DNA of 64,000 nt, taken from Paenibacillus sp. FSL H8-0079. Its GTDB lineage: Bacteria; Bacillota; Bacilli; Paenibacillales; Paenibacillaceae. The stretch is taken from assembly GCF_037991315.1 (NCBI RefSeq), contig NZ_CP150300.1, positions 1,178,001-1,242,000 of the forward strand, written 5' to 3'. This document shows positions 1 to 64,000 of the stretch, one piece after another. The translations under genes were made by a program, and so were the position numbers. The first letter of the stretch is position 1, and every line of letters starts with the position of its first letter. The notes under the pieces were generated by a model. The model had not been told where the DNA came from and did not search any database. It was given only the letters and a program-made list of their open reading frames with translations.

Positions 1-2
1 CG

Positions 3-77
3 CATGATGCCCTACTGGAACAAGGCGGTTTCTATAGCGAGTTGTATTACAGTCAGCTACGTAAGAAGGCACAGTAG
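3..77 (+). CDS. C-terminal end of an ABC exporter (partial)
   Basis: Only the last 24 codons are present, entering from the left edge and ending at TAG. The tail LLEQGGFYSELYYSQL is the usual end of half-size ABC exporters (fused membrane and ATPase domains, MsbA/BmrA-like), where it follows the H-loop of the nucleotide-binding domain. The substrate cannot be inferred. A rho-independent terminator follows directly, so this is the last gene of its unit. Confidence 0.7.
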   Translation, partial: HDALLEQGGFYSELYYSQLRKKAQ

Positions 78-120
78 CTTTTGGATAATATGTGACATGT
101 ATTAGAAAGCTCGTAGGTAT

Positions 121-172
121 GCAAAAGAGCAGGGATGAGGGCATGATGCTCCTCACTTCTGCTCTTTTTGCA
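121..172 (+). terminator. Rho-independent terminator of the ABC exporter
   Basis: Two arms, AAAAGAGCAG and CTGCTCTTTTT, pair around an inner imperfect stem. The second arm runs into T residues. Confidence 0.8.
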
Positions 173-348
173 TATCTTATTGAAGAAACATGGGAAATGA
201 AACTGTAATTATGTGTTAAAATATGGGTATGATGGAATGGGTTATTTTTTGGAAGGTTGCCAAAGGTTTAGAAGCATGAAAATGAATTATTACACGTAGG
301 CCTGTAGTCAGTCATGTGATGCATTAAAAGAGAGGAGGGCAATGCGGA

Positions 349-684
349 ATGGAATTCAAATTTGGGAATGCTGCTATTCTTCTGCCCCCTTTACACATTA
401 CGATTATCGCAATCATTATTATTTTCATTCTAGTAAGGTGGAGCAAGCAATTAGAAACAAGACGTTTTACGGTTTTCTTTTACTTTTTGATTAGTACTTT
501 CATTACTCCAATTTATTCTCAAAGTACAACAAAAGGTGTATTTGAGCTATGGATCCCCGCAGGGTTTATCGTGATTTTCTTTTATTTAATTCGCAGCGAA
601 AGAAATCATCCATCTAAAATGAAAGCGAGTATCTTAGGATTTTCAATAGCGTTATATCAGTTAATCCTTCAATATATCGGATAA
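349..684 (+). CDS. Small hypothetical membrane protein
   Basis: A 111-residue protein of unknown function. It has three to four hydrophobic segments: roughly residues 14-28 (rich in Ile), 42-56, 68-82 and 96-110, with charged loops between them. The ATG at 349 is preceded by AGGAGGG at 333-339 with good spacing. An ATG at 342 lies in another frame. It is monocistronic, between two terminators. No family was recognised; it is most likely an integral membrane protein specific to this bacterial group. Confidence 0.6.
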   Translation: MEFKFGNAAILLPPLHITIIAIIIIFILVRWSKQLETRRFTVFFYFLISTFITPIYSQSTTKGVFELWIPAGFIVIFFYLIRSERNHPSKMKASILGFSIALYQLILQYIG

Positions 685-712
685 CGGGACGGGACAGTTC
701 AATTAGAACAAG

Positions 713-747
713 TAAGCAGCCGGTCAACCAACGGGTTGCTTTTTCTT
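713..747 (+). terminator. Terminator after the small membrane protein
   Basis: The arms GCAGCCGGT and ACGGGTTGC pair with one wobble and one mismatch, followed by TTTTTCTTT. Confidence 0.65.
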
Positions 748-836
748 TAAGCTAATGGTCAGGTCAGTTCCAATATGTATTGAAATTACGAGGTCTGAAA
801 TCAAGTACATTACGTTTCTAAACGAAGTTATAGGTT

Positions 837-876
837 GAAAACAAAAGAGCAAATCCTGTGATCAGGATTTGCTCTT
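837..876 (-). terminator. Terminator of the nucleotidase gene
   Basis: A perfect 14-bp stem (AAGAGCAAATCCTG with CAGGATTTGCTCTT) and a 4-nt loop. On the minus strand it is followed by a T-rich tail, and it lies just past the stop codon at 883. Confidence 0.85.
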
Positions 877-882
877 TCTCAT

Positions 883-2487
883 TTAACTGCCACTAACTTT
901 CCAGTTGTCCGCCTGCTCCACCGTTAACGGCTGGTGTCTGCGGATGTAATCTTCCACCAGAGCTGCCATATCCGTGGCGCCTTCATGCAGCACCTTTTTG
1001 CCTGGATACATCGCATAATCCCCGCCGCCAGCAGCGCGGTAGCTGTTCATCACCACAGAGTATGTGCCATCCATATCCATGGGTTTACCTTCACGTTCCA
1101 ACTTCACAACTCGACTGCCGACAGGTTGGGAGATATCCAGCTCGTACTCTAGGCCGGCCCACATATCATAATTATAATGCTGAGGTTTGGGCTCCATATA
1201 GGCCGGATTGACTGCCACCTCGCCAAAAGCATTCACTTCAAAATAACGTGCTGTTTGTTCCAGTGCATCACGGATATCTTGACCGCTCAGCTCCAGCACC
1301 GTCAGCGTGTTGGGATAGATGAAGTTGGATAACACGTCCCGAACGGTGATATGGCGTCCGAATCCACGAGCTTCTTCACTCAGCATGGCGGTATTGGACA
1401 GATCAGCCCCAGTCGCTTCCATCTGCACTTGATGTACAAAAGCAATGAATGGATGTGCCTTGAGCCGAAGGGACGTAGCATTGGTGATCGATAAATCCCC
1501 ATCCACCTCGCCAATGGGTTGATCAAGCCATGCTTGTGCCTCGATTTCTACCTCATCTGTAAGTTTCATGACTGTCGCATCCGGCTCAACTTCACTATAT
1601 TCATCCAGAAGTAACAGTCGAGCCTTCTTATTGGTAATCTGCCACTTCCCGCCTGATGATAGTTCCAACTGAACAGATACATGTCCCGCACCAGTCCCAC
1701 TGAAACCCGGCTGAATGACGGTTACGCCATGAATACTAGCGGTAAGTTGACGATGTTGATGTCCGGTAAGCAATACATCGATGCCTTCGATTTCCCGGCA
1801 GATGGCATAGCCTTGATTTTCTCCGGTTAACCGTTCGGCAGGCTCGCCTGTCTCCAGATCACTCTCAAATCCCCCATGATAACTCACAATCAATACATCT
1901 GGTTGTTCATGCTCGCGTATATAGCTAACCCACGTACGAATGGTCTCCAAGGCATCAAGGAACTGTAAACCCTCAATATTTTTCGGGTGCTCCCAGTTCG
2001 GTATGTAATGCGTGGTTGCACCCAATAGGGCTATTTTGACGCCTGAAGACAAGGTTTTGATTAGATACGGAGGACCGTAAGCAGGTACGTCCGGTTGCTT
2101 ATCTTTTACGATATTGGCAGACAGCCAGGGGAAATTGGAAGCTTCAACGGCTTCGCGTAATAAGGCCTGACCATAGTTAAATTCGTGATTGCCCATCACC
2201 GCTGCATCATAACCGAGTTCATTAAGTACTGTAATGAATGGATGCACTTCGTTTGTGGAAATCTGTGAAGCAGCATATGAGGCCAAGGGTGATCCTTGCA
2301 GCAGATCCCCGTTATCCACCAGCATGAGCTCAGGTGAACGTTCGCGTTCCTTACGAATCAGGGAAGCCAGCAGGGCAAGTCCGGCCGGGCGGTATGCATT
2401 GGTATTGTAATGAATGGGGCGGATGGCCCCGTGCAGATCACTGGTGAACAGAATGTCGAAGCTTGCCGTATGGTTTGTGGATGTCAT
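883..2487 (-). CDS. 5'-nucleotidase / 2',3'-cyclic phosphodiesterase family metallophosphoesterase
   Basis: A 534-residue two-domain enzyme that hydrolyses nucleotide phosphoesters and releases phosphate and nucleoside. The N-terminal calcineurin-like domain shows the metal motifs TSDLHGAIRP near residue 15, GDLLQGS, GNHEFNYG and LLTGHQH. The C-terminal half is the 5'-nucleotidase substrate domain, with the RAAGGGDYAM segment near the end. I start it at the ATG at 2487 because AGAGGAGAT lies 7 nt upstream. The frame is open further upstream, but that extension has no ribosome site. No signal peptide is visible, so the enzyme is probably cytosolic, unlike UshA/CpdB. It is transcribed divergently from the phosphonate-type transporter, which suggests shared control by phosphate supply (inference). 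Confidence 0.85.
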   Translation of the reverse strand: MTSTNHTASFDILFTSDLHGAIRPIHYNTNAYRPAGLALLASLIRKERERSPELMLVDNGDLLQGSPLASYAASQISTNEVHPFITVLNELGYDAAVMGNHEFNYGQALLREAVEASNFPWLSANIVKDKQPDVPAYGPPYLIKTLSSGVKIALLGATTHYIPNWEHPKNIEGLQFLDALETIRTWVSYIREHEQPDVLIVSYHGGFESDLETGEPAERLTGENQGYAICREIEGIDVLLTGHQHRQLTASIHGVTVIQPGFSGTGAGHVSVQLELSSGGKWQITNKKARLLLLDEYSEVEPDATVMKLTDEVEIEAQAWLDQPIGEVDGDLSITNATSLRLKAHPFIAFVHQVQMEATGADLSNTAMLSEEARGFGRHITVRDVLSNFIYPNTLTVLELSGQDIRDALEQTARYFEVNAFGEVAVNPAYMEPKPQHYNYDMWAGLEYELDISQPVGSRVVKLEREGKPMDMDGTYSVVMNSYRAAGGGDYAMYPGKKVLHEGATDMAALVEDYIRRHQPLTVEQADNWKVSGS

Positions 2488-2664
2488 TTTACAATCTCCT
2501 CTAATATATAAGTTCAGAACTATGGAATTACCATAAAACGGAGAAGACAGAATAGGCTGAAGAACCGAAGTATACGCCGTTATCTCCGATGTTCTCCCTA
2601 TATCTTCAACCATAATGAGCCTATTCTAACAGATACAAGTCCTGCTGACAGCCTGACAGGAAAC

Positions 2665-2718
2665 TTTACAAAACTCCAAATTTCGTTTCACATCGCGCTA
2701 ATATTTGGCAACTATAGT
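2665..2718 (+). promoter_or_regulatory. Candidate PhoP box and -10 of the phosphonate transporter operon
   Basis: TTTACA (2665-2670) and TTCACA (2687-2692) are 22 bp apart, two PhoP half-site periods. A TATAGT -10 (2713-2718) lies 20 bp further on, with no obvious -35. This matches the layout of PhoP-activated promoters in Bacillus, but the middle half-site is poor, so it is only a candidate. Confidence 0.4.
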
Positions 2719-2760
2719 AGATAAGTACTGAAAAATAGAAACTCTTTGGAGGGTGTTCGT

Positions 2761-3741
2761 TTGAAGAAGTCTGCTTTATTTTTACCATTGTTGATTTTGG
2801 TTATGTTTCTGAGTGCTTGTGGGTCTAGTAGTACAACTGGTTCGGCTAACGGGGATAATACGAGCTCTAATGCATCCGGTACGTCTACGGCAGAGACAGA
2901 GAAACCTGTCGAAGGTTATGTGCCAACTGAACTGACGGTTCAATTCGTTCCTTCCCAGAATGCAGACACACTTGAAGCCAAAGCGAAACCGCTTGAGAAG
3001 TTGCTTGGTGACAAACTGGGCATTCCGGTAAAAGTCAGCGTATCCACGGACTACAACACAATTATTGAAGCAATGGCTTCCAACAAAGTAGACGTAGGTT
3101 TCTTGCCTCCGACAGCTTATGTACTGGCTAAAGAAAAAGGCGCAGCACAAGTTATTTTGCAAGCACAACGTTTTGGTGTAAATGATGAGACAGGTGCTCC
3201 AACCGAAGAGTTGGCGGATTCCTATAAATCCATGTTCATTGTGAAAAAAGATTCGCCGATTCAATCCATCGAAGAGCTTAAAGGTAAAAAAGTCGCTTAC
3301 CAAAACGTAACGTCTTCCGCAGGTTTCGTATGGCCGGCAGGTCTGTTGCTGGACAGAGGCATTGACCCATTGAAAGATGTAACACCTGTAACGTTGAAAG
3401 GTCATGACCAAGGTGTTATCGCTGTATTGAACGGTGACGTTGATGCGGCAGCTATTTTCCAAGATGCCCGCAACACGGTAGCGAAAGACTATCCAACTGT
3501 ATTTGAAGATACACGTGTACTGGCGTTCACTGAGCCTATTCCAAACGATACCATTGCCGTTCGTACAGACATGAATGCAGATTGGACTGCGAAGATCAAA
3601 CAAGCCTTCATCGATATCGGTAAAGATACTGAAGGTCACCAGATCATCAAAGAAATCTATACGCATGAAGGTTATGTAGAATCCGATGATAGCAAGTTCG
3701 AGATCGTTCGTCAGTATGGCGAAAAAGTGAAAGGTGAATAA
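2761..3741 (+). CDS. phnD: Phosphonate/phosphate-type ABC transporter substrate-binding lipoprotein
   Basis: A 326-residue lipoprotein of the PhnD/PtxB family that captures phosphonates or related phosphorus oxyanions outside the membrane. The signal peptide ends in the lipobox LSAC near residue 20, followed by a Ser/Thr-rich linker. The mature part shows the family hallmarks: ADTLEAKAKPLEKLL, then DVGFLPPTAYVLA, then KKVAYQNVTSSAGFVWPAG. I start it at TTG 2761, 7 nt after GGAGGG; an in-frame TTG at 2746 overlaps that ribosome site and is rejected. It is the first gene of phnD-phnC-phnE-phnE. No C-P lyase or phosphonatase gene lies nearby, so the substrate could equally be phosphite or another phosphonate handled elsewhere. 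Confidence 0.88.
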   Translation: MKKSALFLPLLILVMFLSACGSSSTTGSANGDNTSSNASGTSTAETEKPVEGYVPTELTVQFVPSQNADTLEAKAKPLEKLLGDKLGIPVKVSVSTDYNTIIEAMASNKVDVGFLPPTAYVLAKEKGAAQVILQAQRFGVNDETGAPTEELADSYKSMFIVKKDSPIQSIEELKGKKVAYQNVTSSAGFVWPAGLLLDRGIDPLKDVTPVTLKGHDQGVIAVLNGDVDAAAIFQDARNTVAKDYPTVFEDTRVLAFTEPIPNDTIAVRTDMNADWTAKIKQAFIDIGKDTEGHQIIKEIYTHEGYVESDDSKFEIVRQYGEKVKGE

Positions 3742-3919
3742 TTCTGATCCAAAAGTAGTTCAGGATCTGTTCACTTTGTAGTAGCTCTCTTGGATGGGAA
3801 CAGCTTAATCGTAGCAATGGACAGGCCAGTTCAGCGTGATCTACGCTGCGCTGGCTTGTGCCATTATAGCAAGGACTTATGTATGGTTGATCATTATGAA
3901 TGAAAGAAGGATTATTGCC

Positions 3920-4717
3920 ATGATTGAGCTTCATAACGTTACCAAAACTTACGCTAACGGCACCAAGGGCCTGGATAATATTAATCTGAAATTTGAGCAG
4001 GGTGAATTCATTGCTGTAGTTGGCTTGTCCGGTGCAGGTAAATCAACCCTCTTACGTTCCATTAACCGACTGCACGACATTAGTGAAGGTGAGATTCTGA
4101 TTAATGGAAGTTCCATTACGAAGGCACAAGGCAAACGACTACGCATGATCAGACGCGATATCGGTATGATTTTCCAGAGCTTCAATCTCGTGAAACGGTC
4201 CAGTGTACTACGTAATGTACTCGCTGGACGCGTTGGATACCATTCCACCATGCGTACTATTCTGGGGCGTTTTCCAAAAGAGGATATTGAACTGGCATTC
4301 ACTGCGCTGGATCGGGTGAATATCTCCGAGAAAGCTTACTCCCGTGCAGATCAGTTGTCCGGTGGTCAACAACAGCGTGTGGCTATTGCTCGTGTCCTTG
4401 CGCAGGAAGCAAAAATCATTCTGGCCGACGAACCGGTTGCTTCACTCGACCCACTTACAACGAAGCAGGTTATGGATGACCTGAAACGCATCAATCAAGA
4501 CCTTGGGATTACCACTATTGTTAACCTTCACTTTATTGACCTGGCTAGAGAGTATGCGACCCGTATTGTTGGATTACGTGCAGGGGAGGTCGTATTCGAC
4601 GGTCCGGTAGAAGAGGCAACGGATGAACGATTTGCAGAAATTTACGGCAGACCGATTCTGGCTGACGAATTGTTGGACAAGCAGGTTGTGCATGAGCAGG
4701 GAGAAGTTGTGGTATGA
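3920..4717 (+). CDS. phnC: Phosphonate-type ABC transporter ATP-binding protein
   Basis: A 265-residue ATPase that energises import through the two PhnE permeases. Visible motifs are Walker [10 protein letters not shown] (about residue 35), the Q-loop in [11 protein letters not shown], signature [14 protein letters not shown] (about 146) and Walker B IILADEP. The insert [16 protein letters not shown] is typical of PhnC. The start at ATG 3920 follows AGAAGGAT; upstream in-frame codons at 3836-3919 lack a ribosome site and family similarity. The stop overlaps the next start (ATGA), so translation is coupled. Confidence 0.9.
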
Positions 4718-5565
4718 AGGGGCAGTCCAACGTTCCACTTCAGAATTCAGGCGGGATGGGCAAGGAACCTGGTTCCAGCCCTGCAGAGGTTGTGAATCGT
4801 CCCAAGCCGCCTGGGCGTACGAAACATCTACTCACCCTGATCATTATTCTGCTTCTTCTGTGGGCAAGCGCGAAGCAGACGGACGCCACCTTCACAGAGT
4901 TGATTGAGGGTTTCCCCAACATGCTGGACTTGTTGAAAGAAATGTTTCCTCCTCGGTGGAGTTATTTTGACAATATCGTGCAAGGCATGTTGGAGACGAT
5001 CCGAATGGCTCTGATTGGGACAACCATTGGTGCCATTATCGCCATTCCAATCTCGATCATCTGTGCCGGTAACCTGATGCCAAGTCGCTGGATCTATTAT
5101 CCGGCGCGCTTTCTGCTGAACCTGATTCGGACAGTGCCGGATCTGTTACTTGCTGCATTGTTTGTCGCTGTGTTTGGTCTGGGGCCCATCCCCGGAATCT
5201 TGGCACTGGCTGTATTCTCGGTAGGGCTCATTGCGAAGCTGACCTATGAGACGCTGGAAACCATTGATCAAGGACCGCTGGAAGCGATGACGGCTGTTGG
5301 TATGAACCGGATTCAGCTCATTGTGTATGGCGTGGTGCCGCAACTGGCTGCCCAGTTCACATCCTATGTACTGTATGCCTTCGAAATTAATATACGTGCT
5401 GCTGCCATTCTGGGATTGGTGGGAGCCGGAGGGATCGGGCTTTACTATGAGGCCACACTTGGATTCCTAGAGTATGACAAGACCAGCGTAATCATTCTGT
5501 TTACCCTCGTCATCGTTCTGGTCATTGATTATGTAAGTACTAAGCTGCGGGAGAAATTGCTATGA
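4714..5565 (+). CDS. phnE: Phosphonate-type ABC transporter permease 1
   Basis: A 283-residue inner-membrane permease. A polar 35-residue N-terminus rich in Pro and Gly precedes the first membrane helix ([14 protein letters not shown]). The binding-protein-dependent transport domain follows with about five helices and the [13 protein letters not shown] coupling (EAA) motif near residue 190. It overlaps phnC and the second phnE by 4 nt each. Its divergence from the second phnE suggests that the two form a heterodimeric channel. Confidence 0.87.
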
Positions 5566-6368
5566 TGAAAAATGAAACAAGCCGCATCCGGCCAAAACCA
5601 CGGAAAAACCCGCTACGCTGGGTTATTGTATTACTGCTGATCCTTGTGTATGCTTGGGCGCTTGCCGGTGTACCGTTTACTGGTTTCAAGGAAACCGCTG
5701 CTCAGATTATGAAGGCCATTGTAGCCGGTATTTTCTCACCAGACTGGGATTTTGTATATTTGCCTGAAGGAGAAGACTTGCTGCGAGGTCTACTAGATAC
5801 GCTCGCGATTTCCGTGCTGGGTACCGTAATCTCGGCAGTGCTCTGTATCCCGTTTGCATTCTGGTCTGCCCGCAATATGAGTGGTCATCGTTCCATCTCG
5901 GGTGCAGGTAAAATGGTACTCAGCTTTATCCGTACATTCCCTGAGATTATCATGGCTTTGATGTTCATCAAAGCAGTAGGCCCCGGATCGTTCGCAGGGG
6001 TACTTGCCCTTGGATTACACTCGATTGGTATGTTAGGCAAATTGTACGCGGATGAAGTTGAAAATATCGACTATGGTCCGTCTGAGGCGCTGCTTGCCTC
6101 CGGAGCCAATCGCATGCAGCAGTTGTGGTTCGCCATCCTGCCGCAGGTTATGCCTGGATTCCTGAACTATACGTTGTATCGTTTCGAGATTAATGTCCGT
6201 TCTGCAACCATACTGGGTGTAATTGGAGCAGGGGGTATCGGTACACCGCTGATCTTTGCACTTAGCACACGGAACTGGCCGCGAGTAGGTATCATCCTGC
6301 TGGGTATTATTGTGATGATCACGATTATCGATTTGATCTCGGGGTATATTCGTAAGAAGCTGGTGTAG
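5562..6368 (+). CDS. phnE: Phosphonate-type ABC transporter permease 2
   Basis: A 268-residue permease paralogous to the preceding one. The N-terminal helix is RWVIVLLLILVYAWALAGV, and the transport domain has the EALLASGANRMQQLWF coupling loop near residue 175. The shared motif LGVIGAGGIG lies near residue 215, matching [10 protein letters not shown] of its partner. It is last in the operon and is followed by a terminator hairpin. Confidence 0.87.
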   Translation: MMKNETSRIRPKPRKNPLRWVIVLLLILVYAWALAGVPFTGFKETAAQIMKAIVAGIFSPDWDFVYLPEGEDLLRGLLDTLAISVLGTVISAVLCIPFAFWSARNMSGHRSISGAGKMVLSFIRTFPEIIMALMFIKAVGPGSFAGVLALGLHSIGMLGKLYADEVENIDYGPSEALLASGANRMQQLWFAILPQVMPGFLNYTLYRFEINVRSATILGVIGAGGIGTPLIFALSTRNWPRVGIILLGIIVMITIIDLISGYIRKKLV

Positions 6369-6413
6369 AGATAATGAGGAACTACGAAGATATTAGACAA
6401 TAAAGTAAGAAGA

Positions 6414-6462
6414 GAGGACTATTCGGTGCCAGAATATGGGCAGGGATAGTCTTTTTTGTATC
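6414..6462 (+). terminator. Terminator of the phn operon
   Basis: The stem GGACTATTC with GGATAGTC (one wobble), separated by about 20 nt, is followed by TTTTTTG. Confidence 0.65.
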
Positions 6463-6663
6463 TGCAAATAAATAATAGAGCGTTCTTGTTGCTCTGCTAA
6501 CCGTTGAGGAATAAGAGTGTTCAAAGAATATGTATAACAATGATTGAATTATTTTTCAATTATATGTAAGATTAATGTGTTTCTATATAAAGGGAATTAA
6601 GGATATTAATACTCCTCGTAGATACCAATATAAGAAATGAGTTTTTCGAAAGGAAGGTGACCT

Positions 6664-6924
6664 ATGGAGATATTTTCTTCTATATGGATTGTATTTATGG
6701 TATTGATATTGCTGTACAGAATGATCTTTCAGAAGTTTAAAAAATATAACAGAGAAAATATGGGGCTCAGTGCAATCCTGATCATTTTCACGGGAAGCAG
6801 TTATACATTTACACAGATGAACTTGATTTTTGTCATTAGTGTCATCGCCGTGGCCGCTTATTCTGCTGTATGGAACAGCATTCTATTTGTTAGAAATGGA
6901 TATGAACCAGAACGCTTGAAATGA
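6664..6924 (+). CDS. Small hypothetical membrane protein
   Basis: An 86-residue protein with three hydrophobic segments: residues 5-20 (IWIVFMVLILLYRMIF), 35-50 and 54-72, with basic loops. AAGGAAGGTG lies directly upstream of the ATG. No family was recognised. The preceding 200 bp are AT-rich and hold no other gene. The gene is followed by a strong bidirectional terminator shared with the convergent gene at 7005. Confidence 0.55.
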   Translation: MEIFSSIWIVFMVLILLYRMIFQKFKKYNRENMGLSAILIIFTGSSYTFTQMNLIFVISVIAVAAYSAVWNSILFVRNGYEPERLK

Positions 6925-6940
6925 ACTTGTGCTATGATCC

Positions 6941-6996
6941 AAAAAACCGAAACCATGTTGCCCTGTGAAGCAGGCAATGTTGGTGTCGGTTTTTTG
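6941..6996. terminator. Bidirectional terminator between convergent genes
   Basis: A long hairpin: AAAAAACCGA, ACC, TTGCC on the left pair with GGCAA, GGT, TCGGTTTTTT on the right. T tracts occur on both strands, serving 6664-6924 (+) and 7005-9809 (-). Confidence 0.85.
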
Positions 6997-7004
6997 TTCA
7001 TTTC

Positions 7005-9809
7005 TTAGCTAGCCAAAGGCAATGCTTTGTTTACTTGAACCGTAATTGTCTCTGTGCTGGTTACGCCTGCGGCGTTGATCAGCTCAGCACGGTACGTATA
7101 CGTTCCGTTAGCGCGACCGGACAATTCCGTTGTAGCACTTTGAGAGGCAGGTGTTACCGCGTTCAACGCTTGTGTATCAATCAATACATCATTCTCATAG
7201 AGACGATACTCCGTTGCGTTCGTACCCCACCAGAGGTTCATGGATACGTTGTAGTTGCCGTCACCATCCCAGTTGTTTTGGGACAAGTTCGCTTTCCCTG
7301 GAGCAGCGTTCGTTACTTGAACGGTCAGCTCGTCACTGCGGGTAGCTCCTTTGTCGTTGGTCAGCTCGGCTACATACGTGTATGTTCCGTTAGCCTTGCC
7401 TGTAATTGCCGTTTTGGCAAATTGGGCGGACGGTGTTGTCGCAGTCAACTTCTGCGTATCCACAAGAACGCCATTCTCATACAGTTTGTACGTGGAACCA
7501 TTTTCGCCCCACCAGAGGTTCATGCTTACGTTATACGAACCTTCGAACAGGCCCGTTGTATATCCATTATCAGAAGAAAGCACCGGTTTACCCGGTGCCC
7601 CTTCAGCTGGAGTGGAAGGTGTTTCCCCTCCACCTTGATTTTCCGCAGGTACAAAATCATTCAAGCTTCTAGGTTTCAATTGATATACGTCTTTGAAAAT
7701 AGCGGAAACGCCTGTGATATCGATTTTGTCACCAGCAGCATAAGGGAAGGAAGTCTCCGTCACACCTGTACGTGTATCTACACGGATATGTGTGCTCGTT
7801 CCATCTGATGCTACCGCGTCGAATTCAAATGATCCAACGGGTGTAGCACTGATGATATTCTCGATGGTTACATCCTTCAATTGAACCAGTTGACCTTGGT
7901 TCGCATCTGTAATTGCTGTAACTTCGATTGGAGCAGGTACGGAAGCCGTACCTGTTTTCTCAATTGCGATGATATCGGTAAGCTCGAACTCGCTGTTATA
8001 GATGGTTGTTGCTGCTGTTACTTTCACCTTGTCACCAGCATGGAATCCGCTAGTGTGCTGGAACACGTAGATTCCGGCAGTTTCATCTTGAAGATAGAAG
8101 GCTTGTCCACCGAATGCACCCGGCTCTGTCGTTACAACACCTTCGATGGTTACGGTAGTGCCAACCGCTTTGGTGCGTGCTTCAGCAACGGTGATAGCTG
8201 CTGGAATCGGTCCTTCTTCTTCCGGCAGCTGTTCTGCTGGCACATTACCTACGGTCACGGCATTGGTGATCAGGTTGCTGCCGTTCAAACGCAAACGCAA
8301 GCTCGCAGCGCCAGTTGTACCTGGTTTGATGCGAACGTTCAGATCTTTGATCCCGCGACCTTGGCTGTCCGAGGTTACACTGAATGTGGAGCTATAGCCG
8401 TACGAAGTCGGCCAAGTACCACTTTCATTCTGGATCATGGCGACCTGTGTTCCGCCAGTCAGATAGATACCGGCACTATAACCGGATACGGTTGTGTTCG
8501 GAGCCATGTTCTCTACAACCACACGAATCTGGAAGTCTTCTGCATTTGGAAGAGTATCCTGTTTCACGAAGCTGTAAGCAGCGTTCGCACTGGATGCAGG
8601 GCCACCGTAAGAGCCAGCCTTGAACGTGGAGCGATCGTACCACTTGTATCCGGCAGCAGGTGCGGACCAAGGTTCAGCCTGAGGTTCTGTGGAAGCAGCC
8701 GGCTCTTCGAATGGCAACAGCGCTGTAGCTGTATCCAGTTCAAGTCCGTTGACTTGAGTCAGATCCGTGTAGTTCTCTTGTGTAGCGAGCCAGTTCACGG
8801 TATTCACGAGCAACACCGCATCATCGGCTTCTTTAAAACCGTCATAAGTCGTTTTGCGTGTGCCTGTCTCTTCACGCAAGTATTTTGGTGATGCATCTTC
8901 TACTGGAGAGGAGTCACCGATGAAGGCAGCCTTACCTGCGCCCAGCTTGGATACGGCTACGTAAGGACCTTCTTCGATCCCGCCGCCGTTGTATACGCCT
9001 TGGTCCACCGCGTTATTCCATTTTGCGTTGGTTTTTGGCAGGTACACAATGCCTTTGGCCTTTTCCGGATCAGTGATTGCAAGTGTTGAACCGGCGTGCA
9101 TGGCTACAGCCGATACACCTTCTGTGATGCCGAAGGCTTGATCTGCCGGTACAACGATATTGGCATTGATATCGCCAAGTGCGTTATAGCGGAAACGTAC
9201 GCCGAAGTTATCGGACAACCAGTCTGTGCTGGTTACATTTTGCATGGCTTCCGAGTTACGCTCATCTGTGCTCATACCTTTGGTCGGATCTTCAAAAGCT
9301 CCCCGACGATAACCGTTGATGACTTCAGAGCCATCCCAGCGGTTTTTGTTACGGTCAGCATTATAGTGATCTCCAACGAAGAAGATGCTGCCACCCGTTT
9401 CAACATATTGTTTCAGTGCTGCCTGTTCGGATGTTTTGAAAGGAATTTGAGGCTCTGCAATAACGAATACGTTATACTCTTTCAGATCATCATAGGTAAA
9501 TGGTGTTGTCTTGCGAAGTTCTTTGACATAATAGCCATCATTCGCGAGTGCATTTCCGAAGTCGGAGAAACCACCATCAATGACCCAGTCTGCGGCTCCA
9601 GCCGTCTGGCCGTGAGAGTTGTCGAACAATACTTTCTTGCCTGCGTTCTGGTTCACAACCTTCGCCTGAATGAATGGTGCCGGATCTGTCGGCCCTTCCG
9701 CATGAACCGATGCATCTCCGTTCCATAATCCGATCTGAAGCGGCAAAGCCATGGACAATGCCAAGAGTGATTTTAAAAATACTCCTCGCATACCTGTTAA
9801 TTTACCCAA
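7005..9809 (-). CDS. Large secreted multidomain protein (GATase-like, YhcR-type OB fold, two C-terminal Fn3-like modules)
   Basis: A 934-residue exported protein. After a signal peptide (cleavage near HAEG, about residue 38), residues 50-340 resemble glutamine-amidotransferase-like beta-sheet domains ([45 protein letters not shown]). These are often found in secreted proteins with nuclease-type domains. A bacterial beta-sandwich region follows (about 385-520). A YhcR-type OB fold spans about 535-665 ([33 protein letters not shown]). Two approximately 95-residue repeats end the protein, each with SMNLWWG and LYENGVL or LYENDVL, the type seen at the ends of chitinases. I start it at TTG 9809, 6 nt after GGGAGGG. 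No sortase or S-layer anchor is visible. The catalytic activity is not established; an extracellular nucleic-acid or phosphoester role is only suggested by the OB fold and a possible PhoP box. Confidence 0.7.
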
Positions 9810-9852
9810 CCAAATCCCTCCCAAATATTAGTTGATTCATGAGTTCGTCCAT

Positions 9853-9917
9853 ATTCTACCACATGAAAATCTCACATAGTCATAACAATTTGTAAAAATT
9901 AACTCGATATTTGTAAA
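9853..9917 (-). promoter_or_regulatory. Candidate PhoP-box promoter of the secreted multidomain protein
   Basis: Read on the minus strand, TTTACA occurs twice 21 bp apart (9917-9912 and 9896-9891). TTATGA follows 11 bp further (9885-9880), and a TAGAAT -10 (9858-9853) lies 21 bp beyond. The spacing is nearly the same as upstream of phnD. This is pattern-based only. Confidence 0.35.
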
Positions 9918-9995
9918 ATTGGGTCTTTTGACATATCTATAGGTATTTCGGTCCCGGCATAATTCATCCAATTCTGCGTGCATATTGATTTTACG

Positions 9996-10027
9996 CAAAT
10001 AAAAAGCCATCTCTATGAGATGACTTT
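9996..10027 (-). terminator. Terminator of the sigma factor gene
   Basis: On the minus strand, AAAGTCATCTC pairs with GAGATGGCTTT across a short loop and runs into TTTTTATTT. The stem overlaps the last codons and the stop of the sigma gene. Confidence 0.75.
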
Positions 10028-10489
10028 GGCTCGAATTCGATTGACGGCATGGAAGACAGAGGATTTAATCATGCCTTCACTGCGATTCACCAGCTCTGCC
10101 GTTTCCTTAATGGAGTATCCGTGGATGAGGCGAAGTTCTAATATTTTACGATGCTCGGTGTTGTTAATATGGGAGACAATATCATGAACGCCTTCATTAA
10201 TTTCAAGGTGGGGTGTATCAAAGTGATGGGTAGGTGCCTCCAGACGACTGTCGCGTTTGAGTGTACGGGTACGTCTGCGGAAGCTGTCCATCGCAAGGTT
10301 TCGGGCAATCCGTTTGAGATAATAGAGAAGCCGATCTTCAGGGATATTCACGGTAACGTTCATCAGTCGAATGAAACAATCCTGAGCCAGATCTTCTGCG
10401 TCTTGCGGTTGTTTGACGATATGGGATAGATACCTTGTGATTTCTGATTTATAGTTGATATAAGCTTCATTTACTTGTGTGTTATTCAT
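10013..10489 (-). CDS. ECF-type RNA polymerase sigma factor
   Basis: A 158-residue sigma-70 family protein with only regions 2 and 4. Region 2 contains DAEDLAQDCFIRLM (about 31-44) and LLYYLKRIARNLAMDSFRR (about 58-76), the -10 recognition and core-binding helices. Region 4 contains LRLIHGYSIKETAELVNRS (about 122-140), a helix-turn-helix for the -35. No anti-sigma gene is adjacent. Instead a two-component system lies divergently, and the gene has an upstream operator identical in layout to that of the efflux operon at 14425. Control by the response regulator, rather than by an anti-sigma factor, is therefore likely (inference). Confidence 0.85.
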   Translation of the reverse strand: MNNTQVNEAYINYKSEITRYLSHIVKQPQDAEDLAQDCFIRLMNVTVNIPEDRLLYYLKRIARNLAMDSFRRRTRTLKRDSRLEAPTHHFDTPHLEINEGVHDIVSHINNTEHRKILELRLIHGYSIKETAELVNRSEGMIKSSVFHAVNRIRAKVIS

Positions 10490-10557
10490 ATGATGTGAAT
10501 CCCCCTTGGATACAGATCAGGCTTGGGTCCGGTCTGGTATGAGTCTCTTATGATCCA

Positions 10558-10609
10558 AGTATATCGGGAGGTTGTTTCCAAACGGTTCAGAGTTGTATCG
10601 GAGTTGTAA
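10558..10609 (-). promoter_or_regulatory. Operator/promoter of the sigma factor gene (matches the one at 14126)
   Basis: On the minus strand, TTACAACTCC then GATACAACTC (10609-10590) is followed 26 nt later by a TATACT -10 (10563-10558). A weaker third copy, GAAACAACCTCC, lies between them. There is no -35 consensus. The TACAACT units repeat at 11 and about 21 bp, as expected for OmpR-type response regulators bound on one DNA face. Confidence 0.6.
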
Positions 10610-10700
10610 CATTTCGTGCTTCCCTCTATTCAAGCATGCGGCTTGAGATACAAAATATAGGCAGATGAAATTCATAGAGCAGGGAGATTACGAGAGTATC

Positions 10701-11414
10701 ATGAGACAAAAAGAGATTTTAATTATTGAGGACGAGGAGTCCATTCGCGATATTTTGTCCTATTCGTTACGTAAAGAAGGATTTGAGATCAAGGAAGCAG
10801 CTACGGGTAAAGAGGGCCTTGATCTGCTTCGGGATTCGAAGCCGGATCTGATCCTGCTAGATCTGATGCTGCCTGATATGAGCGGTTTTGATGTGTGCAG
10901 ACAACTATCTGTGAATTCCAAGATACCCGTCATCATGATCACCGCCAAGTCGGATATGTTGGATAAGGTACTTGGCATGGAACTGGGGGCGGATGACTAT
11001 ATCACGAAGCCTTTTGATATCCGTGAGGTGGTTGCACGCATTCGGGCGATCTTTCGCCGGATTGACCTCATCAGTGAGACGCTGGAGAATCAGTCCTATG
11101 AGGTAGTAAGGCTCGGCAAGCATATTGAGATTCGTAAGGATGAACGGGAAGTCTGGAAAGACGGGGAACGTGCCGGACTCACGAATAAGGAATATGATCT
11201 GTTGTTATTTCTCGTGACCCACCATCGTAAGGTGCACACACGTTCTGAGCTGCTGGACAAGGTATGGGGATTTGATTTTGCAGGGGATACCCGAACGGTG
11301 GACATTCATGTTCAACGAATTCGCAAGAAACTGGATAGTGGTGTGCAAGGCATTTCGATGATTGAAACGGTATTCGGTGTGGGATACAAGCTGAATATTC
11401 AGGTACAGACATGA
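10701..11414 (+). CDS. OmpR-family response regulator
   Basis: A 237-residue transcription regulator. The receiver domain (about 1-118) has the acidic pair EDEES, the phosphoacceptor Asp in LILLDLMLPDMSG near residue 53, and the conserved Lys in ADDYITKPFD near residue 103. The winged-helix effector domain follows (about 140-235) with LTNKEYDLLLFLVTH and the recognition region DTRTVDIHVQRIRKKL. I chose the ATG at 10701, where receiver similarity begins. An in-frame ATG at 10665 would add 12 atypical residues. The start overlap (ATGA) with the kinase gene shows co-translation. Confidence 0.88.
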   Translation: MRQKEILIIEDEESIRDILSYSLRKEGFEIKEAATGKEGLDLLRDSKPDLILLDLMLPDMSGFDVCRQLSVNSKIPVIMITAKSDMLDKVLGMELGADDYITKPFDIREVVARIRAIFRRIDLISETLENQSYEVVRLGKHIEIRKDEREVWKDGERAGLTNKEYDLLLFLVTHHRKVHTRSELLDKVWGFDFAGDTRTVDIHVQRIRKKLDSGVQGISMIETVFGVGYKLNIQVQT

Positions 11415-12877
11415 AGTGGACGATCCAGTTCAAAATGGTGGTGTTATTCTCGGTCATCGTCTTTATCGGATTCTCCGTTCTGCTAATTCTGTCCAATAAG
11501 GTGGCACAGGAGAATATGTACCGGGAAGTACATGAGGATATGGTGCAATCGAAAAGAAATCTGGACATCGCACTGAATCAGTACTTCCTGATTCATAACA
11601 AACGTATGAACAGGGAATCGCTTGAAGCAGGAAGCCGCGAGCTTGCAGAGCAGATTGGTTCAGCCGTTGGCGGGGAGATTACAGTATATCGTCCTGACGC
11701 TTCTTCATACGGATCGGTTGGCAACGAGGTTAACGTTGCTAAGCGGTCTGACCAACCTGATGTTCAGGAAGCCAGACAATCCCGGATCGCGTACACCACA
11801 GTCGTGGACAAGGGCCAGGTCACGGCCAGTCTGTCCTTCCCGCTCAAGATGGATCAACAATTGATTGGAATCGTGCAGATGGAGAAGGATTACACGGACT
11901 TGTTCAAACGCAACCTTCGCTTTCAAAATACGATCAAACTATTTGCAGCGGTTATTTTCGTGTTTGTATTTATCGCATCCATCTTTATTTCCCGGAAAAT
12001 TACACAACCCATCCGTGTACTCACGAAACGTTCTGCGGAAGTGGCCCAGGGAAGTCTGAATGCAGACATTCAGATTACTACCAAGGATGAGATCGGTGAA
12101 TTGGCTTCAAGCTTCACCGTCATGATTGATCGGGTACGGGAACAGATTGATGTGATTGAGCGAGAGCGGGACGAAGTGAAACAAGTGCAGGCGCGAAGCA
12201 AAGTCTTTTTTGACAATGTGACGCATGAATTGAAGACACCGCTAACGACGATTCTGGGGTACGCCCAGATTTTGCGGGATAACGGATTCACCGATCAGGA
12301 CTTTTTTGACAAAGGCATGAATTATATTATCAAGGAAAGCCAGCGCCTCAACACGATGGTTGCGGATATTCTGGAGGTCTCGGTCTCGTCAGCGGTTATT
12401 CAGGCGTACCGATTCGAACGTATCGATGTATCCGATATTATTCGTGAAGCTTGCGAGGATATGTCGATTAAGGCGAGCAAGTACAATATAGGCATTCACT
12501 ATGAACTGGAGGAACATCAGTATCTGCAGGGAGATCGGGACAAGCTGAAAGAGGTCTTCCTCAACGTCTTGGATAACTCGGTTAAGTACAGTGATGTGAA
12601 CTCCATCATCGAAGTGCAATCCTTCCGATTAGGTGATTTCATCGCTATTGTGATCCGTGATCAGGGGGAAGGAATAGGTGCTGAAGCGCTCCAGCATGTA
12701 TTTGAACCCTTTTACCAGGATAAAGGAATCAACAGGGCCGAGAAAGGCAGTGCCGGGCTGGGCCTGTCTATTGTGAAGAACATCGTTGAGCGTCATGGAG
12801 GAACAGTGGAGATGAAGAGTATCATGCGGGAAGGGACACAAGTAAACATTAGTCTTCCGGGGGAAATGAACGCATGA
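11411..12877 (+). CDS. Sensor histidine kinase
   Basis: A 488-residue membrane kinase paired with the preceding regulator. A first membrane helix (VVLFSVIVFIGFSVLLILS, 10-30) and a second (LFAAVIFVFVFIASIFIS, about 178-196) enclose an external sensor domain of about 145 residues. HAMP (about 197-250) is followed by HisKA with the phosphorylated His in NVTHELKTPLTTILGYAQIL (about residue 272) and HATPase with the N box LNVLDNSVKYS and G box DQGEGIG. The stimulus is unknown. The gene overlaps both neighbours by 4 nt. Confidence 0.88.
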   Translation: MKWTIQFKMVVLFSVIVFIGFSVLLILSNKVAQENMYREVHEDMVQSKRNLDIALNQYFLIHNKRMNRESLEAGSRELAEQIGSAVGGEITVYRPDASSYGSVGNEVNVAKRSDQPDVQEARQSRIAYTTVVDKGQVTASLSFPLKMDQQLIGIVQMEKDYTDLFKRNLRFQNTIKLFAAVIFVFVFIASIFISRKITQPIRVLTKRSAEVAQGSLNADIQITTKDEIGELASSFTVMIDRVREQIDVIERERDEVKQVQARSKVFFDNVTHELKTPLTTILGYAQILRDNGFTDQDFFDKGMNYIIKESQRLNTMVADILEVSVSSAVIQAYRFERIDVSDIIREACEDMSIKASKYNIGIHYELEEHQYLQGDRDKLKEVFLNVLDNSVKYSDVNSIIEVQSFRLGDFIAIVIRDQGEGIGAEALQHVFEPFYQDKGINRAEKGSAGLGLSIVKNIVERHGGTVEMKSIMREGTQVNISLPGEMNA

Positions 12878-14037
12878 GACATCCTGGATTTTGGCGTAAA
12901 AACCGCGACAGATTGATGCTGTCAGGGCTGTTGATTGCATTTGTCAGCGGGATTTTCGGGATTGGCAGCCTGTTCAGTATCGGAAATCTCAAGCCTAGAA
13001 CGGTGATCTTGCCCAGTGAGCAATTCAATAACCGGCTGGCACCACCACCGAGCAGTACAATTCAGATCGAGTCGGCAACCAAGATTCCAAATGACTTCGC
13101 GATCTTTGATTTTGAAGTGGTAGACCGGAACACGATTATATTGAATCAACTGGAATCTTCGTATTCAAGTCTTCAGCTGTCTCTCCTGCATCTGGATGAT
13201 AATGAAGTAAAGAGTATTGCAAGTAATACGGAATATGGTGTAGCGATTAGCCCGGATCACAAGAAGATCATTTACTCCCAGTACCGGTCGGGTCAGGCGC
13301 AGAAGACGACATATGAGTATGTGATTGAGAGCGGGGAACGTCGCAAGCTTCCGAGCGACAACTCGTATTACAGAGTGTTTGTAGGGGACGAAACCTATAT
13401 CGGTCAGGATGATCTATTATTCAAACAGGTTGATCTGAGCAAGGGGACGAGTCAAGTCATCTACACGTATGATGAGCTGATGGGCATGTTCACAGGACCA
13501 AGACAAGGGAAAGGTTCGAATGATACGTTTATCGTGATGGATGTGTTGCAGGTCAGTGAAGATCAGAAACAGTTTTATATGCTGGTGATGCTGAAAGACA
13601 ACTATGCCATCTATCGTGTATCGCTTGAGGACGAGCATGAAGTGAAGGCGTATGCTGCAATGGAAGACATTCAACAATTCAAGTTGCTGAAAAATGGTGA
13701 CATGCTCATCCAGGGAACGCTGCATAAGGTACAGGGGCTGTATCGGTATCGTGCAGCGCAGGAACAGTATGATCTGGTATTACAAGGTTCCATCTGGAAC
13801 TTTGATCTGAATGAAGATGAATCGCGAATCGCTTACTTTTATCCAATGGATATTCAGAATCAGAAGAATGAGTTGCATATTGCCTACCTGAATGACAGCG
13901 AGCTTTCGTCGGATACGGTGATCTACCGTAATATTGATAACTTCATCAATCTGAAATGGAATGACGATGATCTATTTGCAGTGGGCAGCACGATGGATAA
14001 AAGTGAGATGTACCGCTTTAGCTTCAGAGCCTGGTAA
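12874..14037 (+). CDS. Membrane-anchored beta-propeller-like protein of the two-component operon
   Basis: A 387-residue protein with one N-terminal membrane helix (LMLSGLLIAFVSGIFGIGSL, about 14-33) and a large extracellular part. The outer part has TolB/WD-like sheet repeats such as YGVAISPDHKKIIYSQYRSG, NEDESRIAYFYPM and SEMYRFSF. It probably works with the kinase as an accessory sensor, since it is translationally coupled to it (ATGA overlap). It has no lipobox. No precise family was recognised. Confidence 0.6.
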   Translation: MRHPGFWRKNRDRLMLSGLLIAFVSGIFGIGSLFSIGNLKPRTVILPSEQFNNRLAPPPSSTIQIESATKIPNDFAIFDFEVVDRNTIILNQLESSYSSLQLSLLHLDDNEVKSIASNTEYGVAISPDHKKIIYSQYRSGQAQKTTYEYVIESGERRKLPSDNSYYRVFVGDETYIGQDDLLFKQVDLSKGTSQVIYTYDELMGMFTGPRQGKGSNDTFIVMDVLQVSEDQKQFYMLVMLKDNYAIYRVSLEDEHEVKAYAAMEDIQQFKLLKNGDMLIQGTLHKVQGLYRYRAAQEQYDLVLQGSIWNFDLNEDESRIAYFYPMDIQNQKNELHIAYLNDSELSSDTVIYRNIDNFINLKWNDDDLFAVGSTMDKSEMYRFSFRAW

Positions 14038-14059
14038 GCTGCGGAAGGTATACGAATAT

Positions 14060-14116
14060 AAGATCTTGGTCTGGATAGAGCTGGCGATAGCTACTCTGCG
14101 GACAAGGTCTTTTTGT
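14060..14116 (+). terminator. Terminator of the two-component operon
   Basis: AAGATCTTGGTC pairs imperfectly with GACAAGGTCTT, enclosing an inner stem (AGCTGGCGATAGCT), and is followed by TTTTTG. Confidence 0.6.
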
Positions 14117-14125
14117 TATGACATT

Positions 14126-14177
14126 TTACAAGTTGGATACAACTCCGGCCAGCCCGGATACATCTCCATCCTATAAT
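14126..14177 (+). promoter_or_regulatory. Operator/promoter of the efflux operon (matches the one at 10609)
   Basis: TTACAAGTTG then GATACAACTC (14126-14145), a third unit GGATACATCTCC (14156-14167), and TATAAT at 14172-14177. The first motif starts exactly 46 bp before the -10, the same distance as in front of the sigma factor gene. No -35 consensus is present, consistent with an activator-dependent promoter. Confidence 0.65.
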
Positions 14178-14183
14178 AAAAGG

Positions 14184-14424
14184 GAATGTGCTACGCGAAT
14201 CTTTACATACAAGTTCAAAAAAACTGGTTTTCAGTACCGAGAAGATGGGATGAAGCTAGAAATGGAGTAGCAGAGCGTAGGGAAAACTACGTGAGCAACG
14301 GACATTTCGGCTGAATTCTATATTCGATGTTGATGATGTCATTAGACATCCTTCGTAATCAAAAGCGGGCTTTTTTGAACAACCTCTGTACATATTTAGC
14401 AAGTAGAAAGGAAGAAATGCAGTA
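14184..14424 (+). other. Long 5' leader of the efflux operon
   Basis: About 240 nt between the predicted transcription start and the first gene. It contains short hairpins (CGTAG/CTACG near 14275-14290; GATGTC/GACATC near 14335-14350) and AAAAGCGGGCTTTTTT near 14363-14378. No recognised riboswitch consensus was found. Confidence 0.35.
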
Positions 14425-15108
14425 ATGCTTCAAGTTGAACAATTATCCCACTCGTTCCGCAATGGCCAAGGAACCGTGCCCGTGCTTCAGGATATCAACC
14501 TGACGATTGGAGAAGGCAAGATGGTAGCCCTGCTGGGCAGTTCTGGTTCAGGCAAGTCCACACTGCTGAATCTGATGGCGGGGCTGATGAAACCGGATCA
14601 CGGCAAGATTCTAATTGCAGGACAAGATATTGTACGTTTCAGTGAAAATCGCTTGGCGGAGTTCAGGCGCAGTCACATCGGGTTTATTTTCCAATCCTAT
14701 GAGCTGCTGTCTAACCTTACAATCCGGGAAAATGTAGAGTTACCCTTGGTGTTTATGGGCATAAGCCCTTCGAAACGCAAAGCAAAAGCATTGAAACTGT
14801 TGGAGCAGGTTGGACTGGGTGAAAAAGCAAACTTGTTCCCGTCCCAGTTGTCGGGCGGTCAACAACAACGTGTCAGTATTGCACGCTCGCTCATTACCGA
14901 ACCCTCGGTGATCTTTGCCGATGAGCCTACCGGGAATCTGGATACCGAGACGGAGGAAGAGATTATTGCGATTTTGCAGCAGCTTAACCGGGATATGAAT
15001 ACAACCTTCGTCATTGTGACACACGAAGCAGAGGTCGCCGAGCAGATGCAAGTTGTGTTGACACTGCAACATGGACTACTGGTCGAAGAGGCCGTAAAGG
15101 AAGTTTGA
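14425..15108 (+). CDS. MacB-type ABC transporter ATP-binding protein
   Basis: A 227-residue ATPase of the LolD/MacB group. It shows Walker A GSSGSGKSTLL (about residue 39), signature [15 protein letters not shown] (about 138) and Walker B with FADEPTGNLD (about 162-171), the group hallmark. With the permease and adaptor that follow it forms a tripartite-like exporter, in which ATP hydrolysis drives mechanotransmission rather than classical substrate translocation. The start follows AAAGGAAG. Confidence 0.88.
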   Translation: MLQVEQLSHSFRNGQGTVPVLQDINLTIGEGKMVALLGSSGSGKSTLLNLMAGLMKPDHGKILIAGQDIVRFSENRLAEFRRSHIGFIFQSYELLSNLTIRENVELPLVFMGISPSKRKAKALKLLEQVGLGEKANLFPSQLSGGQQQRVSIARSLITEPSVIFADEPTGNLDTETEEEIIAILQQLNRDMNTTFVIVTHEAEVAEQMQVVLTLQHGLLVEEAVKEV

Positions 15109-15126
15109 GGCAAAGGGAGAGGAATT

Positions 15127-16497
15127 GTGAGAATACGGGATATAGCACGTATGGCCTGGGGACAGATCATTCGCAGAAAGATGGTCACACTGCTATGTAT
15201 GATGGGGCTGTCCATTGGTTCTGCCGCCATGATCATTGCACTTAGCGTGGGGCAGTCCGTACAGACCTATAGCGAGAGAACATTGAACGACAATTACAAG
15301 ATGGATGAAATTACAATTACGCCTAATGAAGGCATTCGTACTGGCAACGGCAAGGGGAGCGGTCAGACATCGAAGTTTGAACGGGGTGCACTGACGTTGG
15401 AAAAAATTCAGATTATCCAAAGACTTCCCCATGTTGTTGCCGTGGCTCCCATGTTAAAACTGGATTCGCTAGAAATGGTGCTTCCGGATGGTCGCAGCAC
15501 GTATGTTGAGGTCATCGGTACCCAACTGGAGACCCTGGGCGGGTTTGGATACAAGTATGCTGAGGGACGTGGGGCAGAGGATGGTCGTATGGCGGTGACC
15601 AGTTATGGGGCTGCATTTGGACTCGTGGACCCCAAAGTAACTCAGAAGTTATTCGAGCAGTTGAATGCTGATCCATATAACAATGAGCTTTTGCAGCAGT
15701 ATACGGAAATGTCAGCGAAGCAGGATCAGCTGGTTCAGCAGCTGGTTCAGTTTCGATATGAAGATTATGCGAATGCGAGCAAAACCAAAATGAGTGGCTC
15801 TATACGCGTGTCTGGAGAGTTGATGAAGCCTTCCAACATGGATGAGATGAGTGCTCAAAACGATAAAAAAGTATATCTGCCGCTGGATACAGCTCGTGCA
15901 TTACAGGATGAGCTTGGATTACAGCAGGCCGATAGCAGTGCGGCCAAGCATCTTAACTCTGCCTTGGTTAAGGTAGAGGATAAACGTTATGTATCCCAGG
16001 TGGAAGAACAGATTAAAAAGCTAACGTTGAACACACAGAGTAATCTGTTCCAGGAGGAAGCGATGGCAGGCCAACTGGCGATGTACCAAAAAGCAGCATT
16101 GGGGATCGGTGGTTTTATTATGCTGCTGGCCTCGTTGTCCATTATTGTGGCAATGATCATGTCTACGCATCAGCGGCGTAAACAAATCGGTGTGATGAAG
16201 GTGCTGGGTGCAAATCTGTGGCAGATCCGCCAGATGTTTATTACGGAAGCAGCGATGCTTGGGTTAATGGGTGGCATGGCTGGTGTAGGGATTGCCTTTG
16301 CTGCCCTCGGCGGGGTGAACAGTCTGCTGGCGAGTCAGATGGCAAATCAGGTCAATGGCCCGATGACCGTGGCTATTCAGCAGTCTGCTTTGCCGCTCGG
16401 CATCGTGTTTGCTGTGCTGGTCGGTATTGTATCGGGTATATATCCGGCCATCAGCGCATCCCGAACCAATGCATTAACTGTGATCAAATCGATGTAA
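15127..16497 (+). CDS. MacB-type FtsX-domain permease
   Basis: A 456-residue permease with the MacB topology: one N-terminal helix (VTLLCMMGLSIGSAAMIIAL, about 20-40), a large extracellular region (about 45-315) and three C-terminal helices (about 320-345, 370-395 and 420-445). The last helix ends in the GIYPAISASRTNAL motif conserved in this family. It starts with GTG after GAGAGGAATT. It pairs with the ATPase at 14425 and the adaptor at 16526, and likely exports a peptide, antibiotic or lipid-like compound. Confidence 0.87.
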   Translation: MRIRDIARMAWGQIIRRKMVTLLCMMGLSIGSAAMIIALSVGQSVQTYSERTLNDNYKMDEITITPNEGIRTGNGKGSGQTSKFERGALTLEKIQIIQRLPHVVAVAPMLKLDSLEMVLPDGRSTYVEVIGTQLETLGGFGYKYAEGRGAEDGRMAVTSYGAAFGLVDPKVTQKLFEQLNADPYNNELLQQYTEMSAKQDQLVQQLVQFRYEDYANASKTKMSGSIRVSGELMKPSNMDEMSAQNDKKVYLPLDTARALQDELGLQQADSSAAKHLNSALVKVEDKRYVSQVEEQIKKLTLNTQSNLFQEEAMAGQLAMYQKAALGIGGFIMLLASLSIIVAMIMSTHQRRKQIGVMKVLGANLWQIRQMFITEAAMLGLMGGMAGVGIAFAALGGVNSLLASQMANQVNGPMTVAIQQSALPLGIVFAVLVGIVSGIYPAISASRTNALTVIKSM

Positions 16498-16525
16498 TTT
16501 TATCAGCGAAAGGGAAATTGGGCAC

Positions 16526-17602
16526 ATGAAGAAATGGATTAAAATTATCATCACCGTTGTACTTTTGGCAGGTGTGGGGTACTGGCTGTATGAAAAGTAC
16601 AAGCCAAAACCGGAGGCACCTATCGAGATTCCGCCCCCGATTACCTTTGATGTGACACAGGAAACGATGACGCAAACGATTCAGGTGAAGGGGAAATCCG
16701 TATATACCGATCAGACCGATATATTTGCTCCGTATGCTTCCAACATCAAGCAATGGCACGTGAAAAGTGGTGAGCAGGTGAACAAAGGCGATGTCCTGTA
16801 TACTCTCGACACGTCCGCGTTACAAACGGAAGTAGAGCAGTTGCAGAGCGATCTGGAGAAAGCTCAACTGGAAAATAAGATGAATCAGGTTAGCCTGGAT
16901 CAGGCGAATATGAGCGAGTCGCTTGGCGTGACGGAAGAGGAACGCAAGAAGGCATTTGCAGACCGGGAAGGCAAACGTCTAACAAATGAGTTGAATCAAA
17001 AAGCGCTGGTCCTCAAGGAAAAGGAGATACAGAAAAAGCAGGCAGTGATGAACAAGTCCGTTGTGTATGCTTCCGCTTCTGGTATATTTCAGATGAATGA
17101 AGGGGACAGCAAGACACGTACGGTGACGGAAGGACAGCTTATGGGGTCCATTACGAACATCAGCAAACTGAAATTCATGACAATTGTTGGTGAGGAAGAA
17201 ATGTTCAGACTTAAGGTGGGAATGCCAGTCAAGGTGCGAATGACGGCGCAGAAAGACCTGGAATTCACCGGGACGGTGAGTAAGGTGTCCAAATTCGCCC
17301 GCAAGAGTACCGATACGGACCTTAAACAAGCTTCCCAGTTTGACGTGGTCATTGATCTGAAGCCGGATGCCAGAATGTATGGAGGCGTGAGTCTGGAAGG
17401 CGATATCGAGACAACGCGGAAGGATAAAGTGACCGTTGTGTCCAGCTTGGCGATTATGCGGGATCAGACCGAACCTTATGTCCTGTTAGACAAAGGGAAC
17501 GGACAGACAGAGCCACTGACCATCCAGGCTGGAATGGAGTCGGGGGATAAGACGGAAGTGGTTAGCGGATTAAAACCGGGAGATATCGTCGTTCTGCCCT
17601 AG
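16526..17602 (+). CDS. HlyD/RND-type efflux adaptor protein
   Basis: A 358-residue membrane fusion protein. It has one N-terminal membrane anchor (about 5-20), a lipoyl-like half motif IKQWHVKSGEQVNKGDVLYTL (begins near residue 73), a coiled-coil hairpin (about 95-175, rich in Gln, Glu and Lys), a beta-barrel (about 185-275) and a C-terminal domain (TEVVSGLKPGDIVVLP). Such adaptors complete MacB-like exporters in Gram-positive bacteria (YknX-type). It is the last gene of the operon. Confidence 0.85.
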   Translation: MKKWIKIIITVVLLAGVGYWLYEKYKPKPEAPIEIPPPITFDVTQETMTQTIQVKGKSVYTDQTDIFAPYASNIKQWHVKSGEQVNKGDVLYTLDTSALQTEVEQLQSDLEKAQLENKMNQVSLDQANMSESLGVTEEERKKAFADREGKRLTNELNQKALVLKEKEIQKKQAVMNKSVVYASASGIFQMNEGDSKTRTVTEGQLMGSITNISKLKFMTIVGEEEMFRLKVGMPVKVRMTAQKDLEFTGTVSKVSKFARKSTDTDLKQASQFDVVIDLKPDARMYGGVSLEGDIETTRKDKVTVVSSLAIMRDQTEPYVLLDKGNGQTEPLTIQAGMESGDKTEVVSGLKPGDIVVLP

Positions 17603-17633
17603 ACGAACGGGTTAATTCGATCTTGATCAACAC

Positions 17634-17674
17634 GAGGTTCATTGTGGCAGAATGCCAGGGTGAGCCTTTTGTGT
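17634..17674 (+). terminator. Terminator of the efflux operon
   Basis: AGGTTCA pairs with TGAGCCT around an inner TGGCA/TGCCA stem, followed by TTTTGTG. Confidence 0.6.
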
Positions 17675-17747
17675 GCTTTGTGGCAAGGGATGTCCAGATT
17701 CCTGCCTGATTTATGGAAAAAAATATAAATAAATTTATATAATTCAA

Positions 17748-17776
17748 TTTACAGTAATATTTACATGTCGTATAAT
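17748..17776 (+). promoter_or_regulatory. SigA promoter of the cellulase transcript
   Basis: TTTACA (17748-17753), a 17-bp spacer and a perfect TATAAT (17771-17776). Transcription would start near 17783, giving a leader of about 340 nt. Confidence 0.75.
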
Positions 17777-17809
17777 CAGATCATAAGAAGGAGGTGAACA
17801 CCGAACATC

Positions 17810-17920
17810 ATGATTGTAGAGGGTAGGCGAAGGCCTTTTTTTAAACCACTTAAAGAAAGCGCTTTCCGAAATGGGATGTTAGAGATCCCGCAATCATTTT
17901 TCACACTTCTTCATGTCTAA
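17810..17920 (+). CDS. Possible 36-residue leader peptide upstream of the cellulase
   Basis: A short open frame, starting MIVEGRRRPFFKPLKES, with a strong AAGGAGGTGA ribosome site 11 nt upstream of its ATG. It lies inside the cellulase leader and carries a cre-like palindrome within its codons. Whether it is translated is unknown. It could act as an upstream ORF that links translation to expression of the downstream gene. The 200 nt after it are unusually rich in C and A and look unstructured. Confidence 0.35.
   Translation: MIVEGRRRPFFKPLKESAFRNGMLEIPQSFFTLLHV
17854..17867 (+). promoter_or_regulatory. cre-like site (CcpA) in the cellulase leader
   Basis: AGAAAGCGCTTTCC contains the perfect palindrome GAAAGCGCTTTC of the CcpA operator consensus. 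It lies about 70 nt after the predicted transcription start, where CcpA acts as a roadblock in Bacillus. Confidence 0.65.
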
Positions 17921-18126
17921 CACACGTTCAACCACACCCACCACATCATACTCACATGGTTCGACCCCACACACGATTTGCTCACTCAAGGTTCCAGCTA
18001 CACAACCATTACTTTTGGAGGTGATACAACCAACTCATCCGAACGTTCTCTTCGTGCTAAGCATCTTAATGACACAGAGGATCAGACATGAGTACAACCC
18101 AATCTAACTAAAGGAAAGGTGGAACT

Positions 18127-20571
18127 ATGAAGACTAAATTGAAAACCAAATCGAGAGGTAAGAAGATCCTGCGCAAAGGTGTAAAGCAAATAATGGCAGC
18201 AACGCTGCTCGCGGCGGGGATTTTCCCAGGATTGTCTCCAGGCTTGACTCAGGCGGCTGAAGCACATGTGGATAATCCATTTGTAGGGGCAACCGCCTAT
18301 CTGAACCAGGATTACTCAGCTCTCGTCGATACGTCCATTGCGCTGACCAATGATGCATCGCTGAAGGCGAAGATGGAGACGGTCAAATCGTATCCAACGT
18401 CAGTGTGGATTGACCGCATTGCTGCGATCTATGGCGGCCCGGACAACGCTGGTCGTAAAAGCGTAGAGCAACATCTCGATGCCGTTCTTGCCCAAAAGAA
18501 ACCTGGTACGCCAATAACCGCTTCATTTGTAGTCTATAACTTGCCCGGCCGGGATTGCCATGCACTCGCATCGAACGGTGAACTTCCACTAACACAGGCT
18601 GCGCTACAGACGTACAAAACAGATTACATTGATGTGATCGCAGATATCTTCGCAGATCCGAAATATCAGGATATTCGCATTGTGGCGATTATTGAGCCGG
18701 ACAGTCTGCCTAACCTTGTGACTAACCTGAGTACTCCAGCTTGTGCGCAAGCCAGCTCAACAGGCATCTATGAAGATGGGGTTAAGTATGCACTGGACAA
18801 GCTGCATGCCATTCCTAATGTGTACAACTACCTGGATATCGGCCACTCTGGCTGGCTTGGATGGGACAACAATCGTACCGGTGCGATTGCCCTGTACACT
18901 GACGTAGTAAATGATACAGCGGCAGGTCTGCAAAGTGCAGATGGTTTTATCACCAACACTGCCAATACGACGCCTACCCATGAACCGAATCTGCCTAATC
19001 CGGATCTGAATATCGGTGGACAACCGATTCGATCTTCCGATTATTATGAATGGAACCCGTACTTTGACGAGACTGATTTCACTGCAGCACTCTATTCCGG
19101 ATTTGTACAAGCCGGATGGCCGAGCAGCACGGGCTTCCTGATTGATACCAGCCGTAATGGATGGGGCGGGGTGAATCGTCCAACATCAGCAACAGGAAGT
19201 AATATCAATGCCTATGTGAATTCTGGACGGGTTGATAAACGGGATCATCGTGGCAACTGGTGTAACAACAGTGGGGCAGGTATTGGTGAAGCACCTAAGG
19301 CTGCACCGGGACCCGCACATCTGGACGCTTATGTATGGGTGAAACCTCCGGGTGAATCCGATGGCTCCAGCTCGGAAATTCCGAACAACGAAGGTAAAGG
19401 TTTCGACCGGATGTGTGATCCGACCTTCACCACTCGGGATGGCGTATTAACAGGTGCACTGGCGAATGCTCCGGTATCCGGTCACTGGTTCCATGATCAA
19501 TTCGTGACACTGGTGAAGAACTCATTCCCTGTCCTGCCTGCAAGTAACGGTGGAGGGAATCCTCCGGGCGGAACAACGGCTCCAGCAGCACCAGCGGCAT
19601 TGACGGCTTCTGCTGGTAATGCTCAAGTCTCCTTGACGTGGACTGCTTCCGCGGGAGCAACAAGTTATAGTGTGAAGCGGGCACTCAGTGCATCAGGTCC
19701 ATTCACAACGATTGCTGCCAATGTAAGTGGGACATCATACAGCAATACCGGCCTGATTAATGGCACAACCTATTATTATGTGGTAACAGCAACGAATGCA
19801 GTAGGTGAAAGTGTTAACTCTGCAACAGCAACGGCTACGCCGGTTGCAGGTGTAACGGCACCAGCTGCACCGACTGCTCTTACAGCAACAGCAGGCAATG
19901 CTCAGGTGAGCCTGACGTGGACTGCATCTGCAGGTGCGACAAGCTATAATGTGAAACGTGCGCTGAGTGCATCAGGACCGTTCACAACAGTCGCTGCGAA
20001 TGTGAGTGGTACATCTTACACGAACACGGCCCTGACCAACGGAACAACGTATCATTATGTGGTAAGTGCAGTGAATACAGCAGGGCAAAGTGCCAATTCC
20101 GCTGTAGCTTCCGCGACACCTCAAAGTGTCGTTGTGCCGACCAGTGATCTTGTTTTGCAATACCGTGCGGGAGATACCAATGCGCTGGATAGTCAGATCA
20201 AACCGTATTTCAACATCAAAAACCTGGGCAGTACTGCTGTGAATCTGAGTGACTTGAAGATCCGTTATTACTTCTCCAAAGAAGGATCGGCTGCGATGGA
20301 TTCTGCCATCGATTATGCTCAAGTTGGCGGAGCCAATATCCAGCGTACCTTCACAGACTCCTATGTGGAGCTGAGCTTCACATCTGGCGCTGGCAGCATT
20401 CAGGCTGGTGGACAGACTGGAGACATCCAGCTTCGTATGTACAAAACGGACTGGTCCAACTTTGACGAGACTAATGACTACTCCTTCGATCCAACGAAAA
20501 CATCCTATCAGGATTGGAACAAGGTAACACTCCACCAAGGTGGAAACCTGGTATGGGGTATTGAGCCTTAA
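18127..20571 (+). CDS. Secreted GH6 cellulase with two FN3 domains and a CBM3
   Basis: An 814-residue exported beta-1,4-glucanase (cellobiohydrolase or endoglucanase). The signal peptide ends near residue 40 (LTQAAEAH). The GH6 domain (about 45-465) shows the family signature AIIEPDSLPNLVTN, with the general-acid Asp near residue 190, and DIGHSGWLGWDNN near 238. Two FN3 modules follow (about 485-570 and 580-665), nearly identical in protein and similar in DNA. A CBM3 (about 672-814) ends the protein with YYFSKEG and DWSNFDETNDYSFDP, typical of crystalline-cellulose binding. The ribosome site is AAAGGAAAGGTGG. It has its own promoter, a cre-like site and a terminator, so the unit is monocistronic and probably glucose-repressed. 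Confidence 0.92.
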   Translation: MKTKLKTKSRGKKILRKGVKQIMAATLLAAGIFPGLSPGLTQAAEAHVDNPFVGATAYLNQDYSALVDTSIALTNDASLKAKMETVKSYPTSVWIDRIAAIYGGPDNAGRKSVEQHLDAVLAQKKPGTPITASFVVYNLPGRDCHALASNGELPLTQAALQTYKTDYIDVIADIFADPKYQDIRIVAIIEPDSLPNLVTNLSTPACAQASSTGIYEDGVKYALDKLHAIPNVYNYLDIGHSGWLGWDNNRTGAIALYTDVVNDTAAGLQSADGFITNTANTTPTHEPNLPNPDLNIGGQPIRSSDYYEWNPYFDETDFTAALYSGFVQAGWPSSTGFLIDTSRNGWGGVNRPTSATGSNINAYVNSGRVDKRDHRGNWCNNSGAGIGEAPKAAPGPAHLDAYVWVKPPGESDGSSSEIPNNEGKGFDRMCDPTFTTRDGVLTGALANAPVSGHWFHDQFVTLVKNSFPVLPASNGGGNPPGGTTAPAAPAALTASAGNAQVSLTWTASAGATSYSVKRALSASGPFTTIAANVSGTSYSNTGLINGTTYYYVVTATNAVGESVNSATATATPVAGVTAPAAPTALTATAGNAQVSLTWTASAGATSYNVKRALSASGPFTTVAANVSGTSYTNTALTNGTTYHYVVSAVNTAGQSANSAVASATPQSVVVPTSDLVLQYRAGDTNALDSQIKPYFNIKNLGSTAVNLSDLKIRYYFSKEGSAAMDSAIDYAQVGGANIQRTFTDSYVELSFTSGAGSIQAGGQTGDIQLRMYKTDWSNFDETNDYSFDPTKTSYQDWNKVTLHQGGNLVWGIEP

Positions 20572-20593
20572 AATTTACTCGTAAATGTTTTAT

Positions 20594-20631
20594 CCGCAAT
20601 CCTCAGTATGTTAGAGGATTGCGGTTTTTTG
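20594..20631 (+). terminator. Terminator of the cellulase gene
   Basis: A perfect 11-bp stem, CCGCAATCCTC with GAGGATTGCGG, followed by TTTTTT. Confidence 0.92.
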
Positions 20632-20772
20632 CTATTCACTACAAGAGTCATTCTCGATTGAAGTACTCGATCAACTGAGGAACGTAGTGGAGGGGACGAA
20701 ATCGATTCTGTAAGCACTTATTTTCCAAATGACTCCTAATAACACTGATTATTGATCGTTTTGGTCGGATAT

Positions 20773-21029
20773 TTGCCTAGGGTCTGGCAGGCAGGATGTC
20801 TATAATAGAACCCGATGGGCGGGATCACTTCGCTCGGATTGGAAAGAGAATGGAAGGGGGACCGCACTCTGGTAGTCGGGCAAGCTGATTTCTCTTTTTT
20901 AATATTGTAAGCGCAATCATTATAGGCGAGTCTCGTCCGTTAAAGAAGGTCTGTACGAATTATTGAACGTCTAATCATCATCGATGTGTATATGCGTCAC
21001 CTATTCTGTCTCAAGGAGCGTGAAGGTGG
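20773..21029 (+). promoter_or_regulatory. Promoter region and leader of the rhamnogalacturonan lyase gene
   Basis: TATAAT at 20801-20806 has only a weak -35 (TTGCCT at 20773, spacing too long), so an activator may be needed. The about 215-nt leader contains CCCGA/TCGGG and GAAAGAGAA/TTCTCTTTT pairings (20811-20899) that could form a terminator-like hairpin before the cre-like site. No named riboswitch was recognised. Confidence 0.4.
20906..20919 (+). promoter_or_regulatory. cre-like site (CcpA) before the rhamnogalacturonan lyase
   Basis: TGTAAGCGCAATCA matches 13 of 14 positions of the degenerate cre consensus TGWAARCGYTWNCW. Confidence 0.55.
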
Positions 21030-23441
21030 ATGAACTCAGAAACAACAGTGCCGGTACATAAAGGATCGGTGTCAGGTCGGCAATCAGGACGCAGGAAGAC
21101 ACGTATGCCACTTGCAGCCAAGGTGCTCTCTTCAGCACTCAGTGTAGCTTTGCTTGTTGGGGGAACAGCGGGGGTTATCGGGGCAGAAGCTTCGAACGGA
21201 AATAGTACGACGGAGTCCAGCCTGCAATCACATAAGGGGGGCAGTCACGTGAAAGAGATTCAACTGGAATATCTGGATCGCGGTCTGGTGGCTGCTTCGA
21301 CATCTGAAGGTGTTTTTCTCAGTTGGAGATTGCTTGGTGATGAAGCAACAGGGTATAGCGACAAAGGGCTGACAGGTACGGACTTCAACGTCTATCGTGA
21401 TGGCAAAAAGATCACTACCGTCACCGACAGCACCAACTATGTAGATGCCGCGGGCAAATCGTCTTCCCGTTATGAAGTGGCAGCGGTGAACAAGAAGGGC
21501 AAGGAGAGCAAACGCAGTGCATCCATCAAACCTTGGGCGAACGGCTACGTGGATATTCCACTTCAAAAACCCGCCGATGGCGTGACCCCTGCCGGAGAAA
21601 CCTATACGTATTCCGCCAATGACATGAGCGTGGGGGATGTGGACGGGGATGGCCAATATGAGTTTTTCGTCAAATGGGACCCTTCCAACGCCAAGGACGT
21701 ATCGCAAAAAGGATACACAGGTAAAACCTACATTGATGCTTACACCTTGGACGGTCAGTTGTTGTACCGGATCGATCTTGGGGTCAATATCCGTGCGGGT
21801 GCTCATTATACACAGATGCTTGTTTACGATTTTGACGGAGATGGCAAGGCCGAGATGATGTTTAAGACCGCTCCGGGCACGAAGATTATCAAATATAACA
21901 AAAAAGGAAAAGTAACATCCGAGAAGTACATCACGCTTCCGAAGCAGGATCGCAAGGCAGGGTACTCAAACGAAGATGATTATCGTTTAAGTGCGGATGG
22001 TTACTATGATCACGTGGTGGATATGTTCAAAAACTGGCATAAACACGATGAGGTTGTGAAGGGGAACTGGCCTGCGACATTGGAAGAGGCTTTTGGAATG
22101 GAGAAAAAATATAACTATCCATTATCTCAGCAGGATGCCGAGAGCTTGGCCGACTACTTCATTGATGTGTACGCGGTAGAACGCAGCAACCGAAATGAGC
22201 TTCGCAAGTTCGAAGGTTTTATCGTGGATGGTCCTGAGTATGTTACGGTATTTGAAGGCAAATCAGGCAAAGAGCTGGAGACCATTCCATATGAACCCGA
22301 GCGTCATGATGATGGCCTGATGTGGGGTGATTATGCTATGGCACGGATTGAACCGGGGAATCGGGTGGACCGTTTCCTGGCAGGCGTGGCGTATTTGGAT
22401 GGCAAGAAACCTTCTGCAATCTTTGCACGCGGATATTATACACGTTCAACGATGGTTGCTTACAATTGGGACGGCAAGAAGCTGAAAAAGGAATGGAAAG
22501 TGGACAGCGGCTGGACACCGATGAAGAACCCGTTCAATGACGGACCGCACGGCGTGGATGGTACAGATCCGCAGTATGGCTCCATTACCACTCAAGGTGC
22601 GCACTATTTCAGTGTGGCGGATGTGGATGGAGATGGCAAACAGGAGATTATCTATGGCTCCGCTACGATTGATCATGATGGCAGCGTGCTGTACAGCTCC
22701 ACAGACCTGATGCCTGCCGAGAGTGCTGCACCGGGAACCATTGCCCGTCTGGGTCATGGGGACGCACTTCATGTGGCAGATATTGACCCGGATCGTCCGG
22801 GACTGGAGATTTTCATGGTTCACGAGGGTGGTCCGTGGGCGCCATATGGCTATTCCCTGCGTGATGCGAAGACCGGAGAAGTGATCTATGGCGGATACAC
22901 GGGGAAAGATACCGGACGCGGCATGGTGGGTGATGTTGATCCGACTCGCCGTGGGCTGGAGACATGGGCTGTAGGATTATGGACAGCGACTGGTGAGAAA
23001 ATCAGTGATCAGGCGCCGGGTACGAATATGAATATCCGTTGGGCAGGAGATATGACTACCCAGATCGTAGATGGTGCCATCGACGTCACGCCTACAATCA
23101 AAGACTGGAATCGTGGCACGCTGCTGACGGCAACAGGCACACTGACCAACAATCACACCAAAGGTACACCTTCTCTCGTAGCTGATATTTTCGGGGATTG
23201 GCGGGAAGAGATGTTGGTGAGAACCACGGACAGTTCCGCGATCCGCATCTATCTGAGTACCGAGAAAACGGACCGCAAGTTGTACACGCTGATGCATGAT
23301 GCGATGTATCGTGTGGGCATTGCCGGACAGAACAGTGGATACAACCAGCCTTCCTATCCGTCCTTCTACATGGCATCGGATATTGACTGGTCAAAAGTAA
23401 CGCTGCCTAAGTTCTACACGCCAGGTAAGGGCGGAAAGTAA
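21030..23441 (+). CDS. Secreted PL11 rhamnogalacturonan lyase
   Basis: An 803-residue exported pectin lyase that cleaves the rhamnogalacturonan-I backbone by beta-elimination, related to YesW/YesX of Bacillus. The N-terminus is unusually long and basic before the hydrophobic segment (about 28-50). The catalytic part begins IQLEYLDRGLVAASTSEGV and continues with FLSWRLLG and the calcium-binding repeats VGDVDGDGQYEFFVKWDPSN and VADVDGDGKQEIIYGSA of the eight-bladed propeller. It is longer than the usual about 620 residues because of an insert near 300-400 (KNWHKHDEVVKGNWPATLEE). The ribosome site is AAGGAGCGTGAAGGTGG. Confidence 0.9.
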   Translation: MNSETTVPVHKGSVSGRQSGRRKTRMPLAAKVLSSALSVALLVGGTAGVIGAEASNGNSTTESSLQSHKGGSHVKEIQLEYLDRGLVAASTSEGVFLSWRLLGDEATGYSDKGLTGTDFNVYRDGKKITTVTDSTNYVDAAGKSSSRYEVAAVNKKGKESKRSASIKPWANGYVDIPLQKPADGVTPAGETYTYSANDMSVGDVDGDGQYEFFVKWDPSNAKDVSQKGYTGKTYIDAYTLDGQLLYRIDLGVNIRAGAHYTQMLVYDFDGDGKAEMMFKTAPGTKIIKYNKKGKVTSEKYITLPKQDRKAGYSNEDDYRLSADGYYDHVVDMFKNWHKHDEVVKGNWPATLEEAFGMEKKYNYPLSQQDAESLADYFIDVYAVERSNRNELRKFEGFIVDGPEYVTVFEGKSGKELETIPYEPERHDDGLMWGDYAMARIEPGNRVDRFLAGVAYLDGKKPSAIFARGYYTRSTMVAYNWDGKKLKKEWKVDSGWTPMKNPFNDGPHGVDGTDPQYGSITTQGAHYFSVADVDGDGKQEIIYGSATIDHDGSVLYSSTDLMPAESAAPGTIARLGHGDALHVADIDPDRPGLEIFMVHEGGPWAPYGYSLRDAKTGEVIYGGYTGKDTGRGMVGDVDPTRRGLETWAVGLWTATGEKISDQAPGTNMNIRWAGDMTTQIVDGAIDVTPTIKDWNRGTLLTATGTLTNNHTKGTPSLVADIFGDWREEMLVRTTDSSAIRIYLSTEKTDRKLYTLMHDAMYRVGIAGQNSGYNQPSYPSFYMASDIDWSKVTLPKFYTPGKGGK

Positions 23442-23546
23442 GCAGGACGGAGTAATAATAGGTAGCAATAGCAACATAATATGTGTTCAAAATCAGGCTG
23501 TAACGTAACGCAGCGTCGTTAGTTTTAAGCGTAGGTATTGGACCTT

Positions 23547-23601
23547 AAAAGCTCTGGAATCCCCATGTGTCTCGGCATATAGAGGTTTCAGAGCTTTTTT
23601 A
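23547..23601 (+). terminator. Terminator of the rhamnogalacturonan lyase gene
   Basis: AAAAGCTCTG pairs with CAGAGCTTTTTT across an imperfect inner stem. The rest of the gap 23442-23753 shows nothing else clear. Confidence 0.8.
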
Positions 23602-23753
23602 CATAAGGATCTGAGTGATTTGTGGATAGCACTTGGCGATTTCCCAGCCACCCATGTTACGTCATTCTTTTACATCCAGTTTATATTCAACCTATAGAAT
23701 TGCTACAATGGAGAAAAGTGAGGATCGATCGTTGTAGGAATGGAGGCATGGAT

Positions 23754-24767
23754 ATGAGCATCACGAATCGCTGGACAGGAAGCCTGTATCAAGAGGCGTT
23801 GCGAACAGAGGATTGCGGGCCGCGTTTCTACGCGTACTATTACAAGCAATGGGACAACTACCGTATGTCCTATCACCAACATGATTCCACGGAGATCATG
23901 TATATTATTTCGGGAATGTGCCGGGTGGATGTGCAGATGTCGGATGGGAGTTCGGAGCAGGCGATTTTGAAAAAAGGGCAGTTCATTATGCTAGATGCAG
24001 GTGTCCCGCACCGTTTGCTGGTGGAAGATGGTGTCCCTTGCCGGATGCTCAATGTGGAGTTTGGATTCTCAGGCTCGCCTCCCGGACAGCTATCCATCCG
24101 CCAGCTCGTGTTGGAAGAGGAAGAAGTTCACACTCTACTCACTAATGCTTCTCCATATCTGGTACTGCCTGACCCGGAAGAAGTGTATCACATTATGAAA
24201 AGTCTGGTGCTGGAACTCGATCAGCGTGGTCTGCTGGAGCAAGGAAGAGCGTCCACGCCAATGAGGATTATTCCACCAGAGGAAAGGTCGTATCATCGCG
24301 AAGCCCGGAATCTCTCGTCACCGGAACAGGGAATACTGGTGCGTACATTGTTCATCCAGTTGCTGGTCCGTGTTGCGCGTTTGCGAGGAGAAATGAGCCG
24401 AAGTGCATCGGATCAGGCGGAGCTGTATGTCAAACGAACCATTGAATTCATGCATCACAATATGGATCGCAACATTCAGATGAAGGATATTGCGGCAGCC
24501 GTCAATCTGCATCCGGGCTATTTACATCGCATTTTTCGTCAGCACACGAAGCGGACACCGACCGACTATCTGACGATGGTTCGCATGGAGAAGGCCAAGA
24601 TGCTGCTTCAGCAGACGAATATCCCGATTTCGGAAATCTCTGACTATGTTGGAGTAGGCAGTCGTCAGTATTTTCATATGTTGTTCAAAAAATATACAGG
24701 TCGTACGCCGGTTGAATTTCGCTCCTCTATGGAACGACATGTCAGCCAGTACCCGTCCGATGAATGA
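23754..24767 (+). CDS. AraC-family transcriptional regulator
   Basis: A 337-residue regulator. The N-terminal cupin-like sugar-sensing domain (about 20-130) shows SYHQHDSTEIMYIISGMC and GQFIMLDAGVPHRLL. The C-terminal double helix-turn-helix (about 225-325) shows MKDIAAAVNLHPGYLHRIFR and ISEISDYVGVGSRQYFHMLF. I start it at ATG 23754, 7 nt after GGAGG. An ATG at 23748 is too close to that site, and the longer frame upstream has no ribosome site. It lies between the pectin lyase and the GH4 enzyme, so control of one or both is likely (inference). Confidence 0.87.
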   Translation: MSITNRWTGSLYQEALRTEDCGPRFYAYYYKQWDNYRMSYHQHDSTEIMYIISGMCRVDVQMSDGSSEQAILKKGQFIMLDAGVPHRLLVEDGVPCRMLNVEFGFSGSPPGQLSIRQLVLEEEEVHTLLTNASPYLVLPDPEEVYHIMKSLVLELDQRGLLEQGRASTPMRIIPPEERSYHREARNLSSPEQGILVRTLFIQLLVRVARLRGEMSRSASDQAELYVKRTIEFMHHNMDRNIQMKDIAAAVNLHPGYLHRIFRQHTKRTPTDYLTMVRMEKAKMLLQQTNIPISEISDYVGVGSRQYFHMLFKKYTGRTPVEFRSSMERHVSQYPSDE

Positions 24768-24862
24768 GCCGATTGCAGTTATTTTGGAATACAACTGATT
24801 AGTGAATCTGGTGCGTAAAAGTTAGGATTTTTGACAACAAGATCTTGAACAGGTCATGATTT

Positions 24863-24876
24863 TGATAACGCTTCCC
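24863..24876 (+). promoter_or_regulatory. Weak cre-like site before the GH4 gene
   Basis: TGATAACGCTTCCC matches 12 of 14 positions of the cre consensus and lies about 90 nt before the GH4 start codon. Confidence 0.35.
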
Positions 24877-24955
24877 CTTTTGCCGTTGGTACAATGATTT
24901 CATGAAGAGAGTCATTAACCGAAGCGAAAGATTCGGATTAGGGGAGGACATAGGC

Positions 24956-26461
24956 ATGTCGTTTAAAGTGGCGTTTATCGGGGCAGGAAGTATCGGATTT
25001 ACACGGGGATTGTTAAGGGATTTGCTCACGGTACCGGAGTTTAACAACATTGAAATTGCGTTCTGCGATATTAGCCAGCACAATCTGGACATGGTGACTG
25101 AGCTGTGTCAGCGGGATATCCGTGAGAATGGATTGAATATTCAGATTCAGCCGACAACGGATCGTAAAGAAGCATTGAAAGATGCGAAGTATGTACTATG
25201 TACGATTCGTGTCGGGGGACTGGAAGCATTTGCAACCGATGTGGATATTCCACTGAAATATGGGGTAGATCAATGTGTTGGCGATACGCTGTGTGCAGGT
25301 GGCATTATGTATGGACAACGGGGAATCGCCGAGATGCTGGACATCTGCAAAGATATTCGTGAACAAAGCGCACCTGACGTGCTGCTCTTGAACTATTCCA
25401 ATCCGATGGCGATGCTCACATGGGCTTGCAACAAGTACGGCGGTGTGCGGACGATCGGACTGTGTCATGGTGTACAGCATGGTCATCATCAGATTGCGGA
25501 AGCTTTTGGATTGAAAAAGAGTGAAGTGGATATTATCTGTGCCGGCATCAACCATCAGACCTGGTACATTCAGGCTTCTCATGAGGGCAAAGACCTTACA
25601 GGTGATCTGCTCGAAGCCTTCGAGAAACATCCGGAGTACAGCCGCACCGAGAAAGTGCGGATTGATATGCTGCGCCGCTTCGGTTACTACAGCACGGAAT
25701 CGAATGGTCATCTGAGTGAATATGTGCCGTGGTACCGTAAACGTCCGGAAGAGATCAACGACTGGATCGACTTGGGCAACTGGATCAACGGAGAGACGGG
25801 TGGATATTTGCGTGTGTGTACCGAGGGGCGCAACTGGTTTGAGACCGATTTTCCAAACTGGATGAAGGATGAACCGATGCAATTCATTCCAGAAAAACGG
25901 GGCGAGGAGCACGGTTCGTATATTATTGAAGGGCTGGAGACGGGACGTGTCTATCGCGGACATTTCAATACCGTTAATAATGGGGTAATCTCCAACCTGC
26001 CGGATGATGCGATTATTGAAGCGCCGGGGTATGTGGATCGCAACGGCATCTCCATGCCACATGTAGGCGATCTGCCACTCGGACCAGCCGCGGTATGTAA
26101 TGTGAGTATTTCCGTGCAACGCCTCGCGGTTGAAGCAGCAGTGAACGGAGACGATAAGTTACTTCGTCAGGCGTTCATGATGGACCCGCTCGTGGGTGCC
26201 GTATGTAATCCAAAAGAAATCTGGCAAATGGTCGACGAGATGCTAGTTGCCCAGGCCCAGTGGCTGCCGCAGTACGGAGATGCGATTACTGCCGCAGAAG
26301 CGAGACTTGCTGCTGGCAATCTTATTCCGACGAAGGAATATGAGGGCGCCGCGCGTCTCAAGGTGAAAACCGTTGAAGAGATGCAGCAGGATCGCGATTC
26401 TGCCAACAAAAATGCGGGAGAATCCGATAAAGGGAAAGATCGCGAGAAAGTGCAGCAATAG
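24956..26461 (+). CDS. melA: GH4 alpha-galactosidase
   Basis: A 501-residue cytosolic glycosidase of the NAD- and Mn-dependent family GH4, which cleaves alpha-galactosides by a redox-elimination route. The dinucleotide-binding motif is at the N-terminus (FIGAGSIGFTRG). The metal ligands are the Cys of LCHGVQHG (about residue 167) and the His of CAGINHQTWY (about 198), and a MelA-like segment reads ESNGHLSEYVPWYRKRP. I chose ATG 24956, with GGGGAGG 9 nt upstream. The C-terminal 25 residues are a charged, low-complexity tail (DSANKNAGESDKGKDREK) not usual in the family. Alpha-glucosidase or alpha-galacturonidase activity is possible, since the family varies; the pectin lyase nearby makes the latter worth considering. 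Confidence 0.83.
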   Translation: MSFKVAFIGAGSIGFTRGLLRDLLTVPEFNNIEIAFCDISQHNLDMVTELCQRDIRENGLNIQIQPTTDRKEALKDAKYVLCTIRVGGLEAFATDVDIPLKYGVDQCVGDTLCAGGIMYGQRGIAEMLDICKDIREQSAPDVLLLNYSNPMAMLTWACNKYGGVRTIGLCHGVQHGHHQIAEAFGLKKSEVDIICAGINHQTWYIQASHEGKDLTGDLLEAFEKHPEYSRTEKVRIDMLRRFGYYSTESNGHLSEYVPWYRKRPEEINDWIDLGNWINGETGGYLRVCTEGRNWFETDFPNWMKDEPMQFIPEKRGEEHGSYIIEGLETGRVYRGHFNTVNNGVISNLPDDAIIEAPGYVDRNGISMPHVGDLPLGPAAVCNVSISVQRLAVEAAVNGDDKLLRQAFMMDPLVGAVCNPKEIWQMVDEMLVAQAQWLPQYGDAITAAEARLAAGNLIPTKEYEGAARLKVKTVEEMQQDRDSANKNAGESDKGKDREKVQQ

Positions 26462-26475
26462 ATAAAAATGCGTAA

Positions 26476-26520
26476 GGGCCTCTCCAAAATTGGAGGGGCC
26501 CTGTTTATTTCTATTTTTTT
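26476..26520 (+). terminator. Terminator of the GH4 gene
   Basis: GGGCCTCTCCAA pairs with TTGGAGGGGCCC (one wobble), followed by a T-rich tail that overlaps the stop codon of the convergent lipoprotein gene. Confidence 0.85.
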
Positions 26521-27059
26521 TCGACACCACGGATAACAAAGGCAAAAGAGGTATCACCCAAGGAAACCTGCGAATTTTGAGAGGAAGTCCAGCGGGCAAA
26601 GGCTCCATAATAATGAGTACCTTTTTCCTGCGCTAACTGGAATGAACCTTCTCGCAAAGAGATGGGACGTGCAACTCCATTTACATATTCGACAAGAGTT
26701 AACTCGTCAGGTGATACATTTGTACCCAGATGAATAGATATATTCTCGCCTACCAACACGGAGACAGGTACTTGACCTTCCAACAGATCCATATCACCTG
26801 CATAGTCCGCACACATGCTTTCCCAGCAATAACTGCCCTGTAAAGCAGGAATAGGAGTACCACTTTCAGTCTGTATCACTGGTGTAGGCAGTTCCTGATT
26901 TTGTTTTAATTCCATCTTGTCTTCCTTTGAATTCGTTGGTGAGGCTAAGGCAGTTTTGTTTGTAACATTACTTGGAGTCGGATTACAGCCAGATAATACC
27001 AGCATAATTGAAAGAAATACCAATGTGGTCAATGTTCTTATCGTATTGAAAAATTTTAT
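26511..27059 (-). CDS. Hypothetical lipoprotein with an apparent non-ATG start
   Basis: A lipoprotein of about 182 residues. A short basic n-region and hydrophobic stretch (LVFLSIMLVLSGC) end in a lipobox Cys. The mature part has a Cys pair in GSYCWESMCADY and a C-terminal beta-rich domain ending VSLGDTSFAFVIRG. Similar proteins with this Cys motif are found in Bacillales, without known function. A strong AGGGAGGTG lies at 27074-27066. Six nt after it the only in-frame codon at proper distance is ATA (27059), while the in-frame TTG at 27086 precedes the ribosome site and GTG 27068 overlaps it. A rare ATA start is therefore suggested. The true start remains uncertain. Confidence 0.6.
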   Translation of the reverse strand: MKFFNTIRTLTTLVFLSIMLVLSGCNPTPSNVTNKTALASPTNSKEDKMELKQNQELPTPVIQTESGTPIPALQGSYCWESMCADYAGDMDLLEGQVPVSVLVGENISIHLGTNVSPDELTLVEYVNGVARPISLREGSFQLAQEKGTHYYGAFARWTSSQNSQVSLGDTSFAFVIRGVEKK

Positions 27060-27222
27060 TTTATGCACCTCCCTAATATCTTCCAAACGAAAAGCAAGAG
27101 AGGAATGTTGCTAGTGTTACTCTTGCGATGCATATTTACCATGTGATACATATTACCTTTACAGACATAGTAATATGTCTTATAGTATACGCAGGATTGA
27201 AGAAAGTCGGTGAAACTCGCAG

Positions 27223-27582
27223 ATGGATGTGCAAGTGATTAACAGTGATCTGATTCGGGGCAATATTGACCCGATCATTCTGAGTGTACTAATACCCGCG
27301 GATAACTATGGCTACAGCATTATTAAGGAAATCTATCGCAAGAGCGGAGAGCAATTTGAACTGAAGGAACCTACGCTTTATTCCAGTTTGAAGAGGCTGG
27401 AGAAGGGTGGATATGTGGAATCCTACTGGGGGGAAGAAACACAGGGAGGACGACGCAAATATTACCGAATAACAGTGCAAGGTCTTGAAGCATATAGAGA
27501 ACAGGTTCTAGCTTGGCAGGCAGCCAAGACGCTGATTGATTGCATGATTGTATTCGAGGAAAAAGGAGAGGAAAACCTATGA
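27223..27582 (+). CDS. PadR-family transcriptional regulator
   Basis: A 119-residue winged-helix repressor. The conserved PadR core is visible: SDLIRGNIDPIILSVL, then NYGYSIIKEIYRKSG, then LKEPTLYSSLKRLEKGGYV and the wing GGRRKYYRITVQG. In many Firmicutes such regulators head operons with DUF1700/HAAS-type membrane proteins, as here. The stop overlaps the start of the next gene (ATGA). Autoregulation is likely by family precedent. Confidence 0.87.
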   Translation: MDVQVINSDLIRGNIDPIILSVLIPADNYGYSIIKEIYRKSGEQFELKEPTLYSSLKRLEKGGYVESYWGEETQGGRRKYYRITVQGLEAYREQVLAWQAAKTLIDCMIVFEEKGEENL

Positions 27583-28274
27583 GATTGGAAGTTCGCATCA
27601 CTCGTCATATCAATCGTTTGTTCGCTCATGCACAAGATACATTGGACAATCGGGAATTAAAAGAAGAGATTCACAGCAATCTGGCTGCACGGATTGACGA
27701 TTATATATCGCAGGGGATGAGCGAAGAGAAAGCGTTCCACACAGCCATTCAGCATATCGCTGGTATGGATCAGGTGATGAGCGACCATCGAAAGGTGCAA
27801 CGGGTACCTTACTGGACATCATTGTTACAGTCTACCTTGATTTATAGCCTTATAGCTTGGATCATTACTATTCCAATGAGAGTGCTTATGCAGGGCTCCG
27901 CCATAAACAACCTGCTTATGATCGTGAGTCTTATTGTTGGTGGGACGTATGTAGTGTATATGTTGATTAACAGGGGGAACGATCCAGTATGTTCGGTGAA
28001 AACCACGGTTATTCGATTCCCTACCTTAATGCAGTGGAATCGCAGAATATGGTGGTTGTGGGCGGCGTTTATACTCGTGTTGTGGGGAACGCAGGCGGCG
28101 TTGCGATTCGGAAGTAATATCTGGTTTAATCGCCCTATTCAGGTGGATGGACCCTACCAGTTTGCTGTGATCGTCATTGCCTTTGCCATCCCGTTACTGA
28201 GTATTATTATTCCTTTGGTTGTGCATCGGGCGTATCGGATCGTTAGTAAGTATGAAGTGAGTGATGTGTTATGA
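27579..28274 (+). CDS. HAAS-domain membrane protein (permease-prefix type)
   Basis: A 231-residue protein. The N-terminal helical HAAS-like region (about 1-65) includes ELKEEIHSNLAARIDDYISQ and KAFHTAIQHIAGMDQV. Four membrane segments follow (about 85-105, 107-127, 150-170 and 190-212). It is the partner of the PadR regulator in the usual pair. I start it at ATG 27579, coupled to PadR; the preceding in-frame codons lack a ribosome site. The function is unknown; a stress or envelope role is presumed for the family. Confidence 0.75.
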   Translation: MRLEVRITRHINRLFAHAQDTLDNRELKEEIHSNLAARIDDYISQGMSEEKAFHTAIQHIAGMDQVMSDHRKVQRVPYWTSLLQSTLIYSLIAWIITIPMRVLMQGSAINNLLMIVSLIVGGTYVVYMLINRGNDPVCSVKTTVIRFPTLMQWNRRIWWLWAAFILVLWGTQAALRFGSNIWFNRPIQVDGPYQFAVIVIAFAIPLLSIIIPLVVHRAYRIVSKYEVSDVL

Positions 28275-28828
28275 GAATTAGAAACATATGGATTATAACA
28301 CTTGTTGTGTTGGGCAGCATTGGCTTAGTGATTGTTGAAGGCTTCGTTAATCCGAAGATCGAGGCGAAGCAGGCTCGGTACGAGGAAGAGCAGCAGAATC
28401 CGCTGACACATGATTTTGCCGCTTTAGCCAAAAATCGCAGTCCCTACATGGGTGATAATTCAAACCTGAGTCATCTGAATCAGGCTTTACCTTTACGTGA
28501 AAGATTGAATGGTTACCAACTGTACCCGGAGACTTTCACGGCTCAAGTGAATTATAGCTTGGATACGCGTGAGATGAACGCAGAGGAACTTGAACGGATA
28601 CTCGTATATAATGCGGTTGCGAACTTTGTTATGATCGATAATCTGGAGCAGGTCGTCTACCAGTTTCAGAATACCAGCCAGACCTTGCAACGTGAATCTG
28701 CCCAACAATGGACAGGTACAGAATTAAAGGAGCTTCAGAACCTGGAGCTATGGAATTCGACTGTACGCGAGAAGCTGGTGGAATCGGCACAAGTGAAAGA
28801 GGCTTTTTCACAGATTGTTGACAATTAA
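28271..28828 (+). CDS. Hypothetical membrane-anchored protein of the PadR operon
   Basis: A 185-residue protein with one N-terminal membrane helix (WIITLVVLGSIGLVIVEGF, about 6-24) and an extracellular helical remainder. The outer part contains LRERLNGYQLYPETFTAQVN and YNAVANFVMIDNLEQVVYQF. The fold is reminiscent of small extracytoplasmic DUF4825-like domains, but I cannot assign it firmly. It overlaps the previous gene by 4 nt, so the three genes form one operon. Confidence 0.6.
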   Translation: MRIRNIWIITLVVLGSIGLVIVEGFVNPKIEAKQARYEEEQQNPLTHDFAALAKNRSPYMGDNSNLSHLNQALPLRERLNGYQLYPETFTAQVNYSLDTREMNAEELERILVYNAVANFVMIDNLEQVVYQFQNTSQTLQRESAQQWTGTELKELQNLELWNSTVREKLVESAQVKEAFSQIVDN

Positions 28829-28960
28829 GCTGCACGAAATAGAAGGAAATAGGCAAGAGACTCGACTCTTCTCCCATGCTATGTTATTATAAATCTCTGA
28901 TAACGTGGTAACGAACTAAAGCGTTTGGGTTTTGGTTATAGACATGGAGGGGTTCGAGAG

Positions 28961-29731
28961 ATGAGAAAAAAAGCGATTCTACTATTATTCATTAGTATAT
29001 GTGTATTGATTGTGGCTGGTTGTTCCAGTTCCGCAAGCAAAGACGATAACACGATTGTTGTAGGAATTGACGATAAGTTTGCTCCAATGGGTTTCCGGGA
29101 CGAGCAAAATGAAATTGTTGGTTTTGATATTGATTACGCAAGAGCTGCAGCGGAGAAAATGGGTAAAGAAGTCACATTCCAGCCAATCGACTGGTCTTCC
29201 AAAGAGTCAGAGCTGAACAGTGGCCGGATCGACATGATCTGGAACGGGTACACCATTACAGATGAGCGCAAAGAGAAAGTGCTCTTCACGAAGCCGTATC
29301 TGGAAAACAGTCAAGTAGCTATTACCTTGGCAGACTCACCTATTACGAAGCTGGATGAACTCGATGGCAAAAATGTGGGATTGCAGGCGCTGTCCTCCGC
29401 GGCAGATGCACTGGCAGCAAGTCCCCTGAAGGATAAAGTGAAAGCTTCCGAATTCAAGGATAACGTGCTTGCACTGACGGACTTGAAAACGAAACGTCTG
29501 GACGCAGTCATCATTGATGAAGTGGTGGCGAGATATTACATGTCCAAAGAAGAGGGAACATTCAAATTGCTGGATGAATCTCTTGCACCGGAACAATATG
29601 GCATTGGTATCAAAAAAGGCAATGAAGAGCTTCTGAATCAGCTGCAAAAAGCGCTAGATGAGCTGAATGCAGATGGAACAGCAGCTAAAATCTCCACCCA
29701 ATGGTTGGGTGAAGATAAGGTTTTGAAATAG
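28961..29731 (+). CDS. Polar amino acid ABC transporter substrate-binding lipoprotein
   Basis: A 256-residue family 3 solute-binding protein. The signal peptide ends in lipobox VAGC near residue 20. The mature protein shows the family motifs APMGFRDEQNEIVGFDIDYA, RIDMIWNGYTITDERKE and VGLQALSSAADAL. The start at ATG 28961 follows GGAGGGG; earlier in-frame codons are rejected. It probably binds a polar amino acid such as glutamine, arginine or cystine. It is first of three genes, with a hairpin separating it from the permease. Confidence 0.88.
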   Translation: MRKKAILLLFISICVLIVAGCSSSASKDDNTIVVGIDDKFAPMGFRDEQNEIVGFDIDYARAAAEKMGKEVTFQPIDWSSKESELNSGRIDMIWNGYTITDERKEKVLFTKPYLENSQVAITLADSPITKLDELDGKNVGLQALSSAADALAASPLKDKVKASEFKDNVLALTDLKTKRLDAVIIDEVVARYYMSKEEGTFKLLDESLAPEQYGIGIKKGNEELLNQLQKALDELNADGTAAKISTQWLGEDKVLK

Positions 29732-29771
29732 ACAGGTTATACACCTGATATATAGTTAGAAACAAAACGGA

Positions 29772-29820
29772 CCCCGTATTCCATGCTGGAGCGATTCATG
29801 CCCCAGAGGAATGCGGGGTT
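29772..29820 (+). other. Intercistronic hairpin between binding protein and permease genes
   Basis: ACCCCGTATTCC pairs with GGAATGCGGGGT (one mismatch), with inner CTGG/CCAG pairing. There is no T tract, so it is probably not a full terminator. It may stabilise the 3' end of the binding-protein message, giving more of it than of the membrane parts. Confidence 0.6.
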
Positions 29821-29843
29821 AACAGATTAGAGGAGACAAAACA

Positions 29844-30503
29844 ATGAGTTGGGATTATCTATCGACCATTTTAAAACCTATGCTAGAGGGTGCGCAGACC
29901 ACCATTTTCATGTTCTTACTCGCCATTGTGCTCTCTGTACCGCTTGGATTTGCGGTCACGCTTGCGATGAGAAGCCAGATTAAACTGCTGGCGTGGATTG
30001 CCCATACGTATGTATATGTGATGCGAGGAACACCGCTGCTGCTGCAAATTCTATTTTTCTGCTTCGGTTTACCGTTGCTTCCGGTGATTGGAGAATATTT
30101 GGTGTTTGATCGTTTTGTTGCAGCGGGGATTGCGTTCATCCTAAACTATGCGGCGTACTTCGCTGAAATCTTCAGGGGCGGACTGCTTTCCATTGATAAA
30201 GGGCAACATGAGGCAGCGAAGGTACTTGGGTTAACAAAGTGGCAAACGATGACTAAAGTCATTATTCCTCAGATGATTCGTGTAGTATTGCCCGCAACGG
30301 CCAATGAGTCCATTACGCTCATCAAGGATACAGCACTACTCTATGCCGTGGCTGTACCTGAGCTGTTGTATTATGCCCAAGCGGCAGTGAATCGCGACTT
30401 GCAGCTGATCCCTTTCTTCGTGGCAGCGGTTATGTATCTGCTCATGACACTTGTACTCACGGTGCTGTTTAAGGCACTCGAGAAGCGGTTTTCATTTGAA
30501 TAA
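29844..30503 (+). CDS. Polar amino acid ABC transporter permease
   Basis: A 219-residue HisM/GlnP-type permease with about five membrane helices. The family motif YVMRGTPLLLQILFFCFGLP lies near residue 58, and the coupling loop GQHEAAKVLGLTKWQTM lies near 120. The ribosome site is AGAGGAGA. It probably works as a homodimer, because only one permease gene is present. Confidence 0.88.
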   Translation: MSWDYLSTILKPMLEGAQTTIFMFLLAIVLSVPLGFAVTLAMRSQIKLLAWIAHTYVYVMRGTPLLLQILFFCFGLPLLPVIGEYLVFDRFVAAGIAFILNYAAYFAEIFRGGLLSIDKGQHEAAKVLGLTKWQTMTKVIIPQMIRVVLPATANESITLIKDTALLYAVAVPELLYYAQAAVNRDLQLIPFFVAAVMYLLMTLVLTVLFKALEKRFSFE

Positions 30504-30536
30504 ATTAAATCTGATCAATCAAAGGACTGTCTGCAT

Positions 30537-31292
30537 ATGACACATATAATAGAAGTAAATCAGTTGAGAAAATCATTCGGTACACTTGATGTGCTGAAAC
30601 AGGTATCCTTTAAGGTGGAACCAGGAGAAGTAATTGCCGTCATCGGGCCTTCTGGTTCGGGGAAAAGTACGATGCTGCGCAGCCTGATTCATCTGGAGGA
30701 TATTTCGGGCGGAACGATTCGCATTCAGGATCAGACGTTGGTCGATAATGGTCGTTACGCGGGTGCCGCAGATATTCGCAAGATGACGGATCGTATGGGT
30801 ATGGTGTTCCAGCATTTCAACTTGTTCCCGCATCTTACCGTTCAGGACAATCTGGAACTCGCACCGAAGACTTTGAAAAAAGAAAGCTCAAATGTCATTC
30901 GATATCGTAGTCTGGAACTACTCAGCAAAGTAGGGCTGTCGGACAAGGCCGATACCTATCCGGCGAATCTTTCCGGAGGACAGAAACAGCGTGTTGCCAT
31001 TGCTCGGGCACTGATGATGCAGCCGGACATTCTCCTGTTCGATGAACCTACGTCGGCACTAGATCCGGAGCTGACCGGGGAAGTGTTACGCGTAATCAAA
31101 CAGCTGGCACAGGAAAACATGACGATGATGATTGTCACGCATGAGATGGGCTTCGCCCGTGACGTTGCGGATCGCGTATTCTTCATGGATAACGGGGAAA
31201 TCGCAGAGGCGGGACCGCCAGAACAAATCTTCGGCAATCCAAAGCTTGCACGTACCCGGACATTTTTACAGCGGGTGGAAGTGGAGAGGTAG
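30537..31292 (+). CDS. Polar amino acid ABC transporter ATP-binding protein
   Basis: A 251-residue GlnQ-type ATPase. It has Walker [15 protein letters not shown] (about residue 38), the Q-loop [12 protein letters not shown], signature [15 protein letters not shown] (about 148) and Walker [19 protein letters not shown] (about 170). The group-specific stretch [21 protein letters not shown] is present. It ends about 20 nt before the first CRISPR leader element, with no clear terminator in between. Confidence 0.9.
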
Positions 31293-31314
31293 AATACTGA
31301 ACGTAGATGCAGAC

Positions 31315-31520
31315 AGGTGCGAATGCCAAGCTCACATGAAATCCCTGGGGGATTCGCACCTCAGAATTTGTCGAAAGGGTCATTTTTGTTCCCTTTTGGC
31401 AATAAATACTTGAATATTCTGGATGTTGTATATTAAAATGAATATAATAATTAGCTCGATAAACGAAAACACGTAATAAGTATATATACATATGCTGCTA
31501 TTACGTTTTTTTTTCGCTGG
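31315..31520 (+). promoter_or_regulatory. CRISPR leader 1
   Basis: It starts with a 47-nt inverted-repeat element: AGGTGCGAAT, then the invariant GCTCACATGA, then ATTCGCACCT (31315-31361). Six nt later comes TTGTCGAAA...GGCAA, then AT-rich DNA and a repeat-proximal TTACGT...TTTTCGCT. Here two extra G residues separate TTTTCGCT from the first repeat. Confidence 0.8.
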
Positions 31521-32026
31521 GTCGCACTCCGTATGGAGTGCGTGGATTGAAATATATTGTATCCACATCCGACCGCCGAATATTTTAGGGTCGCACTCCG
31601 TATGGAGTGCGTGGATTGAAATTGGAGAAGCAAGTCAACGGATAAGGACCAACCAAGGGTCGCACTCCGTATGGAGTGCGTGGATTGAAATTTTAGAGCC
31701 ACTACCATAATACATACTGCTTGTTGGGTCGCACTCCGTATGGAGTGCGTGGATTGAAATACCCCACCGATACGCACGTCAGCGGTGTTGTTTGGTCGCA
31801 CTCCGTATGGAGTGCGTGGATTGAAATGTTTTCAGCCCAACGAGGTACCTGGATACCGTTGGTCGCACTCCGTATGGAGTGCGTGGATTGAAATAGCCCT
31901 GATTGCAAACACTTCTCCAAGGCTAAGTCGCACTCCGTATGGAGTGCGTGGATTGAAATTTGTAACTGTCTGACTGACTGAGTTGTTGTTGGTGTCGCAC
32001 TCCGTATGGAGTGCGTGGATTGAAAT
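31521..32026 (+). CRISPR. CRISPR array 1, type I-C, 8 repeats and 7 spacers
   Basis: Repeats of 33 bp start at 31521, 31590, 31659, 31728, 31795, 31862, 31927 and 31994. All read GTCGCACTCC, loop GTAT, GGAGTGCG, then TGGATTGAAAT, with an 8-bp stem. Spacers are 32-36 nt. All eight repeats are intact, including the last, so this array looks young or recently trimmed. Confidence 0.97.
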
Positions 32027-32251
32027 CCTACTCCACGTTGAAATATTGGTTTGGTCATTTAGAATCGGTGAAGTGAGGGGGAATTATAGGTAAGATTCTT
32101 TTAGGTTATGCCTCTCTGCAAATGCATCTAGCCCTTGGCTGTCGATAAAGTGATATATTTAATATAAATGGACTATTTACAAAATATGGAGTCCTCTATT
32201 CCTATTAATCGATTATAATGAACATACTATAATAAATAGGGAGGATTTACC

Positions 32252-32596
32252 TTGGGATATCGCGAGAATGATGTGGATCGTTATTATAACGACACACTTC
32301 CACCACCACCTTATGTAGCACCAGCCAAGACCAATAGCAAGTCGATTGTATCACTAGTTTTGGGGATTCTGTCCCTTACCATTCCTTACTTGGGATTCTT
32401 AATCGGAATCGTCGCTATCATATTTGCATCTTTAGCTTTCAAAGAAATCAGAAGTCGTATGGAGCAAGGAAAAGGATTAGCCATTGCTGGTTTGGTATGT
32501 GGAATCATAGGCACAGCAATTTATACAGTCCTTATTGTGCTCTTTCTATTTGTTACCATGATTTTTGTTGGCGCTGATTCTTACTCTACATACTAA
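32252..32596 (+). CDS. DUF4190-type small membrane protein
   Basis: A 114-residue protein with a polar, Pro-rich N-terminus (NDTLPPPPYVAPAK) and two membrane helices (about 32-60 and 72-100). The linker GKGLAIAGLVCGIIG is the DUF4190 hallmark. It starts at TTG 32252 after GGGAGGA. The function is unknown. It sits between array 1 and a convergent operon. Confidence 0.75.
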   Translation: MGYRENDVDRYYNDTLPPPPYVAPAKTNSKSIVSLVLGILSLTIPYLGFLIGIVAIIFASLAFKEIRSRMEQGKGLAIAGLVCGIIGTAIYTVLIVLFLFVTMIFVGADSYSTY

Positions 32597-32634
32597 GAAT
32601 ATAAAGTTAGCAAACTTAGATTGTATCTCAAATT

Positions 32635-32713
32635 AAAAAAGCAAAGGCGTACCTTAGCCAACACCTCTGTTGTCCATAAGAGGGGGGCTTAGATACACGC
32701 CTTTGCTTTTTAT
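32635..32713. terminator. Bidirectional terminator between DUF4190 and YhgE-like genes
   Basis: AAAAAAGCAAAGGCGT pairs with ACGCCTTTGCTTTTT, enclosing a second imperfect hairpin. T tracts are present on both strands. Confidence 0.85.
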
Positions 32714-32722
32714 ATTACGAAT

Positions 32723-34912
32723 TTACAGGTGAAGTGCGACTTCACTGCTTACGTTATCGTTCTCTGTGGTGCGATGTATCAGGAAATACGTTAAGGTTCC
32801 TCCGAGACCGATCACAGCGAAAATGCATAGAATGCCGATCTGATCCCAAGCTACACCGAACTGTCCGCTTGAGATGACTGCTTTATATCCCGTTACTGAA
32901 TAGGTCATAGGCAGCCATGGGTTGAATACTTTCAGCCAATTCGGAATCAGTTCGAGCGGGAAGGTGCCCGCGCTGGTAGTAAGCTGGAAGATCAGCATCA
33001 GAATCGCAAGGAATCGTCCCGGATTCTCCAGCCAAGTCACCAGCGCCTGAATAATGTACATGAAGCTTAGACTGGTAACAAAGCTGAACAAGAGGAATAA
33101 TGGAACGCTCTGAACATTCAGACCCAAGCCATACAAGACCAGCCATGAAGCAAGCAGGGACTGTACAGCACTCATCAGCGTGAAAGCCAGCGTTTTACTC
33201 ACAAAACGATTCCAGCCACTTGCTTCGCTAACTGTGCTGCCACGTGTGGGTACAACCAGTGTGGCAATCAATGCGCCGACAAACAGCCCGAGTGACAGGA
33301 AGTATGGCGAGAATCCTGTACCGTAGTTAGGTACCTCATTATATTTATGTTCATCGACCTGAACAGGCTCTGCATACATGGTTACCAGTTCATCCGTTTT
33401 TTTCACACTACCCGTCTGCTCAGCCGCTTCATTCAGCTTGGTGGCAAGTTCGCCAGAGCCGTCTGTTAGCTTCAGCGTGCCTTCTTTTAACTGACCAGCA
33501 CCGTCATCCAGCTTATGTGAGCTATCTGCAAGGGTTGAGATTCCGTCTGTAAGTTGGCTTACACCCGCAACCAACTTGCCTGCACCAGCATTCAATTGAC
33601 CTGAACCATCCGCAAGTTTGGCTCCTCCAGCGGCTGCCTCAGATAATTTGGAATTGAATTGTTTTAGACCAGTCGCAAGCTTTTCTTGTCCTGCGGATAA
33701 TTGCGTAGCTCCTTGTACCAGTTGTTGTTGACCCTGTACCAACTGGCTGCTGCCTTGATGCAGTTGTTGCTGTGCAGCATACAGGTTTTGACTGCCTGCG
33801 ACCAATTGCTGCCCGCCCTGATACACTTGTTCGCTGCCAGCGGCAACTGCCTGACTTGCTACCAGGAGCTGCTGCACAGCTGGACTTGCGGCAAGCTCGG
33901 GACTCGCTTCGGCCAATTGAGCAAGACCTTGTGCAACGGCCTTAGCACCCTCGCTAACTTTGCCACTGCCCTCAACAGAACTTTGCAGCCCAGTAGTCAG
34001 CTTTGCACTGCCTTCCTCGGAAGCCGCCAGTCCTGCATCCAGCTTGGCTGCGCCTTCCTGAGCAGATTGAAGGCCAGCCTGTAGCTGTTTGCCGCCTGTT
34101 TCAGCCTGGGTTGCTCCATCACCCAGCTTCGTGCCTGCTGCCGCCAATTGGGACAATCCATCGGACAGGGCACTGGCGCCAGTATGAAGATCATCTGTGC
34201 CTTGGGCGAGAGTGGACGTACCTTGTTTTAATGTAACTACGCCCGTTTCGAGCTTGTCGGTGCCTGCTGCCAGTTTGGACAGGTTCTCTTTTAATGTAGC
34301 AGCACCCTCATCCAGCGTGATCGCACCATCATGAATCTGACCTGCGCCATCCCCGGCATCCGCCAAACCAACAGAGATTTTTTCAACCTGATCCAATAAC
34401 GTTTCGGTATACGATTCTGTGACTTTGGCAGCGACTTTGGAGCGAATTTGTTTGACCGCCGTGCCGCCAATCTGACCCGCGAGGAAGTTGTATCCTTCAT
34501 TGGGTTCGTAGATCAGGTCGGCCGGCTCGGGGTGCTCATCCATCAGGGTTGTTGCTTTGGTGGAAAAGTCCTCCGGAATCACAATTGTCATATAATACGT
34601 GTTGTCTTGCATACCTTGTTCTGCTTGTTCACGAGTCACGAATTGCCAGTTGAAATCATCACTTTTTTTCAATTCATCGACGAGATTCTGACCGACCTCC
34701 AGTGATTTGTCATTGTAGACTGCGCCCTGATCCGTGTTGACCACGGCTACAGGTAACTCATTCATTTTGCCATAGGGGTCCCAGAATGCGTTCAGGAACA
34801 GGCCACTATACAGCACCGGAATGAACAGTACAACGAGAATCGGAATAAATACTTTTGGTTTCTTGAAGGCGGACTTCAGATCCTGCCCAAATACGTGGAA
34901 TGATTTCATCAT
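32723..34912 (-). CDS. YhgE/Pip-family membrane protein with heptad repeats
   Basis: A 729-residue protein of the YhgE/phage-infection-protein family, related to ABC-2 type export permeases. One N-terminal helix (FIPILVVLFIPVLYSGLFL, about 21-40) precedes a large external region, whose part at about 190-500 is built of L-x-x-G heptad repeats (for example LSQLAAAGTKLGDGATQAET). Five or so C-terminal helices follow (about 535-720). Such proteins serve as phage receptors in lactic bacteria and as parts of secretion systems. It lies downstream of a TetR gene in one operon; repression by that regulator is likely. Confidence 0.85.
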   Translation of the reverse strand: MMKSFHVFGQDLKSAFKKPKVFIPILVVLFIPVLYSGLFLNAFWDPYGKMNELPVAVVNTDQGAVYNDKSLEVGQNLVDELKKSDDFNWQFVTREQAEQGMQDNTYYMTIVIPEDFSTKATTLMDEHPEPADLIYEPNEGYNFLAGQIGGTAVKQIRSKVAAKVTESYTETLLDQVEKISVGLADAGDGAGQIHDGAITLDEGAATLKENLSKLAAGTDKLETGVVTLKQGTSTLAQGTDDLHTGASALSDGLSQLAAAGTKLGDGATQAETGGKQLQAGLQSAQEGAAKLDAGLAASEEGSAKLTTGLQSSVEGSGKVSEGAKAVAQGLAQLAEASPELAASPAVQQLLVASQAVAAGSEQVYQGGQQLVAGSQNLYAAQQQLHQGSSQLVQGQQQLVQGATQLSAGQEKLATGLKQFNSKLSEAAAGGAKLADGSGQLNAGAGKLVAGVSQLTDGISTLADSSHKLDDGAGQLKEGTLKLTDGSGELATKLNEAAEQTGSVKKTDELVTMYAEPVQVDEHKYNEVPNYGTGFSPYFLSLGLFVGALIATLVVPTRGSTVSEASGWNRFVSKTLAFTLMSAVQSLLASWLVLYGLGLNVQSVPLFLLFSFVTSLSFMYIIQALVTWLENPGRFLAILMLIFQLTTSAGTFPLELIPNWLKVFNPWLPMTYSVTGYKAVISSGQFGVAWDQIGILCIFAVIGLGGTLTYFLIHRTTENDNVSSEVALHL

Positions 34913-34987
34913 GTTCTCTCCCTATCCTTACGCTAATCCGTTTGTTCTATCTCTATTATGTGTTGAATCTAGTGGCATGCCTTTCTT

Positions 34988-35566
34988 CTATGTGGTGGAT
35001 AAGCCATTCTTGAGAAAGAGGCCCACAAAATCCTTAATCTGATCCTTGTGCAGCGTAGGATGCGCTTTGTTCCAATCCGAGGTTAAGGTGACATACAGCT
35101 TCAGCAGGACAAAAGAAACCAGCTTGGAATCATCCCTGCGAATCTGCTCCAACTCCATGGCACGGCTGACCTGACGCTCCAGATATTCGAGAATGGCTGT
35201 CTCCACTTTCTGCAGACCTTCCTTGGCTTGCGGCGTACCGAACTCGTTGACCTCCTGAAAGAGCTTGATCAACAGCTCATGTTCCTCCCGGTACTCCAGC
35301 AAAGAATCCATACTCATATGCACGTTATCCAGAAAGGAGTTCTCTTCCTTCACTGTCTGCTCTGTAATCTGTCTCATATCCGCAATGATCGAGCGCAGAA
35401 TCTCGCTGAACAGTTCTTCTTTATTTTCGAAAAAAGTATAGATCGTTCCCTTGCCCACATTGGCAAGTCTCGCAACCTGCTCCATCGTTGTAGCTTTGTA
35501 GCCAAATAGAGCAAAGGATTTCTCGGCAGAATCCATCACCTGTTGCCTTCGATCTATCGTTTTCAT
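34988..35566 (-). CDS. TetR-family transcriptional regulator
   Basis: A 192-residue repressor. The N-terminal helix-turn-helix (about 8-55) reads AEKSFALFGYKATTMEQVAR and LANVGKGTIYTFFENKEELF; the rest is a helical ligand-binding domain. I start it at ATG 35566, 7 nt after AGGAGGTG. The YhgE-like gene lies 75 nt downstream on the same strand. An inverted repeat that could be its operator overlaps the promoter region at 35623-35652. Confidence 0.88.
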   Translation of the reverse strand: MKTIDRRQQVMDSAEKSFALFGYKATTMEQVARLANVGKGTIYTFFENKEELFSEILRSIIADMRQITEQTVKEENSFLDNVHMSMDSLLEYREEHELLIKLFQEVNEFGTPQAKEGLQKVETAILEYLERQVSRAMELEQIRRDDSKLVSFVLLKLYVTLTSDWNKAHPTLHKDQIKDFVGLFLKNGLSTT

Positions 35567-35622
35567 GGCGCAAACACCTCCTTGTAGGTTAGAAAGCATA
35601 AAAGGTAAGGTAAACTTTCGAT

Positions 35623-35652
35623 TGACCGTTTTACTATTATGGTCAGTTGGTC
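35623..35652 (-). promoter_or_regulatory. Candidate TetR operator of the tetR-yhgE operon
   Basis: TGACC (35623-35627) and GGTCA (35641-35645) form an inverted repeat, with a further GGTC at 35649-35652. An ATAATAG -10-like element on the minus strand lies between the arms, a layout fit for autorepression. Confidence 0.45.
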
Positions 35653-35715
35653 GTTGATAACTGTAGCACTTGGACAGGGGAGGTGGATGTGATCTTTGTC
35701 ATAAACGTATGTAAC

Positions 35716-35908
35716 AGGTGCGAATAGGATGCTCACATGAAAACCCTGGGGGATTCGCACCTCAGAATTTGTCGAAATGGGCAAAATTGTTACCTTAAGG
35801 CAACACGTAGGCATATTTTGATTGAATAATGATATGGAAAGCCATAGAATAATAGTGGAAAAACGTGTTGTTAATGGCTCAGGTTGTTGAGATACGTGTT
35901 TTTTCGCT
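35716..35908 (+). promoter_or_regulatory. CRISPR leader 2
   Basis: The same 47-nt inverted-repeat element as in the other leaders (35716-35762, GCTCACATGA inside), then TTGTCGAAA...GGCAA, and TACGTGTTTTTTCGCT adjoining the first repeat. Confidence 0.8.
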
Positions 35909-37022
35909 GTCGCACTCCGTATGGAGTGCGTGGATTGAAATTGCTGAGAAACTTGGGGCGGCAATGGATAGTGAAAGTCGCACTCCGTATGGAGTGCGTG
36001 GATTGAAATCCTGAGGCTGTGCTGCCCGTTCCCATAATACCCGGTCGCACTCCGTATGGAGTGCGTGGATTGAAATATACCTTGCGGAACCTGAATCTGA
36101 ATGGAACCATGTCGCACTCCGTATGGAGTGCGTGGATTGAAATCGTAAAGTTTCCCTCTCTAAATCGTTCAGCAAGTCGTCGCACTCCGTATGGAGTGCG
36201 TGGATTGAAATATTTGTTCGGACACAGATCGTACCGTCTGACGTGCGTCGCACTCCGTATGGAGTGCGTGGATTGAAATTTCAACCTGAGCTTTAACCTT
36301 ATATACCGGTTCCAGGTCGCACTCCGTATGGAGTGCGTGGATTGAAATTATCTACATCGCCCATCTTAGTTAAATACATTTTCGTCGCACTCCGTATGGA
36401 GTGCGTGGATTGAAATCGAACTACGGCCGACGCCCTTATCGCAGAGAACAGTCGCACTCCGTATGGAGTGCGTGGATTGAAATCTCTCTATGTGCCTTAG
36501 TGTATAACTGATCAACCGGTCGCACTCCGTATGGAGTGCGTGGATTGAAATCGCTCATGTATTTCAAGTGGGAGATGAAGTAGGGTCGCACTCCGTATGG
36601 AGTGCGTGGATTGAAATGCCTTACGGACACTTCGTGCCCGCTTGTGCTACGCGTCGCACTCCGTATGGAGTGCGTGGATTGAAATAACCCACTCTGGCCC
36701 CAGTTCAAGCATGTCTTTTGGTCGCACTCCGTATGGAGTGCGTGGATTGAAATATTACTCGATTACAAGAGGTACAGGTACAATAGAGTCGCACTCCGTA
36801 TGGAGTGCGTGGATTGAAATTCTTGAAGAACAAATTTAGGATGACATTCGAAGGGTCTCACTCCGTATGGAGTGAGAGGATTGAAATGGCCCACCAAAGG
36901 AGAGATAACATACTTTGCAAAGTCGCACTCTACTTGAGTGCATGAAATGAAATCTTTGCAGTAACGTTGTTACAACAGATACGTGTGTCTGATCGTACTC
37001 CGTATGGAATGCAAATGTAATC
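35909..37022 (+). CRISPR. CRISPR array 2, type I-C, 14 intact plus 3 degenerate repeats
   Basis: Intact repeats start at 35909, 35977, 36044, 36111, 36179, 36247, 36316, 36384, 36451, 36519, 36585, 36653, 36721 and 36788. Degenerate copies at 36855, 36922 and about 36991 keep the 67-69-nt period. In the 36855 copy the stem base pair is changed on both arms (GTCTCACTCC with GGAGTGAG). The 36922 copy pairs GCACTC with GAGTGC around a new loop. The array is transcribed from the left leader and runs into a terminator. Confidence 0.96.
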
Positions 37023-37027
37023 CCTAA

Positions 37028-37080
37028 AAAGTCTTACCTTTCTTATGCTAAGCATGAATAAGTAGGTAGGACTTTCTATT
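37028..37080 (+). terminator. Terminator after array 2
   Basis: AAAGTCTTACCT pairs with AGGTAGGACTTT (one wobble), extended inside by TTATGC/GCAT, and is followed by a T-rich stretch. Confidence 0.7.
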
Positions 37081-37099
37081 TCAAAGAAGCTGCTAAACT

Positions 37100-37315
37100 G
37101 TGAAGAACAGGTTACATCAAGCATTAGTCAGACATTCAAAGCGAGAAATACCCTTGAAAGAGAAGAAGGCGATACTCGAAGTGCAAATTCCCCTGCTCCA
37201 AGCAGACAAAGAAATCTTCAAAAAGATTTATATGGACGAACGGAGGCGGAATCACGAGTTAAACGAGCACTTAGTCTTCGACACAGGGTTGAGTCGAACC
37301 GTGATCGAGAAATAA
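37100..37315 (+). CDS. Doubtful 71-residue ORF
   Basis: An open frame starting with GTG and lacking a clear ribosome site. It is highly charged and probably helical (LKEKKAILEVQIPLLQADK). No family was recognised. It may be a gene remnant between array 2 and the crRNA-like unit. Confidence 0.25.
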   Translation: MKNRLHQALVRHSKREIPLKEKKAILEVQIPLLQADKEIFKKIYMDERRRNHELNEHLVFDTGLSRTVIEK

Positions 37316-37361
37316 GCAAATGGTCAGTTATTTGCGAGGTAGATTTGATTTTATATAAATC

Positions 37362-37397
37362 TTCTGCTACATTGGTATAAGTAATTGTCACACTTGG
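37362..37397 (+). promoter_or_regulatory. Predicted Cascade target site overlapping an extended -10 promoter
   Basis: TTC (37362-37364), the type I-C PAM, precedes TGCTACATTGGTATAAG (37365-37381). This matches the start of the degenerate spacer at 37420 in 15 of 17 bases; the two mismatches are at positions 6 and 12. The site contains an extended -10-like TTGGTATAAG (37372-37381), whose transcript would begin at about the degenerate repeat itself. Confidence 0.6.
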
Positions 37398-37484
37398 TAT
37401 AAAGTGTGTGGATTGAAAATGCTAAATTGGCATAAGAGAGTTTTAAAACAAAGCGCATCCTCTTGGGGGTGCGCGATCAATCAT
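37387..37484 (+). ncRNA. Degenerate repeat-spacer-repeat unit, CreA/CreR-like crRNA-like RNA (predicted)
   Basis: A lone 33-nt repeat variant (37387-37419) keeps GTC, CACT, GTAT, AGTG and GTGGATTGAAA of the array repeat. Two stem pairs are changed on both sides, so the hairpin survives (CACACTT with AAGTGTG). A 32-nt spacer-like stretch (37420-37451) follows, then a second hairpin, CGCATCC with GGGTGCG (about 37452-37484), in the place of the next repeat. It is 365 nt past array 2 and outside any array. Known relatives are the CreA antitoxin RNA and Cas-regulating CreR RNAs, which use short seed matches so that Cascade represses a promoter without cutting. That this locus does so is inference. 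Confidence 0.6.
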
Positions 37485-37567
37485 TGTTAAAAGTGTAATA
37501 CATAATATTAAGTGAAAGATACCATAGTCAATACAAAGTTAAAGGAAGAAATTAAGGAGGGGTATAT

Positions 37568-38326
37568 TTGATAAATGGATTTTATTTAGATGAGTCTGGA
37601 AATAATGGATTTAAAGATATGCAAAAACAACCTGTAGTTTGTTATGGTGGGATTTTAGTTCCTAACGCTAGTGTTATAGAGCTTGAACGGGATTTTGAAG
37701 CACTTTCCTTTAAAGCAGCTTTGCAAATCAAAGGTGAGATAAAAGGGTTGACAATTAAACAAGTTAATACGTTACCATTCTTTCAAAACTATGAAATTCA
37801 CAGTAAGTCTTTCTTTGATGGGGACGATTTGTATTCTAAAATTCCGATCATTGATAGGTTTAAGCTTGCTGAAGAAATGTTAGAGCTTATTGATAAACAT
37901 GGGGGTAAAGTGCTTGCCTCTGTAATTAATAAAAATACATATAAACAAAATACAGGTGATACAGGTCATACTAACATGCACCAGCTTGGAATGAGTAATT
38001 TAATTCAATTAATAGAGAAAGAACTCATTCAAAGGAATGAAACAGGAATTGTTATTCCTGACAATGGGCGCGATGAAGAGAGAGAGCTTTTAATTCAAGT
38101 TATCCGACAGGAGACTACCAGTGATCGTATATATTATAGCTCTTTCCTTCAGAACTCACACCATTGCCAGTTAGTACAGTTAGCTGACATCATTGTATTT
38201 CTTACAACTATCTTTTTTCGATTTGAATATGGGTATGCACCTCGTAAAGCAAATAATAAAGAATTAATAAACCTATATCAAAAAAAGATAGCTCCTTTAT
38301 CCCCAACAGTATGGGAGTATAGGTGA
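37568..38326 (+). CDS. DUF3800 protein, predicted nuclease-fold
   Basis: A 252-residue protein of the DUF3800 family, which adopts an RNase H-like fold. The N-terminal acidic motif FYLDESGNNGF is intact, and the C-terminal QLVQLADIIVFLTT supplies the second conserved Asp. The central part (about 60-150) is helical. It starts at TTG 37568, 6-7 nt after AAGGAGGGG. The gene is distinctly more AT-rich than the cas operon and uses different codons, which suggests separate acquisition. It lies between the crRNA-like unit and the ACCAATG hairpin cluster, 420 nt before cas3. DUF3800 proteins are common in defence islands and on mobile elements; their substrate is unknown. A toxin-like role here is speculation. 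Confidence 0.75.
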   Translation: MINGFYLDESGNNGFKDMQKQPVVCYGGILVPNASVIELERDFEALSFKAALQIKGEIKGLTIKQVNTLPFFQNYEIHSKSFFDGDDLYSKIPIIDRFKLAEEMLELIDKHGGKVLASVINKNTYKQNTGDTGHTNMHQLGMSNLIQLIEKELIQRNETGIVIPDNGRDEERELLIQVIRQETTSDRIYYSSFLQNSHHCQLVQLADIIVFLTTIFFRFEYGYAPRKANNKELINLYQKKIAPLSPTVWEYR

Positions 38327-38332
38327 TTACAA

Positions 38333-38536
38333 TTAAGGGAGCGTACCAATGCACGCTCCCTTAAAGTGGTCGAACCAATGTGCGGCCACATATATAGTAT
38401 ACCCAATGTTGGACTTCATTATGCACAATACAAAAAGGGGAGATTCATATTATGTCGGACCAATGTACGAGTTAACATGAATTTTCCCTTTTAGAAAGTT
38501 AATTAGGTCGAACCAATGTGCGAGTCAATTAACTTT
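38333..38536 (+). repeat. Four hairpins with a shared ACCAATG loop
   Basis: Hairpin 1 (38333-38364): a perfect 12-bp stem TTAAGGGAGCGT with loop ACCAATGC. Hairpin 2 (38366-38389): stem GTGGTCG/CGGCCAC with loop AACCAATGTG. Hairpin 3 (about 38432-38493): a long stem with two wobbles and a few mismatches, tip GTCG-GACCAATGTA-CGAG. Hairpin 4 (38495-38536): AAAGTTAATT/AATTAACTTT, tip GTCG-AACCAATGTG-CGAG. The stems differ but the tip GTCGRACCAATGTRCG is kept. No T tracts follow, so they are not plain terminators. Confidence 0.75.
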
Positions 38537-38746
38537 ATCTAATCAATATTATACGCTGTATCTGAATCTGAGTCAATGAAATTAAGAAGTTTAATACTGC
38601 GTAATCGAGATAGAAACTAAGATTATTTTTGGAAATAAAAAGGAGTTTGTCGTATGGAGTCGAAATGTTAATATAAGTATTTTGTCCTAATTAATGAGTT
38701 TAGGTACCGGATTTGAATCTTTTTTCTGAAAGGAAGAAGTGGACTA
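38537..38746 (+). other. Region upstream of cas3 with a CRISPR-repeat fragment
   Basis: An AT-rich stretch of 210 nt without a gene. At 38651-38666, CGTATGGAGT directly followed by CGAAAT looks like an internally deleted piece of the array repeat. TTAATATAAG just after it could supply a -10 for the cas operon. The cas3 ribosome site is AAAGGAAGAAGTGG. Confidence 0.45.
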
Positions 38747-41203
38747 ATGACCTATATTGCTCATATCCGACAAAAGGATGGCGAAATACAGACCGTTCAA
38801 GATCATTTGGTGGAGGTTCAACAAGGAGCGGAGCAGGCTGGAGAGAAGATTGGTGTCAGATATTTGGCGGGGATTGCTGGCCTTTTACATGATATGGGGA
38901 AGAATACGGATGCTTTTCGAAATTACATTCAGGAAGCAGTAGCTCATCCCGATGCTCCTCCCCGTAAAGGTTCCGTAGATCACTCGACTGCTGGTGGCAA
39001 GCTGCTGCATCATCGTTACCATGTCAGTGGTGCAACGGCTCAGGACAAGTATACTGCAGAGTGGATTGCCAACTGTATTATCTCACATCATCAGGGTCTG
39101 AGAGATTACATCTCGCCTGATAAAACTTCACCATACCTGGAGCGTGTTGTTTCCAAGGAATTAGAACAATACGAGCAAGCGAAAGAAGAGTTTTTTAAGC
39201 ATAATCCTCCTGAACGTTTGGACAAGTTATTCGAATTAGCCACCACAGAGCTTCAACAATACATACAAATTATCAATAAGCATAAACTTCCACGTATTGC
39301 CGGGTCACTACTCATTAAATATATCTTTAGTTGCCTGATCGATGCAGATCGAACGAATACAAGACAATTTGAAGAAAATGAACCCTTCACAGAAGAATTA
39401 GATTACAAGTCTTTCTTTGAAACAAGCTATGAGCTACTGTCTCAACACCTAACCGGCCTTGAGCAAGGAAGTAAAGCAAACACACCCATTAATCGATTAC
39501 GGCGGGAAATGTCCAGCCAATGCGAAGAATTCGCACTTCGTCCTTCCGGCGTATACACCCTTTCTATACCAACGGGAGGGGGGAAAACACTTGCCAGTAT
39601 GCGTTACGCCCTAAAACATGCCATTGAACATAACAAGCAACGGATTATATATATCGTTCCGTACACCACCATCATTGAACAAAATGCGGCTGAGATCCGC
39701 AGTATTTTGAAGAACGATGACATGATTCTGGAGCATCACTCTAACGTTGTGGATGACATGGATGATGAACGGAAAGAGGGAGACGAAGGGGAAACTTATG
39801 ATGCGCGCAAACAGAATCTTAAACTTGCCCGTGATCACTGGGATCGCCCAATTATTTTTACGACGATGGTCCAGTTTCTAAATACTTTCTATGCGAAAGG
39901 AACCCGAAACGTACGAAGATTACATCAGCTTTCCAATGCAGTCATCGTATTTGATGAAGTGCAGTCTGTTCCTGTTCGATGTATCTCGCTCTTCAACGCT
40001 GCACTGAATTTCCTACATGTGATTGGACGCTCCAGTTTACTGCTCTGTACAGCTACGCAACCCGCACTTGATTTCGTGAAGCACAAACTTCATTTCTCGG
40101 AGCAGCCTGAAATTATACAGAATTTAGACGACGTTGGACGAAGTTTCAAACGAGTTGAGTTACATGATCTAACACAGGATACAGCCTCAGGCTGGGATGC
40201 AGAAGAATTATCTTCTTTTGTACAGGATCAAATGAGAGAAGTAAACAGCGTCCTGGTTATTTTGAACACGAAAATGGCGGTTCGTAAACTGTTTGAACAG
40301 TTGAATGAAGTGGAGTGGCTGCAAGACAGCGGCGTTCAGGTTGTTCATCTAAGTACCAATATGTGTGCTGCACATCGCAAAGAGGTCCTTTCTGGAGAGA
40401 ATGGCGTAGTTCAACGATTGGCAAAGGGAGAACGAATCATTTGCGTGAGCACACAGCTTATTGAGGCAGGCGTGAATATCAGCTTCGAATGTGTGATTCG
40501 ATCTTTGGCTGGTTTGGATTCGATTGCCCAGGCGGCTGGTCGATGTAATCGGCACGGCAAAGATGAGATTCGCAATGTGTATATTATCCGATCCTCGGAT
40601 GAAGTGTTGACTCACCTACCTGAGATTAAAATTGGTGCTGAGAAAACGGAGCGAGTGCTTCATGATTTCAAGGAAGATCCGGAGTCACTAGGGAATGATT
40701 TATTATCTTCAGAAGCAATCGCTCGTTATTTTAAATATTACTTTCACGATATTCAAGATAAAATGCATTACCCCATTCCTAAGCTCGAACAGAACTTGTT
40801 TGATCTGATGGACCGGAACCGCTATTACGTGGATGCATACCAAAAGAAACATGCTACAAAACCTGAGGTTGTTAATCATTATGCTATCGCTACAGCAGAG
40901 AAATATTTTGAAGCAATATCGACGAATGCCACTGCTGTACTTGTTCCTTACGGAGAAGAAGGCAGGGAACTGATTATTGACCTGAATGGTGAGTTGGAGC
41001 CGAGTGAATTGGGGGATCTGTTGCGAAAAGCCCAACAGTATACGGTGAACATCTATGATCACGAACTCAGGACATTAGAAAAAAGTGGGGACTTGTATCC
41101 ATTGTTACATGGTCACGTCCTTGCTCTACGGGAACCAGCATACTCTGAAGACTTTGGTGTGGAATCCAAAGGGGAGGGCGCTTGGGAAACGATGATGATA
41201 TGA
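38747..41203 (+). CDS. cas3: Type I-C Cas3 nuclease-helicase
   Basis: An 818-residue interference effector that nicks and degrades DNA recruited by Cascade. The N-terminal HD nuclease domain shows GLLHDMGKNTDAF (about residue 45) and CIISHHQG. The superfamily 2 helicase has Walker A IPTGGGKTLASMRYAL (about 275), DEVQS (about 403), CTATQPAL and motif VI AQAAGRCNRHGKDE (about 595). All catalytic residues are present. It is first in the seven-gene cas operon, separated from cas5c by 80 nt. Confidence 0.95.
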   Translation: MTYIAHIRQKDGEIQTVQDHLVEVQQGAEQAGEKIGVRYLAGIAGLLHDMGKNTDAFRNYIQEAVAHPDAPPRKGSVDHSTAGGKLLHHRYHVSGATAQDKYTAEWIANCIISHHQGLRDYISPDKTSPYLERVVSKELEQYEQAKEEFFKHNPPERLDKLFELATTELQQYIQIINKHKLPRIAGSLLIKYIFSCLIDADRTNTRQFEENEPFTEELDYKSFFETSYELLSQHLTGLEQGSKANTPINRLRREMSSQCEEFALRPSGVYTLSIPTGGGKTLASMRYALKHAIEHNKQRIIYIVPYTTIIEQNAAEIRSILKNDDMILEHHSNVVDDMDDERKEGDEGETYDARKQNLKLARDHWDRPIIFTTMVQFLNTFYAKGTRNVRRLHQLSNAVIVFDEVQSVPVRCISLFNAALNFLHVIGRSSLLLCTATQPALDFVKHKLHFSEQPEIIQNLDDVGRSFKRVELHDLTQDTASGWDAEELSSFVQDQMREVNSVLVILNTKMAVRKLFEQLNEVEWLQDSGVQVVHLSTNMCAAHRKEVLSGENGVVQRLAKGERIICVSTQLIEAGVNISFECVIRSLAGLDSIAQAAGRCNRHGKDEIRNVYIIRSSDEVLTHLPEIKIGAEKTERVLHDFKEDPESLGNDLLSSEAIARYFKYYFHDIQDKMHYPIPKLEQNLFDLMDRNRYYVDAYQKKHATKPEVVNHYAIATAEKYFEAISTNATAVLVPYGEEGRELIIDLNGELEPSELGDLLRKAQQYTVNIYDHELRTLEKSGDLYPLLHGHVLALREPAYSEDFGVESKGEGAWETMMI

Positions 41204-41283
41204 AATGGTCACGCTAACGTAGAGTGGGGAGTTTCATGACACATGTTTCTCCCTCCCATAGCCCATAGAAAGGAGCTGAAACG

Positions 41284-42006
41284 TTGAGAAACCAAATCGA
41301 ATTTGAGGTATCTGGTAAATATGCGCTATTTACCGATCCGCTCACGAAACTTGGAGGAGAAAAATTTTCTTATCAGATTCCTACATATCAAGCCCTCAAA
41401 GGGATCGTTGAATCCATTTACTGGAAGCCAACGCTGATCTGGATTATAGACGAAGTCCGTATCATGAATCCAATTCAAACGGAATCGAAGGGCATGCGTC
41501 CGATTGAATACAGCGGGGGCAATACACTGGCCTATTACACCTATTTAAGAGATGTTCGATATCAGGTGAAGGCTCATTTTGAATTTAATCCTCATCGTGA
41601 AGATCTGGTACATGACCAGAACGAACACAAACACCACAATATCGCAAAACGAGCTGTCCAGGTCGGAGGACGAAGAGACATTTTCCTGGGAACTCGTGAA
41701 TGTCAGGGCTACGTCGAACCTTGCCAGTTCGGTAAAGGAGAGAGCTTCTATGATCGTATAGGTGAGCTTGATTTTGGCACAATGCTACATGGAATCAGTT
41801 ACCCGGATGAAACAGGAAGCAATGAGAGAGAAGTTCGTCTGTGGAAAGCGAAAATGCAGCATGGTGTCATTCGGTTTATCCGTCCGGATGAATGTACATT
41901 GGTACGCAAAGCTGGAGAAGGTACAGCTAAAATTTTCGATGCAGGGAATATGCAATCTGTAGATGATCTTCACTCAGAATGGTTCGGAAATGAGGTGAGT
42001 GAATGA
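41284..42006 (+). CDS. cas5c: Type I-C Cas5 (crRNA-processing Cas5d)
   Basis: A 240-residue RAMP-fold protein. In type I-C it replaces Cas6, cutting the precursor at the base of the repeat hairpin, and it then caps the crRNA handle in Cascade. The beginning [21 protein letters not shown] and the tract [18 protein letters not shown] are typical of this subtype. The start is TTG 41284 after AAAGGAGCTG. The stop overlaps the cas8c start. Confidence 0.93.
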
Positions 42007-43934
42007 GCTGGCTGGCCAATTTGAGCAAAACGTATGATGATCATGCCGATGTCGTAGGGCAATTTGAAATGAAGAAAAGCGGCAAGGAATACGCCTTGAT
42101 TCCAATCTCGCACACAACCCAGACAGCGCATATTGAAGTGCATCTGAATGAAAAAGGAGATATCGTAAATGCCAAAGTAGTAGAAAAGAATGATGGCAGC
42201 ACGATTATCCCTTGCACCGAAGCTTCCGCAAGTCGAACGAGTGCGCCTGTACCGTATCCGCTTTTTGACAAGTTAGCCTATGTTGCAGGAGATTACACTC
42301 AGTTCTGCGGAGAAGCCAAGGGAACACCGTATCAGGATTATTTGATTCAATTGAAGGCTTGGTGCGAATCTCCATTTAGTCATCCTAAAGTACAGAGCGT
42401 ACTTAATTATGTCAGCAAAGGCACGCTCATCGCTGATCTGGTCGATAGAGGGATACTTCATGCAGATCACCAAGGAAAGCTATTGGAGAAGTGGACGGCA
42501 GGATCTGGTGAACAGGAAGGCGAGAAACCGAAAATTTTCAATGTTATTGCTGCGGATCAGAGTGGTGCATTTGTCCGATTTGCTGTAAATATTCCAGGAG
42601 AGCCCGAATCCAGACTATGGCGGGATGCTTCGGTACAACAATCATTTATCCAGTTCTACGAGATGAGTTTGCAGGACAAGGATATCTGTTTCGTGACAGG
42701 TAATTATCTGCCAGTTGCTGATAAACATGCTTCTCGCATACGTCACTCAGGGGACAAGTCCAAGTTGATCTCCGCCAATGACTCCAGTGGATTTACGTAT
42801 CGGGGGCGTTTTCGTACCAGTCGTGACGCAGCGGTAGTCAGCTACGAAGCTTCACAGAAGGGCCATAACGCATTGAAGTGGCTCATTGATCGACAAGGAA
42901 CCACTATAGACGGCAAAGTTTTTCTGGTGTGGGGTAGTACAAGTCTGGATATGCCAGAACCTCAAGAAGATTCTTTTAGTTTATGGGAAGATGAAGATGA
43001 TCATGAAGCACTTGCTGGTGGAGATACAACACATAAGGATTTTGCCTTGCAAATCAGGAAGGCGATTGGTGGCTATCGATACGATGGGGAGTATAACTCT
43101 AAGCATGAAGTGACTTTGATGACACTGGATGCGGCCACACCAGGGCGAATGTCGATTATGTATTATCGGGGTTTAGATCAGAACGAGTATCTGGACCGGA
43201 TAACAGCTTGGCATGAGAGTTGTTACTGGATACATCGTTATCGTAAAAATAAAAACGACAAACCCGTCTTGTTTATTGGGGCGCCCGCGACCAAAGACAT
43301 TGCTTTTGCAGCCTATGGCCCACGAGCTAGTGACAAAGTAGTTAAAGGACTCATGGAGCGGATGCTTCCATGTATCATTGATCAACGTCCCATTCCGCTG
43401 GATATTGTTCGCAGTTCTATCCAACGTGCATCCAACCCTGTAGGCATGGACAATTGGGAGTGGGAGAAAACACTGAGTATTACTTGCGCACTTGTTAATA
43501 AGAAGGAGGGGTATGGAGTGAGTCTGAATACAGAAACAACGGATCGTAGCTACGTATTTGGCAGAATGCTTGCCATTGCAGATGTATTAGAGAGAAGTGC
43601 TCTGGGTAAGGAGGAAAAACGGGCAACAAATGCCATTCGCTATATGAACGCCTTTGCGCAACGACCAGGCAGAACTTGGAGCATTATTCAATCTAATCTC
43701 CAACCTTACCAAGCGCGTATGGGGACGGGTGCCAGATATTATAATTCGTTGCTAGATGAAGTTGGAGACAAACTACAGTTGGAAGATTTTACGGACAAGC
43801 CACTTACGGGATTATACTTACTAGGTTTTTACAGTCAGCGTAATGATTTATATACAAGCAAGAAAGATAAGGAAGCTGCAGCTGTACTTGATAAAGACGA
43901 TGAAAACCAATTGAACGAACAAGGGGATAACTAA
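42003..43934 (+). CDS. cas8c: Type I-C Cas8 (Csd1), Cascade large subunit
   Basis: A 643-residue large subunit that recognises the PAM (TTC in this subtype) and, through an internal start, may also give the small subunit Cas11. The order is typical: an N-terminal [19 protein letters not shown], a central [20 protein letters not shown] and a C-terminal helical domain with [17 protein letters not shown]. It starts within the cas5c stop (ATGA). The C-terminal 130 residues, the expected Cas11 part, are intact. Confidence 0.94.
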
Positions 43935-44807
43935 ATGAGTACACTTGATCACAAAATCGATTTTGCTGTTGTGCTGTCTGTTCGTAATGCCAATCCAAAT
44001 GGTGATCCACTGAATGGAAACCGCCCTCGTCAGAACTATGATGGTTTAGGGGAAATCTCGGATGTATGCATCAAGCGTAAAATTCGTAACCGTCTGCAGG
44101 ATATGGGAGAGTCTATTCTCGTACAATCCGATGAAAAACGTAATGATAGTCACCGTTCCATTAAAGATCGTGTCGATGCCAATGAGAATGTGCAGGAACA
44201 TGCCAAAGGCAAGAAGGCAAATAAAGATCTATATGCTGAGGCTGCTTGTCAGTCATGGATTGATGTTCGTAGCTTTGGACAGGTGTTTGCTTTTGGTGGA
44301 GGGGAAAGTGTATCTGTGGGTATTCGAGGTCCGGTATCCATCCATACCGCTGTAAGCTTAGATCGGATTGATATTTCCAGCATGCAAATTACGAAGAGCG
44401 TAAACTCTGTTACAACGGCTAAAGATCCGGACAAAAAAGGATCGGATACGATGGGTATGAAGCATCGAGTAGATTTTGGAGTATATGTATTCTATGGCAG
44501 TATCAACACGCAACTGGCTGAGAAGACCGGCTTTACATATGAAGACGCAGAGAAAATTCGTGAATCACTGAGAACGTTATTTGAAAATGATACGTCCTCT
44601 GCCCGTCCTGACGGTAGTATGGAGGTGCACCAACTGTATTGGTGGGAGCATAGTTCCAAGATGGGGCAATATTCATCTGCGAAAGTACATCGTTCTCTGC
44701 ACATTGAATTGAAGCCAGACGTAGCAGAAGCAAAGTCTTACGACGATTATAACTATACGGTGGTGCCACTGGAAGGCTTGGCAGTCCAAGAATATGAAGG
44801 ACTATAA
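43935..44807 (+). CDS. cas7c: Type I-C Cas7 (Csd2), Cascade backbone
   Basis: A 290-residue backbone subunit that lines the crRNA guide and creates the six-nucleotide periodicity of recognition. It opens with IDFAVVLSVRNANPNGDPLN followed by NRPRQNYDGLGEISDVCIKR, diagnostic of Csd2. The GGGESVSVGIRGPVSI loop is also conserved. It ends inside the cas4 start region (14-nt overlap). Confidence 0.95.
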   Translation: MSTLDHKIDFAVVLSVRNANPNGDPLNGNRPRQNYDGLGEISDVCIKRKIRNRLQDMGESILVQSDEKRNDSHRSIKDRVDANENVQEHAKGKKANKDLYAEAACQSWIDVRSFGQVFAFGGGESVSVGIRGPVSIHTAVSLDRIDISSMQITKSVNSVTTAKDPDKKGSDTMGMKHRVDFGVYVFYGSINTQLAEKTGFTYEDAEKIRESLRTLFENDTSSARPDGSMEVHQLYWWEHSSKMGQYSSAKVHRSLHIELKPDVAEAKSYDDYNYTVVPLEGLAVQEYEGL

Positions 44808-45453
44808 CGAAGAGGATTATCTGCTGCTATCAGGTATTCAGCATTTTAATTTTTGTAGAAGGCAGTGGGCATTAATTCATATTGAACAACAGTGGGAAGA
44901 CAATGTGCGTACCATAGAGGGAGACCATTTGCATCGAAAGGCAGATCAACCAGCGCTTCGGGAGAAGCGAGGAGATAAACTGGTAGTTCGTGCACTACCT
45001 GTACAATCGAGAGAACTCGGAATCACAGGTATCTGTGATGTAGTTGAGTTCATTCGTGATCCAGATGGTGTTCCACTTGCTGGGGAGGAAGGGTTATACC
45101 TTCCTTTTCCTGTTGAATACAAACGGGGGAAACCCAAACGAAATGATTCCGATCACTCCCAATTGGTAGCACAAGTCATGTGTCTTGAAGAGATGCTTGT
45201 ATGTGATATCCACAAGGCCTATTTTTATTATGATGAGATCAAGCACCGGGTGGAAGTGGTCATTACTGAAGCAGATCGGGTGCGTGTTAGGGCCAGTATT
45301 AATGAGATGAGACACTACTTTGAACGCAACCATACGCCCAAAGCCAAGGCCGGACCACATTGCCTGAGTTGTTCCTTGAACAATATATGTGTACCGGATA
45401 TCTTGAATAAGCGTTCTGTTTCAAGTTACATCGAAAGCAGGTTGAATGAATGA
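44794..45453 (+). CDS. cas4: Cas4 adaptation nuclease
   Basis: A 219-residue RecB-like nuclease with an iron-sulfur cluster that trims prespacers and selects the PAM. Cluster ligands are seen in FNFCRRQWALIHIEQQW (first Cys, about residue 21) and GPHCLSCSLNNICVPDIL (three Cys, about 190-200). The nuclease core has GDHLHRKAD, GICDVVEF and PVEYKRGKPK. It overlaps both neighbours. Confidence 0.94.
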   Translation: MKDYNEEDYLLLSGIQHFNFCRRQWALIHIEQQWEDNVRTIEGDHLHRKADQPALREKRGDKLVVRALPVQSRELGITGICDVVEFIRDPDGVPLAGEEGLYLPFPVEYKRGKPKRNDSDHSQLVAQVMCLEEMLVCDIHKAYFYYDEIKHRVEVVITEADRVRVRASINEMRHYFERNHTPKAKAGPHCLSCSLNNICVPDILNKRSVSSYIESRLNE

Positions 45454-46481
45454 AAAAGCTGCTGAACACCTTATTTGTGACATTACCCGATACATACCTT
45501 GCATTAGATGGCGAAAATATTGTGGTGAAGCAGGAGGAAGAAATTCTTGCTCGCTATCCGCTTCATAATTTGGAGGCTGTATGCACCTTTAGCTATGCTG
45601 GAGTAAGTCCAGCATTGATGGGGGCTTGTGCGTCACGAAATGTTAGTTTGACGTTTATGACACGGACGGGACGATTCCTAGCACGTGTCATTGGTGAGGA
45701 TCGAGGAAATGTAGTCCTTCGTAAAGAACAGTACCGCATATCTGACAATGAGGAGCGCAGTGCGCGGGTTGCTCGTAATATGATTACAGGAAAGTTGTAT
45801 AACAACAAATGGATTTTGGAACGTGCAACACGAGATTATGCATTACGTGTAGACGTAGAACGGTTGAAAAAGGTAGCCAATTCACTTGGTGAGACGATGA
45901 AACTCTTACGTGAAGTGGAACAATTGGATATATTGCGTGGTTTGGAAGGCTCTGCTGCTGTGCAATATAATTCGGTGTTTGATGATCTGATTCTACAACA
46001 GAAGGAGTCATTTTACTTTTACGGACGGAGTCGGCGACCGCCCTTGGATAAAGTAAACGCGTTATTGTCCTTTGCTTACACTTTACTGGCTAATGATATG
46101 AAGTCTGCACTCGAATCAGTTGGACTTGATGCATATGTTGGTTTTTTGCATCGCGACCGTCCTGGCAGAGCTTCTCTCGCACTTGATATGATGGAAGAAC
46201 TCCGAGGAGTGTATGCCGATCGTTTTGTGCTTTCGCTCATCAACAAGAAGGTAGTTAACGATAAAGGATTTTATATCAAAGAAAATCTTGCCGTAATTAT
46301 GGATGATGATACACGAAAGAAAGTATTAAAAGCGTGGCAAGATCGTAAACAGGATAAGATTATGCACCCGTATTTAAATGAGAAAATACCTTGGGGTCTT
46401 GTACCATACACTCAAGCGTTACTACTGGCAAGATATATACGTGGGGACCTGGATGAGTATCCCCCGTTTCTGTGGAAGTAG
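45450..46481 (+). CDS. cas1: Cas1 integrase
   Basis: A 343-residue spacer integrase of the I-C lineage. The N-terminal beta domain begins LLNTLFVTLPDTYLALDGEN. The catalytic helical domain carries the metal ligands Glu in ALESVGLDAYVGFLHRDRPG and the following MMEELRGVYADRF. It starts within the cas4 stop (ATGA). Confidence 0.95.
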   Translation: MKKLLNTLFVTLPDTYLALDGENIVVKQEEEILARYPLHNLEAVCTFSYAGVSPALMGACASRNVSLTFMTRTGRFLARVIGEDRGNVVLRKEQYRISDNEERSARVARNMITGKLYNNKWILERATRDYALRVDVERLKKVANSLGETMKLLREVEQLDILRGLEGSAAVQYNSVFDDLILQQKESFYFYGRSRRPPLDKVNALLSFAYTLLANDMKSALESVGLDAYVGFLHRDRPGRASLALDMMEELRGVYADRFVLSLINKKVVNDKGFYIKENLAVIMDDDTRKKVLKAWQDRKQDKIMHPYLNEKIPWGLVPYTQALLLARYIRGDLDEYPPFLWK

Positions 46482-46490
46482 GTGTAATGA

Positions 46491-46781
46491 TTGCTTATTT
46501 TGATTACGTATGATGTAAGCACAATAGATAGTGAAGGCCGAAGAAGGCTATCCAAAGTGGCGAAAAAGTGTGTGGATCACGGTCAGCGAGTGCAGAACTC
46601 AGTGTTTGAATGTATACTGGACGCTACTCAATTTAGACGATTGAGATTTGAACTGGAAGAATTGATTGATAAGGATACAGATAGTCTTCGATTCTATAAC
46701 TTAGGCGATAATTACAAAAGTAAAGTCCAACATGTGGGTGCTAAAGATTCTTATGATATGGGCGATCCGTTAATACTTTAG
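46491..46781 (+). CDS. cas2: Cas2 integration subunit
   Basis: A 96-residue ferredoxin-like dimer that bridges two Cas1 dimers. The beta-1 strand and conserved Asp read LILITYDVSTIDSEGRRRL, followed by HGQRVQNSVFECILD. It starts at TTG 46491, after AGGTG and 9 nt past cas1. Its stop is only 1 nt from the leader element of array 3. Confidence 0.95.
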   Translation: MLILITYDVSTIDSEGRRRLSKVAKKCVDHGQRVQNSVFECILDATQFRRLRFELEELIDKDTDSLRFYNLGDNYKSKVQHVGAKDSYDMGDPLIL

Positions 46782-46782
46782 T

Positions 46783-46974
46783 AGGTGCGAATGCCAAGCT
46801 CACATGATTTCCCTGGGGAATTCGCACCTCGAAACTTGTCGAAAAGGTCTTTTTTGTGACCTTTTGGCAATGATTTATGGTCGAAAATTTGTGATAACCG
46901 TTTTAAAGTAGTAGAAATATCGAAAATACGCTAATAGTTATTCTTCAAGCATAGTTATTACGTCACTTTTCGCT
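46783..46974 (+). promoter_or_regulatory. CRISPR leader 3
   Basis: It begins right after the cas2 stop with the 47-nt inverted repeat (46783-46829). TTGTCGAAAAGGTC and GACCTTTTGGCAA then form a clean second hairpin, and TTACGTCACTTTTCGCT touches the first repeat. Confidence 0.8.
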
Positions 46975-47889
46975 GTCGCACTCTGTATGGAGTGCGTGGA
47001 TTGAAATCCAAAGGGTCGGGGTCGATATCCGGTTTCTCCATGTCGCACTCTGTATGGAGTGCGTGGATTGAAATCTGTAAACGTAACTTTTGTACCTCTA
47101 TACAGTGGTGGTCGCACTCTGTATGGAGTGCGTGGATTGAAATACGACTCAAGAACAACTTCCGAGTAAATTCCTGCTCGTCGCACTCTGTATGGAGTGC
47201 GTGGATTGAAATTTCTGTCATGTTCGGACCCATTGCAATGTGCAACTGGTCGCACTCTGTATGGAGTGCGTGGATTGAAATATATCCGTCACCCCTTGAT
47301 TGATTTTCTAGGACGTCGCACTCTGTATGGAGTGCGTGGATTGAAATGGTAACGGCGCAACTATAGGAACGCTTGGCGATAGTCGCACTCTGTATGGAGT
47401 GCGTGGATTGAAATTCATAAGAAAACAGCCTGTAGTAGAAGATGGCGAGGTCGCACTCTGTATGGAGTGCGTGGATTGAAATACGAAACTACCATTCGCG
47501 GTCTAATCCGCAAGTAAGTCGCACTCTGTATGGAGTGCGTGGATTGAAATATTTCTGGATACTTCCATCTTATTAAGCAGCTCCAGTCGCACTCTGTATG
47601 GAGTGCGTGGATTGAAATAACTTTGCGCATCAAATCACCTTGGGCGATCTGCTGTCGCACTCTGTATGGAGTGCGTGTATTGAAATCTTGGAAGCGGAAA
47701 ACCGCCCACAAACGAGTGTGGTCGCACTCTGTATGGAGTGCGTGGATTGAAATTTTATCGAATAGAGCTTTTACTACAGCCAAGAACGGTCGCACTCTGT
47801 ATGGAGTGCGTGGATTGAAATCTGATCGGAGGGCTTTTAAATGCTTGATTGATTAAGTCGCACTCCGTATAGAATGCGTTGGTACAACT
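46975..47889 (+). CRISPR. CRISPR array 3, type I-C variant repeat, 14 repeats and 13 spacers
   Basis: Repeats start at 46975, 47042, 47111, 47180, 47249, 47315, 47382, 47450, 47518, 47586, 47654, 47721, 47789 and 47857. The first 13 carry GTCGCACTCT instead of GTCGCACTCC, turning a C-G stem pair into a wobble. The copy at 47654 also has GTGTATT for GTGGATT. The final degenerate repeat at 47857 has the ancestral CTCC. Confidence 0.96.
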
Positions 47890-47970
47890 AAAAATGGCTT
47901 GTAGTTAGTTTTGTAGTACAACGCTTTGTAATCTTTGGTCAAAATCAAAATTGGATTATTGCATGAATAG

Positions 47971-48420
47971 ACAACTACCTATTTTTCGCTGGAAAACCTG
48001 CCTTTACTTATTCGACTTAAATGTAAGAAAAAAATGCGTTTTCCCACATTTCTCGGCTCCACGCTTCATGGTGTTACTTCGTTGGCTCGGGCACAGATCT
48101 TTGGAATGGGAGAGTAGCGAAAGGCTTTCGAACCGACAGACATTTTTTTGAAATCAGTATGGCAGATCTGTAAACAGGGATAGTTCATATGAACGCAGCT
48201 GCATTAGAAAACCTGTCTGCCGGATTGTATTTGAATGAGATGTATTGATACTCCAGTCGGAAAAGGGAATCGGTGGATTGAGTGGCATGCTGGGTTCACT
48301 ATCGTTTGAGGGGGAACATTCTCCCTTTATCAATTGGCTGAACGCTGCCCGTATTTTACATATTGCTAGGAAATCTAATTTTGGTTGTGTACAGATCGAT
48401 GTGACCTACAGGTCAATGTG
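47971..48420 (+). pseudogene. cas6: Relic of a Cas6 endoribonuclease gene
   Basis: Two pieces in different frames. The left piece (47971-48117) encodes LENLPLLIRLKCKKKM then RFPTFLGSTLHGVTS, like the N-terminal region of PF10040-type Cas6 proteins (lP.flGstLRGa). The right piece (about 48250-48420) encodes YSSRK, a frameshift, then GGLSGMLGSLSFEGEHSPFI, NWLNAARILHIARKS and NFGCVQIDV, like the Cas6 C-terminus with its glycine-rich end. The middle is missing, and stops occur at 48115 and 48249. Type I-C does not need Cas6, so this is probably a remnant of another system such as type III or I-B. Confidence 0.65.
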
Positions 48421-48449
48421 ATTGCAGATCGTAATACAGGAGGAATGAC

Positions 48450-48872
48450 ATGGATAACACAGAAAGCTATGCGATATGGTATTCAACAGTTGCAGATTAC
48501 GACAAAATTATGGCCCAGTTCGTGCAGGACGCAAAGGGATCTTGTTCGTTTGAACAGGATTTTGATTTGGTTCATAAGTATATGGACTATGATCATGCTG
48601 TAATGATATGGTACGGTCAACAGCACGGGGAACTTGGTAAGGTTATACGGATCCTAAATCCTGCGCTGGACGAAGGGTTTTCGTTCATCATTGATCCGGT
48701 TGCGGAACTTTTGGAACAGCAAGGTGTTGACCAGATCAGTTACCTTTTTGCAATGCCTGAGGTGTGTTACGAGGGGCAAATCCATTCTAACGGCATGCTG
48801 GAGTTTTTGGGGAATGTCAAATGCGAGCAAGAGACTAGCGAGTGGATGGCTGAGCTTTTACGTGATCTATAA
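48450..48872 (+). CDS. Small acidic hypothetical protein
   Basis: A 140-residue soluble, acidic protein beginning MDNTESYAIWYSTVADYDKI, with a strong AGGAGG site before the ATG. Aromatic and acidic residues dominate (DFDLVHKYMDYDHAVMIWYG). The general look resembles polymorphic-toxin immunity proteins of the Imm22 type, but I cannot confirm it. It sits between the cas6 relic and array 4 with no toxin gene beside it. Confidence 0.5.
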   Translation: MDNTESYAIWYSTVADYDKIMAQFVQDAKGSCSFEQDFDLVHKYMDYDHAVMIWYGQQHGELGKVIRILNPALDEGFSFIIDPVAELLEQQGVDQISYLFAMPEVCYEGQIHSNGMLEFLGNVKCEQETSEWMAELLRDL

Positions 48873-48955
48873 TCTTTGAGCAGGAGTGATTACTGTCGTT
48901 TGTAAAGCAACAAAAGATGAAATGATACAGTATCGTCTGGAAAACTTGTCCAAGC

Positions 48956-49153
48956 TTGCCATACCGCCAAGGGATCATCAATGATTCTCGTGAGGTATGT
49001 TTCATGCTTTTTGGAGGGTATAAAGGACTTATGTTATGCAAATTGTTTAAAAACATAGATTTTGATAAACTTGATATTGCTGTATATGTGGATCTGCTAG
49101 TGGAACTGTCCTATGGAATGATTCAGATTGTGGATGGCCATGAAGAAATTTGA
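48956..49153 (+). CDS. Doubtful 65-residue ORF
   Basis: A frame with a TTG start and no clear ribosome site. It reads EVCFMLFGGYKGLMLCKLF and DKLDIAVYVDLLVELSYG. A separate short frame begins at GTG 48886 behind CAGGAG and stops at 48984. The two could be pieces of one broken gene. No family was recognised. Confidence 0.25.
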   Translation: MPYRQGIINDSREVCFMLFGGYKGLMLCKLFKNIDFDKLDIAVYVDLLVELSYGMIQIVDGHEEI

Positions 49154-49156
49154 GGC

Positions 49157-49360
49157 AGGTGCGAACCCCAAGCTCACATGATTTCCCAGGGAGATTCGCA
49201 CCTCGGATTTTGTCGAAAACGTCCTTTTCGTGACCTTTTGGCAACGATAATCTTGAATGGATACTGATTTATCATAATGAATGGTCATGTTACTTGATAA
49301 AGAACGCGGAAATACGTAGTGATGGTCTGGAAATATAACCTTGTTACGTCCTTTTTCGCT
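49157..49360 (+). promoter_or_regulatory. CRISPR leader 4
   Basis: A 47-nt inverted-repeat element (49157-49203) with GCTCACATGA inside, then TTGTCGAAA...GACCTTTTGGCAA, and TTACGTCCTTTTTCGCT directly before the first repeat. Confidence 0.8.
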
Positions 49361-49663
49361 TCGCACTCCGTATGGAGTGCGTGGATTGAAATATGATACT
49401 CTGTTTCTAATTCCTTTAATTCTTCGTCGCACTCCGTATGGAGTGCGTGGATTGAAATCCCTTCATCTACACTCACTTGGCCACTGCTTGGTAGGTCGCA
49501 CTCCGTATGGAGTGCGTGGATTGAAATCTGTAAAGCGGAATATCGTCCTGTCTTAGATTCGCGTCGCACTCCGTATGGAGTGCGTGGATTGAAATTGAAA
49601 AATAAATTGAATCACGCGCTGAGATAATGGGTCGCACTCCGTATAGAGTGCGTGGATTGGAAT
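49361..49663 (+). CRISPR. CRISPR array 4, type I-C, 5 repeats and 4 spacers
   Basis: Repeats start at 49361 (lacking the first G), 49426, 49495, 49563 and 49631. The last is degenerate (GTATAGAGTG and GGATTGGAAT). The others match arrays 1 and 2. It is a short array far from cas3 but with a full leader. Confidence 0.95.
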
Positions 49664-49834
49664 TCCGGGCTGCCGTGTTCCAGAGATGACGCTTGCATGA
49701 AGTACACCAAGGAGGGCATTGCCCAAAATAACTAATCCCTGTTCTTATGTGTTAAATGACTAGAATAGCTAATCGTAAAAAAGCTTGTAACTATGTCTTA
49801 GTTGAATCCGTCTAATAGGTTGAGGTGATTGAGC

Positions 49835-50611
49835 ATGAAACCATTTAAATATTGGAGCCAACGTTTGAGTATACTTTTGATTCTAGTCATTATTGTTGGC
49901 TGCGGGACATCGAATAAGGGCGAAATAACATCCAAACCCCAGGAAACGGATACGAAAGCAGCTTCAAAGGAATCAACGGAGAGATGCCCGGGAACCCTTG
50001 AATGGATTGATTTTCTGATGATTCATAATGTTACATATTTTCAAAACAACGAAGGGGTCAAAGTGGTACCTGCTGAACAAATTGGGGATAGGATAGGGGA
50101 AGTAACCTATATGCTGAACGATAATGTATGTGCGGATCACGTGACCGAGAATGGTGATGCGGCATATCTTCCGATTGGAACGGTTATATATGAACTGAAA
50201 GGTTATAAGTCGCATTATCGCGTCGTAGCGAATAATAAAGTTTACGAAGCAAAAGAAAATCCCAATGCGAAGACAATGGGAGACCTGATGGACATTGAAG
50301 ACAAAGTTGAGAGAGTCAGCCTTGAAAGCGGAAATGATGGCAGTCCAATCGGTGACTTCCCCCAAGAAGCCGCATCCGAATTCATGAACGAGCTTTTGCC
50401 ATTGCGTTATGTTGGCTTTGATGAGGTATATAAGAAATCCAAGCATGAGACAGGGATTTTTTTGCGTGTGCACCTTCAAGATGGAACATCTTTTCGAATG
50501 GTTTACTATCCGAAAGCGAATGCTTTCTCAGCAGGTGCTTTTGGAACAGAAAAGCTTCAATCGTTAATCGTGTCGCAGAGAAAAGAAATTAAAGCAGCTG
50601 CCGGATTATAG
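49835..50611 (+). CDS. Hypothetical lipoprotein
   Basis: A 258-residue lipoprotein. The signal segment LSILLILVIIVGC gives a lipobox Cys near residue 23, followed by a Lys/Thr-rich linker. The mature domain contains ERCPGTLEWIDFLMIHNVTY and YLPIGTVIYELKGYKSHYRV. I chose ATG 49835, after GAGGTGAT, over the in-frame TTG at 49829. No characterised family was recognised. It is likely co-transcribed with the lipoprotein that follows 22 nt later. Confidence 0.7.
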   Translation: MKPFKYWSQRLSILLILVIIVGCGTSNKGEITSKPQETDTKAASKESTERCPGTLEWIDFLMIHNVTYFQNNEGVKVVPAEQIGDRIGEVTYMLNDNVCADHVTENGDAAYLPIGTVIYELKGYKSHYRVVANNKVYEAKENPNAKTMGDLMDIEDKVERVSLESGNDGSPIGDFPQEAASEFMNELLPLRYVGFDEVYKKSKHETGIFLRVHLQDGTSFRMVYYPKANAFSAGAFGTEKLQSLIVSQRKEIKAAAGL

Positions 50612-50633
50612 GGATTGGAGAGGAGGTCCAGCA

Positions 50634-51170
50634 TTGAGACATTTCTCCTACATCCTGATGATGTGTCTTGTCCTACTCGGTTGTTCCGAATCATCAGTGG
50701 AAAGCAACGATACAGCACCAGACCAAATTCAAAGAGAAGGACAAATGATGACGGCAACCAGACAATCAGGGGAGTATGAACTCCGGTTAATTGTCCACCA
50801 ATCTGGTGATCACAACTTCACTTTTCAACCGGGAATAAAATATAGAGGCCAAGATGCCAACAATGAGATATATCATTCCAAAGATGTGTTCGATATAGAT
50901 CTGCAAATGGATGGAGAGACGATTCTCCCGCTGAGGTCGGGCACCAGTGAAGAATTGATAACGAAATTAACGAAAGATAGCTGGTATTCGAATGAAGTTG
51001 AAATAACACTCACTCCAGAGCAGGTTCAACAACTATCGAATGGTGAGATCGATGTTATTCTTAGCGCTGTTTTTCGATCCGAACAATCCGGTTATAATGA
51101 CGAGAAAAAGATGATTATAAGTGGAGAAGAAATATTGTTTAGACAAGTAAATGCTGATCAAAAGGAATAA
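50634..51170 (+). CDS. Hypothetical lipoprotein
   Basis: A 178-residue lipoprotein. TTG 50634 lies after GAGAGGAGG, and the signal segment YILMMCLVLLGC gives a lipobox Cys near residue 17. The mature part looks beta-rich, with QSGEYELRLIVHQSGDHNFT, and resembles extracellular immunoglobulin-like folds. It is second in a two-gene unit with the gene at 49835 and is followed by a terminator. Confidence 0.65.
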   Translation: MRHFSYILMMCLVLLGCSESSVESNDTAPDQIQREGQMMTATRQSGEYELRLIVHQSGDHNFTFQPGIKYRGQDANNEIYHSKDVFDIDLQMDGETILPLRSGTSEELITKLTKDSWYSNEVEITLTPEQVQQLSNGEIDVILSAVFRSEQSGYNDEKKMIISGEEILFRQVNADQKE

Positions 51171-51184
51171 AACACCTGGTAACC

Positions 51185-51236
51185 AAAAAAAACCAAGGCT
51201 TCGAGTATAATCACTCATGAGCCTAGGTTTTTTTGG
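51185..51236. terminator. Bidirectional terminator between lipoprotein and chemotaxis genes
   Basis: AAAAAAACC then AAGGCT pair with AGCCT then AGGTTTTTTT. T and A tracts on both sides serve convergent genes. Confidence 0.8.
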
Positions 51237-51273
51237 CATTACATGTAATGTACTAACGATTTTTCAACGTATC

Positions 51274-53037
51274 TTAAATTTCCTTTACCTTGAAGAACGA
51301 GATTAACTCTTGCAACTGCTCAGATACTTCCGCCAGTTCGTCAGAGGCGCTGACGATTGAAGCCATGGAGGCTTCCTGTTCAGCAACGGATTGTTCGATG
51401 CGTTTCGTGCTGTTCGCCGCCTTGCTGACATTTGCGGATAATTCATCCGCGGTAGCAGACATTTCTTGAGTGCTTGCAGAAATCTCTTCAGTAGAGCTGG
51501 AGATATCCTGAATCTGGTTCGCAACCTTATTCGTAGCATTCAAAATGTTTTCGAAGAATACGCCAGTCTCCTGGGTAACCTCCAAGCCTTTCGTTACTTC
51601 CTGAGAGCCCAAATGCATGGCTTCGGAAGACTGCATGATGTCCCGCTGAATTTCCTCAATCAACTGTCGGATTTGCTTCGCTGATTCCTGGGATTGCTCT
51701 GCCAGGTTACGTACCTCACCTGCAACAACAGCAAAACCTCTTCCTTCTTCACCTGCGCGGGCAGCCTCAATGGAAGCATTAAGCGCCAGCAAGTTGGTTT
51801 GTCCTGCAATCTCCGTGATCAGGTTGACAATGTTACTAATCTGGTTCGAGTTATTTTCCAAAGACTGAATCGAGTTTGACGTATTTTGCACCGCACCGGA
51901 GATCAGGCGCATCTGTTCAATAACTTGCTGCATTACCACATTACCCGTGCTGGAGCGTTGCTCCATACTGAGTGCTTCGTCAGCCACATCGGCTGAACTG
52001 CTCGCAATTGTCTGCACTACCGTTGACATCTCTGTCATAGCGCGTGCGTTCTCCACGGTGGCTTTATCCTGAGACACCAAGCCAGTGGATATTTCACGAA
52101 TGTTGTGACTGATGGATTGAATATTATCGTTGTTTTTCGCTGAAATCTCCAAAAGCTGTTTAGACGAATTCGAGAGGTGATTGGACGTGGTTTGCACCTT
52201 GAATATCGTCGTGTTGAATCGTTCGATCATTGCATTGAACTTCTCGTTGATAATACCCAGATCGTCCCGGCCTGTTTGAATAGTTACATTCAGATTACCC
52301 GTGCTGACTTCCTCGATTCCCTTCATCAGGTTGCGAATTGGCAGCAACGTTCTTTTGAGCAAAATGAATTGCAACACCATGAACAGGATCAGGAAGCCGA
52401 CAAGGAACATCAATCCGTACGTAAGCAATTCATTAAGTCCTTTTGGAACGGCACTTGCATCGACATCGAAGTAAAGAGCAGCGTACATGGAACCATCTGC
52501 GTTATTAATCGGGTAGATCAGGGTGGTCCAAGTTCCATACTCATCGGTGTAGAAATCACTGAAGGCAGGCTCTCCGTCCTCTTTCATCTGTTCCAGCACC
52601 ACAACGTTATTCTCGGGCAGCGGGTACATGGCACCTGCGGGCAGGTTACCTTCCTCGAATGGTTGCAATAGGTTCGTTGGAATTGCGATGATGGACGTTC
52701 CATTTCCTTGTTCAAGTTCTGAACCGAAAATGTACGCCTGAGCGATATTTGGATAGAACTCATGGATGGAATCGAGATAAGCTTTCATTTCCTGCTGTAC
52801 AGGACCGGTGTAGCTTTTTTCACTGGCGGCTTTAGCGACTTTGGCCGTGTCCAGATCATCGTACCATTTCTGGGTGATGACGGTGGCTTGGTCGTGTAAC
52901 TGTTCGACTAGAATGTTCTTTTGCAGCTGGTAAGCCACGGTAATCAGGATAATACCAATTAAGGTGATGCTACCGAATGAGATCACCAGATTTTTAACAA
53001 AGAAAGGCATGGTACTCCAACGAAGCTTATTAAACAA
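51274..53037 (-). CDS. Methyl-accepting chemotaxis protein
   Basis: A 587-residue transmembrane receptor. The first helix (about 13-33) reads [20 protein letters not shown], and an external Cache-like sensor spans about 40-195. The second helix (about 198-222) reads [24 protein letters not shown] (about 223-275) is followed by a signalling domain with the hairpin tip [20 protein letters not shown] near 425. It starts at TTG 53037, after AAGGAGTG. It signals to CheA; the ligand is unknown. Confidence 0.9.
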
Positions 53038-53481
53038 GGTTGTTCACTCCTTCTACGATTGTGACAAAGGACTTATCCTGGGCGTTGTACACGCTATGTA
53101 ATTGTTGGATCAAATGCTGTGGAATCGTTTCCTATATATCGTATCTAATCAAATTCTCTTTTGGTTCTGAAAAGCTTTTTCATCTTGTCTTTTAATATTC
53201 ACGTATATGAACTCCAGGTAAGTTCTACTCCTTAGTTATATCGTTATTTCGACATATTAATGTTAGATATTTCTAGTAAAATAGGTCTTATGAACTGGTT
53301 CCGCGGGATTATATTGCGCTTCCATATAGCTTCACGTATATCGATGGAGGCTTCTTTGGCATAAAGCTTCACGGGTGTTTATTGAGATGTATACCATTTA
53401 AGATTCACTAAAGGTTCGTCCTCTACCATGGTTACATAAGCCTCAGTTGCTTAACAGAAACCTAAAAGGAGGATTCATCAT
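53038..53481. other. Gene-free region between divergent mcp and cotH-like genes
   Basis: 443 bp without a credible gene. A SigD-like element for the mcp lies at 53136-53162. ATAGCTTCACG (53336-53346) and a near copy, AAAGCTTCACG (53363-53373), form a short direct repeat of unknown meaning. The ribosome site of the right gene is AAAAGGAGGA. Confidence 0.4.
53136..53162 (-). promoter_or_regulatory. Candidate SigD promoter of the chemotaxis gene
   Basis: On the minus strand AAAA, 15 bp and TACGATAT resemble the flagellar sigma-D consensus TAAA-N15-GCCGATAT (9 of 12). Weak by itself, but apt for an mcp gene. Confidence 0.3.
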
Positions 53482-55485
53482 TTGAATATTTTATTACGAA
53501 AAGTTGCAGTTACGGCATTGTCCGTGACCATGGTAACGTCATCTTTTGGCCTGATTGCAAGTCCGAATGCGGCATATGCCGCAGAGAGTACAGCGACAAC
53601 CACGAGTGCAGGCGTGACGCAAGCTTATGAATCGTTGTTCCAGACGGATAACGTCATTGATGTGAATGTAACCATTGATGATGCAGACTGGAAGAGCATG
53701 CTCGAAAGCCCGCTGGATAAGGATTATAAGAGTGTTAGTGTGGAAGTGGACGGCAACAAGCTGGACAACGTCGGTTTCTCCACCAAGGGGAACCTGACTC
53801 TTAAAGCTGTAGCTTCAATGGAGGATTCGGACCGTTACAGCTTCAGACTGAAATTCGATAAGTACGACAAAACGCAAACGCTACTTGGACTGGACAAAAT
53901 GGTACTGAACAACAACTACGCCGATCCATCCTACATGCGTGAAGTTCTTCACTACGAAGCACTTCGCAGCATTGGCATGGATGCACCGATGACGAACTAC
54001 GTTAATCTGTATGTTAATGGCGAGCTGGTTGGTTTCTATACTGGGGTTGAAGCCGTGGATGACAGCTACCTGGAGCGCAACTACGGTGAGGACTACGAAG
54101 AAGGCGTTCTCTATGATACGGATGAGAAGAGCTATCTTCAATATGAAGAGGGCAGCGACTACAGTACAATCACCAAAGACTTGGGTACGGATAAGGACAA
54201 AGCCAAGCTAAAAACCTTCATCCAAACGCTGAATGAGATGCCAGAAGGTGAAAAAGGCGATATCGAGAGCGTACTGGATGTGGATTCGGCGCTACAGTAT
54301 ATTGCAGGCAACATGGTTTTCGGCAACTATGACAGCTATAACGGCGACAAAGGGCACAACTACATGCTCTACAGTGATGCTAATGGTAAGTTCACGGTTG
54401 TTCCTTGGGACTTCAACATGTCCTTCAACGGATATTCGGGTGGAGGCGGACGTGGCACAACGACCGGATCAACCACGATCAACACCAACGCAACGAACGT
54501 ATCTGTAGATGAGCCTGTACTAGGCATTAGCATGGAAAATGTACCGATGATTAACAACCTGCTTGCTGTGCCGGAGTATAAGGGAAAATATTTGAGCTAC
54601 GTCAATGAATTGACGGACTATATGGAAGGTATTCAGGATCGTATCACTGGTCTTGCCAATGAGATTCGTCCTTATGTGGAAGCAGATCCCACGAAGTTTT
54701 ATACGACAGAACAGTTTGAATCCAACATCGCTTATTCTACAAACGCAGACGTAGCAGGTGGCATGGGCGGTACTCCACCAGAAGGATTTGAAGGTATGAC
54801 ACCACCCGAGGGCATGGAAGGCATGACGCCGCCTGAAGGTTTCGAAGGAATGACACCTCCAGATGGAACAACACCTCCGACTCAGCCAGGTGCCGCAACT
54901 GGAAACGGTACAACAGATTCAACAACGGGTACAGACAGTACGCAGACACGCCCTGGCGGTAACTTTGGCGGCGGTGGAGGCGGAGGCATGGGCTCCATGG
55001 CTGCCGGATCACTGACGACATTTGCACTGAACCGTCTTGCGAATCTGCAAGAGCAACTTGGACGTGAGGTTACGCCTTTGCCTGAGACTTCGGAAGAGAC
55101 AGGTTCGAATACTTCATCCGGAGCAACAGATACAACGATTACCGTAACACTTGATGGTAGATCGATTACATTCCCGGATCAGGACCCGCTGCAGCAAAGT
55201 GGCCGAGTAATGGTACCTGTTAACGCAATTCTCGAAGCACTGGGTGCAGAAGTGACGTGGGACAAGACGGCGAAGACGGTCACAGCTATTTTGAATAACC
55301 AGACCCTTGTACTCAAAATCGGAAGCAGCACGGCCACTGTAAATGGGGAGAAACTCGAAATTGATTCACCAGCCATCATTCAAAATAGTCGCACACTCGT
55401 GCCTGTACGTTTCATCTCAGAAGGACTGGGATTGACTGTGGATTGGGATCAAACCGCTGCACAAGTAAGCCTTACATCCAAATAA
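53482..55485 (+). CDS. Secreted CotH-family protein with copper-amine-oxidase-like domain
   Basis: A 667-residue exported protein. The signal peptide ends near AYAAES (about residue 34). The CotH kinase-like domain (about 45-420) shows FSTKGNLTLKA, RYSFRLKFDKYDKTQTLLGL, LVLNNNY-like KMVLNNNYADPSYMREVL and the catalytic-type VPWDFNMSFNGYSGGG. CotH of Bacillus spores is an atypical protein kinase. Next comes a linker with three repeats of GMTPPEG type, then Gly-rich sequence. The C-terminal 120 residues form the tandem copper-amine-oxidase N-like module (VMVPVNAILEALGAEVTWD and RTLVPVRFISEGLGLTVDW), common on Paenibacillus surfaces. The start is TTG 53482, after AAAAGGAGGA. Confidence 0.85.
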   Translation: MNILLRKVAVTALSVTMVTSSFGLIASPNAAYAAESTATTTSAGVTQAYESLFQTDNVIDVNVTIDDADWKSMLESPLDKDYKSVSVEVDGNKLDNVGFSTKGNLTLKAVASMEDSDRYSFRLKFDKYDKTQTLLGLDKMVLNNNYADPSYMREVLHYEALRSIGMDAPMTNYVNLYVNGELVGFYTGVEAVDDSYLERNYGEDYEEGVLYDTDEKSYLQYEEGSDYSTITKDLGTDKDKAKLKTFIQTLNEMPEGEKGDIESVLDVDSALQYIAGNMVFGNYDSYNGDKGHNYMLYSDANGKFTVVPWDFNMSFNGYSGGGGRGTTTGSTTINTNATNVSVDEPVLGISMENVPMINNLLAVPEYKGKYLSYVNELTDYMEGIQDRITGLANEIRPYVEADPTKFYTTEQFESNIAYSTNADVAGGMGGTPPEGFEGMTPPEGMEGMTPPEGFEGMTPPDGTTPPTQPGAATGNGTTDSTTGTDSTQTRPGGNFGGGGGGGMGSMAAGSLTTFALNRLANLQEQLGREVTPLPETSEETGSNTSSGATDTTITVTLDGRSITFPDQDPLQQSGRVMVPVNAILEALGAEVTWDKTAKTVTAILNNQTLVLKIGSSTATVNGEKLEIDSPAIIQNSRTLVPVRFISEGLGLTVDWDQTAAQVSLTSK

Positions 55486-55527
55486 GAAATATCTCCTGAA
55501 GAGCAACGTTGTTGTACGGAGAATACG

Positions 55528-55563
55528 AAAAGGGATTCGATGGTCAGATCGAATCCCTTTTTG
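55528..55563. terminator. Bidirectional terminator between cotH-like and oxidoreductase genes
   Basis: AAAAGGGATTCGA pairs perfectly with TCGAATCCCTTTTT. T tracts on both strands. Confidence 0.92.
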
Positions 55564-55578
55564 CTCTGCTTTTTCAGG

Positions 55579-56628
55579 TTATACGGAGCGAACATCCAGC
55601 AAAATTCGGCCACGTCCATGTCTGGACTCACTTTTGGCATGCGCTTGATTCGCTTCACTTAAAGGAAAGATGGAATCAATCTCTGAACGGAGGGAGCCTT
55701 CAGCGATAAGCTGAGCGACCGTGTACAGATCTTCTGATGTCGGTAATTTAGAATTAAACTTGGCGGTAACGCCATACTGCTTTGCTTTTTCTGCAGAAGG
55801 CAGTTGAGTTAACGATACCAGTCGGCCTCCAGGTTTCAGAACACCCCATGAGCGGTCTTCGATCTCTCCACCAACAGCGTCAACAACCAGATCAACATGG
55901 CTTACCAGCTCTTCAAACAAGGCTGTCTTGTAATCAATCACTTGATCGGCACCCAATGAAGCAACAAAATCAACATTGGCACCAGACGCAGTAGCAATAA
56001 CATGAGCGCCTTTCCATTTGGCCAGCTGCACCGCGAATTGTCCGACACCGCCCGCAGCAGCGTGGATCAGCACCGTTTGCCCGGCTTCCAGCTCACCTTC
56101 GGTGAATAGCACCTTCCATGCCGATTCGGCTCCACCTTTGATGGTCGCAGCACCCTCAAAACTCAGGTCGTCTGGCATATGCACCAAATCCTGAGCAGGA
56201 GCCATACCATATTCAGCATAACTTCCGTTCACATTACCAAAAACACGATCTCCCGGCTGGAAGGTATCGACACCTTCTCCCACGGATTCAACGATGCCAG
56301 ACATAGCCGTTCCGGGTGTATACGGCAGCTTTTTGACAAACACGTTCTGCAACCAGCCGTTGCGAATCTTCCAGTCCAGCGGAATAGCTCCGGCATACTG
56401 AATGCGTACCAGAACTTCCCCGGCCGATGGCTGAGGCATATGAACTTCCTGTTCGAACTGTAATTTCTCTGGGCCACCGTATTGATGAACTTGAATAGCT
56501 TTCATTGTAGATGTATGCATTGTGTATTCGCTCCAATCGTTAAGGGATTTAGGATCTACTGCACTGAACTCCTCATTATTTAATTCCTGGAGATTATGAT
56601 GTTTGTTGAGATCTTCTTCGAATGCCAT
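55579..56628 (-). CDS. NADPH:quinone-type oxidoreductase (MDR family)
   Basis: A 349-residue zinc-independent medium-chain reductase. The substrate domain is MKAIQVHQYGGPEKLQF to GDRVFGNVNGSYAEYG. The cofactor domain has VLIHAAAGGVGQFAVQLAKW, the AxxGxxG-type NADPH site, near residue 190. Family members usually start at MKAIQV; here 41 more residues precede it. I keep the long start because GAGGT lies before ATG 56628, while ATG at residue 42 has no ribosome site. It reduces quinones or activated alkenes, probably in detoxification. Confidence 0.85.
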   Translation of the reverse strand: MAFEEDLNKHHNLQELNNEEFSAVDPKSLNDWSEYTMHTSTMKAIQVHQYGGPEKLQFEQEVHMPQPSAGEVLVRIQYAGAIPLDWKIRNGWLQNVFVKKLPYTPGTAMSGIVESVGEGVDTFQPGDRVFGNVNGSYAEYGMAPAQDLVHMPDDLSFEGAATIKGGAESAWKVLFTEGELEAGQTVLIHAAAGGVGQFAVQLAKWKGAHVIATASGANVDFVASLGADQVIDYKTALFEELVSHVDLVVDAVGGEIEDRSWGVLKPGGRLVSLTQLPSAEKAKQYGVTAKFNSKLPTSEDLYTVAQLIAEGSLRSEIDSIFPLSEANQAHAKSESRHGRGRILLDVRSV

Positions 56629-56873
56629 ATTTACCTCAATTTTCTCTTTTGCGTTGTCGGCAACATAAATATATCATTTTAATACGTGGTTGGCAACGTA
56701 ATTTTATTTCTTATATGTAATGCTTACTTCTATATAAATAAAAACATATATAATATGCCTGTATAGCTTCTCTGAATTTCCAGACAGAGGCACATTCTTA
56801 CATGATTACGGAGAATGCGTAAAAGATTAGATTTGGATAGGTTAATTTTGTGATAAAACTCACTGAAATATTA

Positions 56874-56901
56874 TAAATATTGTGAACACTCCTACCGATA
56901 A
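56874..56901 (+). promoter_or_regulatory. Candidate SigD promoter of the second chemotaxis gene
   Basis: TAAA (56874-56877), 16 bp, then ACCGATAA (56894-56901) matches the sigma-D consensus at 10 of 12 positions. Confidence 0.45.
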
Positions 56902-56983
56902 GACTATAGTGATATTCGAAACGGAAATCGAAATTGGCTTGAATATCCCCATAATTACATAGGGAAAAGGGTGGCTCACACAC

Positions 56984-58672
56984 ATGCGAAGCATGAGCAT
57001 AGGTACCAAAATCAGTTTGATCGTTATCAGTATATTTATCGTCTTCTCTTCAGCCGTGGCGGTAAGTGTAATTCTGGAGATGAGACAGGGGATTACGACA
57101 TTTGCTACAGAGAAGGCGAAGCGAGATCTGGAGATGGCGAATCATATCATTACATATAAGCATCCAGGAGATTGGGCTATTAAGGACGGACAATTATTCA
57201 AAGGAGATACTGCGCTGGAAGGCAACTTTGAACTTGTGGATGAGATTGGAGAAGCATCCGGGGACACGGTGACGATCTTCCGAGGGGACGAACGTGTCGC
57301 TACGAATGTCATGGTGGACGGGGAGCGAGCTGTCGGCACGAAGGTATCGGCAGAGGTCGCCCAGACCGTTTTGCAGCAAGGAGAAAAATACTTCGGTGAA
57401 GCGGTGGTTGTGGGTCAGAAATATCAGACGCTCTATGAGCCAATCAAGAACGCGTCCGGAGAGATTATCGGGATTTTCTATGTAGGTGCTTCTCAATCGT
57501 TAATTGATGTGATTATCTCTTCGTTCCTCAAGACTTTCATAATCGTATTCCTGATCGCGATGTTGGTCGCGATTACCCTGATCCTGTTGTACGTTCGCAG
57601 GGTGAGAGTAAGAATCGAACGGGTATCCATGGCGATTAAACGTGCGGGGACGGGCGACTTCACACAGCCGGTTGTGGACGACGTCCAAGACGAAATTGGC
57701 ATGCTGGGCACGGGATATAATGAGATGAGAAGCAATCTGCAGGTCATCATTCAGGGTGGACTTCAGGCTGCGGAGAAAGCAGAGCATTCGACTGGACTGC
57801 TACTGAAGATTGCGGACCAAACGGCCAATGAATCGGCGCAGATTGCATCCTCCGTTGAACAAGTCGCACAGGGAGCCGAGAGTCAGACGATCAGTACGGA
57901 AGAAAATCTGCAGGCCATGGAAGAAGTGGCGATAGGTGTACAACGTATGGCAGATAAGGCCTCCAGTATTTCGGAATCTGCATTGTATTCACGCAGGCAG
58001 GCAGAAACTGGAGGGGAAGCGGTGCAACTGACCGTTCAGCAGATGTCTACAATCGAATCCTCCGTTACCACAACGGATGAGGTCATTCGTATGCTGGAAG
58101 GGAAGTCGGCCCAGATTAGCCAGATGGTTTCTACCATTCATGAGATCGCGAATCAAACGAATCTGCTTGCCCTCAATGCATCCATTGAAGCGGCAAGAGC
58201 GGGGGAGCATGGCAGAGGATTTGCCGTGGTATCTACCGAGGTTCGTAAGCTGGCCGAACAAGCTGGAGATTCTTCAGATCGCATTGAAGAACTGGTTCAA
58301 GCCATGGAACAAGATATGAAGCAATCGCTATCGGCCATGTCAAGAGTGAAGGACGAAGTGCAAGAAGGACTGCGTTTGACCAAGGAAACGGAACAGAACT
58401 TCAGCCTGATTCGGGATACAAACCTGCGTATTGCTACAGAGATTGAGGACATGGCTGCAACGAGTGAAGAGATGTCCGCAGGTGTGGAGCAGATTGTGGC
58501 TTCCGTACATGAGATCGCTCGGCATGCGCAGACGGCTAGTACCAATTCACTACAGGCAGCGGATTCTGTTCACGAACAGCTCAAGTCGGTAGAGCAGATC
58601 AAGGCATCTGCAGCTATTTTGTCCGATGTGTCCACAGAGCTGCAGACCTCACTTAGTCCGTTTAAGATTTAA
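56984..58672 (+). CDS. Methyl-accepting chemotaxis protein
   Basis: A 562-residue receptor. Helix 1 (about 8-30) reads [21 protein letters not shown] single-Cache-type sensor (about 35-180) shows [14 protein letters not shown] and [20 protein letters not shown]. Helix 2 is about 185-207, HAMP about 208-260. The signalling domain has [20 protein letters not shown] near residue 390. The Cache type suggests sensing of small organic acids (family knowledge). A SigD-like promoter precedes it. Confidence 0.9.
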
Positions 58673-58706
58673 TATCTGTTACAATAGGGAAAAGGAGGGA
58701 CTTCAT

Positions 58707-59351
58707 ATGGCCCCTGATAAAACAAAACTTTTCCCGAACGAGAATATCCGTACGGTATGTTACATTCAAAATCTGCCGCCGCGTTCCAACGTGGATATCG
58801 GTGATTATACGTACTATAGCGATAACACGAATCCGCCAGAGCAATTCTATGACCGGATACAGCATCATTATGACTTTATTGGTGATCGCCTGGTGATCGG
58901 CAAATTCTGTGCAATTGCGGAAGGTGTGACATTCATGATGAATGGCGCGAATCATCGGATGGAGGGCATGACGACGTATCCGTTCAACATTTTTGGTGGA
59001 GGATGGGAGCGCGTGACACCTACACTGGAGCAGCTTCCATATAAGGGGGATACGGTACTGGGGAACGATGTATGGCTCGGGCAAAATGTGACGATCATGC
59101 CTGGTGTCACGATCGGAGACGGTGCCATTGTTGCTTCCAATTCAACCGTTGTGAAGGACATTGAACCCTATACGATTGTTGGTGGTAATCCAGCCAAGAA
59201 TGTTAAAAAGCGCTTTGATGAAGAAACAATTGCGTTGCTGCTGGAATTGAAGTGGTGGGATCAGGATGAGGAATGGCTGGATACCCATCTGGAACGTCTT
59301 GTCTCTACATATGATTTACAGACACTGCGCGAACTTCTGAACAGCAAGTAG
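58707..59351 (+). CDS. Vat-like xenobiotic O-acetyltransferase
   Basis: A 214-residue left-handed beta-helix acyltransferase. The hexapeptide-repeat core includes LVIGKFCAIAEGVTFMMNG, with the catalytic His in NGANHRMEGMTTYPFN (about residue 84). The loop FGGGWERVTPTLEQLPYKGD is typical of streptogramin A acetyltransferases (Vat) and CatB-type enzymes. It would transfer acetyl from acetyl-CoA to a hydroxyl of an antibiotic or other xenobiotic. I start it at ATG 58707 behind AAAGGAGGG. Resistance activity is not proven; chromosomal homologues are often unselected. Confidence 0.82.
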   Translation: MAPDKTKLFPNENIRTVCYIQNLPPRSNVDIGDYTYYSDNTNPPEQFYDRIQHHYDFIGDRLVIGKFCAIAEGVTFMMNGANHRMEGMTTYPFNIFGGGWERVTPTLEQLPYKGDTVLGNDVWLGQNVTIMPGVTIGDGAIVASNSTVVKDIEPYTIVGGNPAKNVKKRFDEETIALLLELKWWDQDEEWLDTHLERLVSTYDLQTLRELLNSK

Positions 59352-59415
59352 CATAGGTGTGAAAGGAAGACAAGAAAATGGCTGGTTCCTGACGAAGTCA
59401 TTTTTCAAGCAAATC

Positions 59416-59456
59416 AGGCCCTGGACCGTTTTGAGCGGATCAGGGCCTCTTGTTGT
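59416..59456 (+). terminator. Hairpin after the acetyltransferase gene
   Basis: AGGCCCTG pairs with CAGGGCCT, extended inside by CCG/CGG. The following TCTTGTTG is only moderately T-rich. Confidence 0.55.
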
Positions 59457-59474
59457 CCAAGATGAAATGTTAGT

Positions 59475-59624
59475 TTAGCGGGTGGGTGGTCGTAGGGTAC
59501 AATCAGACTTTGTTGATGGGGGCTTCAAATGAGTGTGATTTTCTGTATGATCCGTGTTCGTCTGTTTGCCTGAATAAAAGTTAATGATATCATCAACGGT
59601 AGTAAACACGACATTTAAATCCAT
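59475..59624 (-). CDS. Possible 49-residue small protein
   Basis: An uninterrupted frame starting MDLNVVFTTVDDIINFYSG and continuing with a His/Thr-rich tail. It has an ATG start but the nearest AGAGGT is too far upstream. No family was recognised; it may be chance. Apart from this and the hairpin, 59352-59677 shows nothing else. Confidence 0.25.
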   Translation of the reverse strand: MDLNVVFTTVDDIINFYSGKQTNTDHTENHTHLKPPSTKSDCTLRPPTR

Positions 59625-59677
59625 ATTATCATTGTGTGTTTGAATAAAAACCTCTTTTCAATAAGTTGTTGCGTTGT

Positions 59678-59950
59678 TTAATTTAAAGCTTCTTTCATGC
59701 TTAAGCCTGCTGTGAATACAGGAACTTTACCTGCAGGTAGTTGAATTTCTTTGCCTGTTCTCCGACTTCTTCCCGTTCTTGCCTCACGCTTTTGTACTTC
59801 AAATTTCCCGAATCCAACCAGTTGAACTTCTTTACCTTCTTTGAGAGCTTCGAGAATCGAGTCCAATACAACGGTTACAGCTTTTTCAGCATTCTTCTTG
59901 GAGAAACCGCCAGCCTTAGCTACTTCTGTGATCAATTGTTCTTTATCCAT
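59678..59950 (-). CDS. hup: HU-family DNA-binding protein
   Basis: A 90-residue histone-like dimer subunit that bends and packages DNA. It is full length: MDKEQLITEVAKAGGFSKK, then LVGFGKFEVQKREARTGRS, the DNA-gripping arm RTGKEIQLPAG, and FTAGLSMKEALN. I start it at ATG 59950, after GCGAGGT, where the family begins. A second HU copy may exist elsewhere; several are usual in this group. Confidence 0.93.
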   Translation of the reverse strand: MDKEQLITEVAKAGGFSKKNAEKAVTVVLDSILEALKEGKEVQLVGFGKFEVQKREARTGRSRRTGKEIQLPAGKVPVFTAGLSMKEALN

Positions 59951-60007
59951 GGGGAATACCTCGCTTTCATTCTTGGGATGTGAAATCTTTTGTTTACTGT
60001 GCAACAT

Positions 60008-60048
60008 ATGAGTAAATAAAAAGCTGCCTTATTAATAAGGCAGCTTTC
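60008..60048 (-). terminator. Terminator of the cold-shock gene
   Basis: A perfect self-complementary hairpin, AAAGCTGCCTTATT with AATAAGGCAGCTTT, running into TTTATTTACTC on the minus strand. Confidence 0.9.
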
Positions 60049-60054
60049 ATATAA

Positions 60055-60255
60055 TTAAAGTTTAGTAACGTTCTCAGCTTGTGGTCCACGGTTGCCTTGA
60101 GTTACTTCAAATTGAACGCGTTGACCTTCGTCCAAAGATTTGTAACCTTCACCTTGAATTGCACTGAAATGAACGAATACGTCTGTTCCTTCTTCAGTTT
60201 CGATAAAGCCGAATCCTTTATCCGCGTTGAACCATTTAACTGTACCTGTTTGCAT
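60055..60255 (-). CDS. csp: Cold-shock protein (Csp)
   Basis: A 66-residue single-stranded RNA/DNA-binding beta-barrel. Both RNP motifs are present: KGFGFIE (about 14-20) and VFVHF (about 26-30). The ribosome site is TTGGAGGA before ATG 60255. It acts as an RNA chaperone in growth and cold adaptation. The leader to about 60300 is AT-rich. Confidence 0.95.
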
Positions 60256-60349
60256 GTGATTCCTCCAAAAAATAAGTTTTTAGCCGATCATTATGACGAG
60301 TATAAATTAAAATTGACACTCACCTGGTGCATTTAAACCACAGACTTGA

Positions 60350-60398
60350 TGTCCGCTAATGTATCGATTAATATGATAATACCATGTCCGCTAATATA
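60350..60398 (+). repeat. Direct repeat upstream of the tyrosine recombinase
   Basis: TGTCCGCTAATGTA (60350-60363) and TGTCCGCTAATATA (60385-60398) match at 13 of 14 positions and start 35 bp apart. They could be recombinase or regulator binding sites. Confidence 0.55.
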
Positions 60399-60423
60399 AG
60401 TCAAGATTTGGAGGTATTTTCTA

Positions 60424-61314
60424 ATGAATCAGTCATCAGGGATTTCGGTGCAGCGGGAACCGACGGTAGAGGAATTCGTACATATGCTTGCCAGTGAGGG
60501 CGATTTGCATCCCAAAACCGTGAAGGAATACGCAAGTGATCTGAAGCATTTTATCGAATGGTACAAGGAAAGCACCATGCTCAGCGAAGAGTTCACACTG
60601 CGAATCGAAGACGTGGATACCCCCACTTTAGTCAATTATCGTGAAGATGCACACAAAGTTATGCTATTGAAGCCGGCCACCATTAACCGGAGATTGATTA
60701 CATTGAAGCGTTTTTTCAAATGGGCTGTCTTGGAAGCCAGGCTCAGTCATGATCCTTCCAAAGTATTAAAATTCATTCCGGAAGATAAAGTCAGCCCGCG
60801 CCGAATGACATCCGAAGAAGAACAAGCGTTCATCATGGCAGTGGAGTACGGCAACTCCCTTCGTGATCAGACCATCCTGACCCTTATGTTTCACACAGGC
60901 TTGCGCACAATGGAGGTATGTAACCTCACGCCTTATGATATCGAACTTGGTAGACGAAGTGGTCACCTGACAGTAAGAGCCGACAAACGCAACGGGCAGC
61001 GAAAGATTCCTTTGAATGTGCAATGTGTTGTCATATTGAATCAGTACTTATCTGGTCTGGATACGGATAGTTCTTACCTTTTTCCTTCAGAGAAGACGAA
61101 TGATCGTTTAACGGAGAGAGCGCTGCGCCACCTCATCAAAAAGGTAATGATTGCAGCAGGGCTAGAAGGACTGAGTTCACACGATCTGCGCCATCGTTTT
61201 GGCTACGCCATGGCAGAACATACGCCGCTGCACCGTTTGGCGGAAATGATGGGACATACCAATCCGGATACCACAATGATTTATGTTAAAGCATTGAGTA
61301 CGAATCATCGTTGA
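60424..61314 (+). CDS. Tyrosine recombinase / phage-type integrase
   Basis: A 296-residue site-specific recombinase. The N-terminal SAM-like DNA-binding domain (about 12-110) contains TINRRLITLKRFFKWAV. The catalytic domain has the Arg of HTGLRTMEVCNL (about residue 160), the Lys region RADKRNGQRKIPL, HDLRHRFGYAMAEH (about 255), MMGHTNPDTTMIYVKAL and the nucleophile Tyr near residue 288. Length and motifs fit XerC/XerD-like or mobile-element integrases. No other mobile-element gene is nearby. The ribosome site is TTTGGAGGT. Confidence 0.88.
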   Translation: MNQSSGISVQREPTVEEFVHMLASEGDLHPKTVKEYASDLKHFIEWYKESTMLSEEFTLRIEDVDTPTLVNYREDAHKVMLLKPATINRRLITLKRFFKWAVLEARLSHDPSKVLKFIPEDKVSPRRMTSEEEQAFIMAVEYGNSLRDQTILTLMFHTGLRTMEVCNLTPYDIELGRRSGHLTVRADKRNGQRKIPLNVQCVVILNQYLSGLDTDSSYLFPSEKTNDRLTERALRHLIKKVMIAAGLEGLSSHDLRHRFGYAMAEHTPLHRLAEMMGHTNPDTTMIYVKALSTNHR

Positions 61315-61665
61315 AAACAAGAATGAAGGATCGAAACTATAGTTAGAATCAAAACTCCTCTTATTAGATGTACTTCGAAATTTTCCGTGTTTGTATTACT
61401 TTAACCTACCCTTAGCATTCATATACTATCCTTAACCTGTTATATAGGAGACTGCCCGTCAGGGTTGCCTCACCTCTAATGAAGAAAGCGATTACATATT
61501 CCGTATAATATTGTATATTATGATGGCAACCTCGGAACGTATCCACAGGAGAACTTTGCATTTTTGCAAGAATCCCGTAAGCAATAGAAACCAATTGTTA
61601 CACAATGCTACATATATATTATTTGCTAGGGCATAAGGCCCGTCATAAAAGGGAGGAATCCGATC
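61315..61665 (+). other. Regulatory region of the right-end two-component pair
   Basis: 350 bp without a gene. AGAAAGCGATTACA (61483-61496) fits the cre consensus at 12 of 14 positions and sits just before a TATAAT -10 (61504-61509), where CcpA could block initiation. AGGGAGGAA precedes the GTG start at 61666. Confidence 0.45.
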
Positions 61666-63273
61666 GTGTACCGGGTACTGCTGGTGGATGATGAAGAAGA
61701 TGTACGCGAAGGACTGGTTGTAGAGGTCGATTGGGAAGCGCTCGATCTGCGCATTGTCGGTTTGGCAGAGAATGGGCGGGAAGCATTGGAGATGGCGGAA
61801 CGGGTAGAGCCGGATATTGTGGTGACCGATATCAGCATGCCGTTCATGAATGGTCTGGAACTCGCGCAAAGATTGAGGAAGCGAAATCCACTTGTGAAGG
61901 TGGTCATTTTGACTGGATATGATGAATTTGATTATGCGAGGCAGGCCATCTCGTTAAGTGTGGATGAATATCTGCTAAAACCGTTCTCGGCAGGGCATCT
62001 CACCGAACTGCTCACAAGATTGCGCGCCCAAATGGCGGCTGAAGTTGCCGAGCGTGAAGATGTACAGCAGCTGCGTGAGCACTATCACACCAGCTTGCCT
62101 TTATTACAGGCAGATCTGATGGCGACCTTGCTCCATCGGCAGAAATCCTCGACATATATTCGTAGTAAAGCCAAACAATGTGGATTAGATCTGACAGGGA
62201 AACGGTACGGTGTATCTGTATTGACACTGCATATGGACGGAGATGCTGAACTGAAACGCTTTGCTGCACTTAACATTGCGGCAGAAGTGTGGGCTGAGCA
62301 TGGGGCTGGTCATGCGTTTATGCATCAGGAGACGATTGTCCTGCTCTATGTGGATCGCTCGGGCGGTACAGATGGAACGAAGCGGCAACAGAAGGCATTG
62401 GAAAATGTCATACGCAGCATCAACCACTACTTACGTATCCCGGCGACAGTGGGATCTGGCCAGATTGTGGATACACTTGCGGATGTGAATCATGCCTACG
62501 AAGATGCCCTGCTGGCACTGGATTATCGGCTTGTGCCTGGGACGGATTCAATCATATATATTGCGGATGTGGAGCGGCAGACGGCGGGCAAGCTGCGTTT
62601 TGACGAGTTGAAGCAGCAGACGCTGACTCGTTGTCTGAAGGCCGGGACGCAGTCAGAGCTGGAGGAAGGCTTAGAGATCATTTTCCGGGAAATTACGGTA
62701 GAACACGGGCGAAGTGATATTCAGCTCTATCTAATAGAAGTGTTAACAACGGTCTGGAAGGCAGCACAGGCATCAGGAGAAGCGATGGAAGATATCTTCG
62801 GTGCAGGGTTCCAGTTGTATGCGGATTTGTTCCGACTGCCGGGACTTACTGAGGCGCAGATAAAGGTGCGAGAGGTCTGTCTGCTCGTACAACATCGCAT
62901 TGCCAGCGGACGCCAGCATGTATACAAAGATATTGTCGAGCAGGCATTAGTTTTCACGAAAGAGCATTATGCTGACCCGGACCTTTCCATTCAAAAGGTG
63001 TGCGGACATCTGCATATCAGCTCCGGTTATTTTTGCGGCATTTTCAAAAAAGAAGTGCAGCTTACCTTCCTGCAATACCTGATGCAGATCCGAATGGAGG
63101 CAGCGCGTGAACTGCTTCGCTCGACAGAGCTAAAGTCGTTTCAGATTGCGGAGCAGGTTGGCTTTGCCGAACCGAATTACTTCAGTTTTTGCTTCAAAAA
63201 ACATATTGGCGTCTCACCCAAAGAATATCGTAAACAGGCCTCCCAGGCAGCAAGTGAAGGGTCGATTCGATGA
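61666..63273 (+). CDS. YesN-like response regulator with AraC-type output
   Basis: A 535-residue regulator. The receiver domain (about 1-120) has LLVDDEEDVREGL, the phosphoacceptor Asp in DIVVTDISMPFMNG (about residue 55), and the Lys in EYLLKPFSAGHL. A long middle domain (about 130-400) precedes the AraC double helix-turn-helix (about 425-530), with SIQKVCGHLHISSGYFCGIF and FQIAEQVGFAEPNYFSFCFK. It starts at GTG 61666. Such regulators, paired with YesM-like kinases, usually control sugar ABC transporters encoded nearby. The stop overlaps the kinase start. Confidence 0.88.
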   Translation: MYRVLLVDDEEDVREGLVVEVDWEALDLRIVGLAENGREALEMAERVEPDIVVTDISMPFMNGLELAQRLRKRNPLVKVVILTGYDEFDYARQAISLSVDEYLLKPFSAGHLTELLTRLRAQMAAEVAEREDVQQLREHYHTSLPLLQADLMATLLHRQKSSTYIRSKAKQCGLDLTGKRYGVSVLTLHMDGDAELKRFAALNIAAEVWAEHGAGHAFMHQETIVLLYVDRSGGTDGTKRQQKALENVIRSINHYLRIPATVGSGQIVDTLADVNHAYEDALLALDYRLVPGTDSIIYIADVERQTAGKLRFDELKQQTLTRCLKAGTQSELEEGLEIIFREITVEHGRSDIQLYLIEVLTTVWKAAQASGEAMEDIFGAGFQLYADLFRLPGLTEAQIKVREVCLLVQHRIASGRQHVYKDIVEQALVFTKEHYADPDLSIQKVCGHLHISSGYFCGIFKKEVQLTFLQYLMQIRMEAARELLRSTELKSFQIAEQVGFAEPNYFSFCFKKHIGVSPKEYRKQASQAASEGSIR

Positions 63274-64000
63274 AGTTCCTGTTCAGATGGGTGAAGTCCA
63301 TGGGAGTTCAATTGCGCTCTCGTCTGCGTTCCTCCAGGGTCAGCAGTATTCGGTTTATTATTACGTGGTCCTTCTCCGTCTTCATTGTCTTGGTGCTGAC
63401 CATCATGGCGATGCTTCTGCATGACAAGTTCACGCAGGCTGCCGAGCGAAGTGCGGAACTGACGACGAGACAGATTGTGGATCAAGTCAGTTATAACCTG
63501 GAGGATTACGTCCGCAGTATGTCGCATCTGTACCGTGCCATTGAGGAACACATGCTGCGTGACGGGACATGGGAAGGGGAACAGGTGGACAAACAGCTCG
63601 ACACACTGCTCAGCAGTCGTGAGGATATCATCTCCATAACTCTGCTCGATTCCAAGGGGCAATTGCTGAAGAACAGACCTACAGCCGAATTGAAAACCAG
63701 TGCCCATGTGACACAGCAAGGGTGGTTTCAGTCTGCGCTCCGTGTACCAGATCACCTGAGTTTCTCGTTACCTCATATTCAGAACATGTACACAGGCCCA
63801 TATAAATGGGTCGTTTCCATGAGCAAAGGTATAACGATACGCCAAAATGGTCAGGATCGGCAGGTCATCCTGCTGGTTGATATCAACTTCAAACAGATGG
63901 ATGAACTGAGCCGCCGGGTCAGTCTGGGGCAACGGGGATACATCTATATTATCGATGAGAGCGCGGGCAATATCGTGTACCATCCACAGCAGCAATTGAT
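63270..64000 (+). CDS. YesM-like sensor histidine kinase (partial, N-terminal part)
   Basis: An open frame of 243 codons running off the right edge. ATG 63270 overlaps the regulator's stop (ATGA). The first membrane helix (about 28-50) reads FIITWSFSVFIVLVLTIMAM. An external dCache-type sensor begins after it, with TTRQIVDQVSYNLEDYVRSM, VVSMSKGI and LGQRGYIYIIDESAGNIVYH (about 215-235). The HAMP and kinase domains lie outside the window. Confidence 0.85.
   Translation, partial: MKFLFRWVKSMGVQLRSRLRSSRVSSIRFIITWSFSVFIVLVLTIMAMLLHDKFTQAAERSAELTTRQIVDQVSYNLEDYVRSMSHLYRAIEEHMLRDGTWEGEQVDKQLDTLLSSREDIISITLLDSKGQLLKNRPTAELKTSAHVTQQGWFQSALRVPDHLSFSLPHIQNMYTGPYKWVVSMSKGITIRQNGQDRQVILLVDINFKQMDELSRRVSLGQRGYIYIIDESAGNIVYHPQQQL

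What the first reader, a model, noticed from the sequence alone, without database searches (positions are those of the whole stretch)
37362..37484. CreA/CreR-like guide: a lone degenerate repeat-spacer unit targets its own upstream promoter with a type I mismatch pattern
Seen: a 33-nt repeat variant outside any array (37387-37419), followed by a 32-nt spacer-like stretch and a second hairpin. Its first 17 spacer bases, TGCTAAATTGGCATAAG (37420-37436), align with TGCTACATTGGTATAAG at 37365-37381. The only mismatches are at positions 6 and 12, and the next is at 18, exactly the every-sixth bases flipped out in type I guides. TTC, the I-C PAM, lies directly before the target. Pairing fails beyond base 17, which in known CreA/CreR RNAs allows Cascade binding without Cas3 cutting. 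The target overlaps an extended -10 (TTGGTATAAG). Established: CreTA modules and CreR RNAs in other type I systems. Inference: this is a type I-C version, autoregulatory or controlling the DUF3800 gene behind it, so that loss of Cascade would de-repress it.
Basis: partly seen in the sequence, partly recalled or inferred. Interest (0 to 1): 0.95.

Follow-up and report, generated by a model that had tools for sequence, protein, structure and literature searches.

The report
CRISPR guide silencing its own promoter
In a Paenibacillus type I-C CRISPR locus, a lone CRISPR-like guide unit lies between a gene's likely promoter and the gene and matches that promoter stretch, so it is predicted to make the CRISPR complex (Cascade) hold down a likely RNase-H-type nuclease gene (DUF3800) that would switch on if CRISPR is disabled.

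Summary
Guide 37420-37436 matches 37365-37381 at all 15 non-flipped positions, with mismatches only at 6 and 12 and a TTC PAM. PAM plus seed occurs once in the 6.7-Mb genome. In P. pini, position 3 changed in guide and target together, while position 6 changed in both and stayed mismatched. In 121 type I-C loci, 47 of 227 lone repeat-like handles have such a nearby target, against 5 of 5217 array guides. Among 41 distinct pairs, position 6 matches in only 4 and position 12 in 14, but 13-15 in 37-39.

The target is most likely the DUF3800 gene's own promoter: DUF3800 relatives not linked to CRISPR carry the same extended -10 (TTGGTATAATTA) before the gene, so the guide unit sits between that promoter and the gene. 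The cargo is a predicted RNase-HII-like DUF3800 followed by four conserved RNA hairpins.

Best reading: a type I-C CreA-like, autoregulating guide that represses a DUF3800-RNA module (CrePA-like layout). Transcription, repression and toxicity are untested. It is a new variant of a known kind.

The parts
37362..37364 (+). TTC PAM next to the target
   Evidence: Sequence; TTC is the PAM used in the census and reported for H. hubeiense creTA (PMC8501985 section).
37365..37381 (+). Target (protospacer-like), overlapping the promoter's extended -10 TTGGTATAAG (37372-37381)
   Evidence: 15 of 15 non-flipped positions match the guide; only place in the genome with PAM plus seed; extended -10 shared with DUF3800 relatives not linked to CRISPR.
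37387..37419 (+). First repeat-like element (psiR1) with intact 3' handle ATTGAAA
   Evidence: 26/33 identical to the array repeat; hairpin -8.4 kcal/mol, z -2.5; two stem pairs changed on both sides relative to the array repeat (4/21 G-C to A-U, 9/16 C-G to U-A; read directly from the sequences). The predicted transcription start (about 7 nt after the -10) falls here.
37420..37450 (+). Guide (psi-spacer, 31 nt); the 17-nt pairing part is 37420-37436
   Evidence: covariation with the target in P. pini.
37451..37483 (+). Second repeat-like element (psiR2) by structure: hairpin 37453-37474
   Evidence: Fold -15.6 kcal/mol, z -4.4; a hairpin-forming sequence stands at this place in P. pini, G041 and G003 (read by eye, not folded); sequence identity to the repeat not above chance.
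37554..37560 (+). Ribosome-binding site AAGGAGG before the TTG start
   Evidence: Sequence.
37568..38326 (+). DUF3800 protein gene, predicted RNase-HII-like nuclease; likely repressed cargo
38336..38541 (+). Four hairpins with conserved loop core ACCAATG, downstream part of the DUF3800 module
   Evidence: Four cores at nearly the same spacing in G041, G003, P. pini and in CRISPR-unlinked G324 and G439; folds; no Rfam family at gathering score.
38747..41203 (+). cas3
   Evidence: NCBIfam TIGR01587 and TIGR01596 above cut-off.
41284..44807 (+). cas5c, cas8c, cas7c (I-C Cascade; Cas5c would process the guide)
   Evidence: TIGR01876, TIGR01863, TIGR02589, all above cut-off.

Best explanation
The unit at 37387-37483 is a type I-C CreA-like guide unit, lying between the DUF3800 gene's likely promoter and the gene, that is predicted to direct Cascade onto that same promoter and repress its own transcript and the DUF3800-hairpin-RNA module. 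Predicted course: RNA starts near 37388, at the first repeat-like element. Cas5c cuts at the hairpins and releases a crRNA-like RNA. Cascade loaded with it finds TTC + 37365-37381, pairs over about 17 nt, covers the extended -10 and blocks RNA polymerase, without enough pairing to call Cas3. Because the only promoter found for the guide is the one it hits, the loop would be homeostatic: a trickle of transcript keeps the guide supplied. If Cascade is lost, titrated or blocked by an anti-CRISPR, the RNase-HII-like DUF3800 protein and its hairpin RNA would be made in quantity, as an addiction or back-up (abortive) response. Shown by sequence: match, mismatch pattern, PAM, covariation, order of parts, shared promoter motif. 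Inferred: transcription, processing, repression, toxicity.
For: Match 15/15 at non-flipped positions with TTC PAM; unique in the genome. P. pini: position 3 C to A in both guide and target; position 6 changed in both and still mismatched. Census: 46 of 121 I-C loci hold such a unit; of 41 distinct pairs, position 6 matches in 4, 12 in 14, 13/14/15 in 38/39/37, 16 in 30, 17 in 18, 18 in 15, then 4-17. Controls: 47/227 ectopic against 5/5217 array and 0/333 two-mismatch handles. psiR1 keeps its stem through two double changes. The promoter belongs to DUF3800: TTGGTATAATTA lies about 43 nt before the likely start in G324 and G439 (37-38% protein identity, no repeat handle in the 10.7 and 3.7 kb held), and P. 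pini shares TTGGTATAATTAGT with G324; TTGGTATAATTAG occurs 0 times in the 119 fetched census loci (4.49 Mb counting both strands). RNase-HII-like fold. Seed rule 1-5 and 7-11 with 6 and 12 free, TTC PAM and operon auto-repression shown for H. hubeiense creTA (PMC8501985, passages and one section); psiR1 keeping and psiR2 losing the Cas5-binding handle matches PMC9458426 (abstract and one section).
Against: No RNA or expression data. Only two species keep an intact guide plus target (the window's, with SZ31, and P. pini); in a DNA search of 75 genus genomes the full unit was found only in the own genome and G040, its own species. The P. pini draft shows small frameshifts in cas3, cas5 and cas4, so its Cascade may be broken or the assembly poor. 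psiR2 is supported only as a hairpin. G041 keeps an intact DUF3800 gene although its -10 and part of psiR1 are deleted, so the gene is not simply lost with its control. The promoter has no good -35 and the consensus scan did not list it. A simple scan found no sigma-70-like promoter in the 430 nt before the window's cas3 either, so read-through into cas3 stays open. Toxicity of DUF3800 is unproven, and its hairpin RNA could be a separate antitoxin or guide.
Confidence: 0.8

Rival explanations
1. CreR-like control of the cas operon: the targeted promoter mainly drives cas3-cas5-cas8-cas7 through DUF3800, so the guide tunes Cascade levels and DUF3800 is a passenger.
For: 42 of 121 I-C loci carry comparable units in the cas3-cas5 gap; in 29 of these the target lies 16-18 (5) or 85-108 nt (24) before cas5. 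The scan listed no + strand terminator between DUF3800 and cas3 and no sigma-70-like promoter in the 430 nt before the window's cas3. The window's cas3-cas5 gap is only 80 nt and holds no unit.
Against: The target promoter motif is the one that precedes DUF3800 genes not linked to CRISPR. Short blocks before cas3 (such as GTCGAAA) are shared by loci with and without the DUF3800 cassette, a hint that cas3 has its own upstream element. cas3 lies 1.37 kb and four hairpins downstream.
Confidence: 0.12
2. The guide is purely autoregulatory or now inert, a leftover of a decayed array whose target match has no present effect.
For: Degenerate tail repeats of the array lie at 36855-37012. Two related loci, G041 and G003, have lost promoter and half of psiR1.
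Against: Compensatory change at guide position 3 in P. pini and tolerance at position 6. psiR1 stem kept by double changes. No such match for 5212 of 5217 array guides. The I-C Cascade genes of this locus score above cut-off.
Confidence: 0.06
3. Chance similarity or a local DNA duplication produced the match.
For: TTGGTATAA occurs twice nearby, in the target and inside the psiR1 loop, hinting at local copying.
Against: A duplication would not spare exactly positions 6 and 12, nor place the copy directly after a repeat handle and the source directly after TTC. 41 distinct pairs (many from related loci, so not all independent) show the same rule. In 20 shuffles of each guide there were 2 hits for 5217 array guides and 0 for 560 ectopic ones.
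Confidence: 0.02

Closest known systems
CreTA, esp. H. hubeiense creTA operon (used with H. hispanica Cascade), PMC8501985
   Same: Two repeat-like elements around a spacer; TTC PAM; pairing at 1-5 and 7-11 with 6 and 12 irrelevant; one promoter for the operon, repressed by its own guide together with Cascade (passages and one section).
   Different: Here type I-C, guide first and a 252-aa protein gene second; no small RNA toxin between promoter and guide; pairing extends to position 16-17; cargo is DUF3800 plus hairpins.
CrePA (CreP protein toxin with CreA antitoxin; Shu et al., Nat Chem Biol, described in review PMC12737573)
   Same: Cascade plus a crRNA-like RNA represses a protein-coding cargo that is released by anti-CRISPRs (review section).
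   Different: The reviewed CreP typically carries a KilA-N domain and acts on FtsZ; here DUF3800 with an RNase-HII-like model, plus a hairpin RNA; toxicity untested. The primary paper was not seen.
CreR (Liu et al. 2023, Cell Host Microbe; described in review PMC12737573)
   Same: crRNA-like guide that directs Cascade to a promoter inside the CRISPR locus (review section); many cas3-cas5 gap units found here look like this.
   Different: Target is most likely the DUF3800 promoter, not a cas promoter. The primary paper was not seen, so whether it lists type I-C is unknown.
CRISPR-derived mini-arrays (Shmakov et al. 2023, NAR; not held)
   Same: As recalled from its abstract, not seen here: stand-alone repeats in type I and V-A loci with spacers partly matching promoters of cas or cargo genes. 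That general kind covers this unit.
   Different: Whether it lists type I-C, Paenibacillus or a DUF3800 cargo could not be checked.
C. rodentium type I-E CreTA (PMC12055562)
   Same: Guide with partial match next to a PAM in the promoter region of a toxin whose translation is needed; sits in the cas3-casA gap (passages).
   Different: Guide on the opposite strand of the toxin gene; subtype I-E; 96-bp toxin.
DUF3800 accessory proteins of V-A2 and VI-F loci (PMC10910872, PMC12669027)
   Same: Same family, RNase H fold, noted link to ncRNAs (passages).
   Different: There thought to be part of interference or crRNA handling in class 2 systems; no guide unit on their promoter was described in the passages seen.

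Membership tests
CreA-type guide (CreTA) | Repeat-like element with conserved Cas-binding 5' handle before the spacer | tested here: met
   psiR1 26/33 to repeat, handle ATTGAAA intact.
CreA-type guide (CreTA) | Second degenerate repeat after the spacer (most CreA) | tested here: inconclusive
   Stable hairpin at the right place but sequence identity 11/33, not above chance.
CreA-type guide (CreTA) | PAM-flanked partial match (positions 1-5, 7-11) to a promoter in the same locus | tested here: met
   kept in P. pini. That the stretch is a promoter is predicted.
CreA-type guide (CreTA) | Guide processed by the Cas endoribonuclease and acting through Cascade | not testable with these tools
   Cascade genes present and above cut-off; no RNA data.
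CreTA | Toxin is a small RNA (creT) under the targeted promoter | tested here: inconclusive
   The predicted start lies at psiR1 and the first gene is a 252-aa protein with Pfam support, so no creT precedes the guide; an RNA toxin among the four downstream hairpins is not excluded.
CrePA | Protein-coding cargo under the targeted promoter | tested here: met
   DUF3800 gene with RBS next downstream; promoter motif shared with CRISPR-unlinked relatives; by sequence only.
CrePA | Cargo toxic when Cascade is lost or inhibited | not testable with these tools
   Only RNase-HII-like fold and a PADLOC candidate match.
CrePA | KilA-N domain CreP (typical in the reviewed system) | tested here: not met
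   Pfam scan of the protein lists only DUF3800 at E <= 0.001.
CreR | Target lies in the promoter of the cas operon | tested here: inconclusive
   Target promoter motif matches that of CRISPR-unlinked DUF3800 genes, which speaks against; read-through into cas3 is not excluded and no cas3 promoter was seen by scan.
RNase HII-like nuclease | RNase H2/H3 fold with DE...D...D acidic residues | tested here: inconclusive
Racr (phage RNA anti-CRISPR) | Solitary repeat in a virus or plasmid genome | tested here: not met
   Unit is beside the host's own cas genes and has a target; one exact handle-seed pattern has 0 matches in viral contigs.

The most novel reading that the evidence does not exclude
A CRISPR-gated nuclease module: type I-C Cascade, through a guide carried in the 5' leader of the very mRNA it silences, holds down a DUF3800 RNase-H-like effector with its own four-hairpin RNA, so that anti-CRISPR attack or Cascade loss releases a second RNA-linked defence, with Cas5c cleavage of the leader as a further control on the mRNA.
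Probability: 0.45. Interest if true: 0.87.

Novelty: new variant of a known kind. Interest (0 to 1): 0.76.

Why it matters
It would extend guide-based addiction and cargo control to type I-C Cascade, which processes guides with Cas5c and not Cas6, and give a natural case where the guide is cut out of the leader of its target's mRNA. It links CRISPR control to a DUF3800-RNA module that also exists away from CRISPR, so one can follow how an independent module was put under Cascade. The census adds 41 distinct type I-C guide/target pairs (many from related loci) whose positional pattern shows the flipped-base rule by evolution alone. The pairs are short, well defined and ready for reporter tests.

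Tried and rejected
Considered and rejected: chance or duplication (controls); array remnant (covariation); Racr-like viral origin (one exact pattern, no match in viral contigs); plasmid spread (tblastn of DUF3800 against 72,556 plasmid records found 1, the G003 remnant). A link to a known RNA family failed: Rfam gave only sub-threshold hits for the window stretch and four loci, the best being STnc320 (E 0.018, 31 of 50 bits, opposite strand of a G031 hairpin). Enrichment of TATAAT in census targets was weak (35 of 41 against 26.4 expected) and is not used. The sigma-70 scan did not list the promoter, as it lacks a -35, nor one before the window's cas3. Sequence search against solved structures found nothing. 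DUF3800 homologues are few: 5 proteins of 669 candidates, 7 of 394 family genomes at E <= 1e-8, 6 of 392 order genomes at E <= 1e-25, five of them the same as before. The census misses units with other PAMs, targets beyond 600 nt or seeds with a mismatch, and some loci are cut by contig ends; the 75 of 121 loci without a hit are therefore not proven to lack one. The eight closest loci without DUF3800 (L057-L064) gave no hit.

Literature: full-text searches on CreTA, CreR, CreP and stand-alone repeats and on DUF3800 showed titles and abstract starts of the best 10-20 papers each (12), not all that held the terms; none of those listed names a type I-C guide of this kind or a DUF3800 cargo. The review PMC12737573 and PMC8501985 hold no 'I-C'. 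Shmakov et al. 2023 (PMC10450183) is not held; Liu et al. 2023 and Shu et al. were known only through the review. So absence from print is not shown.

Full report
WHAT IS THERE. The window lies in a Paenibacillus genome (own genome G000, 6.7 Mb; DUF3800 is identical in Paenibacillus sp. SZ31). It holds a type I-C CRISPR-Cas locus: arrays at 31.5-32.0, 35.9-36.9 and 47.0 kb onward and cas3, cas5c, cas8c, cas7c, cas4, cas1c, cas2 at 38747-46781, each with an NCBIfam match above cut-off. Between the second array and cas3 stand the finding's unit and a DUF3800 gene.

THE MATCH. The repeat variant (37387-37419) keeps the 3' handle ATTGAAA. Its seven differences from the array repeat include two stem pairs changed on both sides (4/21 G-C to A-U, 9/16 C-G to U-A; sequences), and it still folds as a hairpin. 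The next 17 bases match 37365-37381 at all positions but 6 and 12, with TTC directly before the target. TTC plus the seed occurs only there in the genome.

CONSERVATION. In 75 genus genomes the full unit was found by DNA search only in the own genome and G040, the same species. P. pini (L033/L051; DUF3800 90% identical) keeps promoter, target, guide and gene. Target TGATAAATTGGTATAAT and guide TGATACATTGGCATAAG. As target/guide: position 3 is C/C in the window and A/A in P. pini; position 6 is C/A in the window and A/C in P. pini, mismatched both times; position 12 is T/C in both; position 17 no longer pairs in P. pini. G041 (DUF3800 94%, intact) has a deletion that removes the target after its first five bases together with the first part of psiR1. 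G003 (a 543-kb replicon, Paenibacillus sp. 37) has lost the promoter and half of psiR1, its guide has a seed change (TGCCA), and its DUF3800 is truncated with stops. In this small sample no locus keeps the intact promoter without the guide; it is too small to weigh heavily. P. pini shows small frameshifts in cas3, cas5 and cas4, from poor assembly or real decay.

CENSUS. Cas7c-like genes were found in 144 of 394 family genomes at E <= 1e-30 (the weaker hits, 35-40% identical, look like other subtypes). Places with E <= 1e-50 were taken, except G040, which is the window's own species: 119 fetched loci plus the window and P. pini, 121 in all; 120 have cas3 in view and some are cut by contig ends. 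Ectopic handles followed by a guide with a TTC-flanked target within 600 nt were found in 46 of 121 loci, 41 distinct pairs. Positions 1-5 and 7-11 were required; of the rest, position 6 matched in 4, 12 in 14, 13 in 38, 14 in 39, 15 in 37, 16 in 30, 17 in 18, 18 in 15, 19-26 in 4-17. Control counts: 47 of 227 ectopic handles with 0-1 mismatch, 0 of 333 with two mismatches, 5 of 5217 array guides, and in 20 shuffles of each guide 2 hits for array guides and none for ectopic ones. The five array hits all have targets that run straight into a repeat, so they lie inside arrays (sequences). Guides that themselves hold repeat sequence were left out of these counts, and the limits were set after the looser scan. 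In 42 of the 46 loci the unit is in the cas3-cas5 gap: the target lies 85-108 nt before cas5 in 24, 16-18 nt in 5 and 130-2312 nt in 13, CreR- or CreTA-like. Four loci have a unit upstream of cas3: the window, P. pini, L109 and L170. Only the first two have DUF3800.

WHOSE PROMOTER. Two DUF3800 relatives with no repeat handle in the stretches held (G324, 37% identity, 10.7 kb; G439, 38%, 3.7 kb; G324 also gave no cas match) have TTTGGTATAATTA about 43 nt before the likely start codon. P. pini's target shares TTGGTATAATTAGT with G324 and TTGGTATAATTA with G439; the window shares TTGGTATAA. TTGGTATAATTAG occurs 0 times in the 119 fetched census loci (4.49 Mb counting both strands). So the targeted promoter is most simply DUF3800's old promoter, and the guide unit was placed between its -10 and the gene. 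Short blocks before cas3 (GTCGAAA and neighbours) are shared by loci with and without the cassette, a hint of a separate cas3 element; but no sigma-70-like promoter was found there in the window and no + strand terminator before it, so read-through is not excluded.

HOW IT LIKELY WORKS. Transcription from the extended -10 would start about at 37388, making guide and DUF3800 mRNA one transcript. Cas5c is expected to cut at the repeat-like hairpin(s). Cascade with the guide would sit on the -10. In H. hubeiense creTA a similar layout of one auto-repressed promoter, TTC PAM and pairing at 1-5 and 7-11 was shown by mutation, with 6 and 12 free (PMC8501985 section). The weak points are the lack of expression data, the two-species sample for the intact pair, and the unknown effect of DUF3800.

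VERDICT. It is a new variant of a known kind: a CreA-like guide in type I-C, set in the leader of a DUF3800-RNA module. The layout is nearest to CrePA, the regulation nearest to auto-repressed CreTA.

Noticed in passing
L065-L173, cas3-cas5 gap (e.g. L071 oriented 11696, L120 oriented 11665): 42 of 121 type I-C loci carry a minus-strand ectopic repeat-guide unit between cas3 and cas5; in 29 the TTC-flanked target lies 16-18 or 85-108 nt before cas5: a widespread type I-C CreR/CreTA-like element.
   Followed up: partly
38336-38541: Four RNA hairpins with loop core ACCAATG directly after DUF3800, conserved in number and nearly in spacing also in CRISPR-unlinked G324 and G439 (core AC[AC]CAACG), with no Rfam match at gathering score: a DUF3800-associated RNA.
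   Followed up: partly
L172, L097, L094, L130: Loci whose cas3-cas5 gap unit is followed by extra ORFs of 97-218 aa before cas5, possible further Cascade-controlled protein cargos; none was run against a family library.
   Followed up: no
L109 oriented 8679; L170 oriented 8624: Two further units upstream of cas3, with targets 279 and 150 nt downstream of the guide and small ORFs nearby.
   Followed up: no
L123 oriented 18652: A second unit with self-target lying far downstream of cas7, in addition to the gap unit of the same locus.
   Followed up: no
31315-31403, 35716-35804, 46783-46871: An 89-nt element before each of the three arrays, 84-89% alike: probably the array leader.
   Followed up: no
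36855-37012: Array end with increasingly degenerate repeats, separate from the unit.
   Followed up: no
L051 12150-16960: Small frameshifts in cas3, cas5 and cas4 of P. pini; draft error or decay is not decided.
   Followed up: partly
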